Assembly (NCBI GenBank): GCA_029945855.1
Contig: JAQSDJ010000097.1
Coordinates: forward strand, 1-39,146
Direction of reading: 5' to 3'
DNA: 39,146 nt
Source: Lacunisphaera sp.
GTDB lineage: Bacteria; Verrucomicrobiota; Verrucomicrobiia; Opitutales; Opitutaceae
Below are positions 1 to 39,146 of the stretch, in pieces. Under the pieces are notes generated by a model. That model searched no databases. It saw only the letters and a list, made by a program, of their open reading frames with translations, and had not been told where the DNA came from. Each line of letters begins with the position of its first letter. Position 1 is the first letter of the stretch. The translations under genes and the position numbers were made by a program.

Positions 1-24
1 AACGTGATGTTGTGATCGAACGAA

Positions 25-45
25 GGCGGGATCAGCGATCCCGCC
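25..45. repeat. Perfect palindrome downstream of the radical SAM gene
   Basis: GGCGGGATC, a 3-base loop, then GATCCCGCC, followed by a CTACC tail typical of the small palindromic repeats in this window. It lies just past the stop of the minus-strand gene at 54 and could help terminate it, but no T-run follows on that strand. Confidence 0.6.
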
Positions 46-53
46 CTACCCCC

Positions 54-1379
54 TCACCCGCACACCGGCACCGGCTGGGTCGTGGCCGGGCGCAGCGCCT
101 TCTTGCCGGCGGCCTCCAGCTCCGCCTGCACGTGGGCGCGCATGGCGTCGCGGTAGGTGTTCACCGACTCGAAGAATTCCGACATCATCAGCATCAGCCA
201 ATACATGCCGCGGGGCGTCAGTTGCCAGCCGCGCTTGGTGCGGGTGGCGGCGCGCAGCAGCTCGAGCGTCCGCAGCTCGCCCCAGAGCACCCAGAAGAAC
301 TTCCGGCCGTGCCGGCGGCGCGCCCACTCGCGGTCGAGCCCGAGGCCGAACATCCGCGTGAGCAGCGAATACCGCATGGTGTCGCCCTCGCTCAGCTGGT
401 GGCGCGTGACGATGCCGGTCAGACCCTCCTTGATCCGCTTCTCGTAGGCGACCAGCGAGAAGCTCGTGGAGTAGAGCGTGCCGTCGAGGTAGCTGAAGGC
501 CCCGCTGCCCACGCCGACGTAGTTTTCCGAGGCCACGATGTATTCGTCGGTCCCGTGCCCGTGGCGGGTGAAGCACCAGGCGGAGGAGGCCGTGAATTCC
601 GGCAGCAGCTTCCGCTGGATGGCCCCGAAGAGCAGCCGCAGGCGGCGGCGGTCCGGCACGCCCATCGCGGTTTCCATCCGGCGCTTGACGGTGGGGGCCG
701 TCATCAGCGGGTAGCAGGAGACCTGGTTGGCGCCGAGGGACAGGAAGATGTCGAGGTCGCGCTCGAGCGAGGCCCGGGTCTGGTGGGCCTGGTTGAAGAT
801 CAGGTCGACGTTGAGCGTCGGGAACATGCCCGCCGCGGCCTTGATGCGGGCGGCCGTCTCCTCGCCGCTGCCATACTTGTCGTAGCGCTCCATCTCGTGC
901 AGGAGGTCGTTGTCGAAGCTCTGCACCCCGACCGACAGCCGCGTCACCCCGGCCGCCTGCAGCCGGCCCAGCAGCGGCTGCTCGAGGTCCTTGGGGTTGG
1001 TCTCGACCGAGACCTCCTTCACCCCGAAGAGCCGGCGGACCAGCCCGATGGTCTCGATCAGCTCGTCGGGCTCGATTGTCGGCGTGCCGCCGCCAAAGTA
1101 GACGCCCTCGAACTTGAAGCCCGCCAGATGGTATTGCCAGATCTCGGCCCGCAGCGCCGTGAAGTAACGCGTCGCCTGTTCATGGCAGTGCTGCACCCGG
1201 TGGAACGAGCAGAACGGGCACAGCACCTCGCAGAACGGGATGTGGACGTAGAGGTAGCAACCGCCCTCCTTGGGCGCCGGCGGCACCTGGCCGTCGGCCT
1301 CCTCCATGTGCATGAACTTCCTCGTCCGGAAACGGAAGAGCTTGATGAGGGCGGAATCAATGAGCGGCGTGGCGAACAT
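54..1379 (-). CDS. Radical SAM coproporphyrinogen III oxidase-like protein (HemN/HemW family)
   Basis: The 441-residue protein has the radical SAM cluster motif CxxxCxxC at C50, C54 and C57 inside HIPFCEVLCPFCSF, then the GGGTPT motif and the VSVETNP and RLSVGVQS segments of the HemN family. The C-terminal third resembles the HemN C-terminal domain. Family members either oxidise coproporphyrinogen III to protoporphyrinogen without oxygen, or (HemW) act as haem chaperones. The sequence alone does not separate these. It is the last gene of a minus-strand run encoding proteins with about forty c-type haem sites, so a role in haem supply is a natural inference. No clear Shine-Dalgarno sequence was seen, and the start was taken as the first ATG of the frame. 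A 128-bp spacer with a palindromic repeat separates it from the cytochrome gene upstream. Confidence 0.85.
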   Translation of the reverse strand: MFATPLIDSALIKLFRFRTRKFMHMEEADGQVPPAPKEGGCYLYVHIPFCEVLCPFCSFHRVQHCHEQATRYFTALRAEIWQYHLAGFKFEGVYFGGGTPTIEPDELIETIGLVRRLFGVKEVSVETNPKDLEQPLLGRLQAAGVTRLSVGVQSFDNDLLHEMERYDKYGSGEETAARIKAAAGMFPTLNVDLIFNQAHQTRASLERDLDIFLSLGANQVSCYPLMTAPTVKRRMETAMGVPDRRRLRLLFGAIQRKLLPEFTASSAWCFTRHGHGTDEYIVASENYVGVGSGAFSYLDGTLYSTSFSLVAYEKRIKEGLTGIVTRHQLSEGDTMRYSLLTRMFGLGLDREWARRRHGRKFFWVLWGELRTLELLRAATRTKRGWQLTPRGMYWLMLMMSEFFESVNTYRDAMRAHVQAELEAAGKKALRPATTQPVPVCG

Positions 1380-1409
1380 GGAAGGCGAAGTCAGGAGCCG
1401 GCCGGGATT

Positions 1410-1468
1410 GTAGGTCGGGCTTTAGGCCCGACACCGCATCCTGATGTCAGGGATAAACCCCGACCTAC
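1410..1468. repeat. Palindromic repeat, GTAGGTCGGG family
   Basis: It begins GTAGGTCGGGCTTTAGGCCC and ends CCCCGACCTAC, so the outer ends are inverted copies and the left arm also folds on itself. A related copy lies at 26087. It occupies the spacer between the 11-haem cytochrome gene and the radical SAM gene. Confidence 0.7.
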
Positions 1469-1507
1469 GGAAGCGGTGTCGATGCGTGAAGGGTCCAATT
1501 TCATGGC

Positions 1508-3664
1508 TTAGTGGCCCAGGCGCGAAACCATGGCGTAGACGATGAGCACGAGGAGGATGAGGCCGGTGCCGAAGAACATGAAGCCCACGGCCTTCATCAC
1601 CGTCTTGCGACCCTCCCATTCATCCTTGATGGCGTAATCCTTCAGGCGGCCGGTGGCGACCAGGCGGTCATACCAGCGCCGCCGCTCGTGCAGCATCTCC
1701 GTGTGCGAGATCCGGCCCGAGAAGATGACGGTGTCCATCGGGAATTTCTCGATGCGGAAATGGGTGTTGAAGAAGTGGAAGGTGAAGATGAAGCCGGCGG
1801 CGAGCAGGGCCTCGTCCGAGTGGATCACCTGGGCGATGTTGATCGACCAGCCCGGCAGGAACGTGGTGAAGAACTTCGGGAACCACAGGATCAGGCCCGA
1901 GACGCCGATCATCGCGACGCCCCAGAAGACGGCGAGGTAGTCGAAGCGCTCCCAGTAGGTCCAGCGGTCGAACTGCGGCCGCGGGCCCTTGCCGAGGAAC
2001 CAGCGGTTGTGGGCGACAAAGTCGCGCCAGTCCTGGAACGAAGGCGCCATCGAGTCCGGGCCGAACAGGATGTCGATGCAGCGCTTGAGCTCGATGCGGC
2101 CGGTCTCGGGGTGGCGGATCGCCCCGCGCCGCCGCCAGAGCGAGGTGCCGAGTTCGCCCAGGTGAAGCGCGAAATAGCCGAACGTCATGACGGCGCCGAA
2201 GTGGTGCAGCGAACGCGCCACCCCCGCCCCGCCGATGAGGTTGAAGATCACCTTGGCCCATTCCGTATAGTAGAACTTCAGCGGCATGCCGGTGATGACC
2301 AGCAGCAGGAAGCTCGTGACCACCAGCATGTGCAGGAAGCGCTCGAAGGGGGTGAAGCGCGTGTATTGGACGTCGTCGGTGTTCGACTTGATGACGGCCT
2401 CGCGGAAGGTCTTCGAGTCGGTCAGGTAGAGGTAGATCGAGCGGAAGAGCCAGAAGAGGGTGTGCAGCCCGAAGAAGCCGAAGGTGCCGATCAACAGCGC
2501 CGTCATGAACAGGAAGACCTTGTTCAGGATGGGATAATTCTCGCCGTCGAGCGGGTTGGCGTGCGGCTGGTAGGTGGTGAACTGCTGGTTGACGCCGGCG
2601 TGGCACTGCGCGCAGGTGTTGACGATGTTGTCCTTCGACAACCGCGAGCGCGGGTCGCTGACCGGGAACACGTCGTGGTGGCCGTGGCAGTCGTAGCAGG
2701 CGGCGACATCCGAGGCGACATTGGGCCGGCCGAGGGCCATGGCCTTGCCGTGGTAGGTGTCGCGGTAGTGGGTGAGGCGGTCCTCGTGGCACTTGCCGCA
2801 GCTCTGGTCGCTCAGGCCCTTGAAGTGCGCGGTGGCGGGCTTCTCGATGTCGTGGGCGCTGTGGCAGTCGGTGCAGACCGGGCCCTTGCCGTCACCCTTG
2901 GTGAGCAGCTGGCCGTGCACGCTGGTGTTGTAGGTCTCCTCGATGCCGACGTGGCAGTTGCCGCAGGACTTGGCGATGTTGGCGTGGTTGGAGTGCGAGT
3001 CCTTGTCGATGCTGCGCTTGATGTCGTGGACGCCGTGGCAGTCGTTGCAGGACGGGGCGACGATCAGGCCCATCTTCACGAGCGCCTTGCCGTGGATGCT
3101 GTCGAGGTAGTGCTCGGCGGCGGCGGTCTGGCCCATGCGGAAATCCTTGGCGAGCTTGGGGTCATCGTGGCAGGTGCCGCAGGTCTTCGGCAGGTTCAGC
3201 TTGAACACGGGCGAATCGGCCTGCTTGACCGGCACCATCTCGTGCGAGCCGTGGCAGGTGGCGCACGAGGCCGCCTGGGTGTTGCCGAGCTTCTGGCTCA
3301 TGCCGTGGATGCTGGTGCCGAACTGGGTGGCGGCCTTTTCGTGGCAGGAGGCGCACTGCGCCGGCGGCAGCTTGGAGTCGTGCGGGGTCTCCTTGAGGGT
3401 GTTGTGGCAGTCGACGCAGTTAAGCTTGCCGTGGACCGATTTGGCGAAGGCTTCGGGGCGCACGCCGACCCACTCCTTGGGCTGGCCCTTCTTGCGGGAC
3501 TTGAACTCGGCTTCGTGGCAATCCATGCACTCGCTGTTGGGCAGGGCGGGCACCGGCGGGGTGACCACCGGGGTCTCCGCGGCCAGGGCAAAGCCGGTCA
3601 GCAGGATGAACAAGCCTGCGATCCGATATGCCGGCCGGGAATAACTGGGCGAAGGGGGTCTCAT
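1508..3664 (-). CDS. CbcL-like fusion: 11-haem cytochrome c plus b-type membrane cytochrome
   Basis: The 718-residue protein has an N-terminal signal sequence ending near FALAAETP and a periplasmic region (about residues 45-355) with 11 CxxCH motifs, from CMDCH to CAQCH. The C-terminal half has about six hydrophobic helices and conserved histidines (HMLVVTSFLLL, HHFGAVMTFGYFALH, FHFFNTHF) typical of the HydC/FdnI/cytochrome b561 fold. This c-plus-b layout matches CbcL-type quinone-linked cytochromes known from Geobacter, which exchange electrons between menaquinone and periplasmic cytochromes. It is a paralogue of the 13-haem gene at 3982-6219; the first 100 residues are nearly identical. An in-frame TTG lies at 3685, but ATG at 3664 places the signal peptide properly. 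Function in extracellular electron transfer is inferred from neighbours. Confidence 0.88.
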   Translation of the reverse strand: MRPPSPSYSRPAYRIAGLFILLTGFALAAETPVVTPPVPALPNSECMDCHEAEFKSRKKGQPKEWVGVRPEAFAKSVHGKLNCVDCHNTLKETPHDSKLPPAQCASCHEKAATQFGTSIHGMSQKLGNTQAASCATCHGSHEMVPVKQADSPVFKLNLPKTCGTCHDDPKLAKDFRMGQTAAAEHYLDSIHGKALVKMGLIVAPSCNDCHGVHDIKRSIDKDSHSNHANIAKSCGNCHVGIEETYNTSVHGQLLTKGDGKGPVCTDCHSAHDIEKPATAHFKGLSDQSCGKCHEDRLTHYRDTYHGKAMALGRPNVASDVAACYDCHGHHDVFPVSDPRSRLSKDNIVNTCAQCHAGVNQQFTTYQPHANPLDGENYPILNKVFLFMTALLIGTFGFFGLHTLFWLFRSIYLYLTDSKTFREAVIKSNTDDVQYTRFTPFERFLHMLVVTSFLLLVITGMPLKFYYTEWAKVIFNLIGGAGVARSLHHFGAVMTFGYFALHLGELGTSLWRRRGAIRHPETGRIELKRCIDILFGPDSMAPSFQDWRDFVAHNRWFLGKGPRPQFDRWTYWERFDYLAVFWGVAMIGVSGLILWFPKFFTTFLPGWSINIAQVIHSDEALLAAGFIFTFHFFNTHFRIEKFPMDTVIFSGRISHTEMLHERRRWYDRLVATGRLKDYAIKDEWEGRKTVMKAVGFMFFGTGLILLVLIVYAMVSRLGH

Positions 3665-3689
3665 GTTAGCCACAGTATACGGCAAGATA

Positions 3690-3707
3690 TGCGTAGCCGA
3701 CTACGCA
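3690..3707. promoter_or_regulatory. Candidate operator upstream of the 11-haem cytochrome gene
   Basis: A perfect 7-bp inverted repeat, TGCGTAG-CCGA-CTACGCA, sits 26 bp upstream of the chosen ATG at 3664. Size and position fit a dimeric regulator site. No regulator is identified. Confidence 0.4.
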
Positions 3708-3770
3708 GACCTTGCGCGCCCGTAGGCGTTTATTGGCAAAAGGGGGGTGGCGGAGAGGTGAACCTCCCCG

Positions 3771-3823
3771 GTAGGGGCCGTTGCCCTCAACGGCCCGGGC
3801 GCTTGGGGGCAAGCGCCCCTACC
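3771..3823. repeat. Palindromic repeat, GTAGGGGC family
   Basis: It starts GTAGGGGCCGTTGCCCTCAA and ends AAGCGCCCCTACC. It contains two inner hairpins and complementary outer ends. Nearly the same sequence occurs at 21293-21346, and the start of another copy at 39124. Confidence 0.8.
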
Positions 3824-3854
3824 TTGGCTTAGCCGGGATCATGCTTTTGCTGTG

Positions 3855-3927
3855 GGTGGAACCGGTCCTCCGTGACCGGTTTGCCTCGGCGTGCGTCCAA
3901 CAACCCGTCCGGAGGACGGGTTCCACC
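3855..3927. repeat. Palindromic repeat with GGTGGAACC ends
   Basis: GGTGGAACC at the left is mirrored by GGTTCCACC at the right. Each arm has its own inner hairpin (ACCGGTCCTCCGTGACCGGT on the left). With the repeat at 3771 it fills most of the 317-bp gap between the two large cytochrome genes; no gene is seen in that gap. Confidence 0.65.
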
Positions 3928-3981
3928 ATTTAGTGCGCGGCTCTCCAGTGGAGAAGGGCCATCCAACTGCATGAGGCCGGC

Positions 3982-6219
3982 TTAGGATCCGTCCCCGGTC
4001 GGCGGGGGTTCGGTCGGCTCCCCCGGCGGCTTGGCCGGGTCGGCGGCGACGGCCGTCTCGGCGGCGGCGCGCTCGGCGGCCTTCATCTCCTCCAGTTGCA
4101 AGGGATGCTCCTCCATCATCTCGCCCTCGGACATCCGGCCGGTCAGCCAGGCCAGGTTCATCGGATAGACGTCGGGGTTGAAGACCACGAAGTAGAAATG
4201 CCAGACGATGATCGCGAGCGTGGCGAGGATCGCCTCGTAGAAGTGGACGAGGCGCGAGATGTCGAAGCCGAGCTTGGTGATGTAGCCCATCGAGGTGTTG
4301 TCGAACCACAGGATGAAGCCCGTGACGGTCATCAGCGCGGTGCCCCAGGCCATGGCCCAGTATTCCGCCTTCTCGATATAGCAGAAGCGGCCGAACGCCG
4401 GCTTCTCCGGGGCCAGGCCCAGGTTGTATTTGAGCACGCCCCACGGATCGGTGACGTCGCGCCAGCGCGGCAGCATCTCGAGGAAGAGCGTCCGGCCGGC
4501 GGCCGTGAACGCGAGGTAGCAGACATGCCACACGCCGCTGGCCAGCATGACGACGCTGGCGATGCGGTGCACGAGGCCCCGCAGCTCGAAGGCCGACGTG
4601 CTCAGCTGGCGGATGCCGACCACCCACCAGGCCTCGGGATAACGCAGCATGAAGCCGGTGATGACGAGCAGCGTGAAGCTGATCACCAGCACGGCGTGCT
4701 GCAGCCGCTCGTTGACGTTCATGCGCAGGTAGAGCCGGTGCGCGACGTGCAGTTCCAGCGCCTCGCCCTTCTGGACGGCGAGCTTGTGGCGCGTCTTTTT
4801 CAGGAAATCGAGGAGGTTGTGCACCACCATCCCGCCGACGACCGCGACGATCAGGATGACATAGAAATTGGCGATCCAGTAGAGCCACGGGGATTCCCCG
4901 CGCTTCTCCTCGCTCGCATGGACGGCGCCGACGGCAAACCGGGTGTTGGCCCCCGGGTGGCACTCGCCGCAGGTCTGGGCGAGGTTGGCCTTGTGGACGG
5001 TGGAGGTCGGGTCGTATTGCGACTTGATGGCATGGTCGCCATGGCAGCTCGCGCAGTTCACCACCTCGAGCGCCCCGCCGCGGACGGCGAGGCCGTGGTA
5101 GCTGTCGGAGAAGGTCTTGAAGGTGTCGTTGGCCAGCCCGTAGCGGCGCGTGAGGCGCACGGAGGCGTGGCACTCGGCGCAGACCTGTTGGGCGAGATTG
5201 GACTTGTGCACCCGCGAGGTCGGGTCGGTGTGCAACTTGATATCGTGCTCGCCATGGCAGCTGGTGCAGCCGGCGGAATCGGCGTTGCCCTTCCGCAGGG
5301 CGACGGCGTGCACGCTGGTGTCGTATTCCCTGGCCTGGTCGGCGTGACACTTGGCGCAGGTCTCGGTGATGTGCAGGCGGTTGACCGTGGCGCTGGCGAT
5401 GGCGGCCCGGTTCATCGCATGGGCCCCGTGGCAGTCGATGCAGGTGGCGGCCCCGGCCTTGCCGGCCTGCAGCGCGGCGCCGTGCACCGACTGGTCGAAC
5501 GAGGCGACAAACCGCGCGCCCACGGTGGGCTTGCCGGCGGTCTCCGGCTGGCCGACATGGCAGGATTCGCAGAGCTGCACCTGCTTGAGCTTGAGTTCGA
5601 CCAGCAGATCCGGCGAGGCGGGACGGACGATGTTCTCCTTATGGCAGGAAAGGCAGTCAGGTGTCGGCCGCCCGGCCGTGCCCGGCTGGACCGCATGGGC
5701 GGAGGCGAGGTAGTCCTTGCGCGCCGCCTCGTGGCAGCGGCCACAGGATTCGGCCTGCTTGTGGCCGGCGAAGGTGGAATCCGGTGACTTCAGGGCGACC
5801 GTTTCGTGGGAGCCGTGGCAGGCGGCGCAGGATGTGTCCTCGCCGGCGGGCACGGGGCTCAGGGCGAGCCGCGGATGGAAGGCATGCTTCTTCGCCGTCT
5901 TCTCATGGCAGGAGGCACAGTCGACCTTGGGCAGCTTGGAATCGTGGGGTGTCTCCTTGATGGTGTCGTGGCAGTCGATGCAATCGAGCTTGCCGTGGAC
6001 GGACTTGGCGAAGAGCTCGGGGCGCACGCCGACCCACTCCTTGGGCCCGCCCTTCTTCCGCGCCTTGAACTCGGCCTCGTGGCAGTCCATGCACTCGCTG
6101 TTCGGCACAGGCTTGGCCTCGGCGGGCGTTTCGGCCGCGAACAGGCCGGCCGCGCTGAGCAGAAACAAGGCCAGCGCGGTGCGCAGCGGCCGGGGGATGT
6201 GGAGTGGGTCTGCGATCAT
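3982..6219 (-). CDS. CbcL-like fusion: 13-haem cytochrome c plus b-type membrane cytochrome
   Basis: The 745-residue protein starts with a signal peptide (LALFLLSAAGLFAAE), followed by 13 CxxCH motifs between about residues 43 and 421 (CMDCH first, CGECH last). About five hydrophobic helices from about residue 446 carry b-haem-type histidines, and the tail is Ala/Pro/Glu-rich. The ATG at 6219 was chosen because GAGGTGAG lies just upstream and the signal peptide follows directly; an upstream in-frame ATG at 6306 would add 29 unlikely residues. The domain layout matches CbcL-type inner-membrane cytochromes that pass electrons between the quinone pool and periplasmic carriers. It differs from its downstream paralogue by two extra haem motifs. 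Its promoter region holds a CCGCA-N5-TGCGG palindrome and a G24 run. Confidence 0.88.
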   Translation of the reverse strand: MIADPLHIPRPLRTALALFLLSAAGLFAAETPAEAKPVPNSECMDCHEAEFKARKKGGPKEWVGVRPELFAKSVHGKLDCIDCHDTIKETPHDSKLPKVDCASCHEKTAKKHAFHPRLALSPVPAGEDTSCAACHGSHETVALKSPDSTFAGHKQAESCGRCHEAARKDYLASAHAVQPGTAGRPTPDCLSCHKENIVRPASPDLLVELKLKQVQLCESCHVGQPETAGKPTVGARFVASFDQSVHGAALQAGKAGAATCIDCHGAHAMNRAAIASATVNRLHITETCAKCHADQAREYDTSVHAVALRKGNADSAGCTSCHGEHDIKLHTDPTSRVHKSNLAQQVCAECHASVRLTRRYGLANDTFKTFSDSYHGLAVRGGALEVVNCASCHGDHAIKSQYDPTSTVHKANLAQTCGECHPGANTRFAVGAVHASEEKRGESPWLYWIANFYVILIVAVVGGMVVHNLLDFLKKTRHKLAVQKGEALELHVAHRLYLRMNVNERLQHAVLVISFTLLVITGFMLRYPEAWWVVGIRQLSTSAFELRGLVHRIASVVMLASGVWHVCYLAFTAAGRTLFLEMLPRWRDVTDPWGVLKYNLGLAPEKPAFGRFCYIEKAEYWAMAWGTALMTVTGFILWFDNTSMGYITKLGFDISRLVHFYEAILATLAIIVWHFYFVVFNPDVYPMNLAWLTGRMSEGEMMEEHPLQLEEMKAAERAAAETAVAADPAKPPGEPTEPPPTGDGS

Positions 6220-6264
6220 GGTTTGCCTCACCTCGCAGTATGCCCGGAAGGGACAAGCCATGCT

Positions 6265-6279
6265 CCGCATGCGTTGCGG
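6265..6279. promoter_or_regulatory. CCGCA-N5-TGCGG palindrome upstream of the 13-haem gene
   Basis: CCGCATGCGTTGCGG lies 46-60 bp upstream of the ATG at 6219. A near-identical site (CCGCATGGGTTGCGG) lies upstream of the 8-haem cytochrome gene at 11868-11882. Sharing between two electron-transfer promoters suggests a common regulator; this is inference. Confidence 0.4.
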
Positions 6280-6312
6280 GCTGGTGGGCGTTTCTTGCCC
6301 GGACATGAAAAC

Positions 6313-6335
6313 GGCGCGGATTTTGGGTCCGCGCC
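6313..6335 (-). terminator. Candidate Rho-independent terminator after the 7-haem gene
   Basis: On the minus strand GGCGCGGA, a 7-base loop and TCCGCGCC form an 8-bp GC-rich stem followed by GTTTTC. It lies about 105 bp past the stop of the NapC/NirT-type gene ending at 6440 and upstream of the 13-haem gene, so it may separate two transcription units. Confidence 0.5.
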
Positions 6336-6346
6336 GACTCCGGATT

Positions 6347-6400
6347 GTAGGGGCGGGGGGGGGGGGGGGGGGGGGGGCGTCGTCAAGCGACGCCCCTACT
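6347..6400. repeat. GTAGGGGC palindromic repeat containing a 24-base G run
   Basis: The outer ends GTAGGGGC and GCCCCTAC are inverted copies. Between them lies an uninterrupted run of 24 G (6355-6378), then CGTCGTCAAGCGACG. The G run lies about 136 bp upstream of the 13-haem gene start. Confidence 0.75.
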
Positions 6401-6439
6401 TTGAGCCGGGCCCTGGCTGATGGCCGCTTCTCGTCCGGA

Positions 6440-7936
6440 CTATTTTCCCTGGATGCCGCCGTTGTGGCAGTCGTAGCACTTCAGCTCCTCGTCGTATTCG
6501 CCACCGGGGTGCTTGAATTCGAGGCCGCTGGCGGTGATGGTGGCGAGGTCGGCGCCCTTGCCCTGCGCCAGGATCGAGTGGCACGAGGTGCAGTCGCTGG
6601 CGCGCACCGTCTCACCGGCCGCGGTCTTGTGCTTGTCGTCGTGGCAGCGGAAGCAACCGGGCCAGTCCTTGTGGCCGATGTGGTTCGGGTAGACGCGCCA
6701 GTCGGCCTTGCGCTCGGGGAAGATGGTCGCGGCGTAGATCTTCTGGACCTCGGCCACGGCCGCGGGCACGTCCGCGTGATCCTTGTATTTCGACTTGAGG
6801 AAGTCGGCGATCTTCGCCGGGGCCTCGGCGCCGGTCGTGATGTCCTCCTGCAGCATGGCCTGGACCGCGGTGCGCTTGATGTTGGGCAGGTTGGTGCTGA
6901 GCGTGCCGTGGGCCATGGACCGCTCGACGGCGTCGTTGGCCGTGGGGAACACGTGGGCCGGGCGGTTGTGGCAGTCCATGCAGTCCATCTCGCGGACCGT
7001 GCCGGCGGGGGGCTCGCCCTTGAAGGTCTCGTTGCGGAAAATGCGGCTGGTGCCGTCCTTCTTGTTGGTCACGCGCATCCAGACGATGTCCTGGCGTTTC
7101 TCGTCGGCGGCGTAATATTCGACCTGGTTGTCGGGGCTGACGTGCCAGTGGATGCCGCCGATCGGACCGCCGGGCCGGCCGGCATTCACGTGCATCAGCA
7201 TGCGGATGCTGTGGGCGTCATTGCGGCGGTTGGACAGGTAGTGGTCGTAGGTGATGTCGACGTTGCCGTGGAATTTCTCGGGCCAGTGGCATTTCTCGCA
7301 GGTCTCGCGGGCCGGGCGGAGGTTGTGCACCGGCGTGGGGATCGGCCGGTTGTAGTTGTCGAGCGTGAAGCTGATGAGCTGGCGGGTGCCGTTGAGCTTG
7401 GCCTGGATGAAGGCCGTGGCCCCGGAGCCGACGTGGCACTGCACGCAGTCGACGCGGGCGTGCGCGCCGCGCTGGTAGGTGCTGAACTCGGGGTTCATCG
7501 CCGAGTGGCAGACCTGGCCGCAGAACTGGTTGGACTCCGCGTAATGGAAGGTCTGGTAGCTGCCGAAGGCACTCAGGAGCAGGAAGCCCACCCCGCCGAT
7601 GCCGAAAAGGACGAGCAGACGGCGCTGCGCGGGACTGGAAAAATCCAGCCGCCACTTGTCGGGCATCGTGGCCGCATGCTTGATGGCCCAGCGGCGCTGC
7701 GCCCAGGCGCCGAAGAAGATGATGACCAATCCGGCGATGAGGAAGGCCGGGGCCACCAGGTAGGTGAAGATGCCGCCGTAAGGGTTCTTGTTGGAGCCGG
7801 TCAGGTCCATCCAGACCAAGAGGGCGAACGAAAAGAGCGCGCCGACGGCGAGGACGGCGCCCAAGGCGCTGATCCAGTTGTTGAAATGGGAGCGCGGCGT
7901 CACGGCCGGCGGCTGAGTCTCGTGGGTCTCGGACAT
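6440..7936 (-). CDS. ImcH-like NapC/NirT-family 7-haem membrane cytochrome c
   Basis: The 498-residue protein has three N-terminal hydrophobic helices (about residues 20-43, 54-78 and 106-126). A CxxxCH motif follows at C139-H144 (NQFCGQVCHSAMNPE), typical of NapC/NirT-type first haems, and then six CxxCH motifs (CVQCH, CEKCH, CMDCH, CFRCH, CTSCH, CYDCH). Three helices plus seven haems is the layout of ImcH, the Geobacter inner-membrane cytochrome that draws electrons from menaquinol for high-potential extracellular acceptors. Transcribed just after the two small cytochromes c, it would connect the quinone pool to them. Family membership is well supported; the direction of electron flow is inferred. 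Confidence 0.88.
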   Translation of the reverse strand: MSETHETQPPAVTPRSHFNNWISALGAVLAVGALFSFALLVWMDLTGSNKNPYGGIFTYLVAPAFLIAGLVIIFFGAWAQRRWAIKHAATMPDKWRLDFSSPAQRRLLVLFGIGGVGFLLLSAFGSYQTFHYAESNQFCGQVCHSAMNPEFSTYQRGAHARVDCVQCHVGSGATAFIQAKLNGTRQLISFTLDNYNRPIPTPVHNLRPARETCEKCHWPEKFHGNVDITYDHYLSNRRNDAHSIRMLMHVNAGRPGGPIGGIHWHVSPDNQVEYYAADEKRQDIVWMRVTNKKDGTSRIFRNETFKGEPPAGTVREMDCMDCHNRPAHVFPTANDAVERSMAHGTLSTNLPNIKRTAVQAMLQEDITTGAEAPAKIADFLKSKYKDHADVPAAVAEVQKIYAATIFPERKADWRVYPNHIGHKDWPGCFRCHDDKHKTAAGETVRASDCTSCHSILAQGKGADLATITASGLEFKHPGGEYDEELKCYDCHNGGIQGK

Positions 7937-8022
7937 GGGCGGAGGGGTTTAAGGGGCAGAAAACAAAGCCGGCGGGCGCAGGATGCGCTCCGTCGGCTGG
8001 AAATCAACCGCTCGGAGGCGGC

Positions 8023-8358
8023 TCAGGGCTTGAGGGTGCGGATGTGGGCCACGAGGTCCTTGATCTCGTCGGCCGAGAGCTCGTCCTTGTAGCCCTTCAT
8101 CTTTTCCTTGCCGTCGACTTTGACGCCGTCGGCGATGGCCTTGAGCATGGCGTCGTCCTTCAACTCGGCCTGCACCGCGGCGGTGGTGTAGTCGCGGATT
8201 TTGAGCTTCTTGCCGGTCTTGGTCTGGGCCTTGCCGTCTGCGCCGTGGCACGAGGCGCAGTTGTTATCCCAATTTTCCGCCGCGGGGGCCGCGAGGGCCA
8301 CACCGGTGACGAGGGTTAAGGCGAGGGTGGAAAGGGCGATCTTGGTCGTGGTTTTCAT
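8023..8358 (-). CDS. Small periplasmic monohaem cytochrome c (copy 2)
   Basis: The 111-residue protein has a signal peptide (MKTTTKIALSTLALTLVTGV, cleaved after ALAAPA), one CASCH haem site and a KEKMKGYKDEL segment that likely supplies the methionine ligand, as in class I cytochromes c. The start at 8358 was chosen because the signal peptide begins there; upstream in-frame sequence is not signal-like. It is a clear paralogue of the gene at 8465-8800, with the same length and a nearly identical haem region. It probably shuttles electrons between inner-membrane cytochromes and the outer-membrane conduit. Confidence 0.9.
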   Translation of the reverse strand: MKTTTKIALSTLALTLVTGVALAAPAAENWDNNCASCHGADGKAQTKTGKKLKIRDYTTAAVQAELKDDAMLKAIADGVKVDGKEKMKGYKDELSADEIKDLVAHIRTLKP

Positions 8359-8399
8359 GAGAATGAGGGGGTTCGTGGTGAAGGGAAGCTGACGCACAG

Positions 8400-8437
8400 C
8401 CACCCGGTTGGCGACAATCAAATCATCGACCGGGTGG
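8400..8437. other. Inverted repeat between the two small cytochrome genes
   Basis: CCACCCGGT and ACCGGGTGG flank a 20-base loop in the 106-bp spacer between the paralogous cytochromes. It may be an attenuating or mRNA-stabilising hairpin; there is no T-run. Confidence 0.4.
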
Positions 8438-8464
8438 CGTGGAAGAGGTTCCGACGGACGGACG

Positions 8465-8800
8465 TCAGGCCTTGAACTTGCGGATGAAGGCCACGAAGTC
8501 CTTGATCTCGTCGGCCGAGAGCTCGGACTTGAAGCCTTTCATCTTTTCCTTGCCGTCCACGGTCACGCCGTCGGCGGTCGCCTTGATGATGTATTCGTCG
8601 GTGAGTTCGGCCTGCACCTTGGCGTCGGTGTAGTCACGGATCTTCATCTTTTTGCCGATCTTGGTCTGGGCCTTGCCGTCCGCCCCGTGGCAGGAGGCGC
8701 AGAGGTTGTCCCAGTTGTCGGCGGCGGGGGCCGCGAAAGCGACACCCGTGGCGAGCGATAACACGATCCCGGTCAGGGCGATTTTGGTCCTGGTCATCAT
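8465..8800 (-). CDS. Small periplasmic monohaem cytochrome c (copy 1)
   Basis: The 111-residue protein begins MMTRTKIALTGIVLSLATGV, a signal peptide cleaved near AFAAPA. It has one CASCH site and a KEKMKGFKSEL segment with the likely axial methionine. It closely matches the adjacent gene at 8023-8358, which points to tandem duplication. It lies 25 bp downstream of the barrel gene, so it is likely co-transcribed and may be the soluble partner of the porin-cytochrome conduit. Confidence 0.9.
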   Translation of the reverse strand: MMTRTKIALTGIVLSLATGVAFAAPAADNWDNLCASCHGADGKAQTKIGKKMKIRDYTDAKVQAELTDEYIIKATADGVTVDGKEKMKGFKSELSADEIKDFVAFIRKFKA

Positions 8801-8825
8801 GGGGAGGCGGGCTGGTGCTTCTGGG

Positions 8826-10949
8826 TTAGAAGCGGTATTGGAGCTTGGCGTAGAACAGGTGGGCCTCGTAGTCCGAGGTCCCGAGAGAGGGCACGTCCTC
8901 GTTCTTGGCGTAGGTGTATTTGAAGTTCACCGTGGTGCGGCGGTCGAGCCGGCGGCTCCAGCCGAGGGAGACCATCTGCAGCTTGCTGTCCGTGCCATAG
9001 GGCACGGTGACAGCGGAGTTGTCCACGTAGTTGCCCAGGGCCTTGTAGAGCATGTAGTCCACCATGAGGTCGCTCTGGTCGTCGATGGCGTAGCTGCTGC
9101 TCACGCCGAAGTTCACGTAGTTCGCGTCGCTGTTCTTGACGAGGTTGGCGGCCGCGCCGGTGAGGCCGGCGGCGGGGGTCTTCAAGGTCTCGTTCACGTA
9201 GTTGATGTTGCCCTGGAGGGACCACTTCGCGGTGGGAGTCCAGTTCACGGTCTCGGAGATGATGTGCTGGGTGGAGTTCATGCTCTCCCCCATGGCGAGA
9301 TCGATGTCCTGGGTGTTGATCGTGGTCTTCTGGTAGTCGTAGCGGGTGACCGTGCGGAGGGTCGGGGTAGCGCGCCAGGTCAGGCGGACGTTGAAATCGT
9401 TCGTCTCGAGGTCCTGGTTGGCGATGTAGGCGGGATAGCGGTCGGCGGTGCTGACCGTGTTGTCCCGGACGTTCCGGTAGTCGTTCTGCCGGGCCTTGAT
9501 GTAATACTGGACCGCGATGCTCGTGCCGGGCCGCACATACCAGTTAGCAGTGGCGGCATATTTCTGGGTGTTGCGCTCCAGCTTGGTGTCGCGGTCGATG
9601 GAGATGGCCTGCAACGGGGTGCCGGGCTCGAGGATGCGCTCTTCCATCAGCATGCCCTCGGAACTGGACATGTCGGCCTTGAAGTTCAGGGCGAAGTTCT
9701 TGATGCCCGTGTAGCGGGCGTCGACGCTGCCGGCATAGGTCTTCCAGTCCTTCTCGCTGTCCGCCTCGACCTCGTCGTTGATGGGCGCGAAGCCCGTGTT
9801 GGCGGCGCCGAAGTTGGTTTCCTCAAAATCGATCTTATTGTGCCACTCGGTCTTCTCGAAGCGGAAGCCGGGGGTGATCCGGAAGGTCTCGGTGGGCGTG
9901 TAGAGCGCGTTGATGGTGGCGACCGTCTGGGTCATCTCCGACTCGCCCAGCTCGTCACCCGTGTGCAGGCCGAAATAGCCTTCGTCGCGCTGCTGGCGGG
10001 TCGGGTAGTTGTTGGTGTATTCCGCATCGTAGCCGATGCCGAAGGTGCGGCTGCCGCTGAGGATCGTGTCGATCTTGGTGCGCGAGACGGCGGTGGTGAG
10101 CTTGATCTGCTCCGTCATCTGCGTGAGGTAGCTGCCACGGAACTGGGTCAGGTCGTAATCCTGGCCTTCCTTGGCCGTGACATAGCGGTCGGTCGTCGGC
10201 TGGCCCGGCGTGCGGCGGCTGTAGCGGCCGTTCGTGTAGTCACCCTTGTCGAGGCGGGCGCCCAGCGCCCACTCGGACTTGTCCCCGGCCTTCGTGAGGT
10301 TGGCATCGAGGATGTGCCGCTTCTCGTCGAAGGTCAGGTAGGTCGGCACGATGTAGCGGGTGGCCGACGTGGAGACGGCGAGCCCGGTGTCCATCCAGCT
10401 GGTGGAGTCCTTCTTACCCTTCTTGGTCTGCAGGTCGTAACGGAGGGTGAAGTTGACTGCGTCGGGCTTGGTGAAGCCGGCCTCGAACCACAGGTTGCCA
10501 CGGTCGAGATGCAGGTCCTCGTCATAGAGCTGGATGCGCAGGCCGTTGGTCGGCCAGACGCCGCCGCTGCCGTCATACCAGGTCCGGAAGCCCTTGTATC
10601 CGAGCTTCACGTAGCCGACCTCGTCCTTGGTGATGTTCAGGTCGATGAGGTAGTCGCTGTCCTCGGCCATGGCGTGGCCGCGGAGCGTCAGGACGGTGTC
10701 GTCGTTGAGCTGGTTGGTGTAGAACAGGTCCTCGATCCCGATGGCGCCGGACTTGTTCTTCTGCATGGCCTTCTGGAAGCCCGGCCGGTCGCCCTTCTGC
10801 AGGTTGGTGCCCACGGCGAAGTCGATGTAGTTGTTGTAGACCGGTTCCTTGTCGGCGGCGCTCAAGGCGCCGGGCAGGCCCAGCAGGCTCGCGCCCGCGA
10901 GCACCAGCAAGGACCGTTGGATGGTGTGGAGAAAAGCTTTGGTGTTCAT
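8826..10949 (-). CDS. MtrB/PioB-like outer-membrane beta-barrel of a porin-cytochrome complex
   Basis: The 707-residue protein has a signal peptide (LLVLAGASLLGLPGALSAAD) and a long run of alternating polar and aromatic strands. It ends in a strand with terminal phenylalanine (AHLFYAKLQYRF), the usual outer-membrane barrel signature. Segments such as LRYDLQTKKGKKDS and the position next to a multihaem cytochrome match the MtrB/PioB family, whose barrels hold a decahaem cytochrome inside. Length is close to Shewanella MtrB (about 700). No N-terminal CxxC pair, a feature of Shewanella MtrB, is seen. The gene lies 27 bp downstream of the 8-haem cytochrome gene, likely its insert partner. Family assignment is fairly secure; the substrate outside the cell is unknown. 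Confidence 0.82.
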   Translation of the reverse strand: MNTKAFLHTIQRSLLVLAGASLLGLPGALSAADKEPVYNNYIDFAVGTNLQKGDRPGFQKAMQKNKSGAIGIEDLFYTNQLNDDTVLTLRGHAMAEDSDYLIDLNITKDEVGYVKLGYKGFRTWYDGSGGVWPTNGLRIQLYDEDLHLDRGNLWFEAGFTKPDAVNFTLRYDLQTKKGKKDSTSWMDTGLAVSTSATRYIVPTYLTFDEKRHILDANLTKAGDKSEWALGARLDKGDYTNGRYSRRTPGQPTTDRYVTAKEGQDYDLTQFRGSYLTQMTEQIKLTTAVSRTKIDTILSGSRTFGIGYDAEYTNNYPTRQQRDEGYFGLHTGDELGESEMTQTVATINALYTPTETFRITPGFRFEKTEWHNKIDFEETNFGAANTGFAPINDEVEADSEKDWKTYAGSVDARYTGIKNFALNFKADMSSSEGMLMEERILEPGTPLQAISIDRDTKLERNTQKYAATANWYVRPGTSIAVQYYIKARQNDYRNVRDNTVSTADRYPAYIANQDLETNDFNVRLTWRATPTLRTVTRYDYQKTTINTQDIDLAMGESMNSTQHIISETVNWTPTAKWSLQGNINYVNETLKTPAAGLTGAAANLVKNSDANYVNFGVSSSYAIDDQSDLMVDYMLYKALGNYVDNSAVTVPYGTDSKLQMVSLGWSRRLDRRTTVNFKYTYAKNEDVPSLGTSDYEAHLFYAKLQYRF

Positions 10950-10976
10950 TGCAGGTTCCCTGTTAGGTGGGTGGGG

Positions 10977-11756
10977 TTAGAAGCGGAGTGAGGAGCTGAC
11001 ATGCGAGCCGTGGACGGCTTCGTGGCAGCCACCGGACCAGCAGGTGCCGCGGGAGAGGAAGGACGCGTGGTCGCGGCCGCCGATCATGATGACGCCCGGG
11101 GCGGTCTGCTGCTGGAAGTGGCACTGGATGCAAAGGTTCGCGTTGCGGGCCTTCAGCATCTTGGCGTTCACCGAGCCGTGCGGGCTGTGGCAGACGACGC
11201 AACCCTCGCGGGAAGCCTCGTGCTCGAACACATACGGGCCGCCCTGGGAAGTGTGGCACTTCAGGCAGGAGGAGTTGGTGGTGTCCATGTTGGTGCTGCC
11301 CTCGAGGACGGCGTCACCGGTGTGCGCGTTATGGCAGTCGCTGCAGCCCATCTTGCCGGCCATGACCGGGTGGGTGCTGGGCAGGTTGAACTCGCCGCGC
11401 TTGTCCAGGTGACACTGGAAGCAGGTCTCGGGCGAATTCTTGGGGTTGCTGATCGTCCCGGCGCCGCCGCCGGACTTGACGTGGAGCGAGGCCGGGCCGT
11501 GGCACGACTCGCAGCCGATGTCCTTGGCGTTGTCGCCCGGGGCCATCATCTTGGCATGGGAGGCATCATGGAACTTGGAGGTGATCCCGTCGTGGCACTG
11601 GGAGCATTTCTCCGAGCCCACGAAGGTGGCGCCTGCCACGGTCGGCGGCGCGACCATGGTGCGGTCGGCCATGACGCAGCCGACGAGGAGAAGGGCCCAG
11701 GCGGCGGCTCCTCCGAAAATGAATGTGTTTTTGTTCCAGCGCGGTTTGTAGCTCAT
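10977..11756 (-). CDS. MtrA/DmsE-like 8-haem cytochrome c, predicted lipoprotein
   Basis: The 259-residue protein has seven CxxCH sites (CSQCH, CESCH, CFQCH, CSDCH, CLKCH, CVVCH, CIQCH) plus a terminal CWSGGCH (Cx4CH). The N-terminal hydrophobic stretch ends in LLLVGC, which fits a lipobox with C27 as the lipidated residue. MtrA and PioA conduits usually have ten haems, so eight haems is short. It precedes the MtrB-like barrel by 27 bp in the same operon, the usual arrangement of porin-cytochrome modules. It would carry electrons through the barrel. Whether eight haems span the membrane alone, or an outer partner outside this window is needed, is open. Confidence 0.85.
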   Translation of the reverse strand: MSYKPRWNKNTFIFGGAAAWALLLVGCVMADRTMVAPPTVAGATFVGSEKCSQCHDGITSKFHDASHAKMMAPGDNAKDIGCESCHGPASLHVKSGGGAGTISNPKNSPETCFQCHLDKRGEFNLPSTHPVMAGKMGCSDCHNAHTGDAVLEGSTNMDTTNSSCLKCHTSQGGPYVFEHEASREGCVVCHSPHGSVNAKMLKARNANLCIQCHFQQQTAPGVIMIGGRDHASFLSRGTCWSGGCHEAVHGSHVSSSLRF

Positions 11757-11867
11757 GGCTTGATGCGGGTTAGGTTCGGTTGGTTAAAGGCGGGGTCTGG
11801 GGGATGAGTTGGGGGTATGGTTCTGGCTTATTACCGGTCAGTATCACAGAAAGAGGACCGCAGCACT

Positions 11868-11903
11868 CCGCATGGGTTGCGGACGTGTATGCATGGGTTG
11901 CGG
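11868..11903. promoter_or_regulatory. Tandem 21-bp-spaced sites upstream of the 8-haem/barrel operon
   Basis: CCGCATGGGTTGCGG (11868-11882), a CCGCA-N5-TGCGG palindrome, is followed exactly 21 bp later by GCATGGGTTGCGG (to 11903). Two-turn spacing suggests cooperative binding of one regulator. A third copy lies upstream of the 13-haem gene at 6265. The sites lie 112-147 bp before the ATG at 11756. Confidence 0.45.
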
Positions 11904-11908
11904 AAAAG

Positions 11909-11930
11909 AGGGACGGCATAAGCCGTCCCT
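11909..11930. other. Perfect hairpin, possible terminator of the nickel transporter gene
   Basis: AGGGACGGC, a 4-base loop, GCCGTCCCT. It lies in the 299-bp gap (11757-12055) downstream of the minus-strand transporter gene and upstream of the 8-haem gene. No strong T-run follows, so it may equally be one of the small palindromic repeats. No gene is seen in the gap. Confidence 0.45.
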
Positions 11931-12055
11931 ATGAGTCGGGAATTTTCTTGGCGGCATAACGTGGATTAATTTCTGAGCATGACCGCTGGTCCGGTCTTGC
12001 GTCACCGCGATGCTGCCGGTGACGGGAAATCGGGCAAGAGCTGAATCGCCGGGTG

Positions 12056-12796
12056 TCATAAACCGAGGAACTGGATCGCGCAGCCCGCCAGCAAAATCGT
12101 GCCGCCGGCCACCGCGTGGTTGTAACGCTCCAGCCGGCGCACCGGCAGCAGGCTGATCCCGCGGCGCACCAGCAGCACCACCACAAGCATCGAGCCGATG
12201 GTCAGCGCGCCGAACACCGCCACCACCGACCAGACCTCCAACCAGCTGTGTTGCGCGGCCGGATACATGACCAGCGGGATCATCGGCTCACAGGGCCCGA
12301 AGACAAAGATCGTGAACAGCACCCAGGGCGTGACATTGAACCCCTCCGTCTCGCCGTGCGGGTGCGCATGCGCCGCCTCGTGGGTGTGCCCGTGGGCGTG
12401 GCTGCCCGTCTCATGCAGGTGCGCATGGCTGTGCGTGAAGCCCCGGGCGGCGCGCTTCAGGCCCCAGGCCAGGTAGACCGCGCCGAAGGCGATCATCGCC
12501 CAGGCCGCGAGGTTGCCGCGCCATTCCTCGATGACCTGAACGTGCTCCAGGCCGTAGCCGAGCAGCACGCCCACGAGCGCCAGCACGACGGAACTGCCGA
12601 CATGCCCGACCCCGCACAGGGTCGTCCACAGCACCGTCCGGGTGACGGACCAGCGGCGGGCGCGCCCCATCACGATGAAGGGCAGGTAGTGGTCCGGCCC
12701 GGCGAGCGTGTGCAGGACGGCGACCCCCGCGGTGCTGAGCATCAAGACCGAAACCTCGGGGGTGCCGAGGGCGAGCGCGTGGATGATGGGCGTCAT
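12056..12796 (-). CDS. NicO-like nickel/cobalt transporter (HupE/RcnA/UreH type)
   Basis: The 246-residue membrane protein has about six hydrophobic helices, a conserved first-helix metal motif (VLHTLAGPDHYLPF, with H29, D35 and H36) and a cytoplasmic histidine-rich loop (HSHAHLHETGSHAHGHTHE) near the middle. These features fit nickel/cobalt carriers of the NicO/RcnA group. The sulfite-exporter/UreH-like fold is closely related, so the metal is inferred. Location between hyaD and the cytochromes strongly suggests nickel supply for the hydrogenase. ATG at 12796 was chosen because the upstream in-frame ATG at 12847 lies inside a MITE-like repeat. That repeat separates this gene from hyaD. Confidence 0.75.
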   Translation of the reverse strand: MTPIIHALALGTPEVSVLMLSTAGVAVLHTLAGPDHYLPFIVMGRARRWSVTRTVLWTTLCGVGHVGSSVVLALVGVLLGYGLEHVQVIEEWRGNLAAWAMIAFGAVYLAWGLKRAARGFTHSHAHLHETGSHAHGHTHEAAHAHPHGETEGFNVTPWVLFTIFVFGPCEPMIPLVMYPAAQHSWLEVWSVVAVFGALTIGSMLVVVLLVRRGISLLPVRRLERYNHAVAGGTILLAGCAIQFLGL

Positions 12797-12824
12797 GAGC
12801 CAGGTCCGCAGGACTACTGTCCCC

Positions 12825-12928
12825 ACACACCCCGCCCTGACGGGCACCCCTCTTCATAGAGGGGATCTTCGCTGGCGTGGATTGGGTCCCCTCTATCAAG
12901 AGGGGTGGCACGAAGTGACGGGGTGTGT
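12825..12928. mobile_element. MITE-like element with about 42-bp terminal inverted repeats
   Basis: Left arm 12825-12865 (starts ACACACCCCG, ends CATAGAGGGGA) and right arm 12887-12928 (ends GGGGTGTGT) are inverted copies that match well outside a variable centre. Each arm also holds an inner hairpin built on CCCCTCT/AGAGGGG. The 21-bp middle has no coding capacity. It lies between hyaD and the nickel transporter gene. Confidence 0.7.
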
Positions 12929-12961
12929 TGCCTTGGCATTGTGGCGGGTGAAATGTTCGGG

Positions 12962-13492
12962 TCAGACAGTGGCGACCAGCCTCGCCGCGAGGGCCCGGAC
13001 GGCGTGGACCACCTCGGGCACGGCCGCCGCCACCTCCGGCGAAAGCGCCGTGCACATGGGCCGCACCTCCTCCACCGCGATGGTGTAGAGGTGGAGGCGC
13101 GGCATCTGCCCGAGCAGGGCGGCCGCGGCAAAGAGATCCTTCAGCCCGAAGTCATGGGCGCCCAACCCACGCGGAAGTTCGCCCACCACGAGGGGCTGAA
13201 GGAAGGTGATGGTGCCGGCGGGCCGGCCGTCACGGGTGGCGTCGATCATGACGATGTCCGCCGCCCCGTCGAATTCGACGAGCAGGTTGACCCCGCCGGT
13301 GCCGCCGTCGAGCAGCCGCACGCCCGCGAGCGGCGCCTCCTGTTCCAGGCGGCGCAGCACATGGATGCCCACGCCCTCGTCGCCCATGAGCAGGTTCCCC
13401 ACCCCGAGCACGAGCACGCGCTCCGCGCCCGTCGAGGATGGGCGGGGAGCGCTGGGTTCGCCGACCAGGGTGGAGTCGAGCAGCTGGATCAT
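12962..13492 (-). CDS. hyaD: [NiFe] hydrogenase maturation endopeptidase
   Basis: The 176-residue protein has the family core VLVLGVGNLLMGDEGVGIHV, a DGGTGG turn and GAHDFGLKD. These supply the acidic and histidine residues that, in HybD/HyaD proteins, bind nickel of the precursor. The enzyme cleaves the C-terminal extension of the large subunit after the histidine of DPCLACAVH in HyaB. Its ATG overlaps the hyaC stop by four bases (ATGA), indicating translational coupling. Length is normal for the family. Confidence 0.92.
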   Translation of the reverse strand: MIQLLDSTLVGEPSAPRPSSTGAERVLVLGVGNLLMGDEGVGIHVLRRLEQEAPLAGVRLLDGGTGGVNLLVEFDGAADIVMIDATRDGRPAGTITFLQPLVVGELPRGLGAHDFGLKDLFAAAALLGQMPRLHLYTIAVEEVRPMCTALSPEVAAAVPEVVHAVRALAARLVATV

Positions 13493-14262
13493 GGGACGGG
13501 ATCCGGTTTCGCGCCGGGTGCGGCCGCCGGGGCCGGACGACGCTTGCGCCGCGGGAACCCGGAGATGCCGCTGGCCTCCTCGGCCTTGATCGCGTCCTTC
13601 TCCATGAATTTCCAGCCGCCGACCATCGAGGAGAGGACCCCGTGCCCCTCGACGTAGTCGTGGTAGAACACGAGGTAGATATGGATCAGCGTGAAGATGA
13701 TGAAGAGCCAGAGCGCCCCGTAGTGGAAGAGGCGCAGGTTCTGCTCGCTGCCGAACAGCGGCACCATCCATGTGAACAGCTGCGGGAACCACGAGTCGCT
13801 CATCGGCGCGTAGAGCGCGAAGCCGGACAGCACCATGAAGACGGTCAGCAGCCCCGTGCCCATGTAGGTGAAATAGGCCACCGAGTTGTGTCCGAGGGTA
13901 TGCACGGCCTTGTCGCTCGACTGGAGGATGTCCACCTTCAGCACGGCCGCCACCTGCCGGAGCTGTGGCTTCGAGATCGGGAAGAAATTCCGCCAGTGCG
14001 TGTATTTGTTCCCCACCGACGCCCAGTAGAGCCGGAACAGGAAGTTGAACATGAACACATAGGCGGTCGCGAAGTGCACGAAGCGGATCGTGCCGAACCA
14101 GTAGCTGTCGCCCGCCTCCCCGCCGTTGAGGAGGCCCGGCGGATGGGCGATCAGGTAGCCCGTGGCGCCGAGGGCGATGACGCAGACGGCGTTGATCCAG
14201 TGGAACCAACGCACCGGCTGCTCCCAGACGTAAACCCGCTGGTAGTCATGTGAGGCGTTCAT
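13489..14262 (-). CDS. hyaC: [NiFe] hydrogenase b-type cytochrome subunit
   Basis: The 257-residue protein has four hydrophobic helices, with histidines in VRWFHWINAVCVIALG, FVHFATAYVFMFNFLF and HYGALWLFIIFTLIHIYL that fit the two b-haems of HyaC/HupC. It anchors the hydrogenase dimer at the outer face of the inner membrane and passes electrons to quinone. A clear GGAGG lies 8 bases upstream of the ATG, one of the few strong ribosome sites here. The gene is 15 bp downstream of hyaB and overlaps hyaD. The C-terminal tail (RRKRRPAPAAAPGAKPDPVP) is basic then Pro/Ala-rich and cytoplasmic. Confidence 0.93.
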   Translation of the reverse strand: MNASHDYQRVYVWEQPVRWFHWINAVCVIALGATGYLIAHPPGLLNGGEAGDSYWFGTIRFVHFATAYVFMFNFLFRLYWASVGNKYTHWRNFFPISKPQLRQVAAVLKVDILQSSDKAVHTLGHNSVAYFTYMGTGLLTVFMVLSGFALYAPMSDSWFPQLFTWMVPLFGSEQNLRLFHYGALWLFIIFTLIHIYLVFYHDYVEGHGVLSSMVGGWKFMEKDAIKAEEASGISGFPRRKRRPAPAAAPGAKPDPVP

Positions 14263-14277
14263 TGGGTGCCTCCGGGT

Positions 14278-15996
<1,719 letters not shown>

Positions 15997-16008
15997 GGGG
16001 GCGGGGGG

Positions 16009-17184
16009 TTAGGATTGGTGGTCGGAGGACCCGTTGTGTTTCTCGTCGTGATCTTTCTCGGCCTGCTCGGCGTTTTCGCCGGCCTGCTCGCCGATGCCAT
16101 GGCGCTGGCGGAAGTTGGTCATCCCGGGGTGGGGGGCGCCCCCGCCGACGGCCGCGGCCGCGGCCACGAGGCCGACCTGGTCGGCCGTCCCCTCGATCGG
16201 GAAGCCCGGCAGGTTGGGCAGGCGTTGGTAGAACGGCCCGTTGTCCCAGAAATTCGATTCCGAGCAACCGATGCAGCCGTGGCCCGACTGGATGGGGAAG
16301 CTGACGCCGCCGTTCCAGCGGATCGTGCCGCAGGAATTGTAGGTGGAGGGGCCGCGGCAGCCGACCTTGTAGAGGCAGTAGCCCTTGCGCGCGTTCTCGT
16401 CGTCGAAGCTCTCGACGAACAGGCCCGCGTCGTAGTTGGGCCGGCGATAGCAGGTGTCGTGGACGCGGCGGGAATAGAAGGCCTTCGGGCGGCCGAGATT
16501 GTCGAGCTGCGGGATCGCGTCGAAGGTCAGCAGGTGCACGAGCACGCCGGCCATGACCTCCGCGATCGGCGGGCAGCCCTGCACGTTGATGATGGGCTTG
16601 CCGGCGATGATCTTGTGGATCGGCTTCGCGTCGGTCGGGTTCGGCTTGGCGGCCTGCACGCAGCCGGAGCACGCGCAGTTGCCCCAGGCGATGACGGCCT
16701 TGGCGTGCGCGGCGACCTCCTCGGCGATGCTCTTCGCGGTCTTGCCGCCGATGCAGCAATACACGCCGTCCTCGGCCAGCGGCACGGAGCCCTCGATGCA
16801 GAGGAGATACTCGCCCTTGTATTTCGCGATGGTGTCCTGGAGGGACTTCTCGGCCTGGTGGCCGGAGGCGGCCATCAGCGTCTCGGTGTAGTCGAGGGAG
16901 ATCTTGTCGAGCAGGATGTCGGCGACGATCGGGTGCGAGCTGCGGATGAACGACTCGCTGCAGCAGGTGCATTCCTGGAAATGGAGCCAGATGACGGGGA
17001 TGCGCTTCTTGGTCTCGAGGGCCTGGACCATCTGGGCGACACCGGAGCTTTCCAGCCCGATGCATGCGCCCATCCAGGCGCAGAATGACAGGAATTCACG
17101 GCGCGATACGCCGCGGGCCAGCAGGTGTTCATAGATCGTCTCTTCCTTCCGCTGCGTCGGCAGCGGCGCGATATCCGTGGGCAT
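16009..17184 (-). CDS. hyaA: [NiFe] hydrogenase small subunit with six-cysteine (oxygen-tolerant type) proximal cluster
   Basis: The 391-residue protein starts with a twin-arginine signal ([15 protein letters not shown]28-R29) for folded export with HyaB. The proximal cluster cysteines are C72, C74, C75, C170, C175 and C204. Their spacing equals the six cysteines (17, 19, 20, 115, 120, 149) of E. coli Hyd-1, where the two extra ones build the [4Fe-3S] cluster that gives oxygen tolerance. Other conserved stretches are [17 protein letters not shown] and [13 protein letters not shown], and [12 protein letters not shown] holds medial-cluster cysteines. C172 is an additional cysteine. The C-terminal membrane helix seems weak, a short Ala/Gly stretch ([14 protein letters not shown]) followed by a charged His-rich tail. 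It heads the hya operon, divergent from hypA. Confidence 0.96.
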
Positions 17185-17383
17185 ATTTCGGGGTGCGCGT
17201 CAGCCGCGATCCGGGCGGAGGACGGCGCTTTGGGGGTTGGGGCGTGGTTGAACTAAGAGCGTTGCAGCATAACCGAAACAGCGGTCTCGCGGATATGCGT
17301 TCCTTGGCAATTGCTGCGCGCCGATTGGTGGAAGTCCGCAGTTCACTCGACAGGACCGGTTGCCCGGGTGTTTACTCTGCGGT
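17185..17383. promoter_or_regulatory. Divergent promoter region between hyaA and hypA
   Basis: This 199-bp spacer must hold promoters for the leftward hya operon and rightward hyp operon. No confident -35/-10 pair was identified. A GATATGCG string at 17292-17299 also occurs upstream of the 11-haem gene (3686) and hypE (24504-24511, opposite strand). Confidence 0.5.
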
Positions 17384-17746
17384 ATGCACGAGGTCGGCAT
17401 CATGGAGTCCACGCTCGCCGCCGTCCGACGCGAGGCCCTGGCGCGCAACGCGGCCCATGTCGACCGCATCGTGCTCCGCATCGGTGTGCTCTCCGGCGTC
17501 GAGCCCGAGGCCCTGCGTTTCGCCTTCGAGGCCTGCTCCCCCGGCACGCTGGCGGAGGGCGCCGAGTTCGACATCGAGAGCGTCCCCGCCCTCGCCCACT
17601 GCCCGACCTGCGAGCGCGACTTCGCCGCCGGCGCCGGCTTCATCTGCTGCTGTCCCGGCTGCGGGAACTATTCCGGCGACCTGCGCACCGGGCGCGAGCT
17701 CGAGTTGCGCAGCATCGAATTCACCCCCCACCCCACCCCGCCATGA
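17384..17746 (+). CDS. hypA: Hydrogenase nickel-insertion protein HypA
   Basis: The 120-residue protein starts MHEVGIMES, which supplies the N-terminal nickel-binding His2 and Glu3, so the ATG at 17384 is secure over an upstream in-frame start. The zinc site is CPTC (C73, C76) and CPGC (C90, C93), with two extra cysteines at 88-89. HypA delivers nickel to the hydrogenase large subunit together with HypB. Its stop overlaps the hypB ATG (ATGA). It is the first gene of the hypABFCD run. Confidence 0.95.
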   Translation: MHEVGIMESTLAAVRREALARNAAHVDRIVLRIGVLSGVEPEALRFAFEACSPGTLAEGAEFDIESVPALAHCPTCERDFAAGAGFICCCPGCGNYSGDLRTGRELELRSIEFTPHPTPP

Positions 17747-18552
17747 ACCCCGAATCCACGCCCCTCGCCCCCGCCCCCGAGGGCTATCGCATCAACCCCC
17801 TGAGCGGCGCCGCCGTCTCCGCCGCCCGCGGCCTCGCCGGCCCGCTTTCCGCCGAGATCACCGCCGCGCTCTCCGCCAGCCCCAGGGGTGAGGTCTCCGT
17901 CCGCTCCGCCGACCTCAACCTGCCGCTGCTTGAGAAAAACGACATCCTCGCCGAGCGCAACCGCGGCTACTTCCTCGGTCGCGGCCTGGTCGCCTTGAAC
18001 CTCGTGTCCTCCCCCGGCGCGGGCAAGACCACGCTCCTTGAGCACACGCTCGATGACTTCGGCCGGCAGACCAAATGCGCCGTGCTCGTCGGCGACCTCG
18101 AGACCGACAACGACGGCCGCCGCCTCCACCGCCCGCACGCGCCCGTCGCCCAGATCACGACCGGCACCGTCTGCCACCTCGACGCCGGCATGATCGCCCG
18201 CGCCGCCGAGTCGATCAACCTCGATGGCGTGAAGGTCCTCTTCATCGAGAACGTCGGCAACCTCGTCTGCCCCGCGTCGTTCGACTTGGGCGAGCAGGTG
18301 CGCGTCGTGCTGCTCTCCACCACCGAGGGTGAGGACAAGCCGCTCAAGTATCCGCCCATCTTCAAGTCCGCCCATGTCGTCCTGCTCACCAAGATCGACG
18401 TGGCCGACGCCCTCGGCTTCGACCGGGCGCTCGCGGTGGAGAACATCCGCCGCATCGCGCCGCAGGCCCGCCTGATCCAGCTCTCGGCCCGCTCCGGTGA
18501 AGGGCTGCCGGAGTGGTATGATTTCCTGCGGTCGCTCGCGCCTCGTTCCTGA
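17743..18552 (+). CDS. hypB: Hydrogenase nickel-incorporation GTPase HypB
   Basis: The 269-residue GTPase has a P-loop SSPGAGKTTL (about residues 89-98), the metal/switch segment TTGTVCHLDAGM (C144, H145), ENVGNLVCPASFDLG and the LLTKIDVAD guanine-specificity motif. It has no N-terminal histidine-rich stretch or CxxCGC site, so nickel storage would be minimal. The ATG at 17743 overlaps the hypA stop. HypB drives nickel transfer from HypA into the HyaB precursor using GTP hydrolysis. Confidence 0.95.
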   Translation: MNPESTPLAPAPEGYRINPLSGAAVSAARGLAGPLSAEITAALSASPRGEVSVRSADLNLPLLEKNDILAERNRGYFLGRGLVALNLVSSPGAGKTTLLEHTLDDFGRQTKCAVLVGDLETDNDGRRLHRPHAPVAQITTGTVCHLDAGMIARAAESINLDGVKVLFIENVGNLVCPASFDLGEQVRVVLLSTTEGEDKPLKYPPIFKSAHVVLLTKIDVADALGFDRALAVENIRRIAPQARLIQLSARSGEGLPEWYDFLRSLAPRS

Positions 18553-18576
18553 ACCGCGCCCGTGGCGCCTCCGGCC

Positions 18577-20883
18577 ATGTCCCAGCCCGCCCCGTCCACC
18601 GACGTCCTGCTCCGCGTGCGCGGCACCGTGCAGGGCGTGGGCTTCCGGCCCTTCGTGCACCGCACGGCGAACCGGCTCGGCGTCCACGGCTGGGTGCGCA
18701 ACGACCCGCAGGGCGTGCTCATCCGCGCCGCGGGCGAGGCGGGGCTGATCGACGCCCTCGTCGCCGCCCTCGAGCACGACGCCCCGCCCGCCGCGCACGT
18801 CACCGAGATCCGGCGCCTCCCGCCCGGCGCCGCGGAACAGCCCGTCGGCCCCGCCTTCCTGATCACCGCGAGCCAGCTGGACGGCGCCGCCGTCACCGCG
18901 GCCACGCCCGCCGACCTCGCCCTCTGCGCGGACTGCCGGCGCGAACTGCTCGACCCCGCCGACCGGCGCCACCGCTACCCGTTCATCAACTGCACGCAGT
19001 GCGGGCCGCGCTACTCGCTCATCAACCGCCTGCCCTACGACCGCCGCCGCACCACCATGCACACCTTCCGGATGTGCCCGGCCTGCCGGCAGGAATACAC
19101 CGATCCCTCGAACCGGCGCTTCCACGCCGAGCCCAACGCCTGCCCGGTCTGCGGCCCGCAGCTCACGCTCACCCTGGCCGGCGGCGAGGTGCTCGGCCAC
19201 CGGGAGGACGCCCTCCACATCGCCCTCTCCGCGCTCCGCGACGGGCTCATCGTCGCGGTCAAGGGCCTCGGCGGCTACCACCTGATGTGCGACGCCACCT
19301 GCGAGCGGGCGGTCGCGGCCCTCCGCACCCGCAAGCACCGCGAGGAGAAACCCCTCGCCGTGATGTTCCGCGACCTGCCCATGCTGCGGCAATACGCGCT
19401 GGTTTGCCCGGCGGCGGCCCGGCTGCTCGCCTCGCCCCAGGCGCCCATCGTCCTCGTGCCGCAGCGCCCCGGCCAGAACCTCGCCCCTTCCATCGCCCCG
19501 GGCAATCCCTGGCTCGGCGCCCTCCTGCCCTACGCGCCGCTGCATGTGCTGCTGCTGGGCGACCTCGACCGGCCCTTGGTCGCCACCAGCGCCAACCTGG
19601 CGGAGGAGCCCCTCTGCACCGACAACGACGACGCCCGCGCCAAGCTCTTCCTCATCGCCGACCTTTTCCTTGAGCACGACCGCCCCATCGCCCGGCCCGT
19701 GGATGACTCCGTCGTCCGCCTGGCCGCCCACGACCACCCGATCCTCCTCCGGCGCGCCCGGGGCTATGCACCCGCACCGCTGCCCCTCCCCGGCCAGCTT
19801 CCCGGCCCCGTGCTCTGCGTCGGCGGCCAGATGAAGTCCACGGTCGCTCTCGCCTCCGAAAAACAGCTGGTGCTCAGCCCGCACCTCGGCGACCTCGAGA
19901 ATCTGGCCACCCACCGGGTGTTCGAGCAGACGATCGCGATGCTGGGCGAACTCTACGAGTCGCGCTTCGCCCTCGTCGTCCACGACAAGCATCCGGGCTA
20001 CAGCTCCACCCACTACGCCCGGCGCACCGGCCTGCCCTGCCTCGCGGTCCAGCACCATCTGGCACATGTCCTCGCCTGCCTCCTCGAGAACAACCATCCC
20101 GCCGAGGGCGTGCTGGGCGTCGCGTGGGACGGCACCGGCTACGGCGAGGACGACACCGTGTGGGGCGGCGAGTTCATCCTGCTCGGGCAGGGCGGCGCCG
20201 AGCGCTTTGCCCGGCTGCGCCCGTTCCGGCTGCCGGGCGGCGAGGCGGCGGTGAAGGACGCCCGGCGCGTCGCGATCGCCCTTGCGCACGAATTCGGGCT
20301 CGGGGCGTTCGTCGCGGACCGTTTCGGCTATTCGGCCCAGGATGCGGGCAACCTCCAGACCATGCTCGCCCGCGGGCTCAACTCGCCCGTCTGCACGAGT
20401 GCCGGCCGCCTGTTCGACGGTGCGGGCGCCCTGCTCGGTCTCGGCCAGCGCAACGCCTTCGAGGGCCAGATGCCCATCGCCGTCGAGGCCGCGGCGACCC
20501 GCGCCGGCCGCCACCGCCAGGCCCTGCCCTTTGCCGTGTGCCCCGCCACCTCGCCCGGCGCCCGCTTCGAGATCGACTGGCAGCCGGCCATCGAGCGCCT
20601 GCTGTCGCCGGGGGACCACGCGGATGAGCTCGCCGCCGCCTTCCACCGCGGCCTGGCCAACGCCATCGTCGGCGTCGCCCTGCAGTCCGGCGTCGGCACG
20701 GTCGCCCTCACCGGCGGCTGTTTCCAGAACGCCCTCCTCCACTCGCTCACCAGCGCCGCCCTCAGCGCCGCCGGCTTCAAGGTGCTCGTCCACCACCGCC
20801 TCTCCCCCAACGACAACTCCATCGCCGCCGGCCAGGCGCTTGCGGCCCTCCTGAATCTCACCACCGTGAAACTGCCCGCGTAA
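18577..20883 (+). CDS. hypF: Carbamoyltransferase HypF
   Basis: The 768-residue protein has the full HypF domain order. An acylphosphatase domain comes first (GTVQGVGFRPFVHR), then two zinc fingers (CADC...CTQCGPRYS and CPAC...CPVCGP). A YrdC-like domain follows (KGLGGYHLMCDAT, KPLAVMFRD, TSANLAEEP), and last a Kae1-like domain (HDKHPGYSSTHYA, VQHHLAHV, WDGTGYGEDDTVWGGEF). HypF makes the thiocarbamate on the HypE C-terminal cysteine that becomes the cyanide ligands of the active site. ATG at 18577 is preferred over an in-frame GTG at 18562. It lies 24 bp downstream of hypB. Confidence 0.96.
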   Translation: MSQPAPSTDVLLRVRGTVQGVGFRPFVHRTANRLGVHGWVRNDPQGVLIRAAGEAGLIDALVAALEHDAPPAAHVTEIRRLPPGAAEQPVGPAFLITASQLDGAAVTAATPADLALCADCRRELLDPADRRHRYPFINCTQCGPRYSLINRLPYDRRRTTMHTFRMCPACRQEYTDPSNRRFHAEPNACPVCGPQLTLTLAGGEVLGHREDALHIALSALRDGLIVAVKGLGGYHLMCDATCERAVAALRTRKHREEKPLAVMFRDLPMLRQYALVCPAAARLLASPQAPIVLVPQRPGQNLAPSIAPGNPWLGALLPYAPLHVLLLGDLDRPLVATSANLAEEPLCTDNDDARAKLFLIADLFLEHDRPIARPVDDSVVRLAAHDHPILLRRARGYAPAPLPLPGQLPGPVLCVGGQMKSTVALASEKQLVLSPHLGDLENLATHRVFEQTIAMLGELYESRFALVVHDKHPGYSSTHYARRTGLPCLAVQHHLAHVLACLLENNHPAEGVLGVAWDGTGYGEDDTVWGGEFILLGQGGAERFARLRPFRLPGGEAAVKDARRVAIALAHEFGLGAFVADRFGYSAQDAGNLQTMLARGLNSPVCTSAGRLFDGAGALLGLGQRNAFEGQMPIAVEAAATRAGRHRQALPFAVCPATSPGARFEIDWQPAIERLLSPGDHADELAAAFHRGLANAIVGVALQSGVGTVALTGGCFQNALLHSLTSAALSAAGFKVLVHHRLSPNDNSIAAGQALAALLNLTTVKLPA

Positions 20884-20891
20884 ACCCTACC

Positions 20892-20972
20892 ATCGTTCTC
20901 GTTCTCTTAATCGTTCTCTCGTCCGCCTGAACCAAGACCGAGAACGAGAAGGATTAGGAGAACGAGAACGAT
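20892..20972. repeat. GAGAACGAGAACGAT inverted repeat, copy 1
   Basis: The left end ATCGTTCTCGTTCTC and the right end GAGAACGAGAACGAT are inverted copies around a short GC-rich centre. It fills the hypF-hypC gap. A second, divergent copy follows hypD at 22509-22585, so the two bracket hypCD. Confidence 0.75.
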
Positions 20973-21034
20973 TTGCCCCCTTTCACTCTCCCTCTCACTT
21001 TCACTCTCCCGTCCACCCCCAACCCCTCCACGCC

Positions 21035-21373
21035 ATGTGTCTCGCTGTTCCCGGCAAAGTCGTCGAAATCATCGGTGACGATCCCCTCCTCCGCTCGGCC
21101 AAGGTCAGCTTCGCCGGCGTCATCAAGCTCGTCAGCCTCACCTGCACGCCCGAGGCCAAACTCGGCGACTACGTGCTCGTCCACGTCGGCGTCGCCATCA
21201 GCACCATCGACCCGCAGGACGCCGAGCTGACCTTCCGCTACCTCCGCGAGATGGGCGAGCTCGACGGCATCGATCTGCCGCCGGAGGATCCGGTAGGGGC
21301 CGTTGCCCCCAACGGCCCAGGGCGCTTGGGGGCAAGCGCCCCTACCCCACCCCCAACCCCCGCCGCCCCATGA
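21035..21373 (+). CDS. hypC: Hydrogenase maturation chaperone HypC with a repeat-encoded tail
   Basis: The 112-residue protein starts [12 protein letters not shown]; Cys2 is the conserved residue that binds the Fe(CN)2CO unit. The body ([17 protein letters not shown]) is typical of the HypC/HupF beta-barrel, which normally ends near residue 85-90. Here the frame continues through a GTAGGGGC palindromic repeat (21293-21346), adding about 26 residues ([18 protein letters not shown] and a Pro/Ala end). The stop overlaps the hypD ATG. HypC works with HypD to assemble the iron ligands and deliver them to HyaB. Confidence 0.93.
21293..21346. repeat. GTAGGGGC palindromic repeat inside the hypC reading frame
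   Basis: It starts GTAGGGGCCGTTGCCCCCAA and ends AAGCGCCCCTACC, almost identical to the intergenic copy at 3771-3823. It lies wholly within the 3' end of hypC and is translated without a stop. Confidence 0.85.
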
Positions 21374-22485
21374 AATACGTCGACGAATACCGCGACGCGG
21401 CGCTCGTCCGCAAGCTGGCCGACGCCATCGCCCGCGTCACCACGCGGCCGTGGACCATCATGGAGATCTGCGGCGGCCAGACCCACGCCATCGTCAAGTT
21501 CGGCCTCGACGACCTGCTCCCGAAAGCCATCACGCTCGTCCACGGCCCGGGCTGCCCGGTGTGCGTGACCAGCGCCGACTTCATCGACCAGGCCATCGCG
21601 CTCGCCCTCGACCGCGGCGTCATCCTCTGCTCGTTCGGCGACATGCTGCGCGTGCCGGGCAACGGCATCGACCTCCTCACGGCCAAGGCCCGCGGCGGCG
21701 ACGTCCGCATCGTCTACTCGCCCCTCGACGCCGTGACGATCGCCAAGGAAAACCCGACGAGGCAGGTCGTGTTCTTCGCCGTTGGCTTCGAGACGACGGC
21801 ACCCGCCAACGCCATGTCAGTCCTCGCCGCCGCGGCGCAGAACGTCACAAACTTTTCCATTCTCACCTCGCACGTCCTCGTGCCCCCGGCGATGCGCGCC
21901 ATCCTCGGCTCGCCCGACAACCGCGTGCAGGGCTTCCTCGCCGCCGGCCACGTCTGCACCATCATGGGCACGACGGAATACGGTCCCATCGCCGCCGCAT
22001 ACCGGGCGCCGATCATCATCACCGGCTTCGAACCGGTCGACATCCTCGAGGGCATCTTGATGTGCGTGCAGCAGCTCGAGAGCGGCAGCCATGTGGTGGA
22101 AAACGCCTACTCCCGCGCCGTCCGCCCCGAGGGCAACGTCCATGCCCGCAAGATCGTCGAGCAGGTCTTCGAGGTGACCGACCGCGACTGGCGCGGCATC
22201 GGCGTCATTCCGCAGAGCGGCCTGGCGGTGCGCCCGGCCTACGCGGCCTTCGACGCCAACAAGCGCTTCCAGCTCGCTGCCGCGCCCCAGGACTGCGCCA
22301 CGGAGTGCATCAGCGGCCAGATCATGCGCGGCGTGAAGAAGCCCCATGACTGCCCCGCCTTCGGCACCCGTTGCACCCCCGAACGCCCGCTCGGCGCGCC
22401 GATGGTCTCCAGCGAGGGCGCCTGCGCCGCCTACTACCGCTACCGCAGCCGCACGGTGGAACCGGCGGCGACGGCCACTTCCTGA
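21370..22485 (+). CDS. hypD: Hydrogenase maturation iron-sulfur protein HypD
   Basis: The 371-residue protein has [24 protein letters not shown] and [12 protein letters not shown], the conserved cysteine and redox motifs of HypD. The C-terminal [4Fe-4S] cysteines lie in [28 protein letters not shown] and [10 protein letters not shown]. HypD with HypC forms the scaffold on which Fe(CN)2CO is built. ATG at 21370 overlaps the hypC stop (ATGA). hypE, usually next in such operons, is instead on the other strand beyond a small insert. Confidence 0.96.
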
Positions 22486-22508
22486 TATCTCTCGATAGTT
22501 TGCGGCTC

Positions 22509-22585
22509 ATTCTCGTTCCTCGTTCTCCTTCTCGTTCTCTCCGCAACCAGAGAGAAGGAGGAACGAGTATGAGAACGAGAACGAT
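22509..22585. repeat. GAGAACGAGAACGAT inverted repeat, copy 2
   Basis: The left end ATTCTCGTTCCTCGTTCTCC is mirrored by a right end finishing GAGAACGAGAACGAT. It lies downstream of hypD and stops 15 bp before the duplicated hypE 3' end. Confidence 0.7.
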
Positions 22586-22600
22586 TCGAGCACCCGCCTT

Positions 22601-22663
22601 CAGCAGATCCGCGGCAGCTGCTCGCCGCTGAGGCGGTCGACGATCCGCTCGGCGCCGATGATG
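22601..22663 (-). pseudogene. 63-bp duplicate of the hypE 3' end
   Basis: This segment matches 23368-23430, the last 20 codons and stop of hypE, with a single base difference, in the same orientation. Translated on the minus strand it gives [20 protein letters not shown]. The match ends abruptly on the hypE-proximal side. It is a fragment, not a gene. Confidence 0.9.
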
Positions 22664-22764
22664 CACGTGGCGAACATATCGACTTGCGTCAGTGCCGCGA
22701 TGGCGCGAAAGCTCGTCCCGGATGCAGAGTGAACTGGGCCAGCCACATTGCGCCAGGATCCTCC

Positions 22765-23325
22765 ATGACAAACATCCCCGAGAACCGCCTTTCCCCGGGT
22801 AGTCGCCGCACCGCAGGCTGGACCTGCCTCAGCCTGCTGCTGGCTGTTGCTTTCCTGCCCGCCCAGGCCCAATTCAAACGAGCTGAGCTCAGCCGCGAGG
22901 AACTCGTTTCGATTTACAACGTTCCGGTGGACACCCAACCATCGGTCAAATTTGTGTGGCCGGTGGTAGGAGAAAAATACTTTCGCGTTGTGGTGGAGGA
23001 ATCGCCCGTGGCCCAAACGGAATGGAAGGTGCGGGAGTCATATCCCTACAAATTTGCCGAAACAACCGGGACTTTCATATATACGATCGAAAGCAAAACC
23101 TCGCGGACGGCCGCGGGAAACGCCTGGGTAATCAGCATTCGCATCGGCGGCATCGGTGGAAAATTCCGGGGTTGGTCCGGATCCCGTTTTATCCTCCCCA
23201 TGCCAGACTCAGAATATCAAACCGAATCCAAGACCGATGATCCTGACCGCATTCTGCTGATTCGCTCAGCCACGAAGCATTACCGCCTGCGCATGGAATC
23301 AAGTTCCACGCCATTTCCTTCCTGA
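22765..23325 (+). CDS. Hypothetical exported protein between hypE-tail copies
   Basis: The 186-residue protein has a hydrophobic signal segment (WTCLSLLLAVAFLPAQAQ). The mature part is mixed beta-rich (VKFVWPVVGEKYFRVVVEES, AWVISIRIGGIGGKFRGWSG). No family is recognised. The ATG at 22765 was chosen because the signal peptide follows; an upstream in-frame start would add 27 unlikely residues. Base composition is visibly less GC-rich than the hyp genes on both sides. It lies between two direct copies of the hypE 3' end, which suggests it arrived with a rearrangement. It may be unrelated to hydrogenase maturation. Confidence 0.6.
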   Translation: MTNIPENRLSPGSRRTAGWTCLSLLLAVAFLPAQAQFKRAELSREELVSIYNVPVDTQPSVKFVWPVVGEKYFRVVVEESPVAQTEWKVRESYPYKFAETTGTFIYTIESKTSRTAAGNAWVISIRIGGIGGKFRGWSGSRFILPMPDSEYQTESKTDDPDRILLIRSATKHYRLRMESSSTPFPS

Positions 23326-23366
23326 CGGCAAATACGCCGGACTGAGAGGACCGGCCGCTCTCCCTC

Positions 23367-24434
23367 TCAGCAGATCCGCGGCAGCTGCTCGCCGCTGAGG
23401 CGGTCGACGATGCGCTCGGCGCCGATGATGCTGCGCTGCGTCACCTGGCCGGCCGGGCCGGCCTTCACCCCGCCGATGATCACCGCCGGGCCGCCCGGAC
23501 CGGCCTCGCTGATGATCTTCACCGCCTGCTCCGCCTGCGCTTCGGGCAAAATGCAGACAAAACGGCCCTCGTTGGCCACGTAGAAGGGATCGAGTCCGAG
23601 GATCTCGCAGGCCCCGCCGACCAGCTCTGACACGGGCACCTTCGCCGCGTCGATCGCGATGGCGAGCTTCGCCGACTCCGCCAGTTCGACCAGCGAGGTC
23701 GCCAGCCCGCCGCGGGTCAGGTCGCGCAGACAATGGATCTCCAGGCCGGCCGCGAGCAGGGCTTTCACCGGCGCCACCAGCGGCGCGCAGTCGCTCTCGA
23801 TCGCGCTCTCAAATTCCAGTCCCGCCCGCGTGGCCATGATCGCCATGCCGTGCCGGCCCACGTCGCCGCTCAACACGATGGCGTCGCCCGGACGGATGCT
23901 CGACGGTGCGACCGTGAGCGCCGTCTCGATCACGCCGACGCCCGAGGTCGTCACGTAAAGCCCGTCGCCCTTGCCGCGCTCGACGACCTTGGTGTCGCCG
24001 GTAACGATCGCCACGCCCGCCGCCGCCGCCGCCGCTTTCATCGAGTGGACGATCTTCTCCAAGGTGGCCATCGGGAAACCTTCCTCGAGGATGAAGCCCG
24101 CGCTGAGCCAGAGCGGCCGTGCCCCGCACATGCACAGGTCGTTGACGGTGCCGTTGACCGCGAGCTTGCCGATATCGCCACTGGGAAAGAACAGCGGGCT
24201 GACCACGTGCGAGTCCGTCGTGAAGGCCAGCCGGCCGCCGCCCGGGAAAGGGAGCATCGCCCCGTCGTGCTGCGCCTCGAGCCCGGGGTTGGCAAATGCC
24301 GGCCGGAACACGCGGTCGATCAGGTCCTGGGTCAGCCGCCCGCCGCCACCATGGCCGACGGTGATCTCCGTGCGGTGCGACAGCGGAACAGGGCAGGTGG
24401 TAAAACCGGAGGGCGTGGGACCGGTGTCTGACAT
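23367..24434 (-). CDS. hypE: Hydrogenase maturation protein HypE
   Basis: The 355-residue protein has PurM/AIR-synthase-like motifs: [44 protein letters not shown] and [14 protein letters not shown]. It ends in PRIC, whose last cysteine receives the carbamoyl group from HypF and is dehydrated to thiocyanate, the cyanide donor. ATG at 24434 gives a normal family length; an in-frame ATG at 24446 is an alternative. It faces hypABFCD tail to tail instead of ending that operon. Its last 63 bp are duplicated at 22601-22663. Confidence 0.95.
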
Positions 24435-24470
24435 GGCCGGTAGCATGGGACCGGCCGGCCGGAATCCCGA

Positions 24471-24516
24471 GACAAAAATGTGCGCAACCCCTGCCCGGCT
24501 TTGCGCATATCTTGTC
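24471..24516. promoter_or_regulatory. Imperfect inverted repeat upstream of hypE
   Basis: GACAAAAATGTGCGCAA and TTGCGCATATCTTGTC are near-complementary around a 13-base GC-rich centre, 37-82 bp before the hypE start. It could be an operator or a leader hairpin. It shares GATATGCG (minus strand 24504-24511) with two other promoter regions here. Confidence 0.4.
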
Positions 24517-24548
24517 GGGAACGCTGTCTTTGAAGGGGCGGCGCCCCG

Positions 24549-24576
24549 CGACAAGCTCGGGGCCGTGAGCCTGTCG
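24549..24576. repeat. CGACAAGCTC/GAGCCTGTCG palindrome
   Basis: A 10-bp inverted repeat with one mismatch and an 8-base loop in the gap between hypE and the aminotransferase gene. The type resembles common dispersed palindromes in GC-rich genomes. Confidence 0.5.
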
Positions 24577-24639
24577 AACCGGGAAGCCGGTGCCACATTG
24601 GGTGCGCAGCCACGATCCAGACTCAAGCCGCAGAAACTT

Positions 24640-24718
24640 TGGCCACAAAAGGCTCAAAAAGCACAAAAGGGGACGATAGCGAAGACTGCTTTTGCGACTT
24701 CTGTGCCTTTTGTGGCCA
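24640..24718. repeat. GGCCACAAAA-family inverted repeat without ORF (copy 1)
   Basis: The left arm starts TGGCCACAAAAGGCTCAAAA and the right arm ends TGTGCCTTTTGTGGCCA, separated by about 17 bp. The arms match the ends of the GxxExxY element at 31862-32312. It lies in the 388-bp gap 24435-24822, in which no gene is seen. Confidence 0.8.
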
Positions 24719-24822
24719 TTCAAATTTCGGCTCTGCCGGCTTCGATATGCCGCGTTTGCGCAGGCAAAAGCCAATTCGCGGGCGTCAGCGAACTACAATG
24801 ACGCCCCTCCATTTACCCCGCC

Positions 24823-26007
24823 TCAACCCGCCCGGCAGAGCGCCGCCAGCCGGCGCACCCCCTCGCGGATGCGCTCCGGGGTCGAGTTCGAGAAATTCAG
24901 CCGGAAGTGGTTCTTGCCGCCGTCGGCCGGGAAGAAATCCCGCCCGGGCACGAAGGCCACCTTTTCGGCGATGCACCGCTGGAGAAGATTCATCGCGTCC
25001 AGCGATTCCGGCCCCGTCACCCAGAGGAACATGCCGCCCTCGGGCTTCGTCCAGTGGTAACCGGCCGGCATCGCGGCCCCCAGTGCCTCCTGCAAGATGC
25101 CCAGACGCTCGCCGTAGACCGCCCGGATTTTTTCCAGGTGCTCCGCCGGGTTGTTGGTGGTCAGGTAGGCGTGCACGACCCGCTGATCGAAGCTCGAGGT
25201 GTGGAGGTCCGCCGCCTGCTTGAGGATCAGCATCCGGGAAAAAACCTCCGGCGGGGCGACCACCCAGCCGATGCGCAGACCGGGCGCGACGGTCTTGGAA
25301 AAGGTGCTCGCGTAGAGCACGCAGCCGGCTTCGTCCCAGTGCTTGACCGGCGGCACCTCGGTCCCGCGGTAGCGCAGCTTGCCGTAGGGATCGTCCTCGA
25401 TGACGGTCAGGCTGTGCGCCGCGGCGATCTTCGCCAGGGCGGCCCGGCGCGAGGCGCTGAGCGTGATGCCGGTGGGATTCTGGAAATTCGGGATCGTGTA
25501 GAGCAGCTTCGGCCGGTGGGTCTTGATGAGGTCCGGCAGCGCCTCGGGGATCAGGCCCTCCTCGTCGGTCGGCACCGGCACGAACTTGGCCTCAAGGGTC
25601 TGGAACGACTGGATGGCCGCGAGGTAGGTCGGGTTCTCCGTGAGCACCACGTCGCCCGGGTTGAGGAAAACCTTGCCCACGAGGTCGAGCACCTGCTGCG
25701 AGCCGTTGGTGACGAGCACGTCGTCCGCCCCGGCCTGGATGCCGCGCGCCCGCATCTCCTGGGCGATCCACTCGCGCAGGCCGGCCACCCCCTCGCTCGG
25801 CCCGTATTGCAGCGCCGCCCGGCCGTCGCGGCTTAGCACCACATCCGCCGCCGCCTGCACTTCCGCGATGGGAAACAGCTCCGGCGCCGGCAGGCCGCCG
25901 GCAAACGAGATGATCTCCGGCTGGGCGGTGACTTTCAGGATCTCGCGGATGGTCGACGGACGCATCTGCGCGAGGCGGTGGGCGAATTCGGAATGGACGG
26001 CGGACAT
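24823..26007 (-). CDS. PLP-dependent aminotransferase, class I/II (LysN/AAT-like)
   Basis: The 394-residue protein has the fold-type I layout. It starts with SFAGGLPAPELFP, has the YGPSEGVAGLREW and TNGSQQVLDLV cofactor-phosphate segment, NFQNPTG and EDDPYGKLRY, and the Schiff-base lysine K238 in ASTFSKTVAPGLRIGW. It resembles 2-aminoadipate and aromatic or branched-chain aminotransferases related to the MocR catalytic domain but lacks a DNA-binding domain. Substrate cannot be told from sequence. The gene is flanked by repeat-filled gaps and does not appear to be part of the hyp cluster. Confidence 0.88.
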   Translation of the reverse strand: MSAVHSEFAHRLAQMRPSTIREILKVTAQPEIISFAGGLPAPELFPIAEVQAAADVVLSRDGRAALQYGPSEGVAGLREWIAQEMRARGIQAGADDVLVTNGSQQVLDLVGKVFLNPGDVVLTENPTYLAAIQSFQTLEAKFVPVPTDEEGLIPEALPDLIKTHRPKLLYTIPNFQNPTGITLSASRRAALAKIAAAHSLTVIEDDPYGKLRYRGTEVPPVKHWDEAGCVLYASTFSKTVAPGLRIGWVVAPPEVFSRMLILKQAADLHTSSFDQRVVHAYLTTNNPAEHLEKIRAVYGERLGILQEALGAAMPAGYHWTKPEGGMFLWVTGPESLDAMNLLQRCIAEKVAFVPGRDFFPADGGKNHFRLNFSNSTPERIREGVRRLAALCRAG

Positions 26008-26086
26008 GCCGGGAAGAGAACAGAAGCCCCCGCGCAGGGCCAGCCATTCATGCTCAGCCTTAAGGGGTAATCAGGGCAGTTGTGCT

Positions 26087-26201
26087 GTAGGTCGGGCTTT
26101 ACGCCCGACATCGGGGCCCGCCTCAAGGTAGGGCGAGTCGTCCCTGACGAGCCGATAGGTGATCGGATAAGACACGGCTCATCCGGAGGATTTGCCCTAC
26201 C
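26087..26201. repeat. Two adjacent palindromic repeats between recN and the aminotransferase gene
   Basis: The first (26087-26115) starts GTAGGTCGGGCTTTACGCCC and relates to 1410-1468. The second (26127-26201) starts GGTAGGGCGAGTC and ends GATTTGCCCTACC, with inner CGAGCCG/CGGCTC complementarity. The second ends 5 bp from the recN stop and may fold in its 3' UTR. Confidence 0.65.
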
Positions 26202-26205
26202 CCCT

Positions 26206-27867
26206 TCACCCCTTCAGCAATTCCTCGGCATGGGCCAAAGCGCTCTTCGCGCTCCGGTCGCCGAGCATGCGGGCGAGTTCGCCGACGCGCTGCTTGTAGT
26301 TGCCGTGGATGGACTCGATCTCGACCGAGGCCCGCGCCCCGCTCTGGTCCTTGCTGACGACGAGATGGCTCCGCGCCTGCGCCGCGACCTGCGGCAGATG
26401 CGTCACGCACAGGACCTGGTGGCGCTCGGCGATGTCGGCCATCTTCTCGCCCACGATGCGGCCGATCTCGCCGCCGACGTTGGCGTCGACCTCGTCGAAC
26501 ACCAGCAGCGGCACGTCGTCGATCTCGGCCAGGACGGCCTTGAGCGCGAGCATCACCCGCGCCAGCTCGCCGCTCGACGCGATGCGGTGCAGCGGCAGCG
26601 GCGGCTCGCCGACGTTCGGCGAGAAAAGGAACTCCACGGCGCAATCCCCCTGCGGTCCCAGCTCCGGCAGCGGGGTCAGCGACACGCGGAAATCGGCCTT
26701 CTTGAAGCCGAGCTGCACGATGACCTTGCCCGCCGTCTTCTCCAGGCTCGCCCCGGCCTTCTCGCGGGTGGCGCGGAGCTCGGCAGCGGCCTTGCGGGCG
26801 ACCTTGAGCGCCTCGGCGATCTGCTTCTCCAATTTGATCAGCGAACCCACGACGTCGCCCTGCAGCTCGAGCTTCCGGCGCATCTCGTCGCGGGCGGCGA
26901 GGACGGCCTCGACCTTCGCGCCGTATTTGCGCTTCAGCTCCAGCCAGGCGTTCATCTTCGTCTGGATGATCTCGGCCTGCTCGGCGTCGAAGTTCAGCGA
27001 CGAAGCCAGCGTGGTGAATTCCGCGTCGAGGTCGCCCAGCTCGATCGAACTCGACTGCAGGCGGTCGGCCAGCGGCTTGCTCGTCGCATCGAAAGCCTCG
27101 AGCTGCCGCGCCGTGCGCAACAGCTGGGCCAGCTTGCCGAGCAGGCCGTCCTCGCCGCTCAACCCGTGGCTCAGGCCGGAGGCGAGCGAGATGATCTCCT
27201 GCGCGCTCTGCTGGCGGGAAAAATCGCGCTCCAGCGCGGCGATGGCCTCGTCGGTCAGCTCGAGGTCGTCGATCTTGGCGAGCTGGATCTTGAGAAAATC
27301 GATCTGGTCGGCCGAGAGCTTGTCGGAGCCGAGCAACTGCTGGTGTTCGGCCACCAGCTGGCGCCACTCGGCGTAGAGCGCCTGGTATTTCTCCAAGACG
27401 CCGCTGTTCTTGGCGAAAAGGTCGAGCAGCTCGCGCTGGCAGTCGGGCTTGAGCAGCCGGCGCGGCTCGCCCGGGCCATGGAAGTCGATCCACTGGCCGC
27501 CGAGCTCCTGCAGCGCGCTGAGGGTGGCCATGCTGCCGTTGACGGAAATCTTCGGGGCCTTGTCCCGCGGGAGGCTGCGCTTGAGGATGAGGACGCCATC
27601 GTCGCAAGGCGGCAGGGTGAGGTTGGCGAGCACCATGTCGAGCCGGCGGGTGTCGGCGAAGAACAGCGCGGCCTCGACCTCGGTGGCGTCGGCGCCCTGG
27701 CGGATGACGGTCTTGTCGGCCCGCGCCCCGGCCAGCAGCGAGAGAGCACCGAGGAGGATGCTCTTGCCTGCACCGGTCTCGCCCGTGACGGCCGTGAAGC
27801 CGCTCTCAAAATCCAGTTCCACCTCGTCGAGGAGAGCCAGATTGCGGATGCGGAGCGACTGCAGCAT
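26206..27867 (-). CDS. recN: DNA repair ATPase RecN
   Basis: The 553-residue SMC-like protein has Walker A GETGAGKS (residues 29-36), a long coiled-coil middle, the ABC signature SSGELARVMLALKAVLA and Walker B PLLVFDEVDANVGGEIG followed by CVTHLPQVAAQA. RecN binds DNA ends and supports recombinational double-strand break repair. Length matches the family (about 550-560). It starts MLQSLRIRNLALLDEVELDF, the canonical N-terminus. It is a stand-alone housekeeping gene on the minus strand. Confidence 0.96.
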   Translation of the reverse strand: MLQSLRIRNLALLDEVELDFESGFTAVTGETGAGKSILLGALSLLAGARADKTVIRQGADATEVEAALFFADTRRLDMVLANLTLPPCDDGVLILKRSLPRDKAPKISVNGSMATLSALQELGGQWIDFHGPGEPRRLLKPDCQRELLDLFAKNSGVLEKYQALYAEWRQLVAEHQQLLGSDKLSADQIDFLKIQLAKIDDLELTDEAIAALERDFSRQQSAQEIISLASGLSHGLSGEDGLLGKLAQLLRTARQLEAFDATSKPLADRLQSSSIELGDLDAEFTTLASSLNFDAEQAEIIQTKMNAWLELKRKYGAKVEAVLAARDEMRRKLELQGDVVGSLIKLEKQIAEALKVARKAAAELRATREKAGASLEKTAGKVIVQLGFKKADFRVSLTPLPELGPQGDCAVEFLFSPNVGEPPLPLHRIASSGELARVMLALKAVLAEIDDVPLLVFDEVDANVGGEIGRIVGEKMADIAERHQVLCVTHLPQVAAQARSHLVVSKDQSGARASVEIESIHGNYKQRVGELARMLGDRSAKSALAHAEELLKG

Positions 27868-27991
27868 GTGGGCAGGTGTTTACCCGGCAGGCCCTTAAAT
27901 GCACGCGAAAAGGCGCCGCCCTCTCTGTTGAGAAAGGAATGATTTATCCTTGCACCGAACCAGTCGCGTCCTTCATACATGCGCCCCTTCC

Positions 27992-28068
27992 GGACCTTTA
28001 GCTCAGTTGGTTAGAGCGTTTCCTTGACATGGAAAAGGTCACTGGTTCGAGTCCAGTAAGGTCCACCA
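27992..28068 (+). tRNA. tRNA-Val (anticodon GAC)
   Basis: A 77-base cloverleaf. The acceptor is GGACCTT/AAGGTCC, the D arm is GCTC-loop-GAGC, and the anticodon stem TTTCC/GGAAA encloses loop TTGACAT with GAC at the anticodon. The T arm is ACTGG-TTCGAGT-CCAGT, with discriminator A and encoded CCA (28066-28068). All stems pair fully. Confidence 0.97.
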
Positions 28069-28128
28069 TCCTTCGCCTGAGTGCAACGATGGTGAAGGAT
28101 GCCCTCCCTAGCTTTGGGGAAGGAGGGC
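28067..28128. other. Two hairpins after tRNA-Val
   Basis: CATCCTTC (28067) pairs with GAAGGATG (ending 28101), and GCCCTCC (28101) pairs with GGAGGGC (ending 28128). They may help end or process the tRNA transcript. The rest of the gap to 28346 shows no gene. Confidence 0.4.
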
Positions 28129-28346
28129 GATCCGTCCGGGAGGTGATCGAGGCTACGGATGGCATGGCCGGCCTACGCTCTGCGAGCAACGACTCGGCAA
28201 GCCAGGCAGACAAAGCTGACTCCGGAATTAAGATACAGACCGCCGAAGTATAGACTGCCGCGCCGTAGTCCGCTCCTGCGGACAAAGGCGGGCGCGCAAA
28301 GTGGCCCCCCATCCTTCCCGCCCTTTATGATAAAGCTTTCCGCGGC

Positions 28347-30239
28347 ATGACGCAGGCTATAACAACCGGCATGGAACCACGCCCAGCCGCCGCCGGAGCC
28401 CTGACTGCTGCGCGGGTGCGGAGCGAACTGCTGCGGCTCGGTTACAATGACCTGCCGGCCGGCATGGTCGCCACGCTGGTGGTGGCCGCCGGGCTCGCCT
28501 GGGTGGTGGCGCGCCACCAAAGCGTGATCCATCCGTGGAGCTGGTTCGGCGTCATGAGCCTGTTGACGGTCCTGCGGTTGCTCAATGTCCGCTGGTTCCT
28601 GGGCGCCCCGGACACCCCCGGGACGATGGCCCGCGGGGAGTCCCGCTTCACCCTGGGGGCTGCGTTGACGGGCCTGGGCTGGGGTTACGCGGGCTGGATG
28701 TTTTATCCGCTCATGAACGAGGCGGAACATTCGGTGCTCGTGCTGGTGCTGGCGGGCATCACCGCCGGGGCGACGCGTTCGTTGAGCCCGGTGCTGCGGG
28801 CCTGCTGGTTCTTTCAGGTGCTTACCCTGCTGCCGCTCACGGCGCGCTTTGCCCTCGGCACCGAGACCGTGCAGACCGTCATGGGCGTGCTGGCCGCCTT
28901 CTACACAGCCTTCATGGTCGCCATGGCCCGCAGCTACCACCGCAGCCTGAGTGATTCGCTGCGGCTGGGTTTCGAGCACGCCGTGCTCGCCGGCGAACTG
29001 CAGCTGAAGCAGCAGCTGATCGGGGAGACCAACCGCGGGCTCACGGCGGAAATCGCCCGCCGCCAGCGGGTGGAGACCGAAATGCTCGCCGCCCGGGACC
29101 GGGCCGAGGCCGCCAGCCGGACCAAGAGCGAGTTCCTCGCCACCATGAGCCACGAGATCCGGACGCCGATGAACGGCGTGCTCGGCATGCTCGACCTGCT
29201 GAAAACCACCCCGATCAACGCCGCCCAGCGCGAGCTGGTCGAGACCGCCGCCAATTCCGCCGATTCGCTCCTGCGCCTGCTCAACGACATCCTCGACTTC
29301 GCCAAGATCGAGACCGGCCGCCTCGGGTTCGAACACATCCCTTTCCGCGCCTCCGACCTGGCCGAGGACGTCGCCTCGCTGCTGCGACCCCGCGCGAGCG
29401 CCAAGTCGCTGCGGCTGACCTTCACGGCCAACCCTGCCGCCGGCGCCACCATCCTCGGCGACCCTACCCGCGTGCGCCAGGTGCTGCTCAACCTCGTGGG
29501 CAACGCCATCAAGTTTTCGGAACGGGGCGAGGTGGCGATCAATCTCACCGGCGCCCCGGGCGCGGGGGCCAACCTGCGCCTCACCATGGAAGTGTCGGAC
29601 ACCGGCATCGGCATGGACGAGCGGACCCAGGCCCATCTTTTCCAACCGTTTGTGCAGGCCGACAGCTCCATGAGCCGCCGCTTCGGCGGCTCGGGCCTCG
29701 GCCTCGCCATCTCGCAGAAACTGACGGAGCGCATGGGCGGCCGCATCGAGGTCCAGAGCACCCTTGGCCAGGGCTCGACCTTCCGGTTCAGCGCGGATTT
29801 CCCGCTCGCCCCCGAGCAGAAGTTGATGGCCGCCCAGATGGCGACGGCCATCATCCCCCAGAATTTCACCGGACGCGTCCTGGTGGTCGAGGACGACAAG
29901 GTGAACCAGCGCGTCATCACCCTCATGCTCGAGCGCCTGGGTCTGCAATGCCTGGTGGTGGCCGACGGCCACACCGCCCTCGAGGTGATCGCCCAAGGCC
30001 ACTGGGACCTGGTGTTCATGGACTGCCAGCTGCCCGACATCGACGGCTACGAGACCACCCGCCGGGCCCGCGCCCAACTCGCCGGTCAGGCCCTGCCCAT
30101 CATCGCCCTCACCGCCAATGTCCGCGACGAGGACCGCGCCGCCTGTCTGGCCGCCGGGATGGATGATTTCGTCTCCAAGCCCATCCGCACCGAGGCGCTC
30201 CGCGCGATCCTCGCCCGCTGGCTGCATACCGCCGGGTGA
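28347..30239 (+). CDS. Membrane-bound hybrid histidine kinase
   Basis: The 630-residue protein has about six hydrophobic helices (about residues 38-195) as the sensor, then a short coiled coil. The dimerisation/phosphoacceptor domain follows, with H269 in [13 protein letters not shown]. The HATPase domain has N387 in [14 protein letters not shown] and GGSGLGLAI. The C-terminal receiver has phosphoacceptor D559 in [10 protein letters not shown] and a K in FVSKPIR. It is a hybrid kinase that would pass phosphate on to an unlinked partner. No response regulator gene is adjacent, so the signal and output are unknown. An in-frame ATG at 28371 is an alternative start. Confidence 0.9.
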
Positions 30240-30322
30240 GGGCGTCGCTTCGCGGCTGTTTTCGCGCGCGACCCTGATTTGCGCTGGACGAGCCCCGCAC
30301 CAACAAGCACAAGCATAGGTTC

Positions 30323-30871
30323 GTGGCCACATCTCCGAAGCACGACGCCAAGACGATCGACCAAGCGATCGGCCGCGTGGCTTCCGCCCTCGCCGCCAAG
30401 CACGCCAAGACCCCGCGCCTTCTCCTCCTGGGCATCGCCAACGGCGGCATCATCCTCGCCTCGCGGCTGGCCCAGCGCCTGAAACAGGCCGGCCTGCACC
30501 CCGGCCTCGGCACCATCGACATCTCCTTCCACCGCGACGACATCGGCCGCCACCCGATCCCCAAGGAGTTTTCGCCGACCATCATCCCGCACGACGTCAA
30601 CGGCGCGCACGTTGTCCTCGTGGACGACGTCCTGCACTCCGGCCGCACCGTGAAGGCCGCCCTTGATGAGCTCTTCGACCACGGTCGCCCCGCCGCCGTC
30701 GAGCTGGCCGTCCTCATCGACCGCGGCGGCCGCAAGCTGCCCATCGCCGCCGATGTCTGCGGCCTGACGCTCGAGGCCCCGACCGACGCCAAGGTCGTCG
30801 TCCACCTCGATGCCACCCACCCGGCCAAGGACGCCCTCACCATCCGCGCCGCCGCCCATCCTGTCCCTTGA
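30323..30871 (+). CDS. pyrR: PyrR-like pyrimidine regulatory / uracil phosphoribosyltransferase protein
   Basis: The 182-residue phosphoribosyltransferase-fold protein has the PRPP loop HVVLVDDVLHSGRT (about residues 96-109) and DISFHRDDIGR, typical of PyrR. It starts with GTG. PyrR proteins bind pyr mRNA or act as uracil phosphoribosyltransferases; which applies is not shown here. It lies 29 bp upstream of pyrB, so it is probably part of a pyrR-pyrB-pyrC operon. Confidence 0.93.
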   Translation: MATSPKHDAKTIDQAIGRVASALAAKHAKTPRLLLLGIANGGIILASRLAQRLKQAGLHPGLGTIDISFHRDDIGRHPIPKEFSPTIIPHDVNGAHVVLVDDVLHSGRTVKAALDELFDHGRPAAVELAVLIDRGGRKLPIAADVCGLTLEAPTDAKVVVHLDATHPAKDALTIRAAAHPVP

Positions 30872-30900
30872 TCCTTGTCCCTTAATCCTTCCTCCCCCCC

Positions 30901-31848
<948 letters not shown>

Positions 31849-31861
31849 CTTTCAATCAATG

Positions 31862-32312
31862 GGCCACAAAATGCACAAAAAGCGCAAAACCCATGAACGA
31901 GCCTATCGCCCGGCAGCTTGCCGATACCATACGTCAGACGGCCTTCGAAGCCCACACCTTCCTCCGGCACGGACACAATGAGAAGGTTTACGAAAATTCC
32001 CTGCGCAACCGCCTGCGAAAGAAAGGCCTCACGGTCGATCAGCAGATGCCGATCGCGGGGCATGACGAAGACGGCAGCCCGCTGGGTGAGTTTCTGGCCG
32101 ACCTGGTCGTCAATCATGAGTTCATCATCGAGCTCAAGGCTGTCCGCGCCCTGGTGGATGAGCACACCGCCCAGGTTCTCGGCTACCTCCGCGCGTCGCG
32201 CTTGGAGCACGGGATGCTCATCAATTTCGGTTCTCCGCGAATTCAATTCCATAAATACATCTTCCGCCAAACCGACTGATCCTATTTTTGCGCCTTCTGT
32301 GCCTTTTGTGGC
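31862..32312. mobile_element. Inverted-repeat-bounded GxxExxY element inserted between pyrB and pyrC
   Basis: Left arm 31862-31889 (starts GGCCACAAAATGCACAAAAA) and right arm 32286-32312 (ends TGTGCCTTTTGTGGC) are inverted copies with about three mismatches in 27. The single gene inside begins 3 bases after the left arm and stops 6 bases before the right arm, so the ORF fills the element. Arms of the same family occur without a gene at 24640, 35655 (one degenerate arm) and 38595. This suggests a small mobile or formerly mobile unit. No target-site duplication was established. Confidence 0.65.
31893..32279 (+). CDS. GxxExxY protein (PD-(D/E)XK nuclease-like)
   Basis: The 128-residue protein carries the naming motif G27-H-N-E30-K-V-Y33. 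A PD-(D/E)XK-like core is visible as D70 (FLADLVVNHEFIIELKAV) and E80-L-K82, followed by HTAQVLGYLRAS. The family is widespread with no settled function; a nuclease role is inferred from the fold only. It interrupts the pyr operon in the same direction and is bracketed by inverted repeats, so it is likely cargo or a driver of that element, not a pyrimidine gene. Confidence 0.9.
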   Translation: MNEPIARQLADTIRQTAFEAHTFLRHGHNEKVYENSLRNRLRKKGLTVDQQMPIAGHDEDGSPLGEFLADLVVNHEFIIELKAVRALVDEHTAQVLGYLRASRLEHGMLINFGSPRIQFHKYIFRQTD

Positions 32313-32321
32313 AAATCCCTC

Positions 32322-33611
32322 ATGAGTTTCATCGTAATCAAAAACGGCCGCGTCATCGATCCCGCCTCGAAGCGGGACGCCCCGGGCGACGTCTTCATCG
32401 CCGACGGCAAGTTCGTCAAGTCGCTCACCCCCGCGCAGAAGAAATCCGCGCAGGTGGTCGACGCCCGCGGGCTCGTCGTCTGCCCCGGCTTCGTCGACAT
32501 CCACGTCCATTTCCGCGAGCCCGGCCAGACGCACAAGGAGACCATCCTCACCGGCTCGCAGGCCGCCGCCGCCGGCGGGTTCACCACCGTCGTCTGCATG
32601 CCCAACACCTCGCCCCCGGCCGACAATGCCGGCACGGTCGAGCTGATCAACGGCGCCGCGCGCCACGCCGCCGTCCACGTCTACCCCACCGGCTGCATCA
32701 CCGTCGGCCTGAAGGGCGCCCAGCTCGCCCCCTACGGCTCGCTCAAGAAGGCCGGTGTCGTCGCCATCACCGACGACGGTCTCTGTGTTTCCAGCAACGA
32801 GCTCATGCGCCGCGCCGTCGAATACGCCAAGATGTTCGACCTCCCCGTGCTCGACCATTGCCAGGACGACTCCCTGACCCAGAAGGCCGTGATGAACGAG
32901 GGCATCGTCTCGACCCGGCTCGGCCTGCAGGGCTGGCCGCACGCCGCCGAGGACATCATCGTCGCCCGCAACATCATCCTCTCCACCTACACCGGCGCGC
33001 ACATCCACATGCAGCACATCAGCTCGGCGCACTCCGTCGAGCTCATGCGCCGGGCGAAGAAGGACGGCATCAACGTCACCGCCGAGGCCACACCGCACCA
33101 TATCGCGCTGACCGAGGAATCGCTCACCACCTACGACACCAACTTCAAGATGAACCCGCCGCTCCGCACCGAGGCGGACCGCCAGGCCATCATCGCCGGC
33201 CTGCGCGACGGCACGCTCGACTGCATCGGCACCGACCACGCCCCGCACGCCCCCGAGGAGAAGGACAAGGAGTTCGACTACGCGCCCAACGGCATCATCG
33301 GCCTCGAGACCGCGCTGCCCGTGGTCCTCGACGTCCTTGTCCGCCAGAGCAAATTCAAGCTGCCGCACGTCATCGACCTCCTCACGCGCCGCGGCGCGGA
33401 GATCCTGAAGCTCCCCGCCGGCACGCTCGCCACCGGCGCGCCGGCCGATGTCTGCGTCTTCGACCCCGACGAGACCTGGCTCTACGACACCTACGGCGCC
33501 TTCAGCAAGTCGATCAACTCCCCCTGGAACAAACAAAAGCTCACCGGCCGGGTGAAGACCACGATCGTCTCCGGCAAGATCGTCTACCAAAATGGCAAGA
33601 TGGTGGCGTGA
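32322..33611 (+). CDS. pyrC: Dihydroorotase
   Basis: The 429-residue amidohydrolase has metal ligands H61 and H63 in GFVDIHVHFREPG, further histidines in LDHCQD and HMQHISSAHS, and the catalytic aspartate in GTDHAPHAPEE. It cyclises carbamoyl-aspartate to dihydroorotate. Length and motifs fit the class I (bacterial PyrC/PyrX type) enzymes found with pyrB. The ATG lies 9 bp past the right arm of the inserted element. Confidence 0.94.
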   Translation: MSFIVIKNGRVIDPASKRDAPGDVFIADGKFVKSLTPAQKKSAQVVDARGLVVCPGFVDIHVHFREPGQTHKETILTGSQAAAAGGFTTVVCMPNTSPPADNAGTVELINGAARHAAVHVYPTGCITVGLKGAQLAPYGSLKKAGVVAITDDGLCVSSNELMRRAVEYAKMFDLPVLDHCQDDSLTQKAVMNEGIVSTRLGLQGWPHAAEDIIVARNIILSTYTGAHIHMQHISSAHSVELMRRAKKDGINVTAEATPHHIALTEESLTTYDTNFKMNPPLRTEADRQAIIAGLRDGTLDCIGTDHAPHAPEEKDKEFDYAPNGIIGLETALPVVLDVLVRQSKFKLPHVIDLLTRRGAEILKLPAGTLATGAPADVCVFDPDETWLYDTYGAFSKSINSPWNKQKLTGRVKTTIVSGKIVYQNGKMVA

Positions 33612-33684
33612 AGTTCAGCTGCACGTCCAGCAAACCGCTGACCAAAGACTTGCCTCAAGCCTGAATTAGATTGTTCAGCATAGC

Positions 33685-34185
33685 ATGCGACTTTGGGCAT
33701 ACATCATTTTCCTAGCAGGCAGTTTTGCCGCGATCGTCCAAGCAAAAGAGCCCGAGTTTGGTGCGCTGAAGGGAATCTGCCACGTCTCGTTTCCCGCAAC
33801 AACACAAGCTGGACCGATGATGGGCACTCTAGGCGCCTGCCGTTTGGAATCCAGCATCGGTTCGGACAATTCACTATGTATTGTTGCAGTGTATGAGAAA
33901 GAATACGGACCAGAAATTCTTAAGATCTTAGAGGGGGATCATTCTCCGATCATGGAAAGGAAAGATGACAGGATCTCCGTCCTCTACACGAGCGGAGTTA
34001 ACACCACATGCGTCACAGAGTTCTCCATATCCAGTGGCGTAGCAAAATTCCTTTCGACCGAGGCAATTGCTTGGAATGAAAGTGGCATTTATAGGACCAG
34101 CGCCTCATTCAGGCGTTACTCTCACTTACTGGAGAAAAGAAATAAGCCGGACCCCAAAACGTCTGCCGACATGGTTCACGAGTAA
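33685..34185 (+). CDS. Hypothetical exported protein, low GC
   Basis: The 166-residue protein has a signal peptide (WAYIIFLAGSFAAIVQAKEP) and four cysteines in the mature part (GICHVSF, GACRLESS, SLCIVAV, TTCVTEF) that could form disulfides. No family is recognised. Base composition is clearly more AT-rich than the flanking genes, which suggests recent acquisition. It marks the left edge of the accessory patch reaching to about 36120. Confidence 0.6.
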   Translation: MRLWAYIIFLAGSFAAIVQAKEPEFGALKGICHVSFPATTQAGPMMGTLGACRLESSIGSDNSLCIVAVYEKEYGPEILKILEGDHSPIMERKDDRISVLYTSGVNTTCVTEFSISSGVAKFLSTEAIAWNESGIYRTSASFRRYSHLLEKRNKPDPKTSADMVHE

Positions 34186-34207
34186 ACGTATTATCTCCAT
34201 GGTCAGG

Positions 34208-34260
34208 CAGCCGATCCATCACGTCAGCCGATCATCACGTCATCAGCCGATCATCACGTC
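34208..34260. repeat. Short tandem repeat, unit CAGCCGATCATCACGT
   Basis: Three near-identical units lie in a row: CAGCCGATCCATCACGT, CAGCCGATCATCACGT, and CATCAGCCGATCATCACGT. The function is unknown. It sits in the 34186-34346 gap of the accessory patch. Confidence 0.7.
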
Positions 34261-34294
34261 AGGTCTTGACTCTTGACAGGGCAGCCAGCGATCC

Positions 34295-34354
34295 CGCCGC
34301 GATGTCGGACTTGTGCACCGCCAGATCGGATGATCAGTTCCCGGCCATGAGCAC
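34295..34354. repeat. 60-bp leader repeat, copy A
   Basis: It starts CGCCGCGATGTCGGACTTGT and runs into an ATG at 34347. It matches 35011-35070 at about 80 percent. In both copies the repeat ends at the start codon of a small toxin-antitoxin-type ORF. Confidence 0.65.
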
Positions 34355-34451
34355 CGTCCAGGAAATTGGACGCGCCATCGAGCAACTCAACGAAGAGAGC
34401 CCGCCGATGGAAGCAGGTCAGGCGTTGGCGAGGACCTCGGCCACGAACTGA
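34347..34451 (+). pseudogene. Truncated antitoxin-like fragment
   Basis: The 34-codon frame begins MSTVQEIGRAIEQLNEES, which looks like the N-terminus of small addiction-module antitoxins. It then loses similarity and ends over the 3' end of hicB on the other strand. It is probably a remnant cut short when hicAB or neighbouring DNA arrived. Confidence 0.45.
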
Positions 34452-34777
34452 TTCAAGCTCTCGCCCCGGGCCTGGGCTTTGAGTGCAGCTTTCTGGTGCA
34501 CTCCCGGCGTGACGCGCACAAGAAATTTGCCGCTGTAGGTCTTGTTGGGCGAAACTTTGGGTTCGGGCATCTTGCCGTCGAGCACGTCCTCCGCGAGATC
34601 CTCCACGATGACGGCCAGTTGTTTGGCCACAGCGGCCTCCGTATCGCCATGGCAGCAACGGCCGACCAGCGGCGGCGCACTGCCGATAAAAACCCCGTCC
34701 TCGTTGCTCCACTCGATGAGGCGGGGGTAACGGGCGGACAACTGGCGGATGCGGGCTTTCTTTGTCTTTGAATTCAT
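34418..34777 (-). CDS. hicB: HicB-family antitoxin
   Basis: The 119-residue protein has an N-terminal HicB-like partial RNase-H fold (PRLIEWSNEDGVFIGSAPPL, GDTEAAVAKQLAVIVEDLAE). A C-terminal ribbon-helix-helix follows (GKFLVRVTPGVHQKAALKAQ, GESLNQFVAEVL), suited to binding its own promoter. It neutralises the HicA toxin. Its ATG overlaps the hicA stop (ATGA), the toxin-first order usual for hicAB. Confidence 0.9.
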   Translation of the reverse strand: MNSKTKKARIRQLSARYPRLIEWSNEDGVFIGSAPPLVGRCCHGDTEAAVAKQLAVIVEDLAEDVLDGKMPEPKVSPNKTYSGKFLVRVTPGVHQKAALKAQARGESLNQFVAEVLANA

Positions 34778-34971
34778 TGGCGGCTCTCCTCGATTTTCTG
34801 GCGGATTTGCTTTTCTTGGTAGTGGTGGACATCGACGCCTTCGTGATGGCCTGAGAGAATCGCCGTGATTCCCTTGGGATGACGGAACTTCCGGTGACTG
34901 CCGCGCGCCGGCTCCTGGACGAAGCCGGCCCGGCGCAGGTCGGCAATGAGTTCCCGAAGCTTGCGTGGCAT
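34774..34971 (-). CDS. hicA: HicA-family mRNA interferase toxin
   Basis: The 65-residue protein starts MPRKLRELIADLRRAGF and has the catalytic histidine H26 in ARGSHRKFRHP, in a small double-stranded-RNA-binding-like fold. HicA cleaves mRNA when free of HicB. ATG at 34971 was chosen because it gives the canonical N-terminus. A promoter with repeat operators lies directly upstream, leaving almost no leader. Confidence 0.9.
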   Translation of the reverse strand: MPRKLRELIADLRRAGFVQEPARGSHRKFRHPKGITAILSGHHEGVDVHHYQEKQIRQKIEESRQ

Positions 34972-34975
34972 TAGT

Positions 34976-35006
34976 GGTATCGTAGCGGTATCAAATGGCA
35001 AGTCAA
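34976..35006 (-). promoter_or_regulatory. Predicted hicAB promoter with GATACC direct repeats
   Basis: On the minus strand TTGACT (35006-35001), a 16-base spacer and TACGAT (34984-34979) give a good sigma-70-like promoter. Two GATACC repeats, 11 bp apart (34992-34987 and 34981-34976), overlap the -10 and fit a HicB operator. The hicA ATG lies only 7 bases past the -10, so the transcript may be leaderless. Confidence 0.55.
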
Positions 35007-35010
35007 GCGA

Positions 35011-35070
35011 CGCCGCGACGACGGACTTGCGCACCGCCAACTCGTATGAGTGGTTCCCAGCCATGCGCAC
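35011..35070. repeat. 60-bp leader repeat, copy B
   Basis: It starts CGCCGCGACGACGGACTTGC and ends over the ATG of the DUF2442 gene at 35063. It is paired with copy A at 34295-34354. Confidence 0.65.
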
Positions 35071-35302
35071 TTCGAAAGCTGAAGTCACCCAGGTCTCCCT
35101 CCCCGGCCTCTGGGTGCTGGTGGGCGAGGGCGAGTATTTCCTGGATTTCGAAGCGTATCCTTGGTTCGCCAAGGGCAGCATCGCCGAGGTGACCAAGGTG
35201 CAATTGCTGCACGGCCGTCATTTGCGCTGGCCGGCCCTCGACGTGGATATCGAGTTGGAATCACTGACCTACCCTGACCACTACCCGCTCGTTTACCGAT
35301 GA
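35063..35302 (+). CDS. DUF2442 domain protein
   Basis: The 79-residue protein matches DUF2442 by its order: a short N-terminal strand region (EYFLDFEAYPWF), then a middle helix (KGSIAEVTKVQLL), then HLRWPALDVDIELESL with a YPLVYR end. Such proteins are often found beside toxin-antitoxin pairs; their role is unsettled. Its stop overlaps the next ATG (ATGA), so it forms a pair with the 54-codon ORF downstream. Confidence 0.75.
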   Translation: MRTSKAEVTQVSLPGLWVLVGEGEYFLDFEAYPWFAKGSIAEVTKVQLLHGRHLRWPALDVDIELESLTYPDHYPLVYR

Positions 35303-35463
35303 AGGTTTCCAAGAATTTAGTCGGAAGACGCCGGTCTGCGGCTTCAAAGGCCAGTAGCGCTCGCTGGAAACATCTTTTTGATACCAGTCGCCGCAAGCTG
35401 CTCCCTGTCGCCCGCGCCCAAGCTATCTCCACCGACGAAGACGTCTTCCGCACCGTATCGTAA
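35299..35463 (+). CDS. Small antitoxin-like ORF
   Basis: The 54-residue basic protein starts MKVSKNLVGRRRSAASKASS and ends AQAISTDEDVFRTVS. The C-terminal TDEDVF segment resembles antitoxins that precede PIN-domain toxins. The frame is joined directly to the remains of a PIN gene. Whether it is still expressed is unknown. Confidence 0.5.
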   Translation: MKVSKNLVGRRRSAASKASSARWKHLFDTSRRKLLPVARAQAISTDEDVFRTVS

Positions 35464-35579
35464 AGCTGGTCCCCAATGTCGTGCTCATCAGCGGAGACGA
35501 CGATCTCCTCTGCCTGAAAAGCCACCAAGGCATCCGCATTCTCTCGCCCCGCCAGTTCCTCGAACTGCTCGACGGCTGA
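35463..35579 (+). pseudogene. PIN-domain toxin remnant (C-terminal end only)
   Basis: In frame from 35463 the codons read KLVPNVVLISGDDDLLCLKS then HQGIRILSPRQFLELLDG and stop. The SGDDDLL acidic motif and ILSPRQFLELL end are typical of VapC-like PIN toxins. The N-terminal two thirds, including the first catalytic aspartate, are missing. Confidence 0.65.
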
Positions 35580-35654
35580 CTGGACGGTTAGCCGGTCCAA
35601 CAGCATAGCCACGGCCGGCAAGACCCGTCCTCGTGCTGACATGATTTGTCTGCA

Positions 35655-35715
35655 TTTTTTGCGCCTTTTGCCTGCCAGCCATAGCCCTTGCGGCGGCTGG
35701 TGCTTTCTGTGGCCA
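35655..35715. repeat. Single GGCCACAAAA-family arm with a 30-bp insertion
   Basis: TTTTTTGCGCCTTTTG and TGCTTTCTGTGGCCA together form one right-hand arm of the family. They are separated by 30 bp of unrelated GC-rich sequence. No left arm was found nearby, so this is a degenerate solo copy. Confidence 0.6.
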
Positions 35716-35732
35716 GCCGGCAGCAACCCCGC

Positions 35733-36120
35733 ATGAGCAAAAAAAATCGTCCGCCTCGGCTCCCCGCGTCTGCCCGGCGAAGGCCTCCGCCTCGGCACCG
35801 TCCGCCGTCCGCCCCGGGGCGTGCCGAAAAGCGAATTCGCCAAACAAAACTGGTATGACGTCTGGTTCCCGAACTTTGCGCCCAGCCTCGAGACCATGAA
35901 GCTGGGGCAAGCCGTCAAAACGCCCGCGCAGTGGGCGGCCTTTGCTCGCAAATATCAGGCCGAGATGGCCGCGCCCGCGGCCCGGCACGACCTGGAACTC
36001 CTCGCCGCCCTGTCGCACACCACTCATTTCTCCGTCGGCTGCTACTGCGAGAACGAGGACCGCTGCCACCGTTCCCTTCTTAAAAAAATCCTCCTTGAAC
36101 AGGGGGCCATGGTCGGATGA
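35733..36120 (+). pseudogene. DUF488 family gene with a +1 frameshift at an A8 tract
   Basis: ATG at 35733 begins MSKK in one frame. After the run of eight A (35739-35746) the family sequence IVRLGSPRLPGEGLRLGTVR continues in the +1 frame to the stop at 36120. It includes YDVWFPNFAPS and the terminal CYCENEDRCHRSLL. With seven A the gene would be fully open (about 128 residues, normal for DUF488). It may be a true frameshift, a slippage-controlled gene, or a sequencing error. A GTG at 35821 could give a shortened product lacking the first third. Its stop overlaps the GNAT start. Confidence 0.75.
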
Positions 36121-36641
36121 GACCTGCGGCCGGGCCGGTCCTTGAAACTGAACGCCTGCGGCTGCGCCAACTGGGCGAGTCCGATGCCCCGTTCATCCTC
36201 GAACTGGTCAACGACGAGGCTTGGCTCCGCTACATCGGCGACCGTGGCGTTCGGAATCATGCCGACGCTCGAAACTACATCCTGAAAGGCCCCGCGGCCA
36301 GCTACGCGAAATTCGGCTTCGGCCTGTGGCTCGTCGAACTCCGGACTGACGCGACGCCCATCGGCATCTGCGGCCTGCTTCGCCGCGAAACATTGCCGGA
36401 CGTGGACATCGGTTTCGCCTTCATGCCGGCCTTCCGCGGGCAGGGCTACGCCCTCGAAGCCGGCCGGGCGACCCTGGCTTACGGCCGGACGAATCTTGGC
36501 CTGCAGCGCATCGTGGCCATCACTCTGCCGGCCAATGCGGCCTCGATCCGGACCTTGGTGAAACTGGGCCTGCGGTTTGAAAAGATGATCCGGCTCACGG
36601 CCGACGCGGAGGAACTGCAGTTGTTCGCGAGCGAATTGTAG
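36117..36641 (+). CDS. GNAT-family N-acetyltransferase (RimJ/RimL-like)
   Basis: The 174-residue protein has the usual start of this group (LETERLRLRQLGESDAPFIL). Its acetyl-CoA site is MPAFRGQGYALEAGRATLAY, where RGQGYA is the phosphate-binding loop, and NAASIRTLVKLGLRFE follows near the C-terminus. It probably acetylates a protein N-terminus or a small amine; the substrate is unknown. The ATG overlaps the DUF488 stop. The stop codon TAG lies inside a palindromic repeat. Confidence 0.88.
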   Translation: MRPAAGPVLETERLRLRQLGESDAPFILELVNDEAWLRYIGDRGVRNHADARNYILKGPAASYAKFGFGLWLVELRTDATPIGICGLLRRETLPDVDIGFAFMPAFRGQGYALEAGRATLAYGRTNLGLQRIVAITLPANAASIRTLVKLGLRFEKMIRLTADAEELQLFASEL

Positions 36642-36691
36642 GGCCGGCGCTCGTCGCCGGGCCGGCCTGCCGACAAGCGGCAGCCCTACAA
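36636..36691. repeat. TTGTAGGGC palindromic repeat overlapping the GNAT stop codon
   Basis: TTGTAGGGC and GCCCTACAA are inverted ends, with GCCGG-rich inner hairpins. The TAG of the left end is the stop of the acetyltransferase gene. Confidence 0.7.
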
Positions 36692-36753
36692 GCCAACGCG
36701 CCTTCCCTTTCTGGTTGGTTTTTGCCCCGGAGCCCCCCTACCTTGGGCGCCTC

Positions 36754-37617
36754 ATGCCCACCGGCCCTGTCCAGCAATTCCTCGTCGCGTTCGAGCTCAG
36801 CCTGCTGCTGATGGGGGCGTTCGTCGTCTTTCGCCTGGTCACCAACCCCGACCAGCGGGCGCGCTGGCTGGAAAGCAACCGCCTGACCAGGTGGCCGGTC
36901 ACGGTGCTGGAGTTCATTCTGTTCATCGCCGTGATGTTTTGCTTCGGCGTCCTGCTCCAGACCGCGGCGCAGATCCTGTTGAAGGATTTCATCGCCACCA
37001 GCGCCAGTCGCGCGGGGCTGGAGGTGCTCGTCTATGGGGCGGCCTTCCACGGCGGCGCCCTGCTCGGCTGGCGGCTCTTTCCGGCGCTGCGCCGGCGCTG
37101 GCACTTCGATTATGGCGCCCCACCACCCCCGGAGGAACCGGCCGCCCAGCCGGCCTGGCCTGCTCCGCTCTATCAGGCCGTGGGCACCCTGCTCGTCGCG
37201 CTGCCGGTGCTCATCGTCTTCAATCTCGGCTGGACGCTGCTGCTGCGCGAACTGGGCTTGCCGGAGGAGCCGCAGGACCTGATCGCGATCTTCGCCCACA
37301 CGAAGTCGTCGCTGGTCCTCGCCGGCATGCTGGTCGTGGCCTGCGTCCTCGCCCCCCTGAGCGAGGAGCTGATGTTCCGCGCCGGCCTCTACCGCTTCTG
37401 CCGGCAGCACCTGGGCCGGCCGACGGCGCTCCTCGTCAACGGCGTCTGCTTCGGCGCCCTGCACGGGAACTGGGCGGGCTTCCTGCCCCTCGCCTTGCTG
37501 GGGGTCGCCCTGTCCCTCGCCTACGAGGCCACCGGTGACATCCGCGTGCCCGTCATCGCCCACGCCTTGTTCAACCTGAACACGGTGGTGATCGTCCTCT
37601 CGGGAATACCGCTTTGA
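36754..37617 (+). CDS. CPBP-family intramembrane metalloprotease
   Basis: The 287-residue protein has about seven hydrophobic helices. The CPBP/Abi catalytic motifs are EE at 204-205 with R209 (LSEELMFRAGL), H237 in FGALHGNW and H270 in VIAHALFNLN. Family members process CAAX-like peptides or bacteriocin leaders, but most bacterial substrates are unknown. ATG at 36754 is preferred to an in-frame TTG at 36715. The end overlaps thiL by four bases (TTGA), so the two are translationally coupled. Confidence 0.88.
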   Translation: MPTGPVQQFLVAFELSLLLMGAFVVFRLVTNPDQRARWLESNRLTRWPVTVLEFILFIAVMFCFGVLLQTAAQILLKDFIATSASRAGLEVLVYGAAFHGGALLGWRLFPALRRRWHFDYGAPPPPEEPAAQPAWPAPLYQAVGTLLVALPVLIVFNLGWTLLLRELGLPEEPQDLIAIFAHTKSSLVLAGMLVVACVLAPLSEELMFRAGLYRFCRQHLGRPTALLVNGVCFGALHGNWAGFLPLALLGVALSLAYEATGDIRVPVIAHALFNLNTVVIVLSGIPL

Positions 37618-38579
37618 GCGCGTCGCCCTTCACACCCACCCGCCGCGAGTCGGTCACCGCCCACGGTGAACTGCGCCTGATCGCCCTGATCCGCCGCTGG
37701 CTGGGCGACGCCTCGCCCCGCTCGCCCTTTGGCATCGGCGACGACTGCGCCGTCATTCCGCCGACGAAAAACCAGCAGCTCGTCACGACCGACCCCGTGA
37801 TCCACGGCCAACATTTCGACGACACCGTGCCGCCGCGCGCCGTGGGCGCCAAGCTGCTCAAGCGCAACCTGAGCGACATCGCCGCCATGGGCGGCCGGCC
37901 GGTCGCCGCCGTCGTCTCGCTCGCCCTGGCGCCCGACACCCGCATCGCCTGGCTGCGCGGCTTCTACCTGGGCCTGGCGGACAGCGCCCGGCGTTACAGC
38001 GTCAAGATCGTCGGGGGCGACATCACCCAGGGCCCCAAGGGATTTTTCGGCGCGTTCCTCACCCTCCATGGCGAATCCACCGGCCGGCGCGTCGTCACCC
38101 GCGGCGGCGCCAAACGAGGCGACCGAATTTACGTCACCGGCGTGCTGGGCGGCAGCCTGCGCGGACACCACCATCGCTTCACCCCCCGCCTCGCCGAAGG
38201 CGCGTGGCTGGCGGGACGCCCGGAAGTCCGCGCCATGATGGATGTGAGCGACGGCCTGGCCAAGGACCTCGAGTCGCTGACCCCCGCCGGACTGGCCCCC
38301 GCGCTCGACGCCGGCGCCATTCCCATCAGTGCCGCCGCGCGGCGCAGCGCCCGGCAATCAGGACGGGCTCCCCTCGCCCATGCCCTGGGCGATGGCGAGG
38401 ATTACGAGCTGCTGGTCGTCGTGCGCGGCCGCCGCGCGGCGCCGGCCTTCGAGCGCGCCTGGCAGAACCGTTTCCCTGAGGTGAAGCTCACGGCCATCGG
38501 CACCTTCGCCCCGAAAAACCACCTTCCCGCCGGCGCCCTGCGCCTGGCGGACTACCGCGGGTATGAACATCTGCGGTGA
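37614..38579 (+). CDS. thiL: Thiamine-monophosphate kinase
   Basis: The 321-residue PurM-like kinase has FGIGDDCAVI, TTDPVIHGQHFD, LKRNLSDIAAMGG, IVGGDITQGP and MMDVSDGLAKDL, the metal- and nucleotide-binding motifs of ThiL. It phosphorylates thiamine phosphate to thiamine diphosphate. It starts with TTG at 37614 inside the stop of the CPBP gene. The DPVIHGQHF segment replaces the more common DMLVEGVHF, a conservative variation. Confidence 0.92.
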   Translation: MSASPFTPTRRESVTAHGELRLIALIRRWLGDASPRSPFGIGDDCAVIPPTKNQQLVTTDPVIHGQHFDDTVPPRAVGAKLLKRNLSDIAAMGGRPVAAVVSLALAPDTRIAWLRGFYLGLADSARRYSVKIVGGDITQGPKGFFGAFLTLHGESTGRRVVTRGGAKRGDRIYVTGVLGGSLRGHHHRFTPRLAEGAWLAGRPEVRAMMDVSDGLAKDLESLTPAGLAPALDAGAIPISAAARRSARQSGRAPLAHALGDGEDYELLVVVRGRRAAPAFERAWQNRFPEVKLTAIGTFAPKNHLPAGALRLADYRGYEHLR

Positions 38580-38594
38580 TCAAACAAGGCATGT

Positions 38595-38672
38595 TATGGC
38601 CACAAAAAGCACAGAAGGCGCAAAAATATCAGCTTGGCTCTTTTTTGAGCCTTTTGCGTCTTTTGTGGCCAA
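38595..38672. repeat. GGCCACAAAA-family inverted repeat without ORF (copy 3)
   Basis: The left arm starts ATGGCCACAAAAAGCACAGA and the right arm ends TGCGTCTTTTGTGGCCAA, around a centre of about 15 bp. It fills the thiL-tsaE gap; the tsaE start lies 20 bp further on. The same arms bound the GxxExxY element. Confidence 0.8.
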
Positions 38673-38692
38673 TTCCTTCCTATCGGCGCGTC

Positions 38693-39127
38693 ATGACGAT
38701 TGTTGAAAAACTAAAAGCAGGCATCACCACCGGTTCCGCGGAAATGACCCGGGCGCTGGCGGCCGAGCTGGCGGCGGCGCTGCCGGCGGACGCCACGCTC
38801 GCGTTGCACGGCGACATGGGCGTGGGCAAGACGACCTTCGTGCAGGGTCTCGCGCAGGGTTTGGGAGTGAAGAAACACGTGACCAGCCCCACCTTCGCCA
38901 TCTACTCGGTCTACGCGGGGACGAGCCGCACGCTCGTCCACCTCGACGCCTACCGCCTGGAAAACGAGCGGCAGCTCGAGCCGCTGCTGCTCGAGGAATT
39001 TCTGGTGAGCCCCTATTGTCTCGCGGTGGAATGGCCGGAGAAAACCGGCGCCTGGCTGCCGGCGGACGCCTGGCACCTGACGCTGGAGATCGTGGACGGG
39101 GAGAAACACCGGTTGGTATTGCGGTAG
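38693..39127 (+). CDS. tsaE: tRNA threonylcarbamoyladenosine biosynthesis ATPase TsaE
   Basis: The 144-residue protein has Walker A GDMGVGKTTF, then TSPTFAIYSVY, HLDAYRLEN and AVEWPEK, the standard TsaE set. TsaE activates the TsaBD complex that makes t6A37 in ANN-decoding tRNAs. ATG at 38693 was chosen because upstream in-frame codons belong to the repeat. The stop TAG at 39125 is supplied by the start of a GTAGGGGC repeat. Confidence 0.94.
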   Translation: MTIVEKLKAGITTGSAEMTRALAAELAAALPADATLALHGDMGVGKTTFVQGLAQGLGVKKHVTSPTFAIYSVYAGTSRTLVHLDAYRLENERQLEPLLLEEFLVSPYCLAVEWPEKTGAWLPADAWHLTLEIVDGEKHRLVLR

Positions 39128-39146
39128 GGGCCGTTGCTTTGTTGGA
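39124..39146. repeat. Start of a GTAGGGGC repeat, cut by the window end
   Basis: GTAGGGGCCGTTGC matches the beginning of the repeats at 3771 and 21293. The rest lies outside the window. Confidence 0.6.

Follow-up and report, generated by a model that had tools for sequence, protein, structure and literature searches.

On balance, the GxxExxY gene between pyrB and pyrC in the window, the 39,146-nucleotide stretch of Lacunisphaera sp. DNA analyzed here, probably belongs to a two-part system similar to REPIN-RAYT, composed of an arm-bounded PD-(D/E)XK nuclease gene and of gene-free inverted arm pairs located between genes. Genes of this family were associated with inverted arms of constant polarity, gene-free pairs of such arms occurred between genes, arm type matched gene type in some genomes, and pairs were present or absent at the same junctions depending on the species. 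These observations point to a hitherto undescribed family of DNA, mobile now or in the past, distributed across many bacterial groups, in which cutting and movement would be performed by the GxxExxY protein.

The pyrB-pyrC element and its protein

According to the earlier note, the open reading frame starts 3 bases past one arm and ends 6 bases short of the other at the pyrB-pyrC junction, and the coordinates re-derived here agree with it. The features of the window are the following.

30901..31848, + strand, pyrB (aspartate carbamoyltransferase), left neighbor
31863..31889, + strand, left arm (27 nt), three inward-reading 9-nt units, GCCACAAAA TGCACAAAA AGCGCAAAA
31893..32279, + strand, GxxExxY gene, 128 aa, with a modeled PD-(D/E)XK fold (profile matches, alignment, predicted structure)
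32286..32312, - strand, right arm, inverted copy of the left arm (arm pattern scan)
32322..33611, + strand, pyrC (dihydroorotase), right neighbor
24642..24716, gene-free inverted pair with a 21-nt loop, arms 24642-24668 (+) and 24690-24716 (-)
38599..38669, gene-free inverted pair at the thiL/tsaE junction with a 17-nt loop, arms 38599-38625 (+) and 38643-38669 (-)

The pair at 24642-24716 lies approximately 7.1 kb upstream of the GxxExxY gene and the pair at 38599-38669 approximately 6.3 kb downstream. Further gene-free arms had been recognized before and are present, but their number is four, arranged as two inverted pairs, and not three. The arm pattern matched six times in the window and had no match in 100 dinucleotide shuffles. 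For the junction at 24642, few close orthologs were obtained from the aminotransferase search.

The GxxExxY identity was confirmed by profiles TIGR04256 (108.2 bits; cut-off, 35) and PF13366 PDDEXK_3 (96.4 bits; cut-off, 22), and the eponymous motif of the window protein reads GHNEKVY. Residues E30, D70, E80, and K82 were invariant, and Q94 and Y98 at least 90% conserved, in an alignment of 66 sequences (the window protein plus 65 of 80 loci, after exclusion of 4 that contain stops and of 11 more); the conservation of G27, E30, Q94, and Y98 results partly from selection, because the scan itself drew on stretches that include these residues. The predicted structure (mean pLDDT, 92) was best matched by SSO0001, which we take to be a Cas4 protein (Z, 10.0; 102 residues; rmsd, 3.8 Å). 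Further matches, all with Z below 8, were Cas4, AdnAB, AddAB, Hjc, restriction enzymes, and other PD-(D/E)XK proteins, and may reflect a common arrangement only. The protein thus models as a PD-(D/E)XK fold with catalytic-type residues kept, and the nuclease-like fold claimed previously is supported by the structural matches of the model together with the invariant D70, E80, and K82. The order D...ExK...QxxxY is typical of RecB/Cas4-type nucleases. In its modeled fold, with SSO0001 as the best match, the protein resembles the RecB/Cas4/lambda-exonuclease and Hjc nucleases, and it differs from them in that a sequence search of the PDB gave no relative at E < 0.9. No known transposase domain was present among its profile matches (TIGR04256 and PF13366).

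A defense or phage family was considered for GxxExxY and rejected, with only a weak match in PADLOC (E, 0.044) and no match in PHROG. Only five GxxExxY relatives were found in viral contigs, and the plasmid search gave seven records. Open-access literature searched by GxxExxY, PF13366, and arm-unit strings contained no description of the element, though other literature may differ; one arm-unit string occurs in an eDNA paper.

Arms around GxxExxY genes in other genomes

Eight GxxExxY genes were found in the window's genome by protein search, and a motif-blind search showed all of them to be enclosed by inverted repeats, which scored at least 14 and differed in sequence. In the genus/order set, which consists of the window's genome plus 13 relatives, a score of at least 13 was reached by 66 of the 69 fully flanked loci; this threshold was picked, like the CRCnRA unit, once arms and controls had been seen. 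This set was derived from 80 matches, reduced to 75 by removal of four fragments or contig-edge pieces and merging of two pieces that belong to one gene, and six of these lacked full flanks. Across phyla, 56 of 70 fully flanked loci reached the same score, a count that also takes in inverted repeats without clear units; the 80 loci of this set ranked highest among the 563 stretches confirmed in a species-genome scan. The earlier note had made its proposal dependent on arms accompanying GxxExxY genes elsewhere, and the association proved strong in both sets.

Random window places, used as a control, passed in 4 of 150 cases, and flanks taken 1.3 to 1.7 kb further out in the cross-phyla set passed in 2 of 56. 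With swapped flanks, 31 of 300 combinations passed in the cross-phyla set and 29 of 300 in the genus/order set, in which some flanks share arm types or come from near-duplicate loci. Under a stricter test, in which both sides had to have at least two correctly oriented units, the numbers of passing loci were 53 of 69 and 48 of 70, compared to 5 and 8 with incorrect orientation. Most, not all, of the loci below the threshold (3 of 69 and 14 of 70) had arm units on at least one side. Both archaeal loci were metagenome-assembled; L301 passed and L276 failed.

In the fetched loci, GxxExxY was enclosed, by a motif test, in 51 of 58 arm pairs with at least 180 nt inside, a count that is biased because most loci were fetched on account of their GxxExxY gene. 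The remaining seven, inspected by eye, consisted of four intact or broken GxxExxY copies, one other open reading frame with an ExK-like motif, and two pairs without an open reading frame. At L258 (686-1217), an arm pair of the 9-nt type surrounds a non-GxxExxY open reading frame with a VEAK motif and adjoins a GxxExxY gene.

A typical arm consists of three inward-reading units of about 9 nt (CRCnRAn), and its sequence varies from gene to gene. Of 125 elements, 116 had CRCnRA cores directed from the outside to the inside and 3 had them reversed, with 6 ties; chains of at least two units were present in both arms of 93 of the 125 versus 1 of 124 control pieces. Three was the most frequent number of cores (147 of 244 arms from the 122 non-reversed elements), and their spacing was 8, 9, and 10 nt in 84, 163, and 101 cases, respectively (15 others). 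The positions that vary with type are the base following the second C and the spacer. In the Geobacteraceae genome G036, 78 arms of the CCACAGAG type were counted, the majority in inverted pairs; two betaproteobacterial genomes had 85 and 75 of them. The read-backwards control for this type was not clean because the unit nearly repeats when reversed. This type was matched in 13 of 20 genomes, and some of the seven without a match have another arm at their gene.

In the same genomes, TIGR02436 four-helix-bundle genes, presumably relatives of 23S rRNA intervening-sequence proteins, also had inverted arms at 23 of 30 loci tested (63 matches; L128-L157). They resemble the GxxExxY elements in being small genes between inverted periodic arms, but the proteins are unrelated and their arms repeat with a strict period of 7 nt (shift 7 identity, 0.68; shift 14 identity, 0.70), compared to a peak at 9 for GxxExxY; the period and kind of arm therefore follow the gene family. 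A 23S rRNA insertion was rejected for the window copy, which is located between pyrB and pyrC, and no rRNA match was found in the window or in six related loci.

Gene-free pairs, arm types, and junction occupancy

In the 5.0-Mb genome of the window (G000), the arm pattern with up to 3 mismatches had 53 matches and the reversed pattern had 2. Pairs were defined as a + arm followed by a - arm within 600 nt, and no - then + neighbors within 600 nt occurred in the arm list. Forty-four of the 53 arms formed 22 inverted pairs with GCCAC at the outer end and units directed inward, and 9 arms were unpaired at this number of mismatches. A GxxExxY gene was the cargo of one pair, that of the window, and the arms of the other 21 were separated by 5 to 247 nt. 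By a rough codon-composition test, 20 of the 22 pairs had no coding-like frame running through; of the two exceptions, C15:1859 could be intragenic and the other was open solely on the strand opposite its flanks. By the same rough test, 13 of 21 classifiable elements were between co-directional, 5 between divergent, and 3 between convergent frames. In one region (G000:C147 15500-24188, L069), a pair occupied each of three successive junctions of a co-directional gene run, with a fourth pair beyond. Two same-type pairs were present within about 7 kb of the window gene and five within 12 kb of the gene in G036 (L395), and the latter suggests local clustering of same-type pairs around the Geobacteraceae GxxExxY element.

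The earlier idea that each gene type is tied to its own repeats was supported by arm-protein similarity together with genome-wide arm counts. In 67 elements, arm similarity correlated with protein identity (Spearman, 0.25; 0 of 2,000 permutations as high), increasing from 0.27 at 25 to 35% identity to 0.88 at 85% or more, a correlation that shared descent alone could produce. More telling are the genome-wide counts, which include the two arms of the resident gene itself. In the cross-genome count, window-type arms numbered 50 in G000 and 12 in G011, where the window-type gene is resident, and 1 in G009, which has a related gene with another arm; arms of the G009 type numbered 41 in G009, 3 in G000, and 0 in G011. 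Matching is clean in these three genomes and less clean elsewhere. Window-type arms numbered 16 in G003 (single contig) and 19 in G006, where the GxxExxY genes found bear other arms; both arm types were present in G002, G008, and G012, and nearly identical arms at two GxxExxY genes of G005 are an exception to one gene per arm type.

Occupancy of the same junctions differed among related species, in keeping with the earlier proposal. At the pyrB-pyrC junction, inspected by eye in 13 genus genomes, a gene-bearing element was present in G000, G011, G002, G008, and G009, no element in G006 and G001, and gene-free inverted repeats of other kinds in six genomes. The five GxxExxY genes at this junction belong to two clades, which requires two changes on the tree (0 of 200 bootstrap trees with one), and repeated insertion there or replacement of a resident copy therefore follows from a tree of 74 of the 75 proteins with few columns and some long branches. 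A gene-free pair was present at all three junctions of the rhaA-lutA-lutB-lutC run in G000, in which LutB exceeds the profile cut-off and lutA and lutC are presumptive names based on position. The same junctions in G011 are 6 nt long or overlapping and have no pairs, and two lut junctions of G001 have none. By eye, different inverted-repeat elements were present in individual genus members, and none in others, at both pyrB-pyrC and thiL-tsaE (L170-L186, L189-L208), and these junctions look like hot spots.

Alternatives to a self-moving element have to be weighed against these data. It is unlikely, but deserves consideration, that GxxExxY is a domesticated DNA-binding or repair protein and its dispersed arms are sites serving the host in chromosome structure or regulation, with mobility being past or rare. 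Such a role would suit the kept catalytic residues, the predominance of one gene per arm type, arms that stay recognizable while loops are unrelated, and the persistence of arms in genomes in which no cognate gene was found. It is at odds with the arm-bearing junctions of G000 that are empty in G011, with occupants of junctions that vary among species, and with a distribution across many phyla in which the arm sequence changes, a pattern that looks selfish.

We consider it improbable that GxxExxY is a passenger of arms mobilized by a different enzyme (RAYT or insertion sequence transposase). Y1_Tnp genes are available in 9 of 11 genus genomes searched, yet no Y1_Tnp match was obtained in the drafts G002 and G006, which have 17 and 19 arms, in a transposase search that covered Y1_Tnp. 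Furthermore, among 30 Y1_Tnp loci a three-unit chain was present at 5 and arms bracketing the gene at 0, and the kind of arm goes with the gene family, as the other period of the four-helix-bundle arms indicates. RAYT was rejected as the partner on the basis of the Y1_Tnp results.

The interior of the gene-free copies did not bear out their earlier description as MITE-like derivatives, since in the window's genome the arms are common to them and the internal sequence is not; the mean local score between loops was 10.24 versus 9.75 when shuffled (19 of 21 loops, the 5-nt and 247-nt loops being left out). Left and right arms of hand-picked pairs agreed less within elements than under random pairing in G000 (22.09 versus 22.80 of 27; 22 pairs; P = 0.0008), G036 (20.72 versus 21.16 of 24; 36 pairs; P = 0.0010), and G012 (19.08 versus 19.69 of 23; 12 pairs; P = 0.02); the values for G009 did not differ clearly (10 pairs; P = 0.38). 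Perfect hairpins are thus avoided, if anything, and one possible reason is that hosts avoid long perfect palindromes. As loops are unrelated and own arms tend to differ, the gene-free pairs are neither simple MITEs nor functional hairpins.

An action at the RNA level, with the arms forming an mRNA hairpin between operon genes as a processing site, terminator, or IVS-like excision, is very improbable. The 13 of 21 elements between co-directional frames would agree with it, but 5 are between divergent frames, and in three of four genomes the two arms of one element resemble each other less than arms taken from different elements do, the fourth genome giving no clear result. On the gene strand, 80 mismatches were wobble-compatible versus 110 non-pairing transitions, so that no G-U preference was observed there, and the slight lean was to pairing on the strand opposite the gene (110 versus 80; P = 0.035), which is a point in favor of a hairpin. 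The disagreement of arms together with the lack of a wobble excess on the gene strand speaks against a selected RNA or DNA hairpin, and Rfam had no match around the six related loci.

Of the 125 gene-bearing elements, 82 could be anchored, and a scan of these at offsets 0 to 13 and lengths 2 to 10, in a comparison containing no same-species empty sites, revealed no target-site duplication. The sole strong signal was a 2-nt identity beside the arms (15 versus 2.1 expected), and because all 15 dinucleotides are self-complementary (GC, 12; TA, 2; AT, 1), it represents the inverted repeat running on and no duplication. A classical autonomous transposon with internal-deletion MITEs, as inverted ends, a single gene, and many gene-free copies might suggest, is scarcely credible given the unrelated interiors in G000 (slight likeness only in the Geobacteraceae genome), the lack of a target-site duplication in the anchored elements, and a protein without a known transposase domain.

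Relation to known systems and proposed mechanism

In REPIN-RAYT (TnpA-REP) systems, as presented in a published description (PMC3116915), the enzyme gene is beside its cognate repeats, inverted doublets are dispersed between genes, and a genome can have several type-specific sets, all of which resembles the arrangement found here. Dispersed inverted intergenic doublets are present in the window's genome, too. The REPIN-RAYT enzyme is a Y1/HUH tyrosine transposase, whereas here a PD-(D/E)XK nuclease of family TIGR04256 is beside the repeats and the Y1_Tnp loci are unbracketed. Furthermore, the arms are three direct units of about 9 nt that closely bracket the gene, and loops are not conserved, so that the whole doublet is not kept as a unit (10.24 versus 9.75 shuffled). 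Because of the enzyme type and the missing conserved unit, the element was not classed as a member of REPIN-RAYT. With the MITEs of DDE transposons it shares short gene-free inverted-repeat copies between genes, but the interior is not common, no target duplication was found, and the gene-bearing copy has no DDE transposase.

In the favored two-part system, a nuclease gene, usually one per arm type, would be located between two inward arms of three units of about 9 nt. The GxxExxY protein would bind the repeated units, bring two arms together in a synapsis, and nick or cut at the outer edge of the element, and arm-bounded segments would then be inserted or rewritten at gene junctions, both in cis and in trans. 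Operation would be similar to REPIN-RAYT, with another enzyme and another repeat. A broader reading is tentative and in our view possible rather than probable, namely, that this is an ancient and new class of selfish or domesticated DNA in bacteria and perhaps archaea, in which a RecB/Cas4-like nuclease reads arms of three 9-nt units with lineage-specific sequences and gains or rewrites pairs at junctions, in parallel with a four-helix-bundle class with 7-nt arms.

GxxExxY is a named family without a function in many phyla, and should the arms prove to be its substrate, a short DNA and one small protein would suffice to test its role directly. The proposed system, if true, would account for a class of short intergenic repeats of environmental bacteria and would extend REPIN-RAYT-like systems by a second enzyme type. 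The lineage-specific arm sequences offer a natural series for protein-DNA recognition.

Other repeats were observed in the window and at the junctions compared. A 65-nt direct repeat (98% identical; 22600-22664 and 23367-23431 of the window, 767 bases apart) surrounds a 213-aa open reading frame, and its second copy belongs to the end of open reading frame 23367-24626, which we take to be hypE-like; this looks like an insertion having duplicated a gene end. At thiL-tsaE of G026 (L195, L209), the last 28 codons of thiL are duplicated downstream of an inverted-repeat element, which looks as though the element had carried flanking DNA in along with it. Another palindromic repeat, GTAGGTCGGGCTTTACGCCCGAC..., is common to the lutA-lutB junction of G000 (L372) and the thiL-tsaE junction of G007 (L197).
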